Positions 1 through 64,000 of a stretch of 64,000 nucleotides of DNA are shown one piece after another (the first letter of the stretch is position 1; each line of letters opens with the position of its first letter). The stretch is taken from the NCBI GenBank assembly GCA_905221615.1, contig CAJNDT010005874.1, forward strand, positions 62,001-126,000. Reading direction: 5' to 3'. The notes beneath the pieces are model-generated. The model was not told the DNA's origin, searched no databases, and worked only from the letters and a program-made list of their open reading frames with translations. This DNA is from Symbiodinium sp. CCMP2592. Lineage: Eukaryota; Sar; Dinophyceae; Suessiales; Symbiodiniaceae. The translations under genes were made by a program, and so were the position numbers.

Positions 1-1
1 G

Positions 2-196
2 CAAAAGGGGGGCAATCCTCAACGGCGTACGCCGTGCACGGGGTGGATCACCGATAAAGGGTGTAAGTTTGGGAAATCGTGCGTGTTCTCCCACTCGGCG
101 GAGCGCCAGGGCAAGTGCTGGGCATGTGGCGGGAATCATCAGAAGGCTGAGTGCACAGCCCCGGGAGTTTGTGACGGGTGGCAAAACAAACGGTGA
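2..196 (+). pseudogene. Gag zinc-finger tail of a retroelement, cut by the window edge
   Basis: The frame is open from base 2 to a TGA at 194-196 (64 codons before the stop). It shows a CCCH finger with spacing C-x8-C-x5-C-x3-H (CTGW...CVFSH), followed by a knuckle C-x2-C-x3-H-x4-C (CWACGGNHQKAEC). The same tandem occurs in the copia Gag at 2497-3438 and, with identical CCCH spacing, in the YR-element Gag at 7547-8847. In retroelement Gags such fingers bind the element RNA during packaging. No protease or integrase follows within 150 bases, so this is either the truncated 3' end of a gag or a finger exon joined to another gene. Identification as Gag-like is by motif only. Confidence 0.6.
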
Positions 197-351
197 TCAA
201 GACCTTGAGCGTGCCAGGGCAGAATTTCTACTGTGGGGTTGGTACAGTGTGTCAGTCTGAATATTAATTTAACAAGTTTCACATGATTGTGTCAATGTTC
301 TTTTGGCATTGAGGCAAGCAGTGGTACTCTGGGGCAGGCTTTCTGGCAGAG

Positions 352-1629
352 GTGATCTCATCCCTTGTGAAGGGCACGCAGCTGACAAACAAGCACACGG
401 TGTTGGTACGCGATGAGACACTCTACGATGCTGAGCTCAGTCTTGCAGTTGCCAACATGGATGCTGTGAAGAATGGCACTTTCCCCAGGTTCGCCTATGT
501 TGGGATCGCATGGGGTGGCAATGCACAGGTCAAGGATCAGATTGTCGCGAATGTGGAGGAAGTGTTCACTGAGCATGTCAAAGCTGCCATTGCCAGGAAT
601 GAGTACGTACGGTCCTGTTGCACTTCCACCCTCGCTACTGTCTCGGCCAGTCTTGCAGAACAGCAGTCCCCCAAGCCTGAAGCTGGATGCACTGGCTTCC
701 ACCAAAGCTAAGTCATGTGGAGAGGTGTTGCTTCCTGACAGTGAGGTTTGGAAAGGCCTTGGGTGGAACCAGCTCTTCGAGAAACACAACCAGGAGTTCA
801 ATCCCCAAGAGGTGATCCGTGCTAAGCATGCTTCCGAGACAGAGGTGGGAGTATCCCTTGTTGGCATTGTTTATTGATTGATCGTTTGCTTCAAACAGTG
901 AAAAGTGTTTTTGCATGTGCTGTGACTCAGGTTGCAGCAGGACAACACTGCCGAGACAGTCTTGTCGTCAGTCTTGCAGTCCTCTGACCTCGAGCATATG
1001 GGGAAATGCCAGGTGCCAGGCCTGACAACCCATGAGTTCTGGGTGAACTCCCATGGTGACTTGTATGTCAAGGGCCTCACAGACTGCATTCTTGATGGAG
1101 CTCAGTTCCAGATTCAAGGATTTTTCAAGACAGGGCGGGAGGCTTCAGAGCTGATCAGCAGTGCGGAAGGTGCTGTTTATGCTTACAAGCTCACTGAGGA
1201 TTCACAGGTGCTGTTGCGACCCAAAGCCGGCAAGAATTTGCCAGCCAGTGTTCAGCAGTTTTCGAACAAGGGTGGGGCGATCAAGGATATCTTGAATGCC
1301 TTGCTAGTGGCAGGCCTCCCGAAGCCCTCGAGCCACCTGCATTCCTGCGAGAACACAGTCAACGGCAACGCTGTGGAGTGGAAGATCCTTGCATTGCTTG
1401 AAACCCAGTGTCGAGGAGGCCCCAGACGACCCACATATGAAGTTCCCCCCCGCCAGTCGTGCCGCGTGCGAAACTTTCCAGTTTTGTGGCCCTGAACTCT
1501 TTGTCACAATTCGATGTGCTGTTTTGTTTGGAATACGATGACCAGGCCAACAAGCTGAAAGGCATGATGCCTCAGGCAGTCATGAAACGCAAGGCCAGGA
1601 TTTCCAAGGATTCCATTGCCAAGTTGTGA
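352..1629 (+). pseudogene. Unknown gene, probably intron-containing and partly frame-shifted
   Basis: I do not recognise the family. Three coding blocks can be read. The first runs about 352-602 (ISSLVKGTQLTNKHTVLVRD...). The second runs about 659-845, after a possible acceptor in CAGTCTTGCAG|AACAGC. The third runs about 932-1380, after a possible acceptor at ...GTGACTCAG. A last stretch (about 1410-1629) reads through KFPPASRAA and FVALNSLSQFDVLF to SIAKL and a TGA at 1627-1629, but needs one-base shifts near 1400 and 1466. Gaps between blocks begin with GTACG- or GTGGG-like sequence, so introns are plausible there. The shifts near the end suggest decay or assembly error. The reading direction matches the neighbouring genes. 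The role is unknown. Confidence 0.4.
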
Positions 1630-1647
1630 GTGGCAACAGTCTTGCAG
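438..1647 (+). repeat. Interspersed 11-mer CAGTCTTGCAG (4 exact copies)
   Basis: Exact copies start at 438, 648, 969 and 1637. A near copy (CAGTCTTGTCG) is at 957. The copies lie on the same strand, in coding blocks, at a putative splice acceptor and just after the stop codon. Further weak relatives (GCAGTCTTACAG) occur near 2095. Confidence 0.7.
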
Positions 1648-2246
1648 TCATGCAGTCTGGCAAGCTTGGTGGTTCCAGTAATGAGTCATAAGGATAGCAC
1701 AAACTAACTTTTCAATTTAGAGTCCAGATTCATTCAGTGTTTCATCAATCTGTGTATGCCAAGCATTTTGTGCCTTGTCTGCAAGCTGACACAAGACACT
1801 CGAGTCAGCAATAAGCTGTTCGGTGCTGCACTTCATCTTGATTGCAAAAACAATCTGCGCTACTGCATGCATCGTTCTGAGTGTGCGTCTTGCAAACCAT
1901 GGCTTTCGAGACACCGCAAGCTTTGCAAGACATTTACGATACACCTTATGCAATTCTATCTGAACCCCTAAGCCCTGAACCTAACAATCCGACCGAGGCC
2001 GGGCCTGTGAGATTCCGGCACTTTGTCACAGCAGCCTTCAGACGAAGCGCGGACTATGGGCCCAAAACTAAGCTGGGGTGTCTGTGCAGTCCTACAGTCG
2101 AGCAGTCTTACAGCAAGACTGAGGACTGCCCTAAGCCCTATACCCTATATAAACCTCCTTAAGGGGTGATTAGGGTTTGGAGCTGTTCGGCAGCTCAGCG
2201 CCTACAATAGGGCGTCAGGGTTGGATTTAGATAGGTTAAGGGGCCT
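1630..2246. other. Non-coding stretch upstream of the copia element
   Basis: No convincing gene. A TATATAAA word lies at 2146-2153, and CCCTA-rich sequence precedes it. It may belong to the promoter or left end of the copia element, but I could not match it to sequence beyond 18050, so no LTR is claimed. Confidence 0.35.
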
Positions 2247-2519
2247 TTGGTCCTGTGGCCATACCAAGACTGCCTCGTGACAGCGGGGCGGGCCATCGAT
2301 GCGAACCAGGATGTGAAGTTCAGATTGGCCCTATCCCGAAATCAACTTCAGCTACAGTACCGTCCCAACTACCAAAGCGTCCTCAGCTACTACAACCACG
2401 TGCTGGCAGAGCTTCAACAAGCAACCCCAACGAGATCCCCGCAAGGAACCCCCAGCAATCCGCCCGCGCAGGAGACCACCGAGCTGAAGGCAGCGAATGC
2501 TACTGGCTGGAACAGGTGA
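2247..2519 (+). pseudogene. N-terminal Gag remnant of the copia element
   Basis: A 90-residue frame (begins LWPYQDCLVTAGRAIDANQD in its first line) overlaps and precedes the zinc-finger ORF at 2497 in another frame. It has the Gln-rich, polar composition expected of Gag linker sequence (LQLQYRPNYQSVLSYYNHV). The total Gag upstream of the fingers is under 120 residues, much shorter than copia Gags usually are, so most of the capsid region appears deleted. Confidence 0.4.
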
Positions 2520-3438
2520 AACGAGTTCGCCTACGCGGAGGGGTGGAGGCCAACTGGCTACGGCGGGGAATAAGGTTCCATGTCGTTTCTTTGCGGGTGA
2601 CAATGGATGTACGAAGGGAAGCTCATGCATGTTCGACCACACGTTTGCGAGTAAGGAGGCAAAGAAGGCGAAGTGTTGGCATTGCGGTTCGGTGAGCCAT
2701 ACTCAGAAGGACTGTCCGGTCAAGGCTGGGAAGGCTTCTCCGCAAAGGCCCTCGTCATCTACTACAACTGTCCCTACTACTTCCCCTCAAGGCTCATTGC
2801 CGACGACGCTCAACCAAGCCGCTGTGCAACACCAACAAGCAGTTTTGGAATCCCTGCAGGCTTCTTCGAGCTCGGGTTCCCAGACGGCAGCTTCAACTTT
2901 GGGAGCAACTGGAACGGCAGCAATTATGGGTTCAGTACCACAGCAGCCTATGTCCAACCCCACGGAAGGTGATGAAAGGAAGACCCAGGAGATCACCGCT
3001 CTTCTACAGGAAGCCAACGCCATGCTCAACAAGCTGACCAAGTTGCAGGCCATCCATGTGGTCACGGACACCAGTGTACAAGCACTGTCGGCTCAGATGA
3101 AAAGCTTGGGCCTAGATGATGATGAAAGAATGGCGCTGCTCGACTCCGGTGCTTCCCATCCCTTTCGGGATCGGGCGGAGCACGATGTGATGCCAGAACA
3201 CCCGGTGAGAGTGACAGTGGATCTCGCAGGAGGCCAATCGGTGACACTCCAGCAAAACCAAGCAGGAACGCTCATGCCAACAACCACGGCGAAGGACCCG
3301 CAGGATGTTTCGACAATCTTGCCCCTAGGGGCATTGGTTCAGACCCTTGGGTGTGAGCTTTCATGGACGAGAAAGGGCGGCTTGAAGATCGTCCATCCAC
3401 AACATGGAACACTGCGGACGGTGGTGCGGGGAAACTGA
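2497..3438 (+). CDS. Copia Gag zinc fingers plus aspartic protease
   Basis: The 313-residue frame starts with a short basic stretch. It then has a CCCH finger (C-x8-C-x5-C-x3-H, CRFFAGDNGC...CMFDH, about residues 29-48) and a CCHC knuckle (C-x2-C-x4-H-x4-C, CWHCGSVSHTQKDC). A Ser/Thr/Gln-rich linker follows, then a retropepsin-like active site LLDSGASHP at about residue 215. It stops at TGA 3436-3438, directly followed by TAG. The same frame is open again from about 3475 and reads into integrase-side sequence (LQELRQATAETFLNPLALEE) up to the YR insertion. Gag binds and packages element RNA; the protease would cleave the polyprotein. The tandem stops imply a defect. Confidence 0.75.
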   Translation: MLLAGTGETSSPTRRGGGQLATAGNKVPCRFFAGDNGCTKGSSCMFDHTFASKEAKKAKCWHCGSVSHTQKDCPVKAGKASPQRPSSSTTTVPTTSPQGSLPTTLNQAAVQHQQAVLESLQASSSSGSQTAASTLGATGTAAIMGSVPQQPMSNPTEGDERKTQEITALLQEANAMLNKLTKLQAIHVVTDTSVQALSAQMKSLGLDDDERMALLDSGASHPFRDRAEHDVMPEHPVRVTVDLAGGQSVTLQQNQAGTLMPTTTAKDPQDVSTILPLGALVQTLGCELSWTRKGGLKIVHPQHGTLRTVVRGN

Positions 3439-3660
3439 TAGGGGAGACTCAAGCTTTGGACCTCATCCATCAACTTAGAACAACGAAAGCTCCAGGAACT
3501 GCGACAGGCGACAGCGGAGACCTTCCTCAACCCCCTTGCGCTTGAGGAGGTGAAGGCTTGGGATGAGTTGTTTGCGACTTTTGTGCAGACTGGTTCCCGC
3601 GTTCACCTAGCAAGGTCCCTTGAAAGCCCTGGATGCCCACTTCAAGGTCTGGATGGAACG
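3439..3660 (+). pseudogene. Copia polyprotein segment between protease and integrase, left of the insertion
   Basis: After TGA TAG at 3436-3441 the frame of the Gag-protease ORF re-opens (KLQELRQATAETFLN..., EEVKAWDELFATF) and ends at GLDGT exactly where the YR element begins. The matching right-hand side starts LRSLLSVDVDLGDEAG at 12437. A one-base shift near 3440-3475 would join it to the upstream alternative reading GETQALDLIHQL. Confidence 0.65.
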
Positions 3661-3892
3661 TACCTCGTGACGAGGAACGAGTTACGACTATGTGTGCTAG
3701 CTAACCTATTACTACTCGAAGCTATCGAAGGTAGCTTCGCTAGAAACGAAGTTTCGTTCGCTATCGTCGCTCGCAGGAGAGTTGCCTCTGACATGCGAAG
3801 ACAGGATAGCTGTGACTTGGAATGGCTACGACGGTGTGTGACCGTTGCCATTCTGGATAAAGTCCCCCATCAGGGGGGGTAATTTTGAAGTA
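3659..3892 (+). repeat. Split direct repeat A1
   Basis: Nearly identical to 11985-12219, with one missing base (GGATAGCTG here, GGATAAGCTG in A2). It holds perfect short hairpins: CCTCG-TGA-CGAGG (3663-3675), CGAAGCTA with a 7-base loop and TAGCTTCG (3717-3739), and GAAAC-GAA-GTTTC (3743-3755). These are candidate recombinase-binding or RNA-structure sites. Confidence 0.93.
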
Positions 3893-3934
3893 GTGGGGGA
3901 TAGAAGGGGAACTTGGCTATTTAGCCAAGCGAGA

Positions 3935-4822
3935 ATGGCCTCCCCGCGCTCCCCTTCTGCTTCGCGGACGGCTAGCCCACAGTCTCCGGCTACTACGGTG
4001 ATTCCGGCTAGTCCTGGGGGCGAGGAGCCAGGGAGTCCAACCGTCTTGCCCACGGCTGAGCCGGAAGAGCAGGGCGTCGGACCGGCTACTCCCTCCGGAG
4101 GGATAGGGAGCCCCATCGGACTTCCGTCCTTGTTGGATAGCGCTCTTGTGCAGAAGCGTGCGGTGCTGGATAGATGCCATGAGCATCTGGCGTCGCGGGG
4201 CTTCGGTGTGCTCGAGCTGGCTACCCTCGGTCTAGAGGACGCGGAAGATATTGGGCACCAAGTGGCTGAGGAGCTGGGCGTTGGCTACGACGAGTACATC
4301 GGCGACTCGATCTACCTGTGGATACAAGAGGCCCGGGAAGCTCGAGACCTGGTGGAGAGAACGTCGGGATACAGGGCGACTTCGCTAGCTTGGGTTAACC
4401 TCAGCAAGCGGCCGGCGATCGAAGGTATCGACCTTCAGGAGGATAGCGAGCCGGAGCCCCCGAAAGGGGATAGGCAGAAGCGCTTGGTCAACGAGGGCTC
4501 CCTGGCGCAGGCTAGGGAAGAGAGGCTACAAGCAACCTGGGCTATAAAGCTCAAGGAAGAGCTAGAATTGTGCGAGGCGCCGGTGCTGAAGAAGCTACAG
4601 GGGTGCCTGGACCCGGATAGAGCAGTTCTGGCGCTAGCGGGGAAAACCCGGGCTAGCACTCTCAAGCGCTACGTCTCGATACACGTGAGATGGCGGCTAT
4701 GGCTACGGGAGGCTAAGAGTGGACGCCCCCCTGGGCTACCGGCCGACCTGGCCGACTACATCATGGCTAGGGGCGACGAGCCCTGCGGGCGAACGGTCCC
4801 CGAGGCGATCCTAGCTGGATAG
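3935..4822 (+). CDS. YR retrotransposon: N-terminal part of tyrosine recombinase
   Basis: The open frame runs from 3845 inside A1; the first sensible ATG is at 3935 (MASPRSPSASR...). After a Pro/Ser-rich start it becomes helical, with a segment ...ASTLKRYVSIHVRWRLWLRE... followed by LADYIMARGDEPCG, which resembles the core-binding (SAM-like) domain that precedes the catalytic domain of tyrosine recombinases. The frame ends at TAG 4820-4822, inside a GGATAG word. The same frame re-opens at 4943 with the catalytic domain, so the two ORFs were probably one gene. A second copy at 31572-32402 (minus) shares LADYI.ARGD and continues into the catalytic region, which supports this. Confidence 0.7.
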   Translation: MASPRSPSASRTASPQSPATTVIPASPGGEEPGSPTVLPTAEPEEQGVGPATPSGGIGSPIGLPSLLDSALVQKRAVLDRCHEHLASRGFGVLELATLGLEDAEDIGHQVAEELGVGYDEYIGDSIYLWIQEAREARDLVERTSGYRATSLAWVNLSKRPAIEGIDLQEDSEPEPPKGDRQKRLVNEGSLAQAREERLQATWAIKLKEELELCEAPVLKKLQGCLDPDRAVLALAGKTRASTLKRYVSIHVRWRLWLREAKSGRPPGLPADLADYIMARGDEPCGRTVPEAILAG

Positions 4823-4942
4823 AGAGGGTCGCGGAATGGGCGACCGAGTCGAGAGCTACCTCACAAGGATACGGTCGAGGCTATCCTGGAAGGCGCCCTG
4901 GACGAGGCGCGCCCCCCGATATCCAGCGGCTATCCTGGCTAG

Positions 4943-5869
4943 GTGGGAGCGCTGGTCCTGGATGCAACTGTGGCCGTCGGCTGGAGAGCTTGGGCCTGGG
5001 CCAAGCTCCTAAAGGCGTGGGGCAGCTTGCGATGGTCGGACCTCCAGGCTATGGTCCCAAATGAGCTGGCTATGGTGGAAGGTCGGCTATCCACCATCCT
5101 GCGACGGACGAAAACCACCGGGGCTAACACACGCATACGGGAGCTACCTGTATGCATCTCGGAGAGAGCCTACTTCGAGGACCCTGGCTGGCTACTGGCG
5201 GGCTTCAACCTGCTAAAGAACCACGCGGGCTACCAGCGGGACTATCTCATGCCCAGGCTGGGCGAGAGAGGCGCCCTGGAGAAGAAGATGGCTACCTACG
5301 CAGATGCGATGGTAGCTACAGCGGGGCTACTGGCTATGGTGGGGATCCCGACGGTGGCCCGAGGCTACTGGTCGGAACACAGTGAGAGAGCAGTGCTACC
5401 CACCGGGCTGAGCCTAAAGCCGATCCCGCCGGCAGATAGGGATATGCTAGGACGCTGGAAGCCCGAGGGCTCGGATACCTGCATCCGCTCCTATGGCGGA
5501 AGGGTCGCCCGACTCCAGGCTATCTATGCAGAGGCGGCTAGGGCTCGGGACCGAGAAGAGCAGCTAGATGAGAGGGAGATAGCTGGCGATCTTGGAGGCT
5601 GGCTTTTCCGGACCGGCAAGGCTAGCGAGCAGGAAGCTGAGAAGCTGTCAGGAGAGCTGCGACGAGAGTGGGCTAGCGAGCGCATCGTGGAGATGGTGGC
5701 TGGCCCGGGGATACCTGAAGAAGTCGTGGCGAGCGATCCTCCCGAAGATAGACCCGACTCCTCGGCTAGTGAGCCGGAGCTGGGGCCGGAACCCAACCGG
5801 AACCGGCCGAGGCAGCTCCTTAAGAATCTTCTTCCTCTCCCGGCTCCGGCTTCTGGTCGCCGGTGCTAG
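4943..5869 (+). CDS. YR retrotransposon: tyrosine recombinase catalytic domain
   Basis: This 308-residue frame follows a TAG at 4940-4942 (inside GGCTAG) and shares its frame with 3935-4822. Counting from 4943, the expected catalytic residues are all visible: Arg30 in SLRWSDL, a likely beta-hairpin Lys57 in RRTKTTG, His146 and Arg149 in SEHSERAVLPT, Trp172 in LGRWKPEG and the nucleophile Tyr184 in CIRSYGG. This is the R-K-HxxR-(H/W)-Y signature of integrases of the lambda/Cre superfamily. The enzyme would insert circular or double-stranded cDNA by strand exchange at a short core, consistent with the CG shared by the repeats. The acidic C-terminus (DPPEDRPDSSASEPE) is probably disordered. The first ATG in frame is well downstream, so the true start is uncertain. 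Confidence 0.88.
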   Translation: MGALVLDATVAVGWRAWAWAKLLKAWGSLRWSDLQAMVPNELAMVEGRLSTILRRTKTTGANTRIRELPVCISERAYFEDPGWLLAGFNLLKNHAGYQRDYLMPRLGERGALEKKMATYADAMVATAGLLAMVGIPTVARGYWSEHSERAVLPTGLSLKPIPPADRDMLGRWKPEGSDTCIRSYGGRVARLQAIYAEAARARDREEQLDEREIAGDLGGWLFRTGKASEQEAEKLSGELRREWASERIVEMVAGPGIPEEVVASDPPEDRPDSSASEPELGPEPNRNRPRQLLKNLLPLPAPASGRRC

Positions 5870-6589
5870 CCTGAGAGGTGTCGCTATCACCAGACGGGGG
5901 CTCTTCGCCTCGGCCTTTCGGCCAGCATAGCCTACAGACATGCGTGTACTGGTTGGGTTCGGGCCTCGCCGAAAACTCTTGGGGCACCCGGCCTGGCCCC
6001 CCTTGTGTAGCCTGTACTTCTTCCCTGGAAGCTCAACTATGATATAGCTCGTGCACCTTTCGGAGAGGTCCCAGCAGCAGAGCTGCAGGGAGCACCGCCG
6101 GGGATAGTACCCCAGTTGCCGATAGCACCGTTACCGGCTATTCCGTTCGAACGCCGGGAAAGCAGCGGGGCTGGACAACGGGGGGGATACGTCCGGGGGG
6201 CCTCTCGGGATATACTCTTTCCTTCCCATCTCTCCGGGGGCGGTGGGCCCAGGGGGGAGAAAGAAGGGGAGAGAAGAGAGAGAGAGGAGAGAATCACGTT
6301 GTTGCACCTGCTGTCTTGTCTGCTGGCTAGGGCGTAGGCTGCGCGCTCATGTGGGCTAGGGCACGGCACAAATGCACATGATGCGGCTACTGTGGCTAGG
6401 GTGGAGTAACGGACCACCAGCTTTTCTTGGAGACTAGGTGGGCGAGCCTGCGTGCCCTCGTGGCCGGCTAGCGGCCCATGGCTACTGCCCCCAGCTGGGC
6501 AGACCAGACTGAGTCGGCTAGCGTCCAGGCGCAACGGATAGAAGTGCTACGCCTCTTGGAGGATTGGCTAGAGACTGACCCGGCTAGCT
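5870..6589 (+). other. Non-coding internal region of the YR element
   Basis: No supported gene. It contains a purine-rich tract (about 6250-6295), then GTTGTTGCACCTGCTGTCTTG and GGCTAGGG words. The order purine tract, CACGTT.TTGCAC.TG, CTGTCTTG, then a short G-rich block before AGCTTTTCT recurs at 33640-33930, identifying that stretch as the same region of a second copy. Confidence 0.6.
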
Positions 6590-7108
6590 TTGGCCGAGCA
6601 GATCTACGATCGGCTAAGCCTGGATAAGCAGCACGAGCTTCTCCAGCTAGTGCGAAAGGCTAGAGACATGAGGCTGGCCGAGTGCCAGGAGGGCGCCAGC
6701 ATACAGCCTGGCGGCCGGCTATTTGCCAGGCTACTCAAGTTCCAAGGGGCTAAGTCTTGGGACGATATCTCTGCGGAGCTCTCCACCACCGAGGCGAGAT
6801 ACCTTGAGCAGAGGATAGAGAAGAATCGGCAGCTGGCCGGGCTACGACCACACCGGCCAGGGGAGACCCTGGAGGAGGAGAGCGTCACGGATAACGAGCT
6901 GGAGGCTACACCGTGGCAGTGGGAGGTCCCGGAGGCTAGCCAGTCTAGCGCCGGGCCGCCACCCGAACGGCTAGACATGCTACAGGAGATGATGGCTAAG
7001 CTCAAGGAGCTAGAGGCGGAGGTGCGCGGCACGGCTACCCCTGTTGCTAGGCAAGAGGAGCCCCGCTCTCGGGCAGGTCAATCCGGGCCCGGGGCTACAG
7101 CAGGCTAG
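6590..7108 (+). CDS. YR element: probable N-terminal Gag-region ORF, unknown domain
   Basis: I do not recognise a conserved domain. The 172 residues begin around AEQIYDRLSLDKQHELLQLV and include a helical segment near ARYLEQRIEKNRQLAGL. A likely coiled coil follows (ERLDMLQEMMAKLKELEAEVRG) before a low-complexity end. It stops at TAG 7106-7108, inside GGCTAG. Position between recombinase and the Gag zinc fingers, and the coiled coil, suggest a structural Gag role. Translation probably continues in another frame at 7044-7307, so a frame change lies in 7044-7108. Confidence 0.5.
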   Translation: MAEQIYDRLSLDKQHELLQLVRKARDMRLAECQEGASIQPGGRLFARLLKFQGAKSWDDISAELSTTEARYLEQRIEKNRQLAGLRPHRPGETLEEESVTDNELEATPWQWEVPEASQSSAGPPPERLDMLQEMMAKLKELEAEVRGTATPVARQEEPRSRAGQSGPGATAG

Positions 7109-7307
7109 GGCAGCCGCGGCGGAGGCCATGGCTACACCGCTGAGGGCTAGCACAGAATACCCCGCCCAGGGCGAGAGCCTGAAGCAGTTTCTGGCTAGAT
7201 GCATGCAGGGCTACCGCGGCCCGCCTTCGGACGTCCCGGCCTATGTGGCTAGGATGGAGGAGATATACCGGATAGGCACAGGACGATCCGGACGGCGACC
7301 AGGATAG
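7044..7307 (+). CDS. YR element: middle Gag-region fragment
   Basis: The frame reads an Ala-rich helix (ARAAAAEAMATPLRAS), then LKQFLARCMQGYRGP and YVARMEEIYRIG, and ends at TAG 7305-7307 within GGATAG. It overlaps the preceding ORF by 65 bases in a different frame. From 7308 to about 7546 the coding signal switches frames again (KGEPGYDPF, MIDQTWLYIARAEWPLG). I interpret 6590-8847 as one Gag gene broken by several frame shifts. Confidence 0.45.
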   Translation: MLGKRSPALGQVNPGPGLQQARAAAAEAMATPLRASTEYPAQGESLKQFLARCMQGYRGPPSDVPAYVARMEEIYRIGTGRSGRRPG

Positions 7308-7546
7308 GCAGCCGCAGCGGCGGCCAGCCAAGGGCGAGCCTGGATACGATCCCTTTCGAGCCCGAAGTCGTGCACCGGCTGATGGCGCCCCCGCCAGTGG
7401 CTAGCCAAGCCAAGGGGCGACCACTCGGCCCGGATGGCGGCATGATAGATCAGACCTGGCTATACATCGCTAGGGCCGAGTGGCCCCTGGGGAGCTACGA
7501 GAGGGGCGGCCGCCAGGATAGAAGGCTATCGCAGCTGTCGGATAGA

Positions 7547-8847
7547 GCGATATCAGCGGCAAGGGGGCGATACACGACCCCAACTGGCTATACAAGCTAG
7601 AGGATGAGGACTTCATCGCGGTTAGCAACCGGTCCGACCCAGCGGAGCTAGCGAAAGGCTCCACGGATTTTCGCTATCTTTTGACCCAGAATCGGGTCCC
7701 GGATACCTCCCAGGCTACTTTGTTCAAAGCCGGGATAGACACGATAGCGAAGTTTTCGGCGAGTTTCAAGGACGAAGCCGACCTCAAGTCGGTGCTAGCC
7801 AAGGACTTCTCGATAGAGCCAGAAAGCTCACTAACAAACAGGGCGCTAGCGGCTGCCTTCGTGGTTGCATGGAGAGCCGCGCAGGCCAGAACCCGCGAGC
7901 AGGCGGATAGAGAAGCGGCTAGCGAGGTCCGGGAATGGGCTAAGCCCATCCCCCAAACGGAATACATGGCTATGCGCCAGTCCTTCTCGCAGAAGTTTGG
8001 CGAGCCCGAGGATAAGCATATTCCGGCTAAGGAATATATTGAGCGAAAGCTGCATGAGCTAGAGACGGGCGAGTTCAGGGCGGAGCCCCTGAACGAGGTG
8101 CTGTCCAGAGACGAGATAGACCCGGATGTGCTAGTTCCCCAGTGGGTTAGCAAAGGCACCGCCCTCGTGCTCAAGAAGGCTACCTCGAAAGGGGCGATGC
8201 CATCCGGACCGGAACAGCTACGGCTGCGGCTAACAGTCATGCAAAATGCACTTCTCATGATAGGCCTCCAGCATCCAGGGCGAGCAGAGCTCAAGGATAT
8301 CGACTTCCAGCTCTTTGAGAAATACAAAGACTATCTGCTCGGCGACTTCTGCTACGGGCTACGCTCCAACGAGGCTAGCGGAAGTCTCGCTCCCCCGTGG
8401 ACCCTGGTGCTATCCTACGAGAACGCTATCCGGAAGCAGGCCTACAAGCAGATGGTCCTCAAGGGGATAGCCTTCGCGGACGCGCTAGTCCAGTCCTGGA
8501 AGGACGCGGCTACCAAGGAGCGGCACTTCACGACTCCGTTGTCCCTCTGTGCTAAAAGGCCGCAGCCCTGGAACTGGGATAGCGCCAGCGCCCAGCCGGC
8601 TAAGCCCAACAAGAAGGGCAAGGGCAGAGGCAAGGGCAAGGACGGCAAGGATAGCAACAAGAAGGCTAAGACCGGCACCTTCCATCGCACCGAGGATGAT
8701 AAGCCGATTTGTTTTCGGTTTAATTTGAAAGGTGGCTGCAAGAAGGGGGATAAGTGCCACTTCGTGCATGTCTGCACGAAGTGTCGGGGACCGCATTCGG
8801 CTATCAACTGCCCCGGCGCGGCTACGCCGTCGACAGCGGCTAACTGA
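7547..8847 (+). CDS. YR element: Gag with CCCH and CCHC zinc fingers
   Basis: The frame opens after TAG 7544-7546 and reads HDPNWLYKLEDEDFIAVSN before TTG 7681. The main body is mostly helical and capsid-like. A basic KGKGRGKGKDGK tract precedes a CCCH finger (C-x8-C-x5-C-x3-H: CFRFNLKGGCKKGDKCHFVH) and a knuckle C-x2-C-x3-H-x4-C (CTKCRGPHSAINC). It ends at a single TGA (8845-8847), after which the same frame continues into a methyltransferase-like domain, so readthrough is conceivable. Gag would assemble particles and bind element RNA. The CCCH spacing is identical to that in the copia Gag, pointing to shared or exchanged gag modules. Confidence 0.82.
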
Positions 8848-9567
8848 CTCCCGGAGCCAGCGCCGGCTACTTCGGCTACACCTGAGGCGACACCTCCACA
8901 CCGGCGGCTACAAGCTCTCTACCTCTTCTCGGGAAGAGAAAGGCTAGGTAGCTTCCAAAGCCACCTCCGCCGGCTAGTCTCTTCCTACGAGCTCGATATA
9001 GATATATGTTGTGTGGATCTGGCGAGGAGTCCGCCCATCGACCTGGCTACTTCCAAGGAGAGGGCAAGGTACCTCCACAAAGTTCAATCGGGCCACTACG
9101 ACATCGTGGCTATTTCTCCCCCTGTGGCGACGTTCTCTAGGCCGAGCTCGGCCAACCGCAAAGGTCCCCGGCCAGTCCGAAGCTTTGACGAGCCCAGAGG
9201 ATTGGCTACACTCACGGCCAAGGAGAGAGACCGGGCTATTCTTGGCAACATTTTTGCTGATTTTTCTTTTGAAATAGCTAGTGCAGCGGTTTCCTCGGCT
9301 ACCTTCTTCGTCCTGGAGCAGCCAGAAGACCTGGGGGCTATGACGGCGGGCCCCCACAAAGGCCGGCGACCGGCCAGCATGTGGCAATGGGAGGCTCATG
9401 CACGGCTAGTTGGCCTCGGGCTACCGAGGCGAAACCGACACGACTGCTACTCAAGTCGCCTCTGGAAATGCCGGCTACCGTGCACGAGGGCCTCCCCACT
9501 TTCGACAATGATGGCCCTTGCCGACGGCGGCTACTTCCTCGACGCCGCAAAGCCCCATGCTGGCTAA
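8848..9567 (+). CDS. YR element: DNA-methyltransferase-like domain with altered catalytic motif
   Basis: This frame follows the Gag TGA without a shift. From about 8915 it reads ALYLFSGRERLGSFQ, like the SAM-binding motif I of C5 methyltransferases (F-x-G-x-G). It then has DICCVDLA, HYDIVAISPPVATFSRP and FFVLEQPEDLG. The second resembles motif IV (PPC-x-x-FS), with Val where the catalytic Cys of a C5 enzyme should be. The third resembles motif VI (ENV replaced by EQP). A Dam-type reading (SPP-aromatic) fits less well. The frame degrades after about 9415, where another frame (GYRGETDTTATQVA) fits better. Methyltransferase domains are known in DIRS-type and other retrotransposons. Catalysis is doubtful here. 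Confidence 0.6.
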   Translation, partial: LPEPAPATSATPEATPPHRRLQALYLFSGRERLGSFQSHLRRLVSSYELDIDICCVDLARSPPIDLATSKERARYLHKVQSGHYDIVAISPPVATFSRPSSANRKGPRPVRSFDEPRGLATLTAKERDRAILGNIFADFSFEIASAAVSSATFFVLEQPEDLGAMTAGPHKGRRPASMWQWEAHARLVGLGLPRRNRHDCYSSRLWKCRLPCTRASPLSTMMALADGGYFLDAAKPHAG

Positions 9568-11257
9568 GGAGCCGCTTGGCGAGTGGCCCTCGAACTTCTG
9601 CCGCTGGCTAGCACAGTTGGCCCTGGCAACCTGCACGGCTACTGCTCCGACTGCCTCCGGAGAGGGGGTACCGACTGTGCAGGATAAGGTGAATTCCGGC
9701 GACCTCGACTATGTTACAAACCAACCAGAGGGCCCACGGCTACATGGTGGCACGGGACCCCCCCGCCGATGCCATCAAAACGACGGGATAAAGGAGTTCC
9801 ACGACGGTGGCGGGCTATGCTCTCCTGGGCGCTGGCCCCGACACTCTCGTGGACATGCCGCGGGCGAGTCCTGGGACTGGCTGAGGGCTAAGATCCGGGA
9901 GATGGTAACCAAGCGAGTGGGATCCGAGAACGAGCTGGAGAAGGAGGCCTTCCGAATGGCTATGGGAGGCGAGTCGGCCTGCAAGCTCGTCCGGGATAGC
10001 CAACTACACGAGGAGCTATTGCAACTCCTGCAAGTTTGGATAGAAGGTCAGGACCTCAGCGAACCAGGCCTACTGGATATTCCTCCTGGGCAGCCCCTTC
10101 GTCTACGGCTACTTCGTGCGATCCTCGAGGCGGCAGGCGACCCGGATAGGGACTTCCTCCGTCGGGCCGAGGAGGGACTCCCACTTGGGATATTGGAGGG
10201 GCTACCCAGAACACCGCACGTGTTCGAGGAGCAATCCTCCTGGAGGCTAGACAACGCCCCTTGGGAGCCGGCGCTAGCATGGGTTCCGAATTATTCCTCG
10301 GTTAGCGACCACAGGGATTTTGTGCGGGCTAAGTTCGACGAGGACGTCGAGGAAGGCCTCATGGAGAGGATGACCCTCGGCGAGTTCAAGGCGAGGTTCG
10401 GCGAGGACCGGGCTATCGCCTCCCTGGCCGTGATAGTCGAGGACGAGGAGAAGGACAAGAAGCGGATAATCCACGACGCGACCCACGGCGTCCGGGTGAA
10501 CCACCGGATACGCTGCCGGGATAAGATCCGGGCGCCAGGGGCTAGAGAAAAGAAGCAAATCCTCCGAGAGCTGATACGCTGTGGCGAGATTGCCTTTTCG
10601 GTCGTGGGGGATATCTCGAAGGCCCATCGGAGATACAAACACCAGGCTAGCGAGCACGGCTTCATGGGCTGCCAGATAGACACCGAGGAGACGATCCCCG
10701 GGGACCCGGATAGCCAGATCGTCTACGTCAACAAAGTGGGCACGTTCGGACTCTCGCCGGCTAGCTACTGGTGGACCCGGATAGCCGCATGTGGGCTACG
10801 GGCAACCCATCATCTGTTGGGCCCCGGCTATCCCATCGACCTCCTTCTATATGCCGATGACCTCGAGGCCCTGGGGATAGGAACGGAGGGGAGGAAGGGT
10901 ATCCCGTTGAGCTACCTTTTCCTCTCTGTTCTGGGATATCCTTTCAAATGGGCGAAGACTCGTGGTGGCTATAGGGTGGAGTGGCTGGGAATGGAGACGG
11001 AGTACTCCTCCTACCGGCTAGGGATGTCCAAGAAGCGGGCGTCCTGGCTATCGGCTTGGCTAAACGACAAGGTGACCTTCGGCAAGGTCACGGCCAAGCT
11101 GATGCGGTGGCTAGCCGACAAGCTTGACCAGGGAGAGAGGCTACAACGTCCCGTGACTCTCTACGCCGGGCTACCTCCACTGAGCTTTTTCACGGATGCT
11201 AAAGCTGAGTCCGATAGGGCCTGGATAGGTGGCTTCCTGGAGATTGGTTTTCCTTAG
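9518..11257 (+). CDS. YR element: reverse transcriptase
   Basis: The 579-residue frame has a poorly conserved N-terminus, then an RT domain. The segment KKRIIHDATHGVRVNHRIR corresponds to the fingers region. GDISKAHRRY (about residue 364) is motif A with its Asp. TFGLSPASYWW is the motif B region. LLLYADDLEALG (about residue 444) is the YADD catalytic box. FKWAKTRGG and EWLGMETEY follow as motif D/E-like stretches. It ends at TAG 11255-11257. Reading frame 1 from about 11245 (WFSLEVDRAW) joins naturally to RNase H, so a one-base shift separates the two domains. The enzyme copies element RNA to cDNA in place of an integrase-dependent route. Confidence 0.85.
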   Translation: MPTAATSSTPQSPMLAKEPLGEWPSNFCRWLAQLALATCTATAPTASGEGVPTVQDKVNSGDLDYVTNQPEGPRLHGGTGPPRRCHQNDGIKEFHDGGGLCSPGRWPRHSRGHAAGESWDWLRAKIREMVTKRVGSENELEKEAFRMAMGGESACKLVRDSQLHEELLQLLQVWIEGQDLSEPGLLDIPPGQPLRLRLLRAILEAAGDPDRDFLRRAEEGLPLGILEGLPRTPHVFEEQSSWRLDNAPWEPALAWVPNYSSVSDHRDFVRAKFDEDVEEGLMERMTLGEFKARFGEDRAIASLAVIVEDEEKDKKRIIHDATHGVRVNHRIRCRDKIRAPGAREKKQILRELIRCGEIAFSVVGDISKAHRRYKHQASEHGFMGCQIDTEETIPGDPDSQIVYVNKVGTFGLSPASYWWTRIAACGLRATHHLLGPGYPIDLLLYADDLEALGIGTEGRKGIPLSYLFLSVLGYPFKWAKTRGGYRVEWLGMETEYSSYRLGMSKKRASWLSAWLNDKVTFGKVTAKLMRWLADKLDQGERLQRPVTLYAGLPPLSFFTDAKAESDRAWIGGFLEIGFP

Positions 11258-11769
11258 AAGTGGATAGGGCCTGGGCTCCGTGGGCCTTTGCCAAAGGCGA
11301 CCCCAAGAAAGTGATAGCTGCGCTAGAACTGCTAGCGACCCTCGTGGGGATACGTCTCTGGGTCCCCGAGGGCGAGGATAGGAAGACCTCGCGAGTAGCC
11401 ATCCGCGGCTATACGGATAACAAGTCCAATGAGGCACTTGTGAAGAAGGCTATGACGACCAAGTATCCCTCCATGCTAGTTTTAATGGAGATAGCAGAAG
11501 AGCTATCCCAGAAAAACTGTGAGCTACAGCTCCAGTGGATACGGAGAGACATCAACCAGCTAGCGGATGACCTCACGAACGAGGAGTTCAAGGAATTCGA
11601 TCCCTCTCAGAGGATAGATCTGAAAGGAGAGGAATTCCAGTGGCGTGTTCTGGGCCGGCTACTCGCGCATGCAGATAGCTTCTACCAGGAGCTAGGCACG
11701 CGAAAGCGAGGGACCCCGGATAGGGTGTCCAAGTTTAGCCGTAAGGCCAGAAAGCTAGATCCCTGGTAG
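11245..11769 (+). CDS. YR element: RNase H-like domain
   Basis: The sequence from DWFSLEVDRAWAPWAF onward has the layout of the DIRS-type RNase H: a Glu in AALELLATLVG, an Asp in GYTDNKSNEAL and a C-terminal Asp pair in NQLADDLTN. It ends with basic sequence (RKRGTPDRVSKFSRKARK) at TAG 11767-11769, 18 bases before repeat B1. It lies directly after the RT in a different frame, so a frameshift mutation near 11245 has split what should be one RT-RNase H protein. It would degrade the RNA strand of the RNA-DNA hybrid. Confidence 0.75.
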   Translation, partial: WFSLEVDRAWAPWAFAKGDPKKVIAALELLATLVGIRLWVPEGEDRKTSRVAIRGYTDNKSNEALVKKAMTTKYPSMLVLMEIAEELSQKNCELQLQWIRRDINQLADDLTNEEFKEFDPSQRIDLKGEEFQWRVLGRLLAHADSFYQELGTRKRGTPDRVSKFSRKARKLDPW

Positions 11770-11786
11770 CCTGAGTGGCGATGCGT

Positions 11787-11986
11787 GGGGATAGATAGCC
11801 GAAGGCTATCAGTTATCTCCAGGCAACCTGGGATAGTTGCCACTCCAGACAAAAGAACGTCCGTGCTAGCTGTGTTGCTTGTCCGTCTGGTCGTCGCTCG
11901 GCTAGCTCGCTAGCTATCTACTTTTGTACTACTATCGTCCTGGTGGAGATCCGGGGATGGTGGTGGGATATAGGAGCTAGTGCACG
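11787..11986 (+). repeat. Split direct repeat B1
   Basis: This 200-base repeat matches 12237-12436 with one visible difference (TTGTCCGTC against TTGTTCGTC). It begins GGGGATAGATAGCC and contains the hairpins GATAGCC-GAA-GGCTATC (11794-11810) and CCAGG-CAA-CCTGG just downstream. Confidence 0.93.
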
Positions 11987-12219
11987 TACCTCGTGACGAG
12001 GAACGAGTTACGACTATGTGTGCTAGCTAACCTATTACTACTCGAAGCTATCGAAGGTAGCTTCGCTAGAAACGAAGTTTCGTTCGCTATCGTCGCTCGC
12101 AGGAGAGTTGCCTCTGACATGCGAAGACAGGATAAGCTGTGACTTGGAATGGCTACGACGGTGTGTGACCGTTGCCATTCTGGATAAAGTCCCCCATCAG
12201 GGGGGGTAATTTTGAAGTA
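11985..12219 (+). repeat. Split direct repeat A2
   Basis: Copy of A1, joined to B1 through the shared CG at 11985-11986 and separated from B2 by a 17-base CCACCCTG-like spacer. Confidence 0.93.
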
Positions 12220-12236
12220 CCCACCCTGCCCACCCT

Positions 12237-12436
12237 GGGGATAGATAGCCGAAGGCTATCAGTTATCTCCAGGCAACCTGGGATAGTTGCCACTCCAGAC
12301 AAAAGAACGTCCGTGCTAGCTGTGTTGCTTGTTCGTCTGGTCGTCGCTCGGCTAGCTCGCTAGCTATCTACTTTTGTACTACTATCGTCCTGGTGGAGAT
12401 CCGGGGATGGTGGTGGGATATAGGAGCTAGTGCACG
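12237..12436 (+). repeat. Split direct repeat B2
   Basis: Copy of B1. It ends TGCACG, after which the copia frame resumes with CTA AGG TCT at 12437. Confidence 0.93.
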
Positions 12437-13340
12437 CTAAGGTCTTTGTTATCTGTGGATGTTGATTTGGGAGACGAAGCGGGAAAGAAGTACATGAAGG
12501 CTCTCCCTGTTCGGCGATCACAAAGGCGCGCTTTGTTGACCAAGAGATGGGTGGTGCATCCTCAGAAGACTTCAAGCTCTTGGAGACAAAGGACGCTATG
12601 GTCTTCAACGTCAATATCCACCGAAGCCGGGCGTTTTCAATGAAGGGCGACAGCGCAGCCTACAAGGTTTTGGTTTGTGGTGCCTGTAGAGGACAAGTTG
12701 AAGGAGTTGTTGGTGCCCCGCCTTCGAATGACTCCCAGGAACTTGGAACGAAGCAGCTTCTACTCTGGATGCTAGCTAAAGAGGGAGCTCGACAACATCG
12801 CATGTTGAGCCCGTACCTGGCTCTGACGGCGTCCCCGACTTCCGGTTGGTGGAAATCACCAATGTGGCAAGGTTTCCAGAGAGAGTACCAAGTACCTGTT
12901 CAGCAGGTCTCGCCGCGTGGGGAGTCCAAGTGCTACTGTGTTGCAACAACGTTGGCGCTGTCAGGAGAAGATGCTGGATGGGGCCCGGGAGTGCAGGCCG
13001 AGAGCGTGGGCCGCAACAGATGGTCAAGAAGCTTCGTTACAATGATTGTTCAAGGAGCTCACCTTTGGAGGAGGAGACCGGAGCCGTTGGTTCTATGCAG
13101 TGGGCTTGCGAACACGGGCGAGATGAGCGCAGAGGAGCTACGGAGATGGAAGCGGCATGTTCAGAACGGACACCTGCCTTAGAGCAGACATTGCAAGACC
13201 TGCGTTGAAACAGCAGCAACCGGTCGCAGTCATCGTCGGCTGGTGGCCGCAAGCTGTTACAACCTCTCCATTGACCTCGCTGGCCCTTTCAGAGTTAAGG
13301 GAGAAACGGCGGACCAAAAGGGGTACAGATATGCTTCGGT
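12437..13340 (+). pseudogene. Copia integrase region, N-terminal part (frame-broken)
   Basis: The frame continuing from the left half reads LRSLLSVDVDLGDEAGKKYM and RRALLTKRWVVH. It then shifts to the frame of 12547-13182, with DAMVFNVNIHRSRAFSMKGD and a Cys/His-poor region. About 13150-13340 reads TCVETAATGRSHRRLVAAS and then NLSIDLAGPF, whose Asp is the first catalytic residue of the integrase core. Shifts occur near 12570, 12700-13180 and 13349. The copia integrase joins linear cDNA to the target. Confidence 0.65.
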
Positions 13341-14741
13341 GTGGGTTGCTACGTCATGCCGAAGTTGGTGGGCTTCAAGGATTACCAGATCCCTGAGGAG
13401 CACGGTGAAGGAGAAGATTGTTCAGGAGGAGTGGGAAATATTCCTTTGGATGATGATGACGACTTCTTGCGGGAGATCTATGAAAAGGAGAAAGAGGTAA
13501 CTCGTGAGGAGGAGGATGGAATGAACTGTGCCAATGAAGAGTACAAGAAGTTGTTTGAGGGCTTCAAGGACACCGTCGAGTACCAGAACCTCCACTTCAT
13601 GATCCCCTTAAAGACCAGGACCGCGCCTGAAGTTGGGGCGGCGATCCGTTTGATGTACGTCCAACTCAGATCCGAAGGATTGCCACTACAACGTGTGCAC
13701 AGTGATCGTGCACGTGAGCTGAGAGGACAAGGAATAAGAAAATGGCTGTTGGAAAGGGACGTGTACCCAACAACCGGAGAGGCACAAGTGCCTCACACAA
13801 ATGGCAAGGCGGAGCAGGTCGTGAAGCAGTTGAAGCGACGTGCAAGGACCTTGTTGCAGAGCTCGGGACTTCCAAGGTCGTGTTGGCCGTTGGCTATGGG
13901 ACATGCGGCTTGGGCGCAGAGGGAATGTGCGTTAGAAAGGGCGAGTTCGGTGGTTCCGTTTGGGGCCCATGTGAGCATCAAGGCCAAGGTCTTTGGACAG
14001 GGTGGAAAGTTCGATTTGAACAACAAGTGGGACAATGGATGTTTCGTTGGGCCCTCAACCGAGCTTCGTGGCGGCTTTGTGGTAAGAGATAAGAACGGGA
14101 GGTACTTGACTACAATGCACATGAAAACTCGTGTTGTGGATGTTGATGAAGCGGTCAAGCCTGATGAAGCGGAAGCCGTCCTACCAATGCCGTCGCGACG
14201 AACGAGGAAGAAAACCATGTTACATGAAGTACCGGAAGATGAAGTTCATCCACCAACCAGAGATTCAGCACCGGAAGGCTCAATGCTGGGTCCAACAGGG
14301 AATTCAGAAGTACCTGTAGAAGGTGAAGTTCATCCACCAACGAGAGATTCACCGGAAGGCACGATGCTGGGTCCATTAGGGGAAGCAGTAGTACCCGAAC
14401 CGTTGGATGCGTCTGGTCTGGGTGTTTGTGAAGGTTTAGAACCACCTCATCGGAGAGTCACTGGGAAAACCCGCTTGGCAGCGATGCTTCCTCTTTCAGA
14501 TTTGGAGCGTGAGATAGAGGACCTTGCCTTGAGCTTCGACTTGGACGAGAGGTACGATGAGGCCGCTGTTTTGCAGATATTTGAGATGTTGGAAAGGACA
14601 CGGCCACAACCCTCAAGGGCAGGGATCCGGAAGTCAAAACCCCATCTACATCCTGGTCTACTGGTATGTTCACTCATGGTGGAGTCTCTGGCCTTAGGAC
14701 GACGGCAAAAAGAATGCCTACAACTACAAGTTTCTTGGTGA
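13341..14741 (+). CDS. Copia integrase core and C-terminal region
   Basis: The frame starts within integrase (YVMPKLVGFKDYQI). Catalytic residues are the second Asp in RVHSDRARELRG and the Glu in HTNGKAEQVVKQLKRRARTLL; the first Asp (SIDLAGPF, about 13270) is in the previous frame. The segment LPRSCWPLAMGHAAWAQRE is typical of copia integrases after the core. The later part is a low-complexity Glu/Pro linker with an imperfect duplication (EVHPPTRDS...EG.MLGP at about 14235-14370). It overlaps the next ORF at 14666-14741; the change to that frame appears to be needed near 14620-14640 (DPEVKTPS leading to GMFTHGGVSG). Confidence 0.78.
   Translation: MGCYVMPKLVGFKDYQIPEEHGEGEDCSGGVGNIPLDDDDDFLREIYEKEKEVTREEEDGMNCANEEYKKLFEGFKDTVEYQNLHFMIPLKTRTAPEVGAAIRLMYVQLRSEGLPLQRVHSDRARELRGQGIRKWLLERDVYPTTGEAQVPHTNGKAEQVVKQLKRRARTLLQSSGLPRSCWPLAMGHAAWAQRECALERASSVVPFGAHVSIKAKVFGQGGKFDLNNKWDNGCFVGPSTELRGGFVVRDKNGRYLTTMHMKTRVVDVDEAVKPDEAEAVLPMPSRRTRKKTMLHEVPEDEVHPPTRDSAPEGSMLGPTGNSEVPVEGEVHPPTRDSPEGTMLGPLGEAVVPEPLDASGLGVCEGLEPPHRRVTGKTRLAAMLPLSDLEREIEDLALSFDLDERYDEAAVLQIFEMLERTRPQPSRAGIRKSKPHLHPGLLVCSLMVESLALGRRQKECLQLQVSW
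14235..14375 (+). repeat. Two-copy imperfect tandem duplication within the integrase linker
   Basis: Two units of about 95-105 bases share GATGAAGTTCATCCACCAAC / GGTGAAGTTCATCCACCAAC and a common tail GATGCTGGGTCCA. They encode EVHPPTRDS and MLGP twice. Confidence 0.7.
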
Positions 14742-17665
14742 AGGCCGCAAAGGAGATCACCGGCAACGACTGTTTTGGAGTAGTTGCAATCACAAGGGGT
14801 GCAAGCATGAGAGTCCATCGGGACTCCCACAACTGTTTGTCAACCCAAAATACATTGGCTGCGCTGACTGAGTTTCGAGGTGGTGGAGTTTGGATACAAG
14901 AAGAAGGCGGAGACGAATGTCGAGAAGTTTCGCCTGGACGTTGGGTTGACGGGAAGGTCCATGAACTATGTCCGGGAGAACCTCTGTTCTTCAACCCAAG
15001 AGCGTGGCATGAGACACAGGACTACTCGGGTGACAGGATTGTGATCATGACTTATACCCCGAGGTTGTCGACGTTGACTCCAGAAGGACGCCGGGATTTA
15101 GAAGATTTGGGTTTCAGAGTTCCAGACTGGAATTTTACCAAGCCTATGTCAAAGCTTCAGCCATCGATCATGAAGCAGGAGTACATCATGGATCAAGATG
15201 GATCGTTGGAGTCTTTTCCAGTGAAACATGATGGAGAAGTGGAACCCATGGAGATGGACGGTGCGATGTTGCGCTTGAATGAGATCCAGCAGACAGTGAT
15301 GGACAATACGTTGGACAGATCCTCTTTCCTACAAGATCTACTTGAGGAGGAGGAGGAGGAGGAGGAACGTTTGAAGGACATCCACGATGTTCAACATGAG
15401 TGCCTTCAGGATGTGAAGCAGGTTCATGGCGAGATTATGCAGATGCTGGACGCTATGGTGGCGAGAATTCATCGTGAGCGAGAAGTTCAAAGTGAAGTTT
15501 TCCTCAAGGCAGCGAACGTGCAGACGGACCACCAGGACTATGAGAAGCTCCTTGAGGACTTAGAAGGCGATCTTCAAGTGGCTCACACAGTGCCTTTACA
15601 GCAAGTGAAACCAGTGGCAGAAAGATGGAAGAGTGCCATTGAGAAGGAGCTGGACAACCTGTTTGAGTCTACTGGGACGCTCAAGCGGATCAAGATGTCA
15701 GAGGCTCGCCAGTTGGAGGCGCAAGGAAAGCTCAAGCTTGTGCCGAGCAAAGGGGTTCACACCCTTAAACCCCCTTCTTCAAAGGGTGGTGGGTTCCGAA
15801 GAAAGTATCGACTTGTCCTATGTGGAAACCATGCGACCCCTTCGGATGATCAAGGCTCTCTCTACGCCGGTGGCGTGGGCGCTGAGTCGCTACGGGCGCT
15901 ACTTGCAGCAACCTCACCTCGAGGCTGGCGGGGGGCAACCACTGATATAACAGCGGCTTTCCTTCAGGCCATGTGGCCAGAGTCGATGCCAATGTATGCG
16001 GTGCTACCTCCGAGACTGCTACAGGAACTTCACTACGCTGAGGACGGAGAGGCATGGCTGGTTTTGAGACCACTATATGGACTGCGTGAATCACCCTCGA
16101 TTTGGCCCTTTCACAGGAACGATAGACTTCGAACTCTTGATGTACCCCACAATGGAGGACGACTTTATCTACAACAATCGAAGGCCGATGCAGAGCTCTG
16201 GTTTGTGATGTTCCAGAGAGACGGCGAGGAGCCTAAATTGGTGGGCTTGGTTGTGACCTACGTCGATGACCTCTTCTACATTGGCCCTGTGAAGATTGTG
16301 GAGAAAATCCATGGCTGGGTGAGTGCTGAATGGCCCTGCTCAGGACTCGAGTGGGCGAGTGCTCCTGAAGGCATTCGATATCTTGGGATGGAAGTGTATC
16401 AAAGGGAGACTGGAGAGTATGAGGTGACGCAGCAAGGCTATATCATGGACTTGATTCGGGCACATGATTTACTACAAGCGCCGCAGACGCTACTACCATG
16501 CCCGAAGGAATGGATCACAGATGATGTGGACCCAGAGCCAGAGGACTTCACAGAAGGAGACCTACGTTTCGCTCAGAGGCTGATTGGGGAACAGCTATGG
16601 CTTGCTATGCGGTGTAGACCAGACATTCACTTCGTCGTCAGCTACATGTCGAGTTGGGTGAGCAAGCATCCGATTCGCATAAGCAGGATTGCAATGCGTT
16701 TGCTCTCCTACTTGCACAAAACGGCCGGGATGAAGATGATCCTTGGGCAGCCGGCGGAGTTTCCGAAGGATGACATCGATGACAGCACGCAAAGCTCAAG
16801 CAGCCGAAGCAAACCACCAAGCACCGCAACAGACAGTCAGCAGCACAACAACAAGGTTGGTTGTGGGTTTGATAACCTTAAAATAGTGGGTTATTCAGAC
16901 GCTAGTTTTGCACCCTTCGGCAGCAGATCCTTTGGCGCTTCACTTGTAACGGTTGAGGACTCACCTGTGGCTTGGAGATGTTCCAAACAGGGATTCGTGA
17001 TGTTGTCGATCATGGAATCGGAGCTGTACCAAGCAACTGAAGCAGCTGTTCTCATGGAAAACATTGGTGTGCTTTTGGACGAATTGGCGGCGCAGACACT
17101 GCCAAGAGTCATGAAGGTAGATAATGCATCTGCTGTGGCCATGCTGGATGGAGGACCAGGAAGTTGGCGAACGCGTCACTTCAAGGTACGTTCAGCTTTT
17201 CTACTTGAGAGGATTCAGAAGAAGTGGCTGTTGGTAGAGCATATCGAGGGAATACTACAGAAGGCAGACTTGTCAACGAAGGTGCATCCGAAGCTCCGTT
17301 TGTGGGCTCTTCTGAAACTGTGGAAGTTTTTGCCGTCGGAAGCTGAGACAATGGTTTGGATGAGGATGCTAGCGGCTGCATGTGTTGCAAAAGCGCTTGA
17401 AATGGTTCCGAAGGCAGAGGCAACTTCAGATGACAACGAGGTGTCTATGGTCTCTAGGGCTGGAGTGGATGACCTATTGTTATTCACATTGCTGGCATGT
17501 TTGGTTGCAGTGATGGTCTGGGAAGGACTGAAGATGCTTTCAAGGCGTGTCTGGACATGTTGCTGTAAACCTGGACGGGGAAAGAAGGCACAAAAGCTCA
17601 GAAACCTGGCCAGCAGCGGCAGAAGCAGAAGTCGACCGAGCATTCACACCGGAACAACGTCCTGA
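14625..17665 (+). CDS. Copia polyprotein: oxygenase-like domain, RT, RNase H and a membrane segment
   Basis: Counting from ATG 14666, residues about 10-135 look like a double-stranded beta-helix 2OG-Fe(II) oxygenase. It has His51-Arg-Asp53 (MRVHRDSHN), a third ligand His115 (NPRAWHET) after FF, and Arg124 (GDRIVIMTYTP) in the 2-oxoglutarate position. An acidic coiled-coil stretch (LLEEEEEEEERLKD) follows. The RT has TDITAAFLQA near residue 426 (motif A) and VTYVDDLFY near 531 (catalytic box). RNase H has YSDASF near 742, IMESELYQA, KVDNASAVAML and a C-terminal ADLSTK. Near residue 935 a hydrophobic run (LLLFTLLACLVAVMVW) could span a membrane. The RT and RNase H calls are firm; the oxygenase call is by ligand pattern. 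Copia polyproteins normally go from integrase directly to RT. Confidence 0.88.
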
Positions 17666-18050
17666 GGCCCCACCATCATCGTCGTCGTCATCTATGAATC
17701 TGCCGATGTTTGCACCGAGCAGAACTACAACGACGCAATCTACAGGGACTACCAGCACCCAGACACCGGACTGGGAACGTACAAGAGGACCGGTACCTAC
17801 GGTTGCAACGCCCCCTCGAGAGGCGCATTACGCTGCGCATGAGGATACGCTGTATGCAGCCTTTGATGGACCGTTTTACCGGTCGGAACATGGAGACACA
17901 GTCCACACACGTGGGGACTGTCACGGATTTAGACTTGCGACTTCAAGGATCATTCAGCAGAGGTTGTGCACCTGGTGCAACCGAACGGATCCTGTGTTCA
18001 GACGAAGGAATGATGCTCGTAGGGCTTTGAGGTTCCAGAACACTGGATGA
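17547..18050 (+). CDS. Copia C-terminal extension with a His/Cys zinc-like motif
   Basis: This 167-residue frame overlaps the polyprotein end (stop at 17665) in another frame. After a Pro/Ser/Thr-rich linker it has FYRSEHGDTVHTRGDCHGFR and, shortly after, QRLCTWCNRTDPVF, giving H-x4-C ... C-x2-C, a possible zinc site. The polyprotein frame over the same bases is low-complexity (GRGKKAQKLRNL), so the extension may be reached by a frame change near 17560. I cannot name the domain. Confidence 0.5.
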   Translation: MSGHVAVNLDGERRHKSSETWPAAAEAEVDRAFTPEQRPEAPPSSSSSSMNLPMFAPSRTTTTQSTGTTSTQTPDWERTRGPVPTVATPPREAHYAAHEDTLYAAFDGPFYRSEHGDTVHTRGDCHGFRLATSRIIQQRLCTWCNRTDPVFRRRNDARRALRFQNTG

Positions 18051-18900
18051 ACCAACCAGCTCAAGCTTTCATCTACCAATTTGGAGGTGTGAGCTTTGCA
18101 TGCAGCTTAGTTGTGGAGCAGCTTTGCAGCACCAGTTCCTTTAGGGGAACATACGAACCAGTGAAACGCTGGTGACCGCTTCCTGAGAAAGGAAGGGTCA
18201 AGGAGGAGTGTGGAAGCTCCGAACCTTGCTCATGTTTGCAGATGCTGTTTGAAGAGCGTCAAGCATGCGGCTTTGGACATGTAAAGATAGTTCTAGCTGC
18301 AAGGCGTTTAGAGTTTGTAAAGATGTGCTCTAGGCCGTGTACTGAAGTACGTCACAGCTTTCTTGTGCGGAAAAGGTAAGACCTCGCTTGCGTTGCCCCA
18401 TGGTTTGAATCCGATAAAATTGGAACGATAGGTGAAGAAGAGCGGCAAGGCACTCCGCAGGACTGTTTGTCAGTCAACAGAATCCTACTGTAGTTAGGGT
18501 GCTATATTCGGGACCACTATGTTCGGAAACTCCCATATGTTTTTGATATTTGAAGGCTTTGGGGCCTACCTTCAAGAATTTGTTGTTCCTGTTTTTTTCT
18601 CCCCCCCAACTCCCCCCAAACATTGGTATCTTACTTACCTTTTGCTGATATTTTAGTTGTGCCGCCGAGCCCTTTTTCATACTCAACAGAAACCGGAAAT
18701 ACAAACAAATCCAGGTCGTGTGGTATGGTAGATAAGCTTGGCATGTTCTTCCGTCAAACATGCAGCAGGCGAGGATATAAAATTTACGGTAGTGTTTGTG
18801 CAATTTGTGCCGGTTCTCGTGTTCTCCGTCTTGGTTTGTGTGTGGCGCCATCGTGGGTGGGGTTCGAATAGCTACTCATATGGCCCCCGAATGCCTGTAA
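18051..18900. other. Presumed 3' region of the copia element and flank
   Basis: No supported gene. It may include the element's 3' untranslated end. I looked for a copy of the 18050-18480 sequence near 1650-2240 and found none, so no LTR pair is annotated. ORFs at 18474-18871 have no recognisable features. Confidence 0.35.
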
Positions 18901-18910
18901 ACAGCAGGAT

Positions 18911-19055
18911 ATTGCTTATAAGCAGAAGGCCTGCTTATAAGAAACCGGACTGCTTGTAAGCCATTGTAAGCAGAAGGCCTGCTTATAAGCAGCCGGATTG
19001 CTTATAAGCAGAAAACCTGCTTATAACCATAAGCAGGCGGACTGCTTATCAGCAT
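18911..19055. repeat. Array of palindromic CTGCTTATAAGCAG-like units
   Basis: A perfect 14-base palindrome CTGCTTATAAGCAG lies at 18979-18992. Variants surround it: TTGCTTATAAGCAG (18912), CTGCTTATAAGAAACC, TTGTAAGCAG, TTGCTTATAAGCAG and ACTGCTTATCAGC. The units are spaced by AAGGC or CCGGA. The array can form many alternative hairpins. Confidence 0.85.
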
Positions 19056-19149
19056 AACATAAGATAGATTAGACAGTAATCTGGTTTAAGTAGACCCTGA
19101 ACCCAAAAGAACAGCCACTGCGTGAGGTTGTCCGGGCACATCAGCTGTG

Positions 19150-19350
19150 GCGGAAACCAAAAAACCAAAGAAACCAAAAAGCCAAAGACACCAAAAAAAC
19201 AAAGATTTCCGCACTAGTTTGAAGGATTCCGACTAGTGCGGGAATCATTGTTTTGTTTTTTTTGTTGTTTTTTGGTTTGTTTTATTTGTTTTTTGTTCAT
19301 ATTTTTTTGGTTTGTTTGTTTTTTTTTGTTTATTTTTTTGGTTTTGTTGA
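19150..19350. repeat. Long inverted A-rich/T-rich arms around a hairpin
   Basis: A CCAAAAAAACAAAG-rich left arm is followed by TTCCGCACTAGT, a 13-base loop, then ACTAGTGCGGGAA and a long TTTTTTGGTTTG-rich right arm. The arms are complementary over much of their length, so this could be a small foldback or MITE-like element. No target duplication was seen. Confidence 0.6.
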
Positions 19351-19539
19351 AGGTTTAGGGTGTCGGGTGTGAGGCTTGTGCTAGTGTAACTACGGCTTGC
19401 AGGACTTCCAGAGGTCCAGAGGGCTTCCGAAGCATACAAAGCAACCCTGAACGACAAGTACCGAACAAGTAGTGCAATAATTGCAAAACATTGGGTGTGC
19501 CCAAGCGCAGGCCCCATGACACTCCCTTTTCAAACGATA

Positions 19540-20045
19540 TGGGGGACACTCTTTGTGATTGAAGGTTTTGTAGGGCATCATCACCAGAAAAGATCCAGGG
19601 CTGAAGGGGGCACCCCTTGTAATGCTTTTCCAGAGCACCCGCACCCAAAGAGACAATGGCGAACCCTCGTTTGCAACAGTTCGGGATTATCAGTCCTCTT
19701 CCGAAGACACAGATACTCCGCCAATGGAGCAGGACGTACAACCAAACAGTCTTCGGGACCAAGGCTTGCGACTTGTCTGCTTGGAATAGAATAGCACTCG
19801 GACTAAATCTCTGAGGGACCAGGGCTTGCGAACTGAATACTTGAAGAATTCGGACCACATATTGGAGGAAAATGGCGGACTGAATATCTGAGGGACCAGG
19901 GCGTGCCGAGTGTCTAGTTGAAGAATCCGGACCACATGGGGGACACTCCTTGCGATTCGAGGTTTTTCTTGAGCGTCATCGACAAAGAAGATGAGGGGAT
20001 GAGAGGCACACCCGTTGCGATGGACAAACGGTGATAGTCGCTCCA
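19540..20045. repeat. Degenerate repeats with GGGACCAGGGCTTGCGA core
   Basis: The core recurs near 19755, 19815 and 19895, each followed by a CTTGGAAT/CTTGAAGAATTCGGACCACAT-like segment. A second similarity links ATGGGGGACACTCTTTGTGATT (about 19540) with ATGGGGGACACTCCTTGCGATT (about 19937). No gene is supported; minus-strand ORFs here only track the repeat. Confidence 0.6.
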
Positions 20046-21640
20046 AGCCACTGGAATGTTCTACCTATATGAAGGGCCTGGAAAGACCCACCTCCTTTTG
20101 CGTAACTCGATATGCTCATGGTGCCAGTTGAAGCTGCGGGTAAACGAATCAATGTACAGTATTACCATGACAAAAACTCAGACGAACACCAGACATAGAG
20201 ACCGAGTGTTTCGCGACGGCTTTGCGCACGTCACTGACGATATTTCCTGGACCCACTAGGAGGAGCAAATCTGGCTGGCATGTGCCGGCGCGAGAATGCC
20301 AGCACACCAAGCAAATTTGCCAATTGTACGCTCGGGTGATTCGCAGCGCTGGTCTGCAATAGGTTCACGTGACGAGTCGCCCCACCCTGCTTTCCTGGCC
20401 TTTCCCAAGTAGTTTCTTAGGGGAAGTGTCCAAGAATGGTTGGATCGAAGTTCGCAGACTGCAGTACACTCCAAACAAGACAGTGAATCCAAGTTCGACG
20501 CTGATCTCATGTTCCAGGGCCCTAGAAGCATCCAGCAAGCCTGAAGCACAACGTGCGAAGACCTTTCGCTTGACTTCCCAACCCCAAAAGCTTCGGGTTG
20601 CGATTTTGAGCAATGTTCATAGCTTGGCTCGGCTTAGATGCCTTAACAGCATCTGTTGGCTGAAAATTCTACCACCTGGCTCCTGGCCCTGTAAATGGGT
20701 CCAAAGGGGATTAAGACGATGGTAAACTGTAGCTTCCTGTCGGAAACTCTGACCGTTTCGGCCGGGGCCGAAGCGACTTCTTTTCAACTCCCTACACTAG
20801 ACAGCTCGAAAATAAAGACTTTCAGACTCCCTAGCAGGTTCATAATGTAGCTTCAATCCGTTTATGCAGCCTTGTCTAAGAGCTGAAAACCTGCAGCAAA
20901 CCAATAGCAATGTTAATACTCATGACCCATGACAGCAACACAGGCATTGCCGTTGTCATCGTTGCTCATGTCATGGGTTCGGGACATTAAGGTGTCTGTT
21001 GGGCGGTGGGAAGAACAGGGACGGCAGAGCACGTGTAGATGGGCTAAACTCCGCAATCTTGTGCTCAATCTGTCAGAGGTCGGTAAGAACTGGCGCGGCT
21101 ACAAGCTGGTGGCAGCCTGGCCAAAGGGCGCGGTCGGGAACTCGGCGGCAAATCCCAATTTCGTTTCAGGGCTTGGCAGGATTAGTTCTGCCCACACTTC
21201 GAAAACTCACGCTTGAGGTCAGCAACCAGATTTGCACGGACTTTGACGACCAGCTGTTCAGCGCACAGACTCAGCGGGGCTGGGGATTCCAATCTTGTCT
21301 ACATTCTGCCTCCCACCCCCACTACTTACACTCCGGCTGCTGCTGTGGTTCACTGCTTAGACGCGTGCTGCTACTGCTGCTGCTCTTGCGATCACCATCT
21401 GTATCGCCGGGACTTCTACCCTGGCCGTTTCCACTGCTTGTGTTGATTGTGGTGTTTCTCCCTCACCTTTGAAGCGCAGCCGCGGGAGATGAGGTCCGCC
21501 GCTGTCCCAAGCAAAGCTGCAAGCACTGCGGCAGGCGATGTGGTCCAGCCTTGGAGCAGTGTTCGCCCTCTCATGCGCATCCGGCGGAATTCGAGAATTT
21601 GAGCGCTGACGGACGGACGAACGGATAGCCTTCAAAATCG
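20046..21640. other. No gene recognised
   Basis: Short ORFs on both strands show no motifs. A CTG/CTGCTG-rich patch occurs near 21350-21390. Confidence 0.4.
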
Positions 21641-21668
21641 GGATTGCACCTCTGGCTCTTCGGCCGCG

Positions 21669-22150
21669 ATGTCAGCGCGGGAGGCCGCGAAGCTGGTTTT
21701 GCTTCGTCCGGGCGACGTCTACTTCTTCAGCGGGGGGACCGCGCACACGGCCATGGCCACAGCAGGGCCTCAGGGCGGCGCGGGGTCGCGGGGTCGTGCG
21801 CCTGCCGCTCGAGGCTCTCTGCGTGTCCGAGGGCATGGGTCTCAGCAGCTACGAGTCCATTGTGACCTTGCATCCAGCCGGCATCCCAGGGGTACCACTA
21901 TGCCTCGCATGCCTCGCTGTGCCTTCCATCGACGTGTCGCATCTCCCCTTTTTTGCTGAGCTCCACAGCGGCCTCTGCATGCAGACCTGCGATCGCAGCA
22001 GCCCATGCTGGCAACTGGCTCAGCATAAGAAAGAGCAACAGCCTTCACGCCTTCGCATCTGGCGGGAGGCTGGAAGGCGCCATGCCAGTCGACGAGTTCG
22101 AGGAGATCCTGGAAGAGGCGTTGCTTGGAGATCTTTGGGGGTCCCACTGA
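21669..22150 (+). pseudogene. Fragmentary cupin/JmjC-like exons (tentative)
   Basis: The frame at 21669 reads LVLLRPGDVYFFSGGTAHTAM, which resembles the GD.(I/V)(F/Y)(I/F)..G..H segment of cupin and JmjC hydroxylases. A second block in another frame, at about 21796-21890, reads LPLEALCVSEGMGLSSYESIVTLHPA. The roughly 65 GC-rich bases between them may be an intron. A short acidic C-terminal block at about 22075-22150 reads AMPVDEFEEILEEALLGDLW before a TGA. No complete protein can be built. The metal ligands upstream of the His are missing, so function is unclear. Confidence 0.3.
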
Positions 22151-25100
22151 CTGGGACCTCAGAGGTGGCAGAGCAGCTGGAAAGCGCCGCCAGCCAGCTA
22201 ATGCAGGTCCCGTGTGCATAGTCATGGAGAATCGTAAAGCCGACCCCGTTTGCAAAGGGTGGCCCCAGTGACGATGCAGAGGCCCCTGCAGTAAGCCTCG
22301 CATACGACTGCCTTCTGCGGCAGAGAGGGCATGCATGGCTCTTGCGAGGCGAAGCAGCCCAGGCAGCCCAAGCCCCCGTTTGCCTGCCTGTTTGGCTGTT
22401 TGGGTTGGGTCGTGTCTGCGCTGAAGTCACCCCTTCCGCCCCTCCTTGCCAGGCAGCTTTGGCGCACATTACGGCAGGAGCTGCTTGCAGACCAGGCTGT
22501 TTAGCACATGCTTCAAGGGTATGGATTCAGAGATTCGGTTCTGAGAGCTTGGATTGCACGACACACAGAGGCGACGATGCGTCTGCTGCAAGAACACTGG
22601 GCCGCCACGGTTGCACAGTGCTTGGCCAGGAGAGACATTCAGAGAAAGATGGTCTTGAGTCTCCTTTCGTCTTTCGTGCGTCGCATTTGGAATAGGAGCC
22701 GATTCCTTCGACAGCAATGCTCAGCTACAGTGCGTCGGGCACAGCGGCGCCTGCAGCAAGGTCGAGGTCCACGGTGAACTCGGTGCGGTGCCTATACGGA
22801 GCTATCATGTTCGTGTTGGCAGGCTTCGCTGCGAGGGAGGAGCAGGGATCTTGGTGTCGCATGGTGGACGCATCGTGGACGCATGTGGACGCTTGCCAGT
22901 TCCCGGAGCTCGAGCCCACAGGGCGACCGTGCCGCCAGCACCCCAGCCGCCGGCGGCATGAGAGCTTCCGGGACTGGCACTGGTGCGACAGGTGCGCAAG
23001 CGCTCCCGAAGCCCACTTCGCCAGGGCACAGTGTCGAACTGAAGATGCATTGAGAACTAGTTTTGCAAGCGCTCCTCTGTGCAAAGCATGGGGAGGCGCT
23101 CAAAACGTGATGCTGCTGTGATTGCGGCGCAATGGGTCGCATGACATTTTGCGGGAGTCGTTCGGACTCGGAAAGTGCTTCGATGCAATCCTGGGATTAT
23201 GTCGCCGAACCTCCGAAGTGCCGAGCAAACACCTGCAACACCGTAACAAGCCTTAACTTCGAATCCGGACTTCCGCGATATGCGTTAAGGCATAGATCGC
23301 ACTCACTGTTACACAAGTTGAGGGACCGCCCTGTGCTCAACTTCCAGGAGTACACCCCTGTACGAACGGAACCAAGACCTTACCTTTGCAACAAGCCCCC
23401 AGGTTTGAAGTAAGACTCAAGAAGGGGGCATAGGACCGCCTCAGAAAAGACTGCCTGAGTGCATCGAAAAGGCTGGACGTGCCTTGTCTTGCAGACGCAA
23501 AACTGAATCTCAATTTGCCCGCCCGCCCCGTTTCCCCCCTTCGTCCAGGTCCCGGCCTCGATTGGCGCCACCGAAGGTTCCGCAGCGGGCGGAGGCACCG
23601 CCGCATAGGAGTGACTGAGCCGGCGCTCGCGATCTCTCTTCCCACTGTCTCTTTCGCTGTCTCTGTGGGATGCCTCTACCGTAACACCTCACTTCCGGGC
23701 CCAGACCAAGCCTCCGACTTGTCGGCTCCTCGGGGTATGCGGCCAGAGGCATCATGCCAGCAGTGGGAGAAATCGGCTATCAATGTCATGTTCAGACAAA
23801 TTCAGACGCGCTTGCTGGCTTCTGAGGGCACTACCTTGACACCAAGGGCCAGTTGCAGGCAGTTCTATGGAACATGCCTGCCTACCTTCTCGATGTTTGA
23901 CGTACTGCTTTCCGCTTCAAATCATATCTGTCCTGGCTTCCCTTACATTCAACAGATGAGTTCAGGGGCCTTTCTCGTCGCAGCAGATGGCACTGTGGCA
24001 GCTGGCCTGCAGTTGGCGTTGAGTCTGGCCCGCCTCATGCGAGAGACACGCTGAGGGCTCCCCCAGCTATCCCTCGCTTTTGGGCTTTAAGAGGATCTTT
24101 ATTGTGGCTAGAGTCGGCTAGAGACTAAGATGCACGATATTCAGCTTCTGTGCCAAACCCCGGCTTGATCTCGAGTTAGGCACGACCACGACATGTTGCC
24201 AAAGACTCTGCGACTTCGACGTAGCACCGACACCGACTTCTTCACAATTCCTGAGCCTTGGGCCTCAGACAATCCGTCTTGGACTCTGGCGATGTTTTCA
24301 GTGGCCCGCGAGGTTCTTCCCAGCTCCTTTGACTCCCTTCAAGTCGCTGCCAGCCGTGCCTGCGAAGGACGGGCCCTGAAGCTTCGCCAAGCGGCCAAAC
24401 ACGGTTTCTAAAGTGAGCCAGTCCGTGTGTCCGCAGGAGGCGCCTCCAGCAAGGCGCGGGGCTTCACTTGATCAGAGCTCCTCTGAGAGCTTTGAGCGGC
24501 AGGCAAGTGCCACAAATCAAGGCCCAGGCTGGGTTTTAAAGGAGGCTTCTTTGGGCGGCTTAGGGCTCGCCTTCTTGGGGACTCCCTTGCCTCTGTGGCA
24601 GGCGGATCTCAGCCATCTGGTGCCTGCCCTGGCTGCATGCTAGGTCCTAGGTCCGTCTATAGGTTTGCTAGGTGAGGGCTGGGCAAAGGTTCTGGGAGTT
24701 TCGATGTGCGGTTGAGTCCCTGGCCTTCCAGGGACCCCTGGCGTCACTCTTCGCAAACGCCACGGCTGCAGCGCATGTCGGGGTCCTGCTTGCGAAATTC
24801 GACAGAGCTCTGGAGAAAACGAGCCATGCTCAAGGCAAGTGCGCAGCAGCAGGCGATGGTGCGAATCACAGACACAAGCGTTGCAGACTGGAATGCTGAG
24901 GCTGCAACCTCTTCTGCAATCTTTGTTGAAGCTAAGGCGGTCGGGAAGAAGGGAGACAAGGCCGTCCTTCCTGGATGACCGTCTCCACTTTTCCCTTCTC
25001 TCCTGCTCTCCTTCTGTACGATCTCATGCCTGATGCTTCATCAGGGCAAGGGTAAGCACGTCGAGGAAGGCCGCGAATTGGTGATTCTGCAAGTCGTAAC

Positions 25101-26190
25101 ACTTGTGATTGCATAGCAGCGATAGCCTCCGTCATGCATGGGCTTCAGGCTGTCACTGAAGAGTCCTAAGAGAGTCCCAAGACGGGTTAGATGCCGGCAC
25201 TCTCTGACAAGTTGAGCCTATCCCAGAGGTGAGCACTCGCAGGGCAACTCCAAAAAAGGGCGGGGTAAGGCCAAGGAGAAAGCGCAGGCCGATCTCTGTC
25301 TCTTTGCTGACAGAAGCCTGCAAAAGCACGCATGGCCTCAGGAGGCCGACGCGAACGGCTGGGTCTGGCCCGAAACCCAGCAGTCCCCGATAATTAGCAC
25401 TTTGTGGTCGTTGCGGTCGTGCTGAGGTCCGCCGAGCATGGATGGAGCAGTGATAAGGTGCCTTTCTAGCGTCTAGAGCGACGCACGGGTTATGTGCATG
25501 GGTACATTTCTTTCTTTCTGGCAGTGGTGGGATTGGTCCTGGAACGGCCACGGCTGGTCCGAGAACGGCGACGGCTGGGAGAACGGCAAGCAAGCAGGCG
25601 CACCACGTGCTTTGGAGAGTGTAAGTACTTTTTGAGTTGAGAACTGCGTAATCGGGGGGCAGATTTGGAGTGGGTGCAATGTCAGGCGACTGGTCCGGAG
25701 ACGCACAAAACGCGCCTCACAAGGAGAAGGGAGAGAAGGTCACTGCAGTCCAGGCCTGTGCTGCTTGTGCTGCTGCTGCGTGGAGAGTTGGGGCACAGCC
25801 ACGGCAGCCTGGGCCTGGGCAAAAGAGCTCTAACTCCGGGAAGGATCCCCGCCGGGATCAGGTTTTAACGGGTTTTGAAGGGGCGCATAGGGGCTGCTGA
25901 ACTCGTCGTCGTGCTGGATGCTCTGATGCCCGATATCCGAAGTTGGGAGCCCGCCTTGGAGTCCCAAGCAGTTATCGTGGAAGAGACGGCGGGTCCTGGA
26001 TGCACAAGTCAAGAGTCAGGTGCCTGGGAGGCTGCGAAATGCTCGTGATGAAAGTGCTGACCACCGTCACGATGCCGTCGAATCTCCGCCCTGCGTGTTT
26101 CATCAACGGCTTCAAGCTGGCCTTGACTAGAAGTTGCGTTTCAGCCGTCACCCAAGGGCCTGAATCCGCTGGCGCTAGATATTTCGGCGT
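22151..26190. other. Gene-poor stretch with weak exon candidates
   Basis: Nothing here can be identified. The least unlikely coding blocks on the + strand are 22508-22777 (HTEATMRLLQEHWAATVAQ), 24840-24978 (MVRITDTSVADWNAEAA before a TGA) and 25670-25900. They lack recognised motifs and splice partners. Confidence 0.3.
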
Positions 26191-26379
26191 GTGAGGCAGC
26201 ATTCGGCAACCTCAAGTGGGGTCCGCCCTTTCAGGCAAGAAGCACGAACGTGGTTGGGTGAGCTGCGGCACGGCACCCAGCCCAAACAGCCTAAACGAAC
26301 TCGCACCTGGGAGGATGACGACCTTTTCCCGGAGGTGCGGGAGTTTCACGTCCATCAGGGCCTCCGGATTCTGAGCCAA

Positions 26380-26775
26380 CATGGGCTCAGGGCTCATTGG
26401 GCATGCAAACATTGCAGCAGGAGCCCATTCGCCGCGTTCTGGACGAGGGCATTGTTTGGGAGGCCAGTGCAGGGTCCCAGTCGGCTCCGCCGCCGGTAGA
26501 AGGCTTGCTCGAGGTCACTGTTAGTGGAGCGGAGGATACTTGAAGATGGATGGACGGATGGATGGATGGGTGCATGGATGGATGGATGCATGGATGGATG
26601 GATGGATGGATGGAGAAACAAGCAGACATACAGACAAACAAATGTTGCATACTTTTCCAGCATCTGTGTTTTGATGTCCAAGGAGCGCTGGATCTCGCCA
26701 CTGGCCGTGCGCTTCTCTCAGGGCAAGATCCACCCCTTCTTCCACGAGCGGGGGCCGATCTCTGAGGCGGGTTCT
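26380..26775 (+). CDS. Two possible exons flanking a GGAT microsatellite
   Basis: Block one (about 26401-26540) reads [20 protein letters not shown] and ends VTVSGAEDT with a TGA. Block two (about 26671-26775) reads [20 protein letters not shown]. Between them lies a (GGAT)n run at 26545-26615. The second block has the look of a conserved segment (I/PL.VRFSQ..IHPFF), but I cannot assign a function. Confidence 0.35.
26545..26615. repeat. (GGAT)n microsatellite
   Basis: Tandem GGATGGAT units with GCAT and GGGT variants; a short (CA)n run follows at about 26812-26829. Confidence 0.9.
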
Positions 26776-26925
26776 ACACTTGAGACCCACGAAGGAACCT
26801 GTTACAGACAGACACACACACACACACATACATCTATGCAATCCTCCCTCTGGTTGAAATCGATGTCAATTCCCATTGATAGAGGTAAAGATTTGCAGCC
26901 GCTAGGCAGTTAAACAGTTAAACAA

Positions 26926-27310
26926 TAATTTCATCCAGGTTCTAGGCTTAGCCTGGCTGCCATACAAGAGAAACGCAAAAAGTGCAGGTACGTTCTCAGG
27001 ACATCTCCCGAGAATATCAGCATGTGCAAAGGCCCTCTTCGTTGGGATGGCGACCACTGCACATTTTCAGCCCCCCTGTTTTTTCTGCTGCTGGCAGTTC
27101 CCTCGGTAACAAACAGGGTTTCTCAAACACAAACAGCCACTCGGACGTGAAGGTGTGAGATTGAAAGTCAAAAAGGCAAAACTGAATCATGCAGCTGCTA
27201 CTGGGTGAACCTTTATGGACCCATGTCTTGGTCCTGATCTTGGTCTGGCGGTGTATTTTTGTAATCGCATTGTGTAACGACTGATGGGTTGATCAAAATT
27301 CGGAGATTGA
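26926..27310. other. No feature recognised
   Basis: Plain intergenic or intronic sequence, without a plausible ORF. Confidence 0.4.
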
Positions 27311-27314
27311 TTCC

Positions 27315-28049
27315 CTAAATTGTACATGTTCCCCATCTTGCTGCAGTTGGAAAGTGTGGTGGCCTGTATTTGTGCGTCACCTCCTTCATCTTGTGGGCTA
27401 TGAACTTTCTCGCCACATCAGCGGTATCAGAGCCTAGGACAGTCACTTCCATGTGCGAAGGCGCCAGTGCGCGAGTGGGTTGCATCAGGAAATCGCTGGG
27501 GATGACGACCTGAAGTCGGACGGGCCGATTGTCGTAGTACAGCCCAGCCATGTCCGAAGTTCGTTTGGACATGATGAAACTCACGGGCTACAGCTGAGTG
27601 GCACGAAAGCATCGAAAGGCTGCAGAGCTTATGAATTCCACAAGCAGAATGACCTGTCCAATAACACAACATGATGTGCTCACGCAGCTGTTTTTTCATG
27701 ACTGTGGAGATGATTCTCCAACAATAAGAAAGATCGGTCTTCGGGTATGAGGGGGTATTAACAGACGGTACAGGGGAAAGATCTCCTGTCCTTGTCGCAA
27801 ACGAATAGCCATTGGAGGGGCGGGACGATGATTCCCGTCCGGTACAAAATGTGCTCGGAAATCATTTGTACTCCGGACTGTGATGTCCAAGCAATGGTGA
27901 CCCTCATATGAAACGATGCGATCGATGGCCACGTAGACAAAGCATCGAACCATGCTTCCCGGCAATGGGATTCCAGCATCGTCAGCGGTACGCTTCATTG
28001 TCTGTGCAACGTAGTTCCACCGAACCAGAACCACAAGGTTTAGATCCAC
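27315..28049 (-). pseudogene. Unknown minus-strand gene, broken or with one intron
   Basis: Two coding blocks read on the minus strand. The upstream block (28049-27696, 117 residues) includes WNYVAQTMKRTADDAGIPLP and SYEGHHCLDITVRSTNDF. The downstream block (27584-27315, 89 residues) includes DMAGLYYDNRPVRLQVVIPS and HMEVTVLGSDTADVARKF, ending at a TAG. About 110 bases separate them, in which a third frame (LREHIMLCYWTGHS) is open. The blocks are rich in alternating hydrophobic strands and look like one protein. I do not recognise the family. It is the only minus-strand gene apart from the inverted block at 31.6-33.3 kb, and it is followed upstream by an A-rich low-complexity tract. Confidence 0.45.
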
Positions 28050-28074
28050 AGTGCTTTTTCAACACAATTCACTT

Positions 28075-28385
28075 TGAAAAGCCTTTAACGACAAAAATGT
28101 TTAAAAGACAAAAACAAGTTTTAAAGACAAAAAACTTTTAAAGACAAAAAATTAAAATACAAAAAACATTTAGACAAAAATTAATAATAGACAAAACTTT
28201 TTGGAAGGCTATATATTTTTTTTTGAAAAGACAAAAAACTTTAAAAGACAGAAAACTTTAAAAGAAAAAACGAAAAAATACAAAAAATAAAAGACAAAAA
28301 ACTTTAAACTGCAAATTGTTAAAATACAAAAAACAAATACAAGAACAAAATGTTAAACTACAAAAAAACTTTCTGTTTAACATTT
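28075..28385. repeat. A-rich repeat with ACAAAAAACTTTAAA-like units
   Basis: Degenerate units such as AAAGACAAAAAACTTTTAAAG recur about every 15-25 bases. The block sits immediately upstream of the minus-strand gene. Confidence 0.7.
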
Positions 28386-28762
28386 TTAGTTCTTTCCAGG
28401 AAGGCGGGGATGAAGAAGACCTGGCACAGGGTTTAAAGTTTCAGGGTCTTGAGGGTTTGGGGTTGGAAGGCAGAGTGCCATAGTATTAGGGTTTGAGGGT
28501 AATGAGAGGGTTAGTGTGAAGCACAAAGTCGATGATTGCACAACTACTCGCAGTGCTGTTGTTTCTGATTCCAGAGCTTCACATTAGGTGCCTGTCCCCG
28601 ACGCCCGACTCTGCAGGCAACATCGCGACGCAGGCTTTTGGTCCGAGTCATGGAAAAGACTCGCAACGACGAGGCTGGTCCGAGTGTTTTGCATTAGGTT
28701 TCTTAGCGTCTTAGATTGGTAGCGGAGCCTGTGTGCTCCTGTAGCTGTAGATCCTGACCTCC
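28386..28762. other. Leader region before the second copia element
   Basis: Contains TTTAGGG-like degenerate repeats (GGGTTTAAAG, AGGGTTTGGGG, TAGGGTTTGAGGG) at about 28430-28500. No gene is seen; the LTR or leader of the copia element at 28763 may lie here, but no matching right end was found. Confidence 0.4.
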
Positions 28763-31300
28763 ATGGCGACCGGTGCAACTGGACCGCCCCCGGGTTTCGA
28801 GGGCACCGATGGTGAAGGTTCTGTCGAGCCACCTGAAGTACCACCGACCCCCTTTCTTGGTCGGCGAGGGGATCGAGACTCCGCGGACGATCGTCAAGTT
28901 TCTGAGTCGGACAGTGGATCGCGCGGCCGTCGAGCCGAGCAAGCAGCTGAGGCTGGGGATCAGCATCAGCCTGGGAGCTCCACTCAGCCTGAGTGGAATG
29001 TGGGAGTGAAGCAATGCACCATGACTGGAACACCGGCGATGCTGTGGGCAATGCGTACGAGTCTGAGCAGGGCCCACGTGCAGGACCCGCTTCTACCGGG
29101 AGAAGATCGAGCTGGAGTGCTTCTACTAGTGATCCCTGGCACAACGGGGAGCCTGATCCTTGGCAACAGCGAGACGATGGGCTGTTGACGAGATGGAATG
29201 ATGGCCACGGCGGCGGCCGTTGGCCGCACTCTGCCGAGGCGAGCAGCTGGGACAACGACCGCTACAAGGACGTCGGCGATCGCCGTTGGAACACCAACTG
29301 GAGCGGCGAGCGGGGATGGCGCGATGATCGAGCACGAGACGGCGACCAAGGAGACCGTTGGGACGGTCACCGGGCAGATGGTCGAGACCTCTTCGGGCGA
29401 GTACGCGATCAGGGAGACCTACGAGCCATCCCAGGCGATGAGTGGCAGAGGCGCGATCAAGGAGGACAATGGGGGCACGATCAAGTGATCCATCGCCGTG
29501 CTCCCTGGGCAGATGGTCGAGATACCCTCGGGCGACAACGCGATCATGGAGACCGACACGGCGGATGGGACGAGGGCAAGCGCCCAGATGACCCGGATCG
29601 TGGTTGGGAGTCTGGAGGGAACGTCTTTCGGCCAGGCTGGTACAACGACGACTACAACGTCAAGCGAGGCTTCGGGCGAGCGTCCGAAAAGTTGTCGGTG
29701 CCTGCGTTCACTGCCGAGGAATCCGAGGACCTAGGTGGCAGCGCGAGGGTATCTACGACAGGTCGCCGCCTGGCGGCAGATGACTTACCTTCCTGCAAAT
29801 CAGCAAGGCCTGGTTTTATACCAGGCTTTGGGAGGCAAGGCTTGGATTGCGGCCGAGGAGCTTTCAGTCCATCGTCTTGGCGAGGACGACGGGATAGAGT
29901 ACCTCATCTCGTGGATAACTGCGAGGTTCCTGGACTTGGAGGTTGCTCGCATAGGCAAGGCCTTCAGTGACTACTTCAGGAAGATGAGGCGTCGCCCCGG
30001 GCAAACGATCAGGGAGTACAACTCTGAGTATGATCGCCTTTTCGGGAGACTACGGGAAGTCGGTTGCAACTTACCACAGGAGGCGGCCGCATGGATGTAT
30101 ACCTGGACCGACTTCAGCTGGAGGAAGGCCAGGAGCTCAACATCCTCGCCTCAGTGGGCAACAAGTACGATCGCGGCCAACGCAAACCCTGGGAGGGCTC
30201 GGGCACTCGAGCTAAGCGGACCAACTACGCGCACGTCACCGACTACCTCGGCGACGAGGACACCGACGGCGAGAATGGCGACGAGGACGAGTGCATCCCA
30301 GAAGAAGTGGCAGAGGCATGGGCAACGTGGCAGTCTGCCAAGGAGAAGTACCGGAACCAGAAGGCCGCGAGGGGCTACCAGCCGGAGACAGAGAGACCGC
30401 CGCGCCCGGCGGTCAGCGATGGTGGCTGCGACCATGGTGATGATCGCGACCATGGACGAGAGGCCCGACTCAAGGCCATGAAGGCGAAGAGCTTCTGCAG
30501 TGGCTGCGGAAGAAAGGGGCACTGGCACAAGGACTCCAGTTGCCCGCTCAGTCGTGATGATGGCGGGAACAAGGGAGGCGGAGCTGCCAAACATGTTGCG
30601 ATGACTTCTGCAGTGACCCATGTTCTACCTGCTGGCGTGTATGCATGCCGACATGTTCGTGATGAACTTCTACTTGGCATAACAGATGATACCGCTTGCG
30701 CCCGCACTGTGGCAGGAACTCAATGGGCTCCAGGCCTACACCGACCTTCTTCAGGATCAAGGCCAGCGACCGGAGCTCAGGAAAGAGACGGAAGCCTACA
30801 GGTTCGGCACCGGGAAGATCCACTACAGCTCCTTCTACGTGATCCTGAATTTCGAGCTCGGCGACTCGGTGGTGCAAGTGAGAACATCGATCATCCCAGG
30901 GGACATACCACTACTTCTCTCTCGCACCGTCCTTGGGAAGTTGGGGATGATCTATGATGTAGAGGGCGGGACAGCTGATTTCTCGAAGGTCGGCCTGAAG
31001 TCCTATCGCTTGCTCACCACGCCATCCGGGCATCCGGCGATCCCAATCACCCCGGCAAAGACCTCAGCGCCACACCAGTGCTCCAGATCGAGGATCTCAG
31101 ACTGCAGCCCAAGGCTCCTGTCCCAAAGACCCCGCAACTCACCAGAATCTTTCCTGAGAAGAAGCTTGATCCAGCTGTGAAGGATATGCTCAGGAAAGCA
31201 GGCGAAAGCACCAGACGCCTACTGCATGCTCGCGCGACGATCGCTACAAGAAGCTGGTCGCTAGCCTGAAGGAGCAGACGGCCGAAAAGGAGGTGGGGCA
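28763..31300 (+). pseudogene. Second Ty1/copia element: Gag and aspartic protease, frame-broken
   Basis: ATG 28763 begins a Pro/Gly-rich Gag N-terminus (MATGATGPPPGFEGTDGEG). The frame changes near 28985 to the ORF 28993-29970, rich in RDQGD/WDD repeats. It changes again near 29735 to a capsid-like helical region (LVLYQALGGKAWIAAEEL ... REYNSEYDRLFGRL) and near 30064 to the C-terminal Gag. A CCHC knuckle (C-x2-C-x4-H-x5-C: CSGCGRKGHWHKDSSC) precedes a protease-like DTACARTVAG. The segment IPGDIPLLLSRTVLGKLGM (30686 frame) is typical of the retropepsin C-terminal half. It then reads FPEKKLDPAVKDML before entering a GA microsatellite. The continuation of this polyprotein lies inverted at 33258-32403. 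Confidence 0.75.
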
Positions 31301-31327
31301 CGAGACGGAGATTCCGAGAGAGACAAC

Positions 31328-31571
<244 letters not shown>

Positions 31572-32402
31572 GCCCATAGTTCGGTGGCGATCTCCTTCTC
31601 GTCGCAATCTTCTCCACATGCCGCTTGGGCATAGATCGCCTGCAGCCACCCTGGCCATAGGCCCGCATGCAGATATCCGAACCCTCGGGCTTCCAGCGGC
31701 CCAACATATCGCTTCGGCGGGAGGGATGGAGTGCAAGTCCGGTGGGGAGCACCGCCCTCTCGCTGTGCTCCGACCAATAGCTCCTAGCCACGATCGGCAC
31801 ACCGGCCTTTGCCAGCAAGCCTGCCATAGCCACCATCGCCTCCGCATAGGTCGCCATCTTCTTCTCCAGAGGTAGTCTGTGGGGTAGCCAGCATAGCTCT
31901 TCAGGGGGTTGAAACCCTCGCTTAGCCAGGCCGGCCTCTCGAAGTAGGCCTTCTCCGAGATGCAGACCTGTGGCTCCTTTATTATCCTTTATCCTCCGGG
32001 TAGCCCCCGTGGTCTTCGTTTTACGCAGGATGGTGGTTAGCCTTCCCTCTCGCACTCCTCCGGGATCATAGCCTGGAGGTCCGACCAACGGAGGATAGCC
32101 CAGACCTTGACTGGCTTAGCTGAGCCCATATCCTCCAGCCAATGCCTTTCGAACTATCCAAGACTTGTTTCCCAGCGCACCAGCATCGCCGCCGGGTAGC
32201 GAGGTGCCCTCTTGGTCCAGGGCGCCTTCCAGGATAGCCTTTCCACCACCGTATCCTTGACCGCCCAGACCAGGCGGCCTGCTGTGGTTCTACTTGCCGG
32301 GTCAAACTCTGCCTCTCCATCCAGCCATAGCCTTGAGGATAGCTTCTGGAACTGTCCTTCCACAGGGCCGTCGCCCCTCGCCAAGATGTAGTCTGCGAGG
32401 TC
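31572..32402 (-). pseudogene. Second YR-retrotransposon fragment: tyrosine recombinase
   Basis: Reading minus, this begins at LADYILARGDGP (compare LADYIMARGDEP in the first copy). Through several frame changes it contains ILRWSDLQAM (catalytic Arg), RKTKTTGATRRIKD, YWSEHSERAVLPTGL (HxxR) and DMLGRWKPEGSDIC followed by RAYG (Trp and Tyr). All five catalytic positions survive, but the frame breaks at least three times. Homology stops abruptly at about 31572, after EKEIATEL. The missing C-terminus is on the opposite strand at 33264-33443. Confidence 0.85.
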
Positions 32403-33258
32403 CACCCGCTCCAGTTCCTGTTGGAACCACCGGGCGTAGCGCACCAGATCGGGGTGGCAATTCTGGGAGCTGCCCACTTCTCGAAGGGCCCAACGACCAT
32501 AGTCCGATGGGATCTCCTGGTACTCGGACCCACGCCAGCGTCCGATTGTCATCAGGGTGTTCGCCGGCGTCGCGGTGTGCTCGCGGATCAGCTTCAGGAG
32601 GATGCCCTTGGTGACCTTGCTGGGGTACTCGACTCCCAGCTCGTCCGCCTTCTTGCGGAGGTCCGGAAGGTTCACAGGGAGTTGATCTTCTTCATGCGGT
32701 CGTGAAGGTCCCCCTCGCCGTTCAATTCCTGTTGCTCGCGGATCACAGCCTTCAGTTCCACCGCAGTCCACTTCGGGTGAACTGTCATCCCCAAGCGCAT
32801 TGCTTCCTCGAGGAGTTGGGGCTTGAGCATCCTGCCCAGCGGTGTTGGCTTCTTGTCGTTCTCGCATCGAGGGCTGCCGCTCATTACCTCATTACCTTGA
32901 GGCGCACGACGCAAAGGGGGGCCGGGAATTTGCTGTTTGTACAGCACGGTCCTTCCGATCCAGAGCAACGGGAAAGAAGGTTCTTCACAGCGATCAACTT
33001 CCCAATAGTCTACCGTTGACTCTAGCCATCTGCGCGAACTGCAACATGTACACTCAGTCATGCGTGCCCTGCCCAAAGTCGCAACCAACATGTCTTTCAT
33101 GATCGTGCTGCCAGTTCTCCAAGTTGAGGGATTATACATTGCTCGTCGGGGTACAACATGTATTCTCATCCATGACGAGGGGGTTTCTAACCAAAAGTCA
33201 CGATCAAGTTCGGTTTGTTCCCACCACGTGTAGAAGGAATCAAGTTGCAACCTGTCTT
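32403..33258 (-). pseudogene. Second copia element, inverted continuation after the protease
   Basis: Reading minus from 33258: LTSQDRLQLDSFYTWWEQ, DRDFWLETPSSWMRIHVVPR and YNPSTWRTGS. Another frame follows with KADELGVEYPSKVTKGIL and LMTIGRWRGSEYQ, ending RYARWFQQELER just before the YR fragment. By composition and order it continues the copia polyprotein that ends at about 31260 on the + strand, so this segment has been turned around. No catalytic residues of integrase are present in this part. Confidence 0.65.
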
Positions 33259-33263
33259 GACTA

Positions 33264-33443
33264 GTCAGGACGGGCAAGCTTGGAGAGGAAGGTGCAGAGC
33301 GCCTGGCAAAGGATATGCGAGCAGACTGGGATGCAGAGGTCATTGGCGAGGCCGTGGCGGACGCGGAGATTCCGGACCCCGACCCGGTGGAGCTGGATAA
33401 GGAGAATGACGGCTCGGAGGGCGATAGTGAAGGCGAGCTATAA
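33264..33443 (+). pseudogene. Recombinase C-terminus of the second YR fragment
   Basis: The + frame VRTGKLGEEGAERLAKDMRA continues to DNDGSEGDSEGEL-like acidic sequence and a TAA at 33441-33443. It matches the first copy's C-terminus (FRTGKASEQEAEKLSGELRREW...). The rest of that recombinase is on the other strand at 31572-32402. Confidence 0.75.
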
Positions 33444-34324
33444 GGGGTCCCGGTGGAACAACACCGCCCGGCAGTTGCTTAAGAAGAAGGACCCGCCGAG
33501 CCGGAGGGCGAGCAGGCCGGGGACGGGCGGGGCTACCGTTTCTACCCTGGGGGTGCCGGGAGGGTATGACTGCCCGGGCGGGGATAGAAAAGTTGGTGGC
33601 TGGGTGGGCGGGTTTTGCATGACATGGGCTAACTACCTTCCTTCCCAGGGGGGTCCTCGGGGCGGGGAAGAAAGGAGAGAGGAGAGGAGAGAACCACGTT
33701 CTTGCACTTGTGCTGTCTTGGTAAAGGGCTAGTGCTTGCGTTTAAAGTGCTAGTGCGGCTACGCTTGCGTAAAGGGCTAGTGCGTGTGGCTGTGCTTGTG
33801 TAAAATTGGCTAGTGCGAGGGCATGCGAGCATGTTGTTGCGTCCATGTTGGCTAGAGTTGCACACAAGCAGCCGCCGCGAATGGTGTGGCTAGCCTGGAG
33901 GTAACGGGCCAGGAAGCTTTTCTGTTAGGCTAGGTTTTCCCTTGGTAAAGGCCACCTACGGCTTCCATAACCTGCTTTAAAGCGGGTTGATTGTCAGGTA
34001 CCGGGTTATTGACCAACTTGTGGAAAGTACCTGGTTCTTCAACATAAAACCTGGTTTTATCCTGGAACCTGGTTTCTTCCATTGCTGCTGGGTCGATTGA
34101 GGGTTGTAGCCGGAATTCGAAGGCACACAACCAGGCTCGAGAGGAGCCTTTGTGGTAGAATGTGGGCGAGGGCCTGCTGAAGCTGGGAGGCCTGGGCCTT
34201 GGAAGGCTTTGAATCATGCCGCTCACGAGTGGTCTGAATTTTCATAGCTGCATATCGCATGCGCAACAATCGTAGCTCCTTTTGGCTTCAGGGCTCGTTT
34301 TGTGATTTCCTCGAGTTTGGGGTC
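33444..34324 (+). other. Non-coding YR-element remnant and flank
   Basis: 33640-33930 repeats the order of features seen at 6230-6440: purine-rich tract, CACGTTCTTGCACTTG, CTGTCTTG, GGCTAGTG words and AGCTTTTCT. It therefore derives from the same internal region. From about 33960 an ACCTGGTT-rich repeat (several AAAACCTGGTTTT-like copies) takes over; similar words occur at 61010-61065. Confidence 0.6.
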
Positions 34325-37300
34325 ATGGCGGGACCCAAGTTCGATGCGGAAGGCTTGAGAGATGAGTGGGATGCGATTGAAGCCATCCGAATCCGCCTGC
34401 GCTCCGGGAAACCTTTGCTTGATGGTACAATGTCCGAATACTCGATCAACAGATGCAAGGCAAATCGGGATGTCATGATTCCTCTATTGCTTCGCTCTGT
34501 GGCCTCTGATCACAAGCGCCCAGAGGTGGAGCTTCTGAGAGAAGAGATCGAAAATTTGCTGATGATGAATCAGAGAGAGTTTTCGGAGTCGCATATTGAT
34601 GATATGGCATGGGAATTGCGCAAACTTCTTATTTTCATCAAGCGGAAAACCCAGCGACACGAGGTTTCCTTAGCTTCCCGGCTGGATTCAGTTTTTTGCC
34701 ATGTATCGTATGCATACGTATGTACATTAGAACCGGCTGTACTAGCTTCAAAGCTGGGCCCTTATAAGCTTCCACATCCCAGGATCCGGATTTCCAGGAT
34801 ATGTGCCTCATCCTGAACCCGGATTTGCAGGCTCGGGCACCGGATTTTTTTCTAAGCCAGGTTCATCTTCAGTGTCTTCGTCGGTGCTCACAGCTTGACT
34901 TGTCTGTGTGTGTGTGTGTGTGTGTGTTACTCTAGCTGTGTGTCAATTCGTAGCTATCTAGAGTCGAGTTCTTAAAGCTTTTTATAAGATTTATATGGGG
35001 CTTGCCAGGGTTTAGCCTAAGATCGTACCGACCCGGTGCTCAGCAGGAGCTTGTCGACGCGCGCCGTCGGCCTGCAGCCGAGGACATTCATGCATGCGTG
35101 CATCACACATATAGAGAGTTGCACGTCTGGGGAATATACATGTGTTTGCAGCATGCATTCATTGTACATCGAGGAGTCGCCTGATGATGATGCTGGTGCA
35201 ACAAGTGATCCAGAAAACCCTGACCCCAGACCAAGTGCAGCATCAAATCCGGCAGCTACGACTACAACGCCGACGAGCACAGCTTCGATGACTCCCCCAA
35301 CGGTGGCACCCAATCCACCTACTAGTGATGCTAGTGTAGAAGCGGCTCCAGTGCCGGCCCCAGTGGTTGCAGAGACGGGTCCAGCTCCGATCAGTGCCCC
35401 AGCGTGTGCAGAGACGGGTCCAGCTCCGATCAGTGCCCCAGCGGGTGCAGAGACGGGTCCAGCTCCGATCAGTGCCCCAGCGGTGACCCCCAATCGACCT
35501 GCTAATGCATCAGATTCGGTGCCACTCCCAGCGAGTCCTGCAGCGCAAGCCCACCCGTGACGCCTCCCCCACGAGCTTCGACCAGCATCCCGGTTGCATG
35601 CAGGATAATATTGATTGAGTGGGATTCGTTTTGATCAGCACACGATGGTTGCAAATTCTGCTTCAAAACCCTGATGTGGCAATGATTGGTTTGGTATTCG
35701 GTTTCCATGCTGCATGCTATTCAGGATCTCCTTCCGGGCCGACTCCGGACGAGGACAAAACCCTTGCCCCGGATGAGGTCGAGAATCGCCGACGACAGCT
35801 GTTGAATAAGCAAAGGATTTTGCAGGCACAGTTGAGCTTGCAGACGCTTCTTAGCTCGATCTTCTGCATTTTACGATTGCTCGATGTTTGCGAATGTGAA
35901 TAATTCGATACGAGTGAAAGCACTTCTGCAACATCAGGAATTAGTTTATTGTTCGATCCATTTGCGATTACCGGTTGTGTGTAAGGCTTCGGAATGCAAA
36001 GATGCGGGCCTCTGCGCCCCCAGCTGCTGTGAGCTCTCCGGCTCCTCCGGTGGCCACTCCTGTGGCGACAAGTGACTTATCGAATAATTGTCAGTGTCGC
36101 ATAGTGTCACAGCCTTTGGCTTCAATTAGAACTCCACATTTGGAGTTGGTGGGTGTCCTGTTGCAAACCATATCCCAGGATCCCTGGACTCTGACGAGAC
36201 CCAAGTGATGGACATGTTTGATTGCCCTACCCCAACTGAGCATGCTGTTCCTTGTGACTTGGCCATCGACAAAAGCTTGCCAGCTGATTTCCTTCGTGAT
36301 CAGTATCAGCACGGTGTGGATGCTCATGCAACCCCAACACGACTGTTGTTTGCTGCAGAAACCGAGCCGATTGCTGAAGCCCGATTGCTAAAGCAGCCGA
36401 GCTGCCTGCTGAAGCACCCGAGCCAATCGCTGAAGCACCCGAGCCGAGTGCTGAAACACCCCAGCCGATGGATCCTCTCCATGATGATGAGCCCATTCCG
36501 GATGAGTCGAAGGAGGCATGTTGCAGCCATGCATGCAATATGTTGCTGATCTATCATTGACTAGCTCTGGTATGCTCTTCTACAGGGTATGAGTTCGGCT
36601 TTTGTGAACAGTTTGACAGCCATTCCCATCATTGCTCATCTTTATATGGCTCTGTAGTCATGCCAGTGATGGACTTCACAACCGGGCTGCAATAGGATTT
36701 ATGTTCAGCCCCACATAAATCTGAACTCGATTCTCGCCTCTGTATCTCGGCAGGTGCTTTCTCGGCGCGAGCAGCTTGGCCTGCGCAAACGCAAGAAGGA
36801 CGTGAACAAGCTGGCCAAGGCCAAGAAGCCAGCTCCCAAGGAGAAGGTTAAGCGCAAGAAGTCAGGGCTGTGTAAATTGCGCCGAAGCAAGCAGGCCTTG
36901 AAATCCGTGGCTTCCGGCAGTGGGGATCCGATGCCCGACGGTGATACTGAGGCCTGGTGGTCACGAGCAGACCACTGGGTTTGGGATGATGAGATGAACA
37001 ATTATGTGAAGCTCGAGAAGGGTGATGGCTACATTAGTGTCCAGACACCTGAGGATCATGATGATGCTGCTAAGCCTGCTAAGAAGGTCAAGACCAAATG
37101 CAGGGTCAGAGGGAAGACCCCGGAGGCTGAGCCCGAGGAGTTGGAAGAGTGTGCCGCCCCGACCCCGAAGCCGAAAGCAAAGGCGAAGTCCAAAGCAAAA
37201 GCTTCCCCGAAGGCTTCCCCGAAGGCTTCCCCGAAAGGTGCTGCAAAGGCGAAGGCCAAAGCAAAATCCAAGTCGAAGTCCAAAGCAGAAGCTTCCCCAA

Positions 37301-37911
37301 AGGCTTCCCCGAAAGGCGTTGCAAAGGCTAGCAAGAAGGGCGGCCGTCGACCCAGGGCATCGTCAGTTGCGGCTTACGATGTTGAGGAGCGCGATGTGGA
37401 GTGGATTTCCGATTGGGTTCGGGAGTCAAATCTCACAGGGTCTCTCGATGAGTTCAAGCTGTCTGTCCGGCCCTTCCTCCCCGACAATTCGTTTGGATAC
37501 CGGTGCAACATCTACTGGACAACGGCTAAGTGCGGTGTGACACTGAGATTCACGGATGAGTCTGGTGAGAAGAAGCAAACCGATCTCGTGACGTTTGGCT
37601 TTGGCAAGACACGCCTAGCAACAGCTGTTGCGATTTCCTGTGCCTGTTCCGTTGCAGTTTGGTTGCATTGAGACTAAATAGAGTTCACCTATGCATGTAA
37701 ACATACCACTGTCGAGCTTCTGTCACTTCTACGAAAAGTATCCCAACAGGCCCCGTATGAATTCATAAAAAAAATACCTGATTCCCAGGTACAGCACCTC
37801 CAGCAGGAGGAGATCGTGGACCCGGAAAGCGAGGAGATCCTGCCGGTCATCGACTATTGGAAGACAGCCGGCCGTGTTACTTTCGATAACCTGGAGCATG
37901 AAGGGCTGTAG
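34325..37911 (+). CDS. Multi-exon dinoflagellate-type gene with Pro/Ala repeats and a basic SPK-rich region
   Basis: ATG 34325 starts exon 1 (MAGPKFDAEGLRDEWDAIEA), helical to about 34668. Further exon candidates: 35150-35560 (Pro/Ala-rich, with three units of a 36-base repeat ETGPAPISAPA), 35725-35850 (PTPDEDKTLAPDEVENRRRQL), 36200-36520 (EAPEPIAEAPEPSAETPQPM, one-base shift inside) and 36754-37670. The last is large and basic at first (RKRKKDVNKLAKAKKPAPKE), has ASPKASPKASPKG repeats and ends in a globular part (DNSFGYRCNIYWTTAKCG). A final exon at about 37792-37911 reads LQQEEIVDPESEEILPVIDY and stops at TAG. Function is unknown. SPK repeats are typical of DNA- or RNA-binding tails, so a chromatin or nucleolar role is a guess. 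Confidence 0.6.
35371..35480 (+). repeat. 36-base tandem repeat (three units)
   Basis: GAGACGGGTCCAGCTCCGAT-type units separated by AGTGCCCCAGCG(T/G)GTGCA, coding ETGPAPISAPA three times. Confidence 0.9.
37185..37335 (+). repeat. SPK/KA tandem coding repeats
   Basis: Repeats of AAGGCTTCCCC (Lys-Ala-Ser-Pro) alternate with AAAGCAAA and AAGTCCAAA, giving Lys/Ala/Ser-Pro-Lys-rich protein. Confidence 0.9.
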
Positions 37912-40247
37912 GCGATTCCAGTGAAATCAGACTACATCAATTTCGGCACATGGATCCTTGACATGCCAGCATGGCCGAATGCCGGGGCATGACATTCTTG
38001 GTAGCTGTGCGTAGCTCATGCCAGGGTTGTGCATTGCTGTAGGATGAATAGTAGCGCTGTGCTCGCCTCCGAGTTTTGTGGCATCCGCCATTCAACGGCA
38101 CTGAAGATGTTAACCATGCAAAGCATATGTACGACCGGCCCAATGTAGCTGTGTAAAGTTTTGCCGTGATGGTGGGCGATGCAGCATCACTTCGCAGATG
38201 CTCGGTGGTGCAGCGATAAGAGTTGCATCATCGTTTTTCACCGAAACGGTGGATTCATTATCAGACTGCAGTCTTGGAGCATGCCGGGGTCACAGGCATC
38301 GTTGCAAAACCTGCGGATTCGTGTTTGTGTGCACTGACAAGAACAGTCGACGTTGCTGCTAGAAGTCCATGCACGTACTCAATGCATTCACCATCAGCCA
38401 GATATCTCTGAATGCATTAATCCCGCGTTGCCGCATAGATCTAGAAACGATCTCTTCGGCCCGGGTCATCATGGGCCGCAGACGGCGCACGACTCGAAGG
38501 ACGACACACTCTCGACGAAGCAAGCAGCGGAAGCACAGGCTGAACCGTGTGCGAGGCATGTTTGGTGCCCGACATGTTTGCTATTGCCGTCGAAGACAGC
38601 AGTGTAATTGTGCACGAGTTCAATGCTGCATCATGTCGATCACAGCTGTGTTTGCTGTATCATGTGAACACTGCTGTCGGAATTTTCAGGCTCCGACATC
38701 CTGTGCTGAAACAAACGACACTGAAGCCTCATGTGAACTGAAGCCTGTGACTTCAAGTTGATCCTGTAGTGTCATCTAGCACTAAGCCCCCGAACCCACG
38801 AAATCTTTGGCAATCCTTCGACATAATGATCTCCGTCGATCTGCTCGTGCACAACCTGGCCGTGCTGGGCGCACCCCGTGCATTTCGGCGATATGGAATA
38901 TTGCAGAATAAGAGCAGTTGATGCTTCGCAGGGGTTTAGAACGCAGGTTTGGGGGTTTATGGGTTTAGGAGTCTGGGGGTTTAGGGGTTTCGAGCTCTGG
39001 GGCTTGAGGCTTTATAGTGTTTGCTGCGGGGTTTCTATATAATATAGGGGCTTTAAATCTAGCTAGGCCGGGGCTCCCAGTTACGTAGGGGCTCAGGGTC
39101 TATAGGTCCAGGTTGTGGGTTAATTTGGGTGCTAGGGCCAATTTGATTGTTGTGAAGCTTAACTTGGCCTATATGGGTTGAGCGAATCAGTTGGTCTGGT
39201 TGCAGCCTGGGGTTGGGTACTTTGGGAATCGGCTCCTGTGGCTTCTGTGCCTGGCTTGGGACTCGTCGCCTAGATGGCTGGCTGTCTTCACAATAACAGA
39301 CCACAGCTCCGTAACTTGCATATATATATATATATGAGATCATAAAGCTGCTAGTTGTTTCGTATGCCGAATAAGTATCACGACGACTTGTGTACCACCC
39401 GCTGCTAGAACCACTACCGTGCTAGTAGTCCACGCAATACTAGACTGGTACTGTAGTATGCTGCATCACCATACAGTAGTCTAAAAACTGCTGCTGCTGA
39501 TGATCTGGTGCCTCCTCGTGACCTGTTTCTGCTGCTGCTCCTGCTCGTGGTAGCTTAGCCTACTGTCGGTGGCTACCGTAGTGTGAAACGACATACATGT
39601 ACATACGCTCCCTCTCTATATACATACAGGTATACTATGATTGCGATGACTAGCAAATACTGATTTTGTAGCTTCCCAAGACCAACGAGTGCTTTCTGGA
39701 GGTTCTCGGGGTCCACGAACATTCCTTCCACAAACCCCAAGCAAGCCTCGGCCTTACTCAAGCCCTGTGAGCCCGCGGTCTCAACTCAGTAAATTTACAC
39801 TTCCTCAATATAGCCTCGAATTCCGAAGCCCAATCCCTGCCCGGTAGAAAATGACGACAACTTCAACAACAAAGCTGCTTATGTTGCTTGCATGAACTCA
39901 GAATGCTTTAGCAGAGACTTAGGGTGCTATATAGCTTCATGAGTTTGTAAATCTGATCGTACGAGGTATTTACATCTAACTGTGCAGATAAGCCTGATTT
40001 GATTGTTAGGCAACACCTACACATTCTTTATAGACCCTATATACAAAGACCCATAAACCCCTAAATCCTTACAAGCATCAAGCCCCAAACCCTCCCAGGG
40101 ATTCGTGCTGCTGGTCCTCATGGTGATCTGGACCGAAGGTCTGTACGATCTCAGCGAGGCCGGGCAAAGACTTTTCGTGGATGGGTTCGATCTATACGTG
40201 TCTGTGTGTGGGGATCATGGAAGCATCTAGTTGCTGTGTTGCGGCAG
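37912..40247. other. Intergenic or intronic region without a confirmed gene
   Basis: A possible exon lies at about 38440-38610 (HDSKDDTLSTKQAAEAQAEP), but competing frames are equally open. 38930-39010 is a degenerate TTTAGGG-like repeat. Short TA repeats occur at about 39322-39340. 40025-40100 contains CCCTAAA-like words. Confidence 0.4.
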
Positions 40248-43479
<3,232 letters not shown>

Positions 43480-43629
43480 CTATTTCTAGGTCATTTCGTG
43501 CAAGCCAGCTGCTGGTGTGGAAAGCGGGTTCTGGCTTTGTTAATATACATATTGCGTTTTAGAAGCGTTTTTAGCTGATTTTACATGATTTACGCACATC
43601 AGCGCTGGAAGAAAGCAGGTTGGCAGGCC

Positions 43630-43795
43630 TAAACCCGAAACCTTCCCGACCGAACCCGAAACCTTCCCGATGTAACCCGAACTCCTCCCGATGTAACCCG
43701 AATCCTTCCACCCAACCTGCTTTCTGGCAAAGCGTACGGAACCCATACAAACCCCGTAATCTCCCGAACAGAACCCGTAATCCCCCGTACTGCAA
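43630..43795. repeat. Short tandem repeats AACCCGAAACCTTCCCGA
   Basis: Four units of about 20 bases (AACCCGAAACCTTCCCGACC, AACCCGAACTCCTCCCGATG and variants) at 43630-43710, then two units of AACCCGTAATC(T/C)CCCG at 43750-43790. Confidence 0.85.
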
Positions 43796-43953
43796 AACCG
43801 GGTTTTGGGCCATGCCATTTTGGGTGCATTTTAGACACCAAATTAAAGATCCGAGCGTCCCTGAACCGTGGTTTGCCCACGTGCTGGGCGGAAGGCATCG
43901 ATCCGTCTGAATCCAAAAGGCAGGCCTCGTGAGAAGTTTCCACTCACCGCATC

Positions 43954-45013
43954 CATGGATCCTGTGGCGGTTAATTACCAATCAGATGTTGTTGTGACTT
44001 TGGAAACCCCGGTGCTCGTCATCAGCAGGCTTCAGTCAGCTTTGTCCGATCGACAGCTCAGAGCTGCCATGTCGGGCAGGTGGAGTTGTGCTACTTTAGC
44101 GCTAGGCGCCCAGGATGTTACGCAAGAGGCCCTGGCAGCAACCCCCGAAAGATCCGAAGCGGAGATCCTACGAGAACTGAAGGCCGGAGACCGTGCCAGT
44201 GCTTTTGTTTCTAGCAATATATCAGCTTACCTAGCTTTCGTGTCTGGTGTGCTGTAAATATAGTGTAGATCGGTCACCGGTTTCCATTATAGAGTCTTTA
44301 AGATCGAAGAGTAGCGAGGCCACACAATCGTGTGGGGTGATAACTTATCCACAGTGTTATAACGAAAACTCGTGTGTGTGTGTGGACGCCTATATATACA
44401 CACATATATATATATATACATATATATACATATAGATGTATACATATAGATGTATAAGCATGTGTGAGTGTGTGCATGTGCGTGTGCACGCAACTAGTCT
44501 ATCTCTCTCTTCCCATATCCATATATATATATATATATAGATCAGAACGTTTACTTTATTGTACATGTGTACAGGCATATATATACATATATATATATAT
44601 ATATATTATTCATATATATGTGTATAGATGATACGTGTGTATATATATATATATATATCTGTATATATAGACTTCTACGTGTGTGTATGTATGTATACAC
44701 ATGTATCACAGTACATATATATTACGCATGTATATATACTATGTGTATCTAAATGCACATGCTGTGCATGTTGAAAGGGAACACACACATAAACGTTTGT
44801 GTATGCATATACACAAAACGTCATGGACGCAACCATGTGCAGGTCTATGTCTGTAACATTGGATATGTATATATATATGTATATGTCGTTAGGTGTGGTA
44901 GACCTACACCCTGCATGATTACACAGACTGGCCATACGCACACACATATACATATGTGTGGAGCAAGAAAGAGAGAGAAGGTGTTCCTGGACTGTGTGCC
45001 GTATATATAAAAA

Positions 45014-45046
<33 letters not shown>

Positions 45047-46952
45047 CATACTTGTGTGCATATAGAGCCTATATATTCAATAAGGAAACATATGTAACAC
45101 AATATGAACCGTTCAGTTTCCATAGTTGTCTCTGTACTTAGTAAGTATCAAGCCCCAACATAGCTCCCCATCAGGCTGCCTGGGAGAACCTGGCATTGCC
45201 CACGCAACCAACCTGACACGGTTTCTAGGGCTAGGGCTCCTCGCGGATATTTATACAGCATGTATATACATATATATATATATATATAGATACATTTAAA
45301 ACACATCACATACTATACTGAACCTGACATAGGGTTACGCGAGGTTTTGACTGGGTATATTCAAACTTTAGCTATAAGAAGGATTCCAAGCAAGCTGTGG
45401 GATTTGATTGACCGATGGATAAACGGTTCCTGTCACAGGCGCTACAGGCTGAACTTGCTATCCTGGACAAGAAGCCCATCCGCATGGCCTCCATTTCGAC
45501 TTTGTCTTTGGACTCCCGAGAGGCAAGTGGTGGTATCTAGTAATTGGCCAATCAGCCTATAGAGCTACAATTGTGCTGTGACTGAGCTCCTTCTCATCTA
45601 CACAGAAGATCCTCTTAGAATATATCTATGTATGTATATGTTTACATGTAACTTATCCGATGAATCTCATTGCCCAATCCCCAGCAATTATTACGTCCGG
45701 CAATTAAAAGCCCAAATTTGACCCAAGCAATCGTGTACCGTGACTGTACACATATTCGTAACATGCAGTAACGTAGTGTGATGATTATGCAGGATGCACA
45801 GCAAGCCCGACCTTCCGAAGACGAGACGCTGCCTGCCCAGTTCGATGAGCCCTTTGAAAATACGCAGGCAAGGTTGCTAGTAAGCTAGTATCACAGGTAA
45901 ACTCTTACATTGCTATCATCTGATCGGCCGATAATGCAGACTTTTCTCTCATAATCATATTTCCCCTGCAGGTCGATGAGCCACCGACACCGGTGCCTCC
46001 TCCAGCCATCCCAGCCGTGGCCCCACCGCCTGAGTCGGGAGGTGTGCCGGCAGTGACTGAGCCCAGCCTCCTATCGAAGAGTGAAGAAGAGGATGAGGAG
46101 GAACAGGAGGAAGAGCAGGGCGAGGAGAGGGCACACAAGATGACGTATAAGATCATGCACACACTGTTGTCGGGTTTGATGTGAACTATCCTGCTGTGGG
46201 ATCCTGTACATGCATGTCTCTTGCACTCTTGCGTCAAACTGAACGGTCTGTCTCTCCGTGACATTGATCAGGATGAGCCACCGGCCGCTGCAGATCCGAC
46301 GGGATATCCTGTGGGCCTCATCAAGAAGAAGAAGGCTAAGCGCCCTCCGACGAGGCGTGCAACTTGTCCGACTTTGGTGAGCTAGGCCACTGCGTCCCAC
46401 TGTAGTGTACTGTACGTTAATATTGCTATACACGAGTTGTCTAAGGAGATGCTGAAGAATGCCGCGAAACAGCGCATTCGCCGCATGGTCAGACCGAAGA
46501 CGAAACGTTCAGACCTAATGGTGCCGGCCTGGGTGGCTGACCAATGGCACAAAGGGACTTCTCAGAAGGAGGCCATGGCCGCCCTCCTTCAGGAAGTGAA
46601 CTGGGACAAGGTCGGGCTCCCCTGATAACCCAACTCTGTAGGTATTCTTAACAAATCCTACTAAAACCTTCAAGCCCTATACACGCTATCGCGACCATAA
46701 TAACTTACGGACGGGTATGTATATACATGTACATGCATAACTTGCATATATTAAGTTCTACATATTCTTACTACATGCATATATGTATCTATGATGATAG
46801 GTATTGTTTCCTTATGCTGTTAAAATATTCTATTTCACTCATAAGATGTTAATACTGCTGATGTTGTACATACAGATATGTATGGCTTATGTATTTTGTA
46901 ACTATCGCGAACATCATACGGTTTGCTCTTATGGTGTGTATATATACAATCC

Positions 46953-46983
<31 letters not shown>

Positions 46984-47205
46984 AATATATACATAGATCG
47001 ATATACAACCCAGCATTTAAAGTTTAGTCTGGCAATTAATTTAATGGGTTTGGGCCAGCCGACCCTGGCAGACATCGTTCCTGAACGAGCTCGAGAAAGT
47101 GGTGAAGCGCACCCGCGAGATCGAGGTTGTGAAGGATCAAGGTTGGTACTCGCAGACTGAGCTGAAGACAGATCTCAAGTGGTCTTCGTCGAGCCCTTAC
47201 ATTTA
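43954..47205 (+). CDS. Long multi-exon host gene, 5' part (left of a TE block)
   Basis: ATG 43954 begins a clear coding exon (MDPVAVNYQSDVVVTLETPV to LRELKAGDRASAFVS). Further exon candidates: 45405-45530 (KRFLSQALQAELAILDKK), 45790-45870 (PSEDETLPAQFDEPFENTQ), 45972-46140 (DEPPTPVPPPAIPAVA then an acidic EEDEEEQEEE run), 46271-46375 (PTGYPVGLIKKKKAKRPPT), 46440-46620 (KEMLKNAAKQRIRRMVRPK ... VPAWVADQWHKGTSQKEA) and 47075-47200 (FLNELEKVVKRTREIEVVK, GWYSQTELKTDLKW). Acceptors look like TTTCCCCTGCAG or GCAG. The gene resumes after the transposon block at 55028. The family looks familiar from dinoflagellates but I cannot name a function. Joining all exons into one gene is inference. Confidence 0.5.
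44395..45060. repeat. TA/CA-rich microsatellites in an intron
   Basis: Multiple TATATA and TACATATATATA runs with GTGTGT interruptions, likely intron sequence between 44257 and 45405. Similar runs occur at 45263-45290 and 46950-46985. Confidence 0.85.
46621..47074. other. Intron with AT-rich repeats
   Basis: TATATACA palindromes and an AT run near 46956-46985; no gene. Confidence 0.5.
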
Positions 47206-47226
47206 CATGGGCTCTAGGGGCTGCAA

Positions 47227-47247
47227 TGTAATGTAACGGCCCGTTTA
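47227..47247 (+). repeat. Left terminal inverted repeat
   Basis: Pairs with 54975-54995 at 20 of 21 positions. Confidence 0.8.
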
Positions 47248-47476
47248 ATAGTGGGGTACCCCCCCCCCCCCCGACCAAAAAAAAAAAATTCTATTTAATA
47301 TGGAACCGGTAGCCCCGGACAGGGGTCAGGGGTCGGTCTGAGTGGCAGGGAATTGGGAGGTGCCGGGGTTTGGGGGCTGGCTTGGGTGCAGGGTCTGCGG
47401 TTCTGCGCGACTGCGCGGTCGGGGGTCGGGGGGGTCTGGGCCAGCGCCTGAAACCCTGAACCCTGAACCCTAAACC
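47248..47476. other. Non-coding, poly-C/poly-A and G-rich sequence
   Basis: A run of C followed by a run of A at 47258-47290, then GGGGTCGG-rich sequence and CCCTGAACCCTAAACC telomere-like repeats. Confidence 0.6.
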
Positions 47477-47702
47477 TTAACGAATCCCAAACTCCTAGAC
47501 CCTATAACAAACCCTAAACCCTAAGCCCTAAACCCTTCCAAAGGGGGGTCGGTCCAGATTCGACCCAAAACTTAATTTTTTATACAAACTTTAGTACTGG
47601 AGATGCCTCTTTTGAGCTAGGGTCCAATCCCCGATTCGGCGGTTCACCCTAGCAGCCCCCCCCAATAATCAAGGTATAGTAGAATAGTAGTACAGTAGTA
47701 GT
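47477..47702 (+). repeat. Direct repeat R1 (likely LINE 3' end of a truncated copy)
   Basis: Nearly identical to 54472-54698: shared AACAAACCCT, CCAAAGGGGGGTCGGTCC, TATACAAACTTTAGTACTGG and GATTCGGCGGTTCACCC, then (TAG)n. Differences are few (for example GAGATGCC against GAGAGGCC). Confidence 0.9.
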
Positions 47703-47972
47703 ATAATGCTAGTGCAGTAGTACAATAGTAATACAACAGTAGTACAGTGGTAGTAGTACAATAATAGCACAATAGTAGTACAGTAGTAGTACGATTATAG
47801 TACCATAGTACAATAATAGTACAGTAGTAGTACAGTAGTAGTACAATAATAGTGCAGTAGTACAATAGTAATACAACAGTAGTACAGTGGTAGTACAATA
47901 GTAGTACAGTAGTAGTACCACAGTAGTACAGTAGTACAGTAGTAATACAGTAATAGTACAGAAATAGTACCA
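47690..47972. repeat. (AGT/TAC)n-like tail: AGTAGTACA repeats
   Basis: AGTAGTACAATAGTAGTACAG-type units over about 280 bases. It follows R1 and probably is a microsatellite tail of a LINE copy. ORFs here (Tyr/Leu/Val-rich) are artefacts. Confidence 0.85.
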
Positions 47973-48004
47973 ATAAGCAAAGCATAAAGCCAGTGAGTAC
48001 ATTC

Positions 48005-48069
48005 CCCCAATAAGCAAAGCATAAAGCCAGCGCCTGAAACCCTAAACCCCGAACCCTAAACCCTAAAGA
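48005..48069. repeat. CCCTAAA telomere-like repeats at the LINE 5' junction
   Basis: GAAACCCTAAACCCCGAACCCTAAACCCTAAAG precedes the LINE start. The LINE 3' end is followed by CCCTAAAGAA, also present just before the start, so this may be a target duplication. Confidence 0.7.
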
Positions 48070-48122
48070 AAGGCGCTTCGGCTGCAAGTGCATGTTTGCA
48101 AGTTGTTTTGTCAGGACCTCCT

Positions 48123-51100
48123 GACCACACCGCCGCACCTAAAGGGTTCGGCCGTATCACTTCGGCTCGTTGCCGCCATGTCGTCCCAGCCTGGTTCAGG
48201 ATCCACACCGCAGGGCTTCGCCACCAATACTCTGGCAACGCAACAGTTTCTGGAGCAGCGTGCTACATATCAAACCGCGGAGTACAAGGCGGTTCAGGGC
48301 GCTTTTTTCGGCCCGCCGCGGGTCAAGCGTACTGCACCCACTCCGGTGCAAAGCGGCTTGACCACACCGCAGGAAGACTCCGTGGCAGATGAGGTTATGA
48401 GGGAGGCTGAGGAGCACGCAGAGCCACCGGAAGAGCGTAATTTGCTTACGCCTTTTTCTCTGCAGGACCAGGCCGCCTTGGAAGTTACCTTAGGCAGCTT
48501 GGGAGTCAACATCAACGACCAAAACGCCGTCCAGGCCTGGGGCCAAAGGCAGCCAACCAACAATGCCGAGATCTTCAACATGGTTCGTGCATACCATGAA
48601 AAAGTGATCCGGCCAGAGTACTACTCTTTGGTTTGCCAGCTGGAAGCGGGCCTGAAGGCAGTAGATGATCGCTGCTTTCAGTCAAAAAGGAGGTCGCATG
48701 GATGGCTTCGGAGAACAGGCTTTTGCAGAAACATGCCTGTGGTCTCCAGCTCTTGACCACAGGATGGCCGAATGCTCTGAAGCCTGCAGAACGAGTGTAT
48801 ATGATCTCGTGGATGGTTTCGCAAGTCCCTTCCTTGGTGACCTTTCTGAAGATGAGGGGCTATGTCTCCGACCACAACGCCTCGGAGCTGGAAAGGCACA
48901 TGAACGTTTTCGCCCAAGAACCGACCACAGTGCCTCAGTCGGAGGGGTTCTATTCCAGCATGACCTTTCTCAGCTTTAAGAGTTGGGACACGCGGTCTGC
49001 TTTTTTGAACCACTACGGTGGAAGTTCCGGGGTGCCAGTCTATAAGGACGAGAGCACCCCCATTCACAACAAGCATCTGAAGGTGGCACCTTGCAGTCCG
49101 CAGTGGCAGCGCAAGCTAGAGGCGCCGTTGCGTGTTATTTTAAATTGTGTGAACAAACACCCGGAACACAACGCCTCCTCCCGTCTCACCATTTTGTGGA
49201 AGACCCTCACGATTCTGGCTCCTCAGCAAGACGCTGAATTTCACGAGGACCAGACCGCCTGGGCAAGGCTTCACTATGGCCAGGAGGCAGGCGAGTTTGT
49301 TTGCAGGCTTGAGGTTGTTCCGGCTCTCCTCACAATTTTGAATGGCCCACCTTCGGAGTCCGATTCCAAGACCACATCGCTTTGGGAAGAGCAGTGGTAC
49401 CAAACGATGTGGGGGAATCATGCTGAGCTCGATCGAATGGATGCCGAAGCCTTTTCGAGTGCCAAAAAGGATGCAGTCCTTTCTGGAAAGGGCCTTCAGA
49501 AAGGAAAGGGCTAAAGGCACTGGTCTTCGGCCGCGGTGCATACTAGTGCTTACTCTCCGTATCCATTCGAGCTGCATTTTCAAGTTGTGGAAGCGGTCTA
49601 TTTTTCATGGGATGAGTTCTGTGATAAGTACAGAAAAGAAGACCGCAAGGTGGGTGACTACGAAGTGGCCACTGTACAGGGCCGCCCACCAGTGGGGATA
49701 GGGGCTGAGCTCCGATCCGACCACACCGCCACGGACTTTGCAAGTTTCGGCGCCACGCCAGCGGCTTCCACAGCCACGCCGGCGCAAGCCCCAGCCCCGA
49801 CCACACCGCAGACAAAGGGTGGGAAGGGTAAAGGATCCTGAAGTTTTGGTTCCCGAATTTTCGTGGCCCCGCTCGGCCCACAACGCCTTTGCCTGCAGGC
49901 TTTTGGGTTGAGCTTTCCCGACAAGGAGCTTGCAGCACCTTTTGAAATTTTTGAGTGCTCGCCCTTGTCCTGCAATCGGGCTTCGTGGTACTTTGGGAAA
50001 ATCCCGGAGGACCACACCGCCCCTCTCTCCGAATTTGCATGTTTCTCAGGTCTCGATTACAACGCCCTAGGCTCACCCGATAGCCCAAATCAGCTTACTT
50101 CCAAAAAGCGAAATAAGCTTATGCATATAGTCAACGGTAACACTGTCCTTTCACTAGCAGATCTTATCCCGAGCAACAGAACCACAATCTCGATAGCAAA
50201 GCTTCTGGAACAGAGACCTCAGGAATCCCAGTCGCAAGCGCAAGGTTACAGTAGAAGTTTCTTGCTGCAGTGCCGACAGACAAAAGAAGAAGGGTCGTGT
50301 CCGTACGTACCGATCACAACGCAAGCTTTCACCCCCAACAAGCCCAAGCCCTCCCGAACAGGTAGGCGAATTAAAATCAGAACGCGCGATGGAGTAGTTG
50401 TGATTTCTAAGAAACCACGACCACACCGCCTAAATTCAGTAATTCAGCTCCCAATTAATTCACACACACGCCGAAAACCGCCTCCACGAGGCGCGCCGGG
50501 ACCTCCCCCAGGGAGGGACGAAGAGTTTAACCCGAACAAGACGCGGGCACAAACCTCCGAGCGGGGTCCGGGACGCGCGGTGCGCCGCAGGGCGTATCGC
50601 CGCTGGATGCGAGGAGGTACAAAGGTACAGGTGAAGGAGCCGGGCCCTCCCCACCTTGCCCCGTCTCAGCCCCAACACGCCGCCCTTACCAGGGCCCAAT
50701 GGTTCAAGCAAAACATTCACTGGCAGGACCAGTTGAAAAGAAATAAAAAGAAAAAGTCGGTCAAGCATCCGACCACACCGCCTCTCCCGTATGATAGTAA
50801 GATAAAGGTAGGTTCGATCAATGTTCAGGGTTTCGCGGACACCCTAAAGCTTAAGAACGCCATTCTTATGATGCAGGAGCATAAGCTTGATGTTCTTATG
50901 TTATCCGAAACTAAAACCACGTCTTACTATTCGTATCAGTCAGAAAAGCATTTGGTGATACTTTCGGGCAACACAAAGGACAGGTATGCAGGAGTGGGTG
51001 CAATCATTGCGCCGCATCTTCGACCACACCTTTTAGATGTGTTGCAGGTTTCTACTAGATTGCTTCATTTGACTTTTCGGAAAAAGGGCGGTAACATTCA

Positions 51101-54100
51101 CATTGTAGGAGCATATGCCCCACACTCAGGACTGGAATATGAAGAGGTACGGGTCCCATTTTGGGATAGCCTCGAGGAACACATTGCCAAAATTCCCCAA
51201 CCCGAACCGGTCTATCTAGTAGGCGATTTCAATGTTAGGTTTCAGGCCCAACATGCTAATGATGAAGGCGTCACAGGTCCATTTACGTACGGTAAAGGTT
51301 CTAGGTTCATTGACCACAACGCGCAGTCCAACAGATCGCTGTGTGTTCGAACCATGCAACTTCTAGGTATGGTGGAGGCGGCCTCTTGGATCACGCCTAA
51401 CCCCATCCATCACATCACCTACAAAGATAAAGCAGCTCCACCCCCGGACTGGTCACAGTTTGTATTGGACCCTCTCCCCATGCAACAGATATACACCATG
51501 CTGCACCGTAAACTGGACCCTGACAAGGATCTTGCTCTTTCCACGGCAGCTACGGTAAGATCTTTTCTGGATCTCCCGGACCTACTTCCCCCACCCAAGA
51601 CAACACCGCAGATTGACCCGCTTCGTTTTCAGAGGTTGGATCATTTGTTCGTTCGAAAACAATGGCTTAATTCTGTACACCAATGCAGATCCAAGCTATA
51701 CACGGGTTTTCCCACGGATCACTACCTGGTGGTTTCGGAGATTAAGGTTCGCCTAGCAGCCAAACCACAACGCCCCCCTCGCACCCCAAAGCTTGAGCTA
51801 CACAATCCTACAGAACAGGAAAAACAGGAGTTTAACGCCATCTTCGGAGAACTTATACAGGAAAACCCCCCAGAACGAAACCTTCCCCCTCCAGACCACA
51901 CCGCTCCAATACACTACTTTACGGATGGATCAGGTTCTTCGGGTAGATGTTCTAAACACACCTCAGCCGGATGGGGTTGGTGTAGGCGTACTTCAGAAGG
52001 ATGGGAAGATGCTTACGGACCTGTAATCACAGACCCCGATCACAACGCGTATAGGGGAGCAGGCGTAGGCTCAAATAACACTGGGGAGGTATCAGCTATC
52101 GTGGAGGCTTTGCTCCACGCCCACCAACACTCGTATCACAACGTTCATATCCACACCGACAGCCAATGGTCCAAGAACGTCATCACAGGCAAGTGGCGGG
52201 CGCAACGCAACAAAACGCTTGTGAACATGGCGAAACACCTTTGCAAAATCGCGCCCATGCGTGTCACCTTCCATTGGATCAGAGCGCACAAAGGCAACGA
52301 AGGCAACGAGAGAGCGGATAAGCTCTCTAATCAGGGACGCAAGGCTAAGGACCGTCAAGGCACCACAGCGCAGCAACCAGAAGTCACCACCACCACAACG
52401 CCAATCCGGGAGGACGCTTTTACAGAGGTCCTAAAAGAAGCGGCTGCGCAAACCTTTGCAAACGAAACGCGCAGACGACGCACGCCGTGGATCACGGAAT
52501 CTACCCTCAACCTTCTACAGGACGCACGTGCTGCGGAAGCGCAGGGAGACCACAACGCAAAGCACAAGCGCAACGTTGCCAAACGATCCGCAAGAAAAGA
52601 CAAAGTTAAGTGGGTTCACGATCAATTAGTGGAGGACCCAAGCGCAGAACACAGAGGATTATGGAGCACAGTCCGTCGCCAGAAGGCAGGCTTTAGAGGC
52701 AAAAAATCTCACCTTGTGGTGGATAATAAACCAGTCCCCTGGAGCAAGACTCACCAAGCCTTTCGAGACCATCTGCAGAATACCCAATGGGCGGCACACG
52801 AGGACGCCACAGAAAGATCAAAAGCCTTAAATTCAAAACGCGCACTACGCCCTCCTTCACCTGACGAGTCTCCCTTCTTACTTGAGGACCTCCAATCAGC
52901 GATCAACAAGCTCAGGAAGCGCAAGGCACCAGGACCAGACCAAACCGCCAACGAACTCTTTCTTCTCTTAGACGATGAGAATCAAAAACTACTTCTAGAA
53001 TTTTACAACAAGATATGGGACGAGGAAGTTCCAGAAGAATGGAAAGAGGCCATAGTGGTTTCAATCTACAAAGGCAAAGGCAAGGACACTGACCCTGCCA
53101 ATTATCGCCCCATCTCACTTCTCAACACAATCTACAAAATCTTCGCCGCAATGTTGCAAACCAGACTTGCCACAACTCACGAGAAGAACTTGCGCAGTAC
53201 ACAGTATGGTTTCAGATCACACCGCGGAACGCAACAACCACTATTTGTTTTGAGACGATCAATGGAATGGGCGGAAATGACCAACAATCCCTTATATTAC
53301 CTTTTTCTGGATTGGAAACAAGCATTCGACTCACTTGACCACAACGCCATGTTGATTGCTTTGCAGCGCTTCGGGTTGCCCAACAAATCTCTAGCAGTAA
53401 TCTCCTCGATTTATAAGGATCCCACCTTTATCACCAAAGGAATTGACGACCACAACGCCAAAGGTAAGGTAGGAGCGGGAATTCGGCAGGGATGCCCCCT
53501 CAGCCCGTATTTGTTCATCATGGTACTTACAGTAATTTTGGAAGATGTTGATTGGGATCTGGCAAGTAGAGGAATAGCTAGGAATACTTGGTCGGCCACC
53601 CGCCCCACCTCAGATCTAGAGTATGCGGACGATACGCTTCTTATCGCCAGGACCACAACGCAACTCTCAGAAATCTTGCACTCGCTGGAAAGATGTTCTA
53701 GGCTCCATGGGATGCATTTGAATAAAGAAAAAACAGAACTTCTCGTGGATCCTCGAAGACCACAACCCAAACTTACTTTCGAAAACGGCGAAACAGTTCC
53801 GACCACAACGCAAATTAAGTACTTAGGATCGATGATAGCCTGGGAAAAACCTTTTGAAGCCGCATTTAGACATAGAGCAGCGGTAGCAGAAACCAGCTAC
53901 AAGAAACTCCGGCTTGTTTGGAACAGCTCCTTGCCTCGTAAGACCAAACTCCGCATATTCCAGTCTGTCTTTATCCCCACCTTAACCTACGGCCTCGACA
54001 CTCTCACCCTCACAGACAAGCAAATAGACAGAGTAGATGCCTACTACTTCCGATTCCTGCGACGAGTGGTTAATATCAAAGCATCATACTACTCCAGAAT

Positions 54101-54315
54101 CTCTAACCAAACAGTTTGGAGAACAGCCAACAACCCGAGAAAACCCTCAAGCTTCCTCCACAACGCCCAGCTTAAGCTCCTGCAGACACTCTACGCTAGC
54201 GACATTTCAGATCCATTCCACAATGTAGTGTTTACCGCTGCTTACAAGGATAGAATAGTCGTTACCGGCAGACGTAGAGGGATGAAAATGCCTTATTGGA
54301 TCGAGATCACAACGC
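48123..54315 (+). repeat. Interspersed GAYCACAMCGC motif in the LINE
   Basis: GACCACA(A/C)CGC starts at 48123, 48360, 48870, 49719, 49799, 50010, 50419, 50771, 51312, 51894, 52548, 53337, 53448, 53651 and 53801. GATCACA(A/C)CGC starts at 50312, 52038, 53215 and 54305. At least ten one- or two-mismatch relatives exist (for example 48923, 49248, 49370, 51599, 51763, 52937). In ORF2 the motif is read as DHTA/DHNA, TTP/TTQ or PHR/SHR depending on phase, and one copy is in the 5' leader. Confidence 0.9.
48178..49841 (+). CDS. LINE ORF1 (one shift, one in-frame stop)
   Basis: ATG 48178 (MSSQPGSGSTPQGFATN) reads to about 48690 (SLVCQLEAGLKAVDDRC). A -1 shift at TCAAAAAGG, or a lost A, joins it to the frame 48702-49514 (VAWMASENRLLQKHACGLQL ... 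WMVSQVPSLVTFLKMRG ... SEGFYSSMTFLSFKSWDTR). TAA at 49512-49514 interrupts; the same frame reopens (SPYPFELHFQVVEAVYFSWD) and ends TKGGKGKGS at 49841. No known RNA-binding domain (RRM or zinc knuckle) is visible, apart from the basic C-terminus. Position before ORF2 makes an RNA-chaperone role likely. The run of A at the shift could be a programmed frameshift or a mutation. Confidence 0.65.
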
Positions 54316-54461
54316 AAAGGCATTTTAAGAACCATTGGACCCAAAACCCTGGTAAAGGAATTCTAGGACCACACCTGGTATATGCCTCCATTAATCGAGA
54401 CCTGAAGAGTTCCTTTGAGCGAGCGCCGAAGCGCGCTGCGGAAAAGCGCGCAGGGCACTAG
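49863..54461 (+). CDS. LINE ORF2: endonuclease, RNase H, reverse transcriptase
   Basis: 1532 residues from a GTG; the true start is uncertain. After about 310 low-complexity residues comes an APE-like endonuclease: INVQGFADTLK (about 319), MLSETKT, VYLVGDFNVR and TDHYLVVSEI. RNase H follows (about 683-825), with FTDGSGSSG, NNTGEVSAIVEALL, HIHTDSQWSKN and GNERADKLSNQ: Asp, Glu, Asp and Asp all present. RT comes after it (about 1060-1300), with NYRPISLLNTIYKI, FLDWKQAFDSLDHNA (motif A), GIRQGCPLSPYLF (motif B) and EYADDTLLIART (motif C, Tyr 1254). The thumb region is typical (LTYGLDTLTLTDKQ). In LINEs that have RNase H it normally follows the RT, so the order here is reversed. The ORF is uninterrupted. 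Confidence 0.92.
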   Translation: MAPLGPQRLCLQAFGLSFPDKELAAPFEIFECSPLSCNRASWYFGKIPEDHTAPLSEFACFSGLDYNALGSPDSPNQLTSKKRNKLMHIVNGNTVLSLADLIPSNRTTISIAKLLEQRPQESQSQAQGYSRSFLLQCRQTKEEGSCPYVPITTQAFTPNKPKPSRTGRRIKIRTRDGVVVISKKPRPHRLNSVIQLPINSHTRRKPPPRGAPGPPPGRDEEFNPNKTRAQTSERGPGRAVRRRAYRRWMRGGTKVQVKEPGPPHLAPSQPQHAALTRAQWFKQNIHWQDQLKRNKKKKSVKHPTTPPLPYDSKIKVGSINVQGFADTLKLKNAILMMQEHKLDVLMLSETKTTSYYSYQSEKHLVILSGNTKDRYAGVGAIIAPHLRPHLLDVLQVSTRLLHLTFRKKGGNIHIVGAYAPHSGLEYEEVRVPFWDSLEEHIAKIPQPEPVYLVGDFNVRFQAQHANDEGVTGPFTYGKGSRFIDHNAQSNRSLCVRTMQLLGMVEAASWITPNPIHHITYKDKAAPPPDWSQFVLDPLPMQQIYTMLHRKLDPDKDLALSTAATVRSFLDLPDLLPPPKTTPQIDPLRFQRLDHLFVRKQWLNSVHQCRSKLYTGFPTDHYLVVSEIKVRLAAKPQRPPRTPKLELHNPTEQEKQEFNAIFGELIQENPPERNLPPPDHTAPIHYFTDGSGSSGRCSKHTSAGWGWCRRTSEGWEDAYGPVITDPDHNAYRGAGVGSNNTGEVSAIVEALLHAHQHSYHNVHIHTDSQWSKNVITGKWRAQRNKTLVNMAKHLCKIAPMRVTFHWIRAHKGNEGNERADKLSNQGRKAKDRQGTTAQQPEVTTTTTPIREDAFTEVLKEAAAQTFANETRRRRTPWITESTLNLLQDARAAEAQGDHNAKHKRNVAKRSARKDKVKWVHDQLVEDPSAEHRGLWSTVRRQKAGFRGKKSHLVVDNKPVPWSKTHQAFRDHLQNTQWAAHEDATERSKALNSKRALRPPSPDESPFLLEDLQSAINKLRKRKAPGPDQTANELFLLLDDENQKLLLEFYNKIWDEEVPEEWKEAIVVSIYKGKGKDTDPANYRPISLLNTIYKIFAAMLQTRLATTHEKNLRSTQYGFRSHRGTQQPLFVLRRSMEWAEMTNNPLYYLFLDWKQAFDSLDHNAMLIALQRFGLPNKSLAVISSIYKDPTFITKGIDDHNAKGKVGAGIRQGCPLSPYLFIMVLTVILEDVDWDLASRGIARNTWSATRPTSDLEYADDTLLIARTTTQLSEILHSLERCSRLHGMHLNKEKTELLVDPRRPQPKLTFENGETVPTTTQIKYLGSMIAWEKPFEAAFRHRAAVAETSYKKLRLVWNSSLPRKTKLRIFQSVFIPTLTYGLDTLTLTDKQIDRVDAYYFRFLRRVVNIKASYYSRISNQTVWRTANNPRKPSSFLHNAQLKLLQTLYASDISDPFHNVVFTAAYKDRIVVTGRRRGMKMPYWIEITTQRHFKNHWTQNPGKGILGPHLVYASINRDLKSSFERAPKRAAEKRAGH

Positions 54462-54471
54462 CAAAAAAAAC

Positions 54472-54698
54472 CCTAAAGAATCCTACACTCCTAAACCCTA
54501 TAACAAACCCTGAACCCTAAGCCCTAAACCCTTCCAAAGGGGGGTCGGTCCAGATTCGACCCAAAACTTAATTTTTTATACAAACTTTAGTACTGGAGAG
54601 GCCTCTTTTGAGCTAGGGTCCAATCCCCGATTCGGCGGTTCACCCTAGCAGCCCCCCCCAATAATCAAGGTATAGTAGAATAGTAGTACAGTAGTAGT
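54472..54698 (+). repeat. Direct repeat R2 (LINE 3' end)
   Basis: Copy of 47477-47702 immediately after the LINE ORF2 and its A-run, followed by a short (AGT)n and CCCCAATAAGC, which also follows the tail of R1 at about 48003. Confidence 0.9.
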
Positions 54699-54974
54699 AC
54701 AGTAGTAGTACAGATTTTCATTCCTGACGCCCCAATAAGCGAAACAATTCTGCAAGAGATTTCCGGGCTTCAGGGCCAGGGTTTTAGGGTTGGGTGGGGG
54801 TTTGGGTGGGGGTTTAGGTCGTGGCTGCCTTAAGATTGACCATCAGCAAATAGCACAGCCCCGCCACCAAAAAATCACCCCAGCCAAAAAAAACGCATTA
54901 ATTAGAACAAGCCAATTTTTTTGTCAGATTCGGAATTAGCCCCGGAGCCGACGCATTAAAAGAGCCCATATTCC
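54699..54974. other. Non-coding sequence inside the TIR block
   Basis: TTTAGGG-like words (GTTTTAGGGTTGGG) and an A-run region (CAAAAAATCACC, CCAAAAAAAACGC). No gene. Confidence 0.5.
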
Positions 54975-54995
54975 TAAACGGACCGTTACATTACA
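54975..54995 (-). repeat. Right terminal inverted repeat
   Basis: Reverse complement of 47227-47247, with one mismatch. Confidence 0.8.
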
Positions 54996-55027
54996 CGGAA
55001 CACTTATGGACAATACCTTCATGGGGT

Positions 55028-56960
55028 TTGTGGGGTCCGATGATCAAGGCAAAGGATCGCCGCCGCAGTGGCCCATTGCGAGAAGAACCCGTCCCTCTTG
55101 ATAAGGCACACATCTACTGTTCTTGCGTGCAATCACCGATGAACTGTCCTGATCCATCCCACTTATATACCTGTGGCTGCAGGAGGAACGTCTACGACGG
55201 CGTCCTGGAGTACTGGGTGACGGTCAGGGAAACGGGCCGGCATGTCGAGAACCTGAAGGAGGAGGAGATTCAGAGGAGCAGGAGTGAAGCCCCTCCACTG
55301 CAGACTCCTTCATGAGCTCTATTTTGCTGCATAGTAACTTGAAGAAAAACTGACTTCAGTACTTGATCGGTCGACACTCATGCAATTCCTCAAGCTAGAA
55401 TTTCAAGAAAGATCTGTGAACTTTCATGTGTACACGATACTACCGAGGCTGCCAACCCCGTGGAACTGCCCAAGGATGCTTTCGCTGGCTTCGACAACAT
55501 GACCAAGCGGGTTCTCCCGGAGCCGGCAGGACCTGATGGGAGTGGAGATGCCAAGAAGTCTGAGGGTGAGGCCTGCATGCTATTTGCAAACCAAGATGTC
55601 ACCCCTATAGACAGTGCTGCTGTATGATTCCGTTCCGCCCTGATGCCCTCAGCAAAAAGCCATCTTCTGGAAATTCATGGAGGGCCTCCTGAGCAAGAGT
55701 TCCAAACTCCGGGCCTTGGTCAAGGATTTGACCAAAAATTATTCCAAGGCCACGGAGATGACTGAGTTCGAACCCCAGTGTGACTAGCGTGCCTTTCTGT
55801 TGTACCTGTGGCTAAACTAATTTGCTCAATCAAGATGTGGCCTTGAACAGCGAAGCTCGCGCTTCCAGGCATGTCAAGGCCTTGGAGGATGGCATCACGA
55901 AATTGGAGAAGGAGCATGACAAGCTCAACTTGCATTGGGCACAAGCGGAGATTAGTGGCTTCAACTCAGAGACCGGGCCTTATTGGGGTTCATTCTCGTG
56001 CTCGGGGCCATGATGTTGGGGTTTGCGGGATTGCGAGTGCAGTGCTTGCAAGCTTAGATGGTGGAAGACGGCCGAGCCATTGATGAAGAACGCCACCTAT
56101 GTGCCCATCCCTGAGATCACCGGAAGTGTCTAAGTCATGGGTCCGTTTATGTGATTACGCTGTTATTTGGTTTCGAATTATGTAGTTTGTGGGCTTGTAT
56201 GTTACTTGTCGAAGCTAGGTATATATGTGTATATATGGAAGGCTATTCATGTCTTTCATTTAGGTTTTGTGTGTGTGTATATACATGCATGTATACACAC
56301 ATAAAGGCCCTGCAAGTTGCCATAGACATTACAATAAGGTTTTGGGCTTTGGGGATTGGGTTTGGAGAGTGCAATTTCCTGGGCACAGTGCTACGATGTT
56401 ACCTGGTTCCATACCTGCATACTACCGCCTCAGGTCTAGCCGAGCCACAGCCGGCGATCTTCGTGCGAGGACCGTCAATGAAAAACCCAGATGCTCCAAC
56501 AAGCCCAAAACTACAAGCTCCCAAACCCTCTAAACCCAGTAAGACCCTTATATACACCAATCCCATATATGGTAAGTACATATGTGTATATCCATATGTA
56601 TATGTATAGAGCACATGCCCAAAAAAAAGCCCTCAATATTACGATACATATATAGACTTTAATATAATTACAAACATACCCCTAACCCTCGAAAACCCCC
56701 AAAAGCCCTATATGCAAAACAAAACCATGCAGGAATGCGAAGAAACACATGGAGAAGGATGGGAAAGCTGCTCCTGAAGTGGCTGCTGCCAAGTGGCTGT
56801 GGCCAAGGCCAAGGCAAAAGAGGCGCCGGCGAAGCGCAGGAGGAGATCCTGATGTTTTATCGGGACGGATCACTCGTCTGCTACACAGCAGGCACTGTGC
56901 GATCGATGTTTCCACTAGATTCGTCGGTAGCCCTTGGATGTAGCGAGGTTCATGTTTCAC
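55028..56960 (+). CDS. Long multi-exon host gene, 3' part (right of the TE block)
   Basis: Exon candidates on the + strand: about 55028-55100 (WGPMIKAKDRRRSG), about 55180-55312 (NVYDGVLEYWVTVRETGRHV), 55445-55565 (NPVELPKDAFAGFDNMTKRV), 55652-55780 (FWKFMEGLLSKSSKLRALVK), 55833-55975 (ASRHVKALEDGITKLEKEHD, a coiled coil) and 56735-56960 (basic, EKDGKAAPEVAAAKWLWPR). They start 30 bases after the right TIR, and the left half ends 20 bases before the left TIR, so the block seems to sit in an intron of one gene. The frame relation across the block cannot be proved by eye. Function is unknown. Confidence 0.45.
56151..56730. other. Intron-like sequence
   Basis: TATATGTGTATATA and CATGTATACACAC words plus CCCTAACCC-like repeats at 56685-56710. 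No gene. Confidence 0.45.
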
Positions 56961-57912
56961 ACTGATCGTGCCTCTGCCTGAGCTCTTCCACTTGTGTTGT
57001 TTCGCACACTCTAATTTATGTATGTGCAGAAGTGCTTGGTTGAACCCCGTAAGCTCCTAGCTGCTTGACGTCGAAGAGCCTGGTGTGGCTTATGCGCCGC
57101 ATATACCACAATCTGTCTTTGCAGTTTTATACACCCTACGGTTATAGTGGCTTCATATCTGTACAGACCCATAATCGCAGCTAATATGTTATACCATATA
57201 CAAGATAAAAAGGTCTTGTTGTGTGTTTTGGGGTCAAAGACAGCAGCCAAGGGCCGGGTGCATGGTCGTGTGCGCAATCTCGTTTTCTTGTTCGGCTTTC
57301 TAGAAGTCGAGTGAACTCTCAGTTCGAAGCTAGCTATGCTCACGGGCCGGGGAAAGGCTCTTTGTGCGCACTCCGAAAGAAAACCAATAGCTCTGCCTGC
57401 ATGCATGCGGTGAATGCCAAATCCCGAATAAGCTAACCCGAAATGAAACCCGATCCCCAAATAATGCTAAGAAGGATTCAGCCCATCATGTTCGAGCAAA
57501 TTTTCAAATCCACCAACAGAAAACCCCGCGATGCATGCCAGGTGCTGCAGGCCCAGCTTTGCGAAGATGGATCCAGGACATCGGTGATGGGGCCCCCGAC
57601 CTAGCCGGGCTTCACTCGGAATTGCTACTTGATGCTGTGGGCTTGATTTGTCTGGACCCGGCTTGTTGTGGCATGCTTCCGTGGCTCAGACTTTTGCAAG
57701 TGCCGGCTAGAATGTAGATTTCAGAGAGGTTTCGTCCGATGGCGTGCTCGGTGTCTTACGAAGATGCAGATGACGAGCTGTGGGATTTGCTAACGTGTCA
57801 TAGAAGTGCCACTGGTTTGCAATCTCGGCTGAACAATGCTTTCACCCCAGCCCAGAAGCAAACAGATTTCTGCACATAAGCATCCCAGGAAAAAGATGGT
57901 CCGTTTCCATGG
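56961..57912. other. Intergenic, one weak ORF
   Basis: 57535-57717 (GLHSELLLDAVGLICLDPA) is the only readable candidate. No motif is seen. Confidence 0.3.
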
Positions 57913-58639
57913 ATGAGCCCGGCATCTACCTCGAATCGAAGTGGCTGTCAGCAAGAGCAGTATTCTCGGCTCGGTGCTGATAACAAAGTGCCCTGCAATA
58001 CTGTAGCTTCCACCCTATTCCGCAGAACTCAATCTTCTTGGAAAGATGCAGACCTCCCTGAAGAAGTGCTCATCCTTCCTACAATCAGGGACGTACTTAA
58101 GCGAGTTGATGCTCATGACAAAGTCTGTTGGAGGTTACCCGTCCGTGCTCGAACAGCCGGAGGTGTTCTTCGTCATGCGATCAAAACCATAGACTCTTTG
58201 CAGACCAGATTGTCGCCAATGCTGTTCAAGATTGGAATGACCCATGATGCAGTTAGGCGATGGGAGTGTCCGGAATACGGCTATGTGCACGAGAGGGATC
58301 ATTGGGAAGGCATGGTAGTATTATTTCTATGCCCCGAGAAATTCTCCCCAGCAATGCTGGAAGCTGCGCTCATAGAGAAATACAGCAGTTCCCTGGCCGG
58401 TGTTGAGAACCATGCTCTATCAATCCCGCTAACCAACCCATATGCCTATATCCTTTTACACCTGCGGCTATTATTATGATTTCTCGTGATTTCCAACCAG
58501 CCAAGGTGTGCCTGGATGTCGAAACATTCGGCTCGGCGGAGACAACCTGAGCAAAGATGATGCATTGCCGGCTGTACACATGACATATGTTGTGTACCGG
58601 AGCTTGAAGCACAAGCCATGTGACACGGTGAGCATGTGA
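57913..58639 (+). CDS. GIY-YIG-like nuclease-family gene, two exons
   Basis: Exon 1 (57913 to about 58401) reads EVLILPTIRDVLKRVDAHDK then LSPMLFKIGMTHDAVRRWEC, HWEGMVVLFLCPEKFSPAML and EAALIEKYSSSLAG. The pattern (F/Y)KIG.T....RW, a Glu in AMLEAALI and a following GC.N resembles the GIY-YIG superfamily, with the second YIG-like strand reduced. Exon 2 (about 58506-58639) reads VPGCRNIRLGGDNLSKDDAL and MTYVVYRSLKHKPC, stopping at TGA 58637-58639. The intron begins GTGTTGAG and ends CCAGCCAAG. GIY-YIG domains cleave DNA, but I do not see all catalytic residues, so activity is unproven. Confidence 0.6.
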
Positions 58640-59043
58640 ACTTCTTGCTGCACAATTCAATCGCAATCCACATATGCACTGGATCATGCAAGCAGCTGAA
58701 ATCGAAGCTGCTTGAGCAATGCTTTAATTAGAAAAGTACGGGACGGCCACGTGATTCCATGGAGGTTTCCCGATCAATGGAAAAGACGAGTCTGCCTCGA
58801 TGCGATTCTGCTCATGTGTGCCGTCGTGTCTAGACACATCAGGCAAGACATCTGTGAGTGTAAAACACTAGCTTGTTTGTGCTTGTGTAGTTCAGATCGA
58901 CTGTTTGTCTATGATGAGTCACTGTCTGGAATTTCGTTATTGACGTTCGATCTGTTGCATGCACTGCATGACTGCACCCAAACCCACGCCGCACGTGCTG
59001 TGCCGAGGCCCCGGTCACCTCTGCGATTCGAGCTGCCCGTGCG

Positions 59044-60753
59044 GTGCTTGAAGAAGTGCCAGAGGCTGTGGGCTCCAGCATCAGGATTATGGCTGGGTGC
59101 AAAGAAAACAACAGCGAGCGTGACGCCCACAGAGTTGCCAGACGGTGCCGGCTGACGCTACCCATCAGGATTACTGAAGTCATGCTTCATGGATGGCCAG
59201 TTCCCTTGATTTTGCTCAGTGCATGGCTCACGTTTTTGCTGGGTCGGAACCTCCTGCATACACTGTCTGGGCTAACCCACCCCGACCTCACAAGGTGTCA
59301 CTCGACCTGGAAGTGTTTCTGGTCCCGATATCAGAAGATCCACCCGCACCATGATATATTCCGCAGAGCAGCTGCAGGAGAGGTTGATTTGTCAAGGACG
59401 GTTGGCCTGATTTTGCATGGGGATGAGGGCCGCACGAAGAAGAAGTCGGCCATCCTTGTAGTGTCATGTCACTCGATACTAGGTTATGGCAGCAATGCAG
59501 CAGCAGATGCACACCCCGAGCCATTCTGCAAACAGTACCTCAACCTGACTCGCCACACCTTATCTACCCGCTGGATTCTCGGCTGCCTTCCTAAAACCTA
59601 CTACGAGTGTGACGACGGTGATCGGTTCTTCCAGGATTACCTCGATGTTTTCGTGCAGGACTTTGGAGTTCTCCAAATTTACGAGAAAGGCATCAAAGCA
59701 GTGACTGGTGAAGTATATCATTTCGTGATATTGAATGTCATCGGGGATTGGCCTTGGTTGACAAAGGCCTTCGGACTACTGCGAAATTTCCAGAACTGCT
59801 CCAAGCAGGAGTCTTCGAAGTCCGCGCCGAAGGGGATCTGTCATTGCTGCAAGGCCGATATGGAGAATTATCCGTTTGAAGATTTTGTTTCGGCCTCTCC
59901 AGCCTGGCGTGAGACCATCAATCAAGAAAGAGCGTATCGGGGCTCTCCGAGTTTGTGGTCGCTGCCAAAGGATCCTACGGATGAAACCGCATTCCTGGGA
60001 CAAGATATCTTCCACGGCTTTCACTTAGGTGCGGCCAAGCAGTTCCTCGCTTCATGTTTGGTCCTCTTGCATGAAATATTCCCGGGAAGAAGCATACCAG
60101 CACGATTCGAAGCCATGTCTTCTGACTTTCTGTCGTGGTGCAAGCGGCACAAGCAAAACCCTCTGATCAGGAAAATCTCGCGCGAAACAGTTGGCTGGCC
60201 TAGTGCAGCAGACAACCCGACTGCGAGCTGGAGCAAAGGATCCACGTCGACATGTGTTTTGCGCTGGTTTCTTAGTGCGTGTGCTCGGCATGCACATTTG
60301 ATTGACGAGGGATCAATTCTTCAATACGCTTGTCTCGCGGCTCGAGAGATCAATTCCTTTCTCAGCAAGAGCTACAAAGAAGCTGTTTGGATCTGGCATA
60401 CCAAGTCTTTGGAGATTTCCAGGCACGGCTTCAGATTTCTTCGCTACCTCGGCCATTCTGCCCGTCTATCTTACAACAGTGGGCGCCCGCTGTTTTTGAT
60501 GACCCCAAACCTCCACCGGCTTCACCATTTATTTTACATCTTATGGGATCAAGCACAGTTGTCCGAGTGGACCCTCAATATTTGTGTCTTCTGTTGCCAA
60601 ATCGAAGAAGACTATATTGGGCGGCCCAGCCGCACATCGCGGCGGGTCGCCCCTCAGCAAGTAATTCGTAGGACTCTAGAGAGGACACTAGCCGCATCCT
60701 ACGCCAAATTCGTAGAAGCAGGGTATCTGATCCCAAGCCAGTTCCATGCCTGA
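59044..60753 (+). CDS. Large single-exon ORF of unknown function, possibly transposon-derived
   Basis: 569 residues without an intron, unlike its neighbours. Visible features are a charged TVGLILHGDEGRTKKKSAIL, RHTLSTRWILGCLPKTYYEC, a possible zinc site GICHCCKADMENYPFEDFV and LGQDIFHGFHLGAAKQFLAS. The end is basic (RRVAPQQVIRRTLERTLAA). The HGDEGR...KK...VVS pattern and the later His-rich FHG.HLG segment look like conserved catalytic or metal-binding sequences, but I cannot place them in a known transposase family. The true start may be upstream. An intron-less ORF of this size next to a GIY-YIG-like gene suggests a mobile or retro-copied origin (inference). Confidence 0.55.
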   Translation: MLEEVPEAVGSSIRIMAGCKENNSERDAHRVARRCRLTLPIRITEVMLHGWPVPLILLSAWLTFLLGRNLLHTLSGLTHPDLTRCHSTWKCFWSRYQKIHPHHDIFRRAAAGEVDLSRTVGLILHGDEGRTKKKSAILVVSCHSILGYGSNAAADAHPEPFCKQYLNLTRHTLSTRWILGCLPKTYYECDDGDRFFQDYLDVFVQDFGVLQIYEKGIKAVTGEVYHFVILNVIGDWPWLTKAFGLLRNFQNCSKQESSKSAPKGICHCCKADMENYPFEDFVSASPAWRETINQERAYRGSPSLWSLPKDPTDETAFLGQDIFHGFHLGAAKQFLASCLVLLHEIFPGRSIPARFEAMSSDFLSWCKRHKQNPLIRKISRETVGWPSAADNPTASWSKGSTSTCVLRWFLSACARHAHLIDEGSILQYACLAAREINSFLSKSYKEAVWIWHTKSLEISRHGFRFLRYLGHSARLSYNSGRPLFLMTPNLHRLHHLFYILWDQAQLSEWTLNICVFCCQIEEDYIGRPSRTSRRVAPQQVIRRTLERTLAASYAKFVEAGYLIPSQFHA

Positions 60754-61080
60754 TCGATGAAGTATATACTAATATATTAATTGATCTTATTTGACGCGAA
60801 TTTCTACATGGTATGTGGTGCAGTGATAAAAACCAACAGGCAAGAACTTCCATAGGGATGCCCTCTAAGCCCGCTGCGTGTGGTCATCGACCACGACGAA
60901 GGTGTGCATGAAGCCGAAAAAGAGGCACACATCAGAAGTTTGCAGGAGCTTTCAAGTCGAGATTCATGCATCATGTCATTCATGTCTTATGTCTGAATCC
61001 CCGAAAACCCAAAACCCGGTTTCCTCCTACAAAACCTGGTTATTTCCACCAACCTGCTTTATAATGGGTTTTGGAGGGCG
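60754..61080. other. Intergenic with AACCTGGTT-like repeats
   Basis: 61000-61065 (AACCCGGTTTCC, AAAACCTGGTTATT, ACCTGCTTTATAATGGG) resembles 33960-34080, marking a small dispersed repeat. No gene. Confidence 0.5.
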
Positions 61081-61082
61081 TA

Positions 61083-61083
61083 G

Positions 61084-61155
<72 letters not shown>

Positions 61156-61216
61156 CTAGTACTAGTACTAGTACTAGTACTAGTAGTAGTACTAGTAGTA
61201 GTACTAGTAGTAGTAC

Positions 61217-61271
<55 letters not shown>

Positions 61272-61365
61272 TATAGTATAGTATAGTATAGTATAGTATG
61301 GTGTAGTATAGTATAGTATAGTATAGTGTAATGTAGTGTAGTATAGTATAGTATAGTATAGTAGT
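61083..61365. repeat. (GTA)n trinucleotide array with ACTAGT palindromic variants
   Basis: GTAGTAGTA runs are interrupted at 61150-61222 by ACTAGTACTAGTACTAGTAC, then pass into TATAGTATAGTATAG pentamers at 61270-61355. GTGGTG/GTT repeats follow to about 61540. All ORFs here are artefacts. Confidence 0.95.
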
Positions 61366-61540
61366 TGTTGTTGTCGTGGTAGTGGTGGTGGCGGCGGTGG
61401 TGGTGGTGGTGGTGTCGGTGTTGTCGTTGTTGCTTGTGTTGTTTTCGCTGTTGTTGGTGGGGGGTGTTCGTGTTTTGCTGGTGTTCGTGTTGCTCCTGCT
61501 GCTGCTACTAGTGCTGTTGCTGTTGCAGGAGTACTCGTTG

Positions 61541-62550
61541 AGCGTCTTCGTATTGTAGAATAGCAGTCCAAGATGTCAATACAGTGGAAACACAGTAGCC
61601 GCTCAGTAGCCTCGATGAATCGAGAACTGGCAGGTCGTCCGGGACCCTCGCTCGGAGTGGAAGCTTCCTTGGGCTTGGTGCCGCAGTGAGGCACCAAGCG
61701 TTTAGCGGGGGCTCAAATATGTGCTCTTGTTTGGCCCTGCCCTGTAAACAGGCAGACGGGATTCTTGAAAGTGCGAGATTTGAAGGCAAGGTTATCGCGA
61801 TTTCAGCTGAAGCTGGAAGATCATGTTGCAGGCCACAAGAAAGCGTTGAGGATTTGTTGCGGCTTGGCATGCAGACGTCAGACTAGGTCACACGCACTTA
61901 GACCATGAACGATTCCACTCCGGCACAGAAGCTCAAACGCCTGGATTTCTACAAAGTCGAGAATGCCCTAAGACGACCAGCTGAACCTCCAAGCCGAGGA
62001 AGCATATGGAGGGCTCCCACGGAAACCTCGAGGAGGAACTTCAGAGGCTGTTGTTCATTGTGATGCATGCCCGGTCACAATATAGGTTTCGAGAGTCAGC
62101 GCTGTCTTCTGGCAGCCTCGAGACGAGTTTAGCCACAGCTTTGTGAGTGCAGGGTGAAATTGGCTGCATTTATGTCAGGTTCAGGTGGCCGACATCCAGC
62201 GAAAGTCAGATAGTCCGTCCCACCATGTGCCACAGAGTATCTCGGTTCGATGCCAGCGGACGCAATGCTGCATCAAGTTCATCAAGAAGCACACGATCCC
62301 ACACACACAAACATGGATTCGGATGCTGCGTCAGGATACGTATGTGTCTTTACCGGCTCCAGCTTCCGTGTTGCTTTCGAACTCCACTGCGCTCCAGTAG
62401 CTGTCAACCTGAATCCGACCCTTCGCCTTTGAATCTCTCCGCGTTTTCACATGAATTGCCTGCAAGCGCAGGCTTCGCTGGCACGAGCTTGCCACCTTTT
62501 TCCACGGCCAAGGGCGGGGGGATGCAGATGACATCCTGAACTGGTTGCAG
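61541..62550. other. Intergenic or intronic, weak exon candidates
   Basis: Possible exons at about 61720-61885 (SARFEGKVIAISAEAGRSC) and 62040-62145 (LQRLLFIVMHARSQYRFRES). No motif and no reliable splice partners. Confidence 0.3.
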
Positions 62551-62745
62551 CGTGACAATGTGCAGGCTCCAATAAGTCTTCAGATGAAGAAGACAGGTAT
62601 TCCACGTAGCTTGTTTTTGCGCCCGGTCCTTTCACGGAAGGACTGGATTGCCCACTACTGGTTTCGCGGAGCCACGCCAGACGAGCTGCGGAAAGACAGC
62701 CCAGAACAGTTCCAGGAGGGACACGAGATCACAAGAGTTTCTTGA
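62551..62745 (+). CDS. Probable exon of an unknown gene
   Basis: The + frame reads APISLQMKKTGIPRSLFLRP, then RKDWIAHYWFRGATPDELRK and ends EGHEITRVS with a TGA (62743-62745). Codon choice and composition look coding. No domain is recognised. Confidence 0.35.
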   Translation, partial: RDNVQAPISLQMKKTGIPRSLFLRPVLSRKDWIAHYWFRGATPDELRKDSPEQFQEGHEITRVS

Positions 62746-62981
62746 TGCATGGGTCTGCCCAGACCGCGGGAACTCGCTTGGGAGACGGGCTGTCGCTGTA
62801 TGGTAGTTGTATGTCTTATCCACGACTCCTTTCGGTTGTTTCGGGTTTGTCTGTCTAGCTTGGACCAGTCTTTTCCACAATTAATTACACCCGTCCGAGG
62901 CTCTTGATTACTGGGTTGGCAGATTCATGTGTCGTTTTTTCTAGGTTCTCACCTTGCATTTCTACTGTTTGCTTGATGCGA

Positions 62982-63004
62982 TTCTCTCTCTCTCTCTCTC
63001 TCTG

Positions 63005-63040
<36 letters not shown>

Positions 63041-63048
63041 TCTCTCCT
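62982..63048. repeat. (CT)n microsatellite
   Basis: TCTCTC and CTGTCTCTGTCTC runs. Confidence 0.9.
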
Positions 63049-64000
63049 CCTTCCTCTCTTTCATTCGAGTTCGTCTGATGTCTCCCTTCAGTGGTCATAG
63101 AAATATTCAGTTCTCCTTTGTCTCTCTCACAGCCCTACTCTCTCAACTTCGTCCCTCGTATACGGATAGCTGCTACGTGGTCACCCGACGTTCTCTTCGA
63201 ACGATTTCGAAGGTGTTGGCTGATCCCTCCCTCAAGGTGTCTTTCCTGTGTCCAACATCCTTTCTTCGAGATGTCACTTTCAATTGCAAGTTGGGTTTCT
63301 CTTGGAGGCCTGGCGATTGAGGCAAGCCGTGAAGTCACACCGAGCCAGTGCGAGGTCGTGCACGTATCGGTTGAGACACTTACTTGTTTGTCGTCCTGTG
63401 TTCCGGAAAAGGTTTTCATAGGAGCTACTCAGAACTTTGGCCTGGAAGCGTCATCCAGATGCTGCGGTGCACACGGAATCATGCGGACACTGTTGAGGTT
63501 CCAAGCGAGAAGGTCCGTGATTCATGAATCCTCGGTTGACAAATATAGTATACCGTATGGGCGTCTGAAGCCAAATTGCATCAGAGCATGAAGCCGGTCT
63601 ATCCATCAACAGCGGGTTAAATCCCCAGCAACCTGCAATGAATGCTTTGTTTCCGCCGATTTTCCTTTACGCGCCTGCTAAATCCCGTGCGGGGTATGGA
63701 GAGCTGAAGCCTTCATTGGCGCCGCACGTAAAAAGCTTGGGTCTTGTGCCAGCCGGGCCCGTGTAGAAATACCATGATCTACTAGTTACTAGCACACTGC
63801 AGCCACGAACTTGCGACCACATAAATTGACAAAGGCCCGAATGATGGTCTTGATGCAGGCCTGCTTATGCAACCCTGTGAACTCCAAAGCTCGGTTTCAC
63901 ATGTACACGGCACCGCTGTTGACGGTTCCGGACTGCGTTCAAGAGGTTTGGCTTTAAACGGTCGCGTCACATGCATGCATCTCTAATACCCGAGGTAGAG
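63049..64000. other. Window end, no confirmed gene
   Basis: The longest candidate is a + frame at 63208-63591 (VSVETLTCLSSCVPEKVFIG, FGLEASSRCCGAHGIMRTLL), without motifs. Nothing else is supported. Confidence 0.3.

Follow-up and report, generated by a model that had tools for sequence, protein, structure and literature searches.

A LINE retrotransposon of Symbiodinium sp. CCMP2592, a dinoflagellate and coral-symbiont alga, is saturated with an 11-nt word that lies on its sense strand only, and across the LINE clade this saturation and strand bias are accompanied by conservation of the word that exceeds what the protein requires, by sites that turn over yet are evenly spaced in most families, and by dialects that are concordant between reading frames. 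We think it probable that the word is a family-specific site bound by an element-encoded protein, most likely the ORF1 protein (ORF1p), which selects its own RNA for reverse transcription.

The element lies in the window, the 64-kb stretch of DNA that was analysed. Its identification as a LINE in an earlier reading of the letters alone (the sequence-only reading) is borne out by Pfam matches to Exo_endo_phos, RNase H and RVT_1 in ORF2, with an ORF1 upstream that is open in the C109 copy, and by a short A-run directly after the ORF2 stop; no LTR was seen in the sequence read around the element. Its parts are:

48071..54470, + strand, LINE element (5´ end is the extent of sequence in common with the C109 copy; 3´ end is the A-run)
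48178..49841, + strand, ORF1 region, candidate RNA-binding protein (554 aa from ATG in the C109 copy)
49863..54461, + strand, ORF2, 1532 aa, open, with APE, RNase H and RT domains (Pfam)
50814..51665, + strand, APE-type endonuclease domain (PF03372, ORF2 residues 318-601)
51915..52337, + strand, RNase H domain, between APE and RT (PF00075, ORF2 residues 685-825)
53088..53831, + strand, reverse transcriptase domain (PF00078, ORF2 residues 1076-1323)

In the window copy ORF1 is disrupted twice: its frame changes near 48.7 kb, and an in-frame stop lies near 49.51 kb. The A-run is present in the window copy, where the 3´ UTR is almost nil, and is clear in 12 of 19 3´ flanks, with the match ending before the stop in several others. 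A possible target-site duplication of 13 bp, aaaccctaaagaa, is found at 48058-48070 and 54468-54480, the target sequence itself being repetitive. The element also lies between two copies of a 246-bp repeat, at 47472 and at 54468, the upstream one being 350 bp away from the 5´ end.

Recounting gave the same 19 exact sense-strand copies of GAYCACAMCGC that the sequence-only reading had reported for the element, all on the + strand of the window and all within 48123-54315, compared with a mean of 0.10 and a maximum of 1 in dinucleotide shuffles. That reading's estimate of at least ten near copies also holds, since sites with ≤1 mismatch from the degenerate word GRYYACWMCGC number 30 on the sense strand of the element (the 19 exact and 11 others) and 0 on the antisense strand. 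Leader, ORF1 and ORF2 all contain words, which recur about every 200 nt along the 6.4 kb of the element message. The remaining 57.6 kb of the window contain 17 near-sites on the + strand and 6 on the - strand, about the random level of ~10 per strand given by rough arithmetic. The sites in the element, all on the + strand, are:

48123..48133, +, exact word GACCACACCGC, leader
48360..48370, +, exact word GACCACACCGC, ORF1
48517..48527, +, near word GACCAAAACGC, ORF1
48870..48880, +, exact word GACCACAACGC, ORF1
49164..49174, +, near word GAACACAACGC, ORF1
49248..49258, +, near word GACCAGACCGC, ORF1
49370..49380, +, near word GACCACATCGC, ORF1
49719..49729, +, exact word GACCACACCGC, ORF1
49799..49809, +, exact word GACCACACCGC, ORF1
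49876..49886, +, near word GCCCACAACGC, start of ORF2
50010..50020, +, exact word GACCACACCGC, ORF2
50055..50065, +, near word GATTACAACGC, ORF2
50312..50322, +, exact word GATCACAACGC, ORF2
50419..50429, +, exact word GACCACACCGC, ORF2
50771..50781, +, exact word GACCACACCGC, ORF2 (column 1148; in 22 of the 23 loci aligned, kept with ≤1 mismatch)
51312..51322, +, exact word GACCACAACGC, ORF2 (column 1689)
51599..51609, +, near word GACAACACCGC, ORF2
51763..51773, +, near word AACCACAACGC, ORF2
51894..51904, +, exact word GACCACACCGC, ORF2
52038..52048, +, exact word GATCACAACGC, ORF2 (column 2493)
52391..52401, +, near word CACCACAACGC, ORF2
52548..52558, +, exact word GACCACAACGC, ORF2
52938..52948, +, near word GACCAAACCGC, ORF2
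53215..53225, +, exact word GATCACACCGC, ORF2 (column 3727)
53337..53347, +, exact word GACCACAACGC, ORF2 (column 3852)
53448..53458, +, exact word GACCACAACGC, ORF2 (column 3963)
53651..53661, +, exact word GACCACAACGC, ORF2 (column 4166)
53758..53768, +, near word GACCACAACCC, ORF2
53801..53811, +, exact word GACCACAACGC, ORF2 (column 4316)
54305..54315, +, exact word GATCACAACGC, ORF2

The single leader copy and the further copies in ORF1 are as first described, as are the mixed phases in ORF2, where the 14 exact copies comprise seven read as DHTA/DHNA, five as TTP/TTQ and two in the PHR frame.

The analysis was extended to 23 ORF2 loci of the LINE clade in the Symbiodinium sp. CCMP2592 genome, representing about 14 families. 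Because these loci are not independent (L014-L018 are near-identical, and L019/L020, L025/L034, L026/L031, L027/L032 and L041/L043 are close pairs), 14 representatives were used in the dialect, antisense near-word and spacing analyses. The degenerate word was composed after the families had been seen; the antisense count, shuffles scored with the same word and a de novo test served as guards against circularity. Each ORF2 carries 10-23 sense sites and 0 antisense sites, for totals of 390 and 0, and in each of the 23 loci the sense count was higher than in all 200 codon-preserving (synonymous) shuffles. In 22 of the 23 loci the top 11-mer found de novo exceeded that of every one of 100 synonymous shuffles, with a tie for L040; when 9-mers were used, L042 equalled its shuffles. 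The word spans 11 nt, its flanks carry little information, and its sites occur in all phases. Words are kept in the other family members, so the possibility raised by the sequence-only reading that relatives might lack them falls away.

Codon choice inside the word is likewise constrained. The T codon of DHTA was ACC at 34 of 34 words but at only 333 of 976 positions elsewhere (ten families), and the N codon of DHNA was AAC at 15 of 15. Among the five near-identical copies, third positions varied at 4 of 71 sites in words compared with 277 of 1393 outside (p=0.0017). The codon comparison conditioned on one family gave 0.68 versus 0.38, a version we prefer since the comparison at sites common to both families is biased by site choice. 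In protein controls, the peptides of the word were at or near chance in P0092 and P0094-P0120 (28-35 percent identity) and above chance in P0093 (40 percent identity, partial); no relatives were found in viral and prokaryote contigs. DHTA/DHNA peptides are common, as would be expected if the word simply reflected codon bias or a protein motif that recurs, but the same letters are kept in three frames beyond protein and codons, and with the shuffles refuting this explanation we give it a negligible chance. The synonymous shuffles, the codon choice inside the word and the dialect concordance between reading frames described below thus support two claims of the sequence-only reading: the word cannot be explained by selection on protein, and the signal acts on DNA or RNA.

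Of the 14 families, 10 had words spaced more evenly than random (p<0.05) and 13 had a lower CV; even spacing was absent in L037 and not significant in L026, L041 and L042. Word sites turn over between families while density is kept. No nearby indel was detected in 660 of 723 site-by-relative comparisons, which indicates that most word sites arose by substitution, and on this count the sequence-biased insertion process suggested earlier is not supported and an insertion or cassette origin of the words was rejected. The other 63 comparisons (8.7 percent, against a background of 4.3 percent) had an indel within six codons, an excess that may reflect softer regions. Sense-only substitutions in all frames and concerted dialect changes would also be produced by a mutational drive, with a short RNA acting as primer for cDNA at near-matches and leaving its own sequence in the copy, so that near-words are converted to words. 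We regard this process as very unlikely, given that it does not predict even spacing, that a shared host primer should write one word into all families, which is not seen, and that none of the tRNAs examined had a 5´ end matching the main dialects.

The sense-only orientation points to reading as RNA or single strand. Genomic copies of the element carry the word too, and dinoflagellate chromatin is unusual, leaving a slim chance that the word is a chromatin, recombination or insertion-targeting site of a DNA-binding protein; however, a site in double-stranded DNA would usually accept either orientation, at odds with the strand totals above, and the word is confined to the element, with 0-5 sense sites in the 1500 bases downstream of 18 loci, most of these where the match stopped before the end of ORF2. 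Predicted accessibility of the word had a median above that of matched controls in five of seven families and below it in two.

Pairing with another RNA was also considered. GCGKWGTRGYC, which is complementary to the word family, resembles the beginning of tRNA genes as far as the D-arm, and the genome was therefore searched for tRNAs. A tRNA-like pattern gave 156 matches compared with 113 in the control (about 100 places listed, six examined), and the main dialects were unmatched in the tRNA search (63 scored matches among 46,875 candidates; ARAGORN on 10 loci). Combined, these partial searches yielded one tRNA partly matching one dialect: the host tRNA-Met, whose 5´ end partly pairs with GGCTACTCCGC, in line with base pairing to a small RNA (tRNA fragment or siRNA) or to the element itself. 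We nevertheless consider such pairing extremely unlikely, as the partial set of tRNAs examined included none that would pair with the main dialects, and antisense near-words are absent (0 compared with 4.0 expected). Self-pairing was rejected since the element contains no full anti-word (best 8-10 of 11 pairs, G-U allowed). Pairing with tRNA or with the element itself thus has little support in this partial search.

Families spell the word differently, in the dialects GACCACAACGC, GACCACACCGC, GGCTACACCGC and GACTACTCCGC, with the window's own family mixed, and different dialects co-occur in one genome. Heterogeneity within families at word positions 2, 4, 7 and 8 was lower than in all 2000 column permutations, and in leave-one-out prediction of the letter, family beat site at positions 4, 7 and 8 whereas site beat family at 2 and 3. 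Two families are mixed at position 8: the window's own, with 14 A and 7 C, and L019, with 10 C and 7 A. Concordance of dialect between two frames, with relatedness ignored, was 17/19 and 39/39 in ORF2 proteins (58 of 91 typed) and 26/31 and 33/35 in ORF1 proteins (66 of 116 typed). A second switch to the A-type is seen in the L028/P0034 clade, and only 3-4 dialect switches are countable. The phylogenetically independent pairs are too few for significance: for ORF2, 2-3 of 4 changed in the same direction and 1-2 showed no difference, and for ORF1, about 1 of 3 was the same and 2 showed no difference, with none opposite in either set.

Families that share a nucleus use different words, which makes an element-encoded reader probable, and given several dialects in one genome, a single host factor is insufficient. 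Modular host RNA readers suit short unstructured words of about this length, so a host RNA-binding protein of the PPR or PUF type might read the word, with the element exploiting export, stability, localisation or translation. PPR is named in the legend of a figure of the most abundant domains in the host (PMC8045281). This explanation is improbable, as co-resident families with different words would require several matched host readers and the word shows no sign of use elsewhere. Genome-wide, GACCACAMCGC occurs 1248 times compared with 1037 for the backward control, but 263 of these copies sit in about 0.2 Mb of LINE loci in a genome of 1,098 Mb, and the 985 copies outside the LINE loci examined are no excess over the control. 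The word is therefore not equally common across the genome, an outcome that would have counted against the first description, and host-wide use was rejected.

Among the options listed in the sequence-only reading, a putative binding site for the element's own proteins, or packaging tag, fits best. We infer that the reader is a protein acting on RNA, most likely ORF1p as a candidate, and that the benefit is self-selection, giving a sequence-coded cis preference. Domain searches of ORF1 detected no convincing RNA-binding domain, with matches below threshold only: a dsRNA editase chain match for one sequence (E 0.02), lost when searched with a profile, and the 'RNA binding Region' PF17208 (E 0.015) in 1 of 72 members. 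ORF1 has eight candidate specificity columns, three in or adjoining word sites, compared with 1-6 in 11 control clades; residues 241-242 differ in both A-type clades, a lead only with the column total this close to controls. There is an outside chance that the reader is instead ORF2p, for example its basic N-terminal part, choosing its template by the words. The A-run directly after the stop means that a 3´ recognition tail seems to be missing, as this alternative would have it, and the ORF2 translation has a long stretch rich in basic residues ahead of the APE domain, but template choice by the RT should need few sites near the 3´ end, and the words cover the leader, ORF1 and ORF2. With ORF1p as reader, the word would be a family-specific recognition site on the LINE's own sense RNA, bound at many fairly even points (30 here); the bound protein would coat the RNA of its own family and select it for reverse transcription, passing over host mRNA and sister families.

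The dialects and the repeated word suggest that the element recognises its own RNA by a self-recognition tag. It is about an even bet that dinoflagellate retrotransposons write such an 'address' into their own coding RNA, with the specificity of a coat-like ORF1p drifting with the word and dialects separating the RNAs of different families. If so, a second, RNA-level code would run through all reading frames of two proteins, altering amino acids as the dialect shifts, and many families in one nucleus would be kept apart by dialect through sequence-coded cis preference. As to how LINE proteins find the RNA that is their own, a family-specific word would make sequence-coded self-recognition directly testable, and the clade offers natural variants of both word and protein.

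A keyword search of open-access literature returned no comparable retrotransposon word system, and the closest parallels are partial. SymbioLINE-Dnmt is described as a two-ORF Symbiodinium LINE with conserved 5´ and 3´ UTRs and a cytosine methyltransferase as ORF1, and a figure legend for DNMT-bearing retrotransposons names Exo_endo_phos, RVT_1 and RNase_H (PMC5890265). The window LINE shares the host genus, the two ORFs and these three domain types but lacks the ORF1 methyltransferase (no Pfam match in the C109 ORF1 or 72 ORF1 relatives) and has almost no 3´ UTR. LINE-1 likewise has two ORFs, and its proteins act on the RNA that encodes them; one account calls the mechanism of its cis preference unclear and offers an explanation without sequence-specific binding (PMC10202459). 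The binding of RNA by L1 ORF1p is cited there as lacking sequence specificity (Kolosha and Martin 2003), whereas here a written word could do the selecting. The packaging signals of ssRNA viruses are described as dispersed sites with a common recognition motif bound by the virus coat protein (PMC6281560). The LINE RNA similarly has many sites sharing one motif, and an own-protein reader is proposed; unlike the viral sequence-structure motifs, the LINE word is linear, 11 nt long and not clearly structured, with little signal on either side, and no capsid is known. The DNA uptake sequences (DUS) of Neisseriaceae are short repeated words with lineage dialects, some of which are one or two bases apart, and ComP of N. 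subflava is a DUS receptor that prefers its own variant (PMC3630211, PMC3868556). The LINE word shares with DUS, which serve as a self mark, over-representation in many copies and lineage-specific dialects; it differs from these sequences of bacterial genomic DNA and uptake in being sense-only, in a eukaryotic retrotransposon, with several dialects per genome and a reader that is a candidate only.

The sequence-only reading had reported nineteen exact copies of the 11-base word GAYCACAMCGC in a two-ORF LINE, with near copies besides, and both observations held. All 19 exact copies in the window are on the + strand and inside this one element, against 0.1 expected. Allowing one mismatch to the wider form GRYYACWMCGC (hereafter a site) gave 30 sense sites in the element, one in the leader, eight in ORF1 and 21 in ORF2 (domain order APE, RNase H, RT), and none antisense. 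The exact words, at 48123-54315, carry C at position 8 (C-type) mostly in the 5´ half and A (A-type) mostly in the 3´ half (9 versus 10 sites; Mann-Whitney p = 0.016), reflecting either a recombinant or an ongoing change of dialect, as we term a family-specific spelling.

DNA-level testing covered one genome, that of Symbiodinium sp. CCMP2592, a strain named S. tridacnidorum in PMC8045281. This genome holds near-identical copies of the element, the longest at 95-99 percent DNA identity, together with more distant families whose proteins show 70-76, 51-56 or 40-42 percent identity. All 23 ORF2 loci tested were saturated, with 10-23 sense sites and no antisense sites, each locus exceeding all of 200 synonymous-codon shuffles; because several loci are close copies, they represent about 14 families. 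In a test independent of the word, 22 of the 23 loci had a commonest 11-mer above every one of 100 synonymous shuffles and L040 tied; L042 tied with its shuffles when 9-mers were used. Position-weight models built for each locus recovered an 11-nt word in all three codon phases, with little information in the flanks (at most about 0.7 bit at single positions). Across 18 loci, the 1500 bases upstream, on the ORF1 side, contained 0-8 sense and 0-1 antisense sites, and the downstream side 0-5 sense sites, mostly where the match had stopped before the ORF2 end. In the 14 families (L014-L042), antisense words with up to one mismatch numbered 0 where synonymous shuffles gave 4.0 ± 2.0, which hints that self-pairing is avoided; with up to two mismatches there was no difference (56 versus 63.0 ± 6.7).

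The earlier proposal that selection on protein cannot explain the word was supported by codon choice and third-position conservation. Within DH[NT]A, a peptide of the word, T was encoded by ACC in 34/34 cases versus 333/976 elsewhere, and N by AAC in 15/15 versus 349/529 (ten families). Five near-identical copies differed at 4 of 71 third codon positions in words and at 277 of 1393 in other codons (p = 0.0017). Comparing ten families in 90 ordered pairs, with only one family used to define the sites, we found identical codons for the same amino acid in 1419/2099 cases in words (0.68) and 21601/56461 elsewhere (0.38).

Word density is kept while individual sites turn over. Of the 21 sites in the window's family, which served as reference, families with 71 percent identity share 15, those with 51-55 percent share 5-9 and those with 39-41 percent share 1-3. 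Where the relative lacked the site, 63 of 723 comparisons showed an indel no more than six codons away (8.7 percent versus a background of 4.3 percent), so sites arise mostly by substitution. In 10 of 14 families the sites were more regularly spaced than randomly placed ones (p < 0.05), and the coefficient of variation of spacing was lower than random in 13; among the 14, L026, L041 and L042 were not significant and L037 showed nothing. Combining the families gives p = 2e-9, which is too strong a figure, since families have some sites in common.

The families also differ in spelling. Position 8 is A in 15/15 sites of L023 and 13/15 of L028, C in 13/13 of L026 and 11/11 of L030, and mixed in the window's family (14 A, 7 C) and L019 (10 C, 7 A); position 7 is T in 18/18 sites of L040 and A in 17/17 of L039. 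At homologous sites the letter often tracks the family, even at the cost of an amino-acid change. When words were permuted within alignment columns, within-family heterogeneity at positions 2, 4, 7 and 8 was below all 2000 permutations, narrowly at position 2, and in leave-one-out prediction family beat site at positions 4, 7 and 8 and lost at 2 and 3, placing the dialect signal mainly at 4, 7 and 8. Words are more varied in the 40 percent group (L039-L043), including GGCTACACCGC, GGCTACTCCKC, GACTACTCCGC and GGCTAAACCGC, and L040 and L042 each contain mixtures.

Dialects could be followed in proteins through the peptides of two reading frames. DHN-rich ORF2 proteins were also TTT-rich (17/19) and DHT-rich ones TTP-rich (39/39; 58 typed of 91), with the same agreement for ORF1 (26/31 and 33/35; 66 typed of 116). 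Dialect switched at least four times on the ORF2 tree (77 rows, 49 typed) and at least three on the ORF1 tree (72 rows, 44 typed), with a second A-type clade on each (L028/P0034 and P0167/P0172/P0194, respectively); phylogenetically independent pairs gave no opposite case and several without difference, numbers too small for significance. Among the 120 ORF2 relatives listed of 421 found (7994 candidates scored), most of P0001-P0086 (≥40 percent identity) used the peptides often and the 40-44 percent group less strongly; in the more distant LINEs P0092 and P0094-P0120 the peptides were at chance level or close to it. The 15 of 116 ORF1 relatives recorded with an organism name all come from Symbiodinium, with S. 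microadriaticum, S. necroappetens, S. natans and S. pilosum among them.

The surroundings of the copies were also surveyed, with these features around the window's LINE:

47472-47717, direct repeat, 246 bp, first copy
48020-48075, region with telomere-type array
48071-54470, + strand, the LINE
54465-54530, region with telomere-type array
54468-54713, direct repeat, second copy

The repeats are 95 percent identical, and their presence on both sides places the LINE within a duplicated repeat unit. Degenerate CCCTAAA (telomere-type) arrays often surround copies of the window's family and its nearest relatives (also L009, L015, L016, L019 and L020). The 200 nt downstream held 4-21 matches in L015, L016, L019 and L020 and none in L017, with a background of 0.04 per 200 nt (window 1-46000); L026, L027 and L028 had 3-5 and most other loci 0-1. 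The arrays suggest that some members of the clade favour particular targets. The host is marked as a dinoflagellate by 429 occurrences of the dinoflagellate spliced leader (0 in a backward control) and by 25 DVNP matches (0 in 14 prokaryote control genomes). At L011 (C113:1764667) and C36:1346416, spliced-leader sequences occur no more than a few kb from word-bearing positions. Lone tRNA genes on contig C5051 (L044-L046, L048; >2.6 Mb), which we take to look bacterial, suggest bacterial sequence within the assembly.

From the observed pattern and its conservation we infer a reader, a medium and a benefit. Sense-only sites point to reading on RNA or a single strand. Different dialects within a single nucleus argue for a separate reader accompanying each family, and so for a protein encoded by the element. 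The natural candidate is the ORF1 protein, ORF1p, since in LINEs with two ORFs this protein coats the RNA; evenly spaced sites fit such a role. Searches for an RNA-binding domain in ORF1 gave below-threshold matches only: a dsRNA editase chain (E 0.02), which a profile search did not repeat, and an RNA-binding-region model in 1 of 72 members (E 0.015). An element protein, likely ORF1p, would thus read the family word on its own RNA, and many fairly even words would let it coat that RNA, the likely gain being self-selection of the element's own RNA.

A keyword search of the open PMC literature found no described case of such words in retrotransposons. In its working, the LINE word is closest to the DUS dialects of Neisseriaceae (PMC3630211, PMC3868556) and to the dispersed packaging signals of RNA viruses (PMC6281560), while belonging to neither group.
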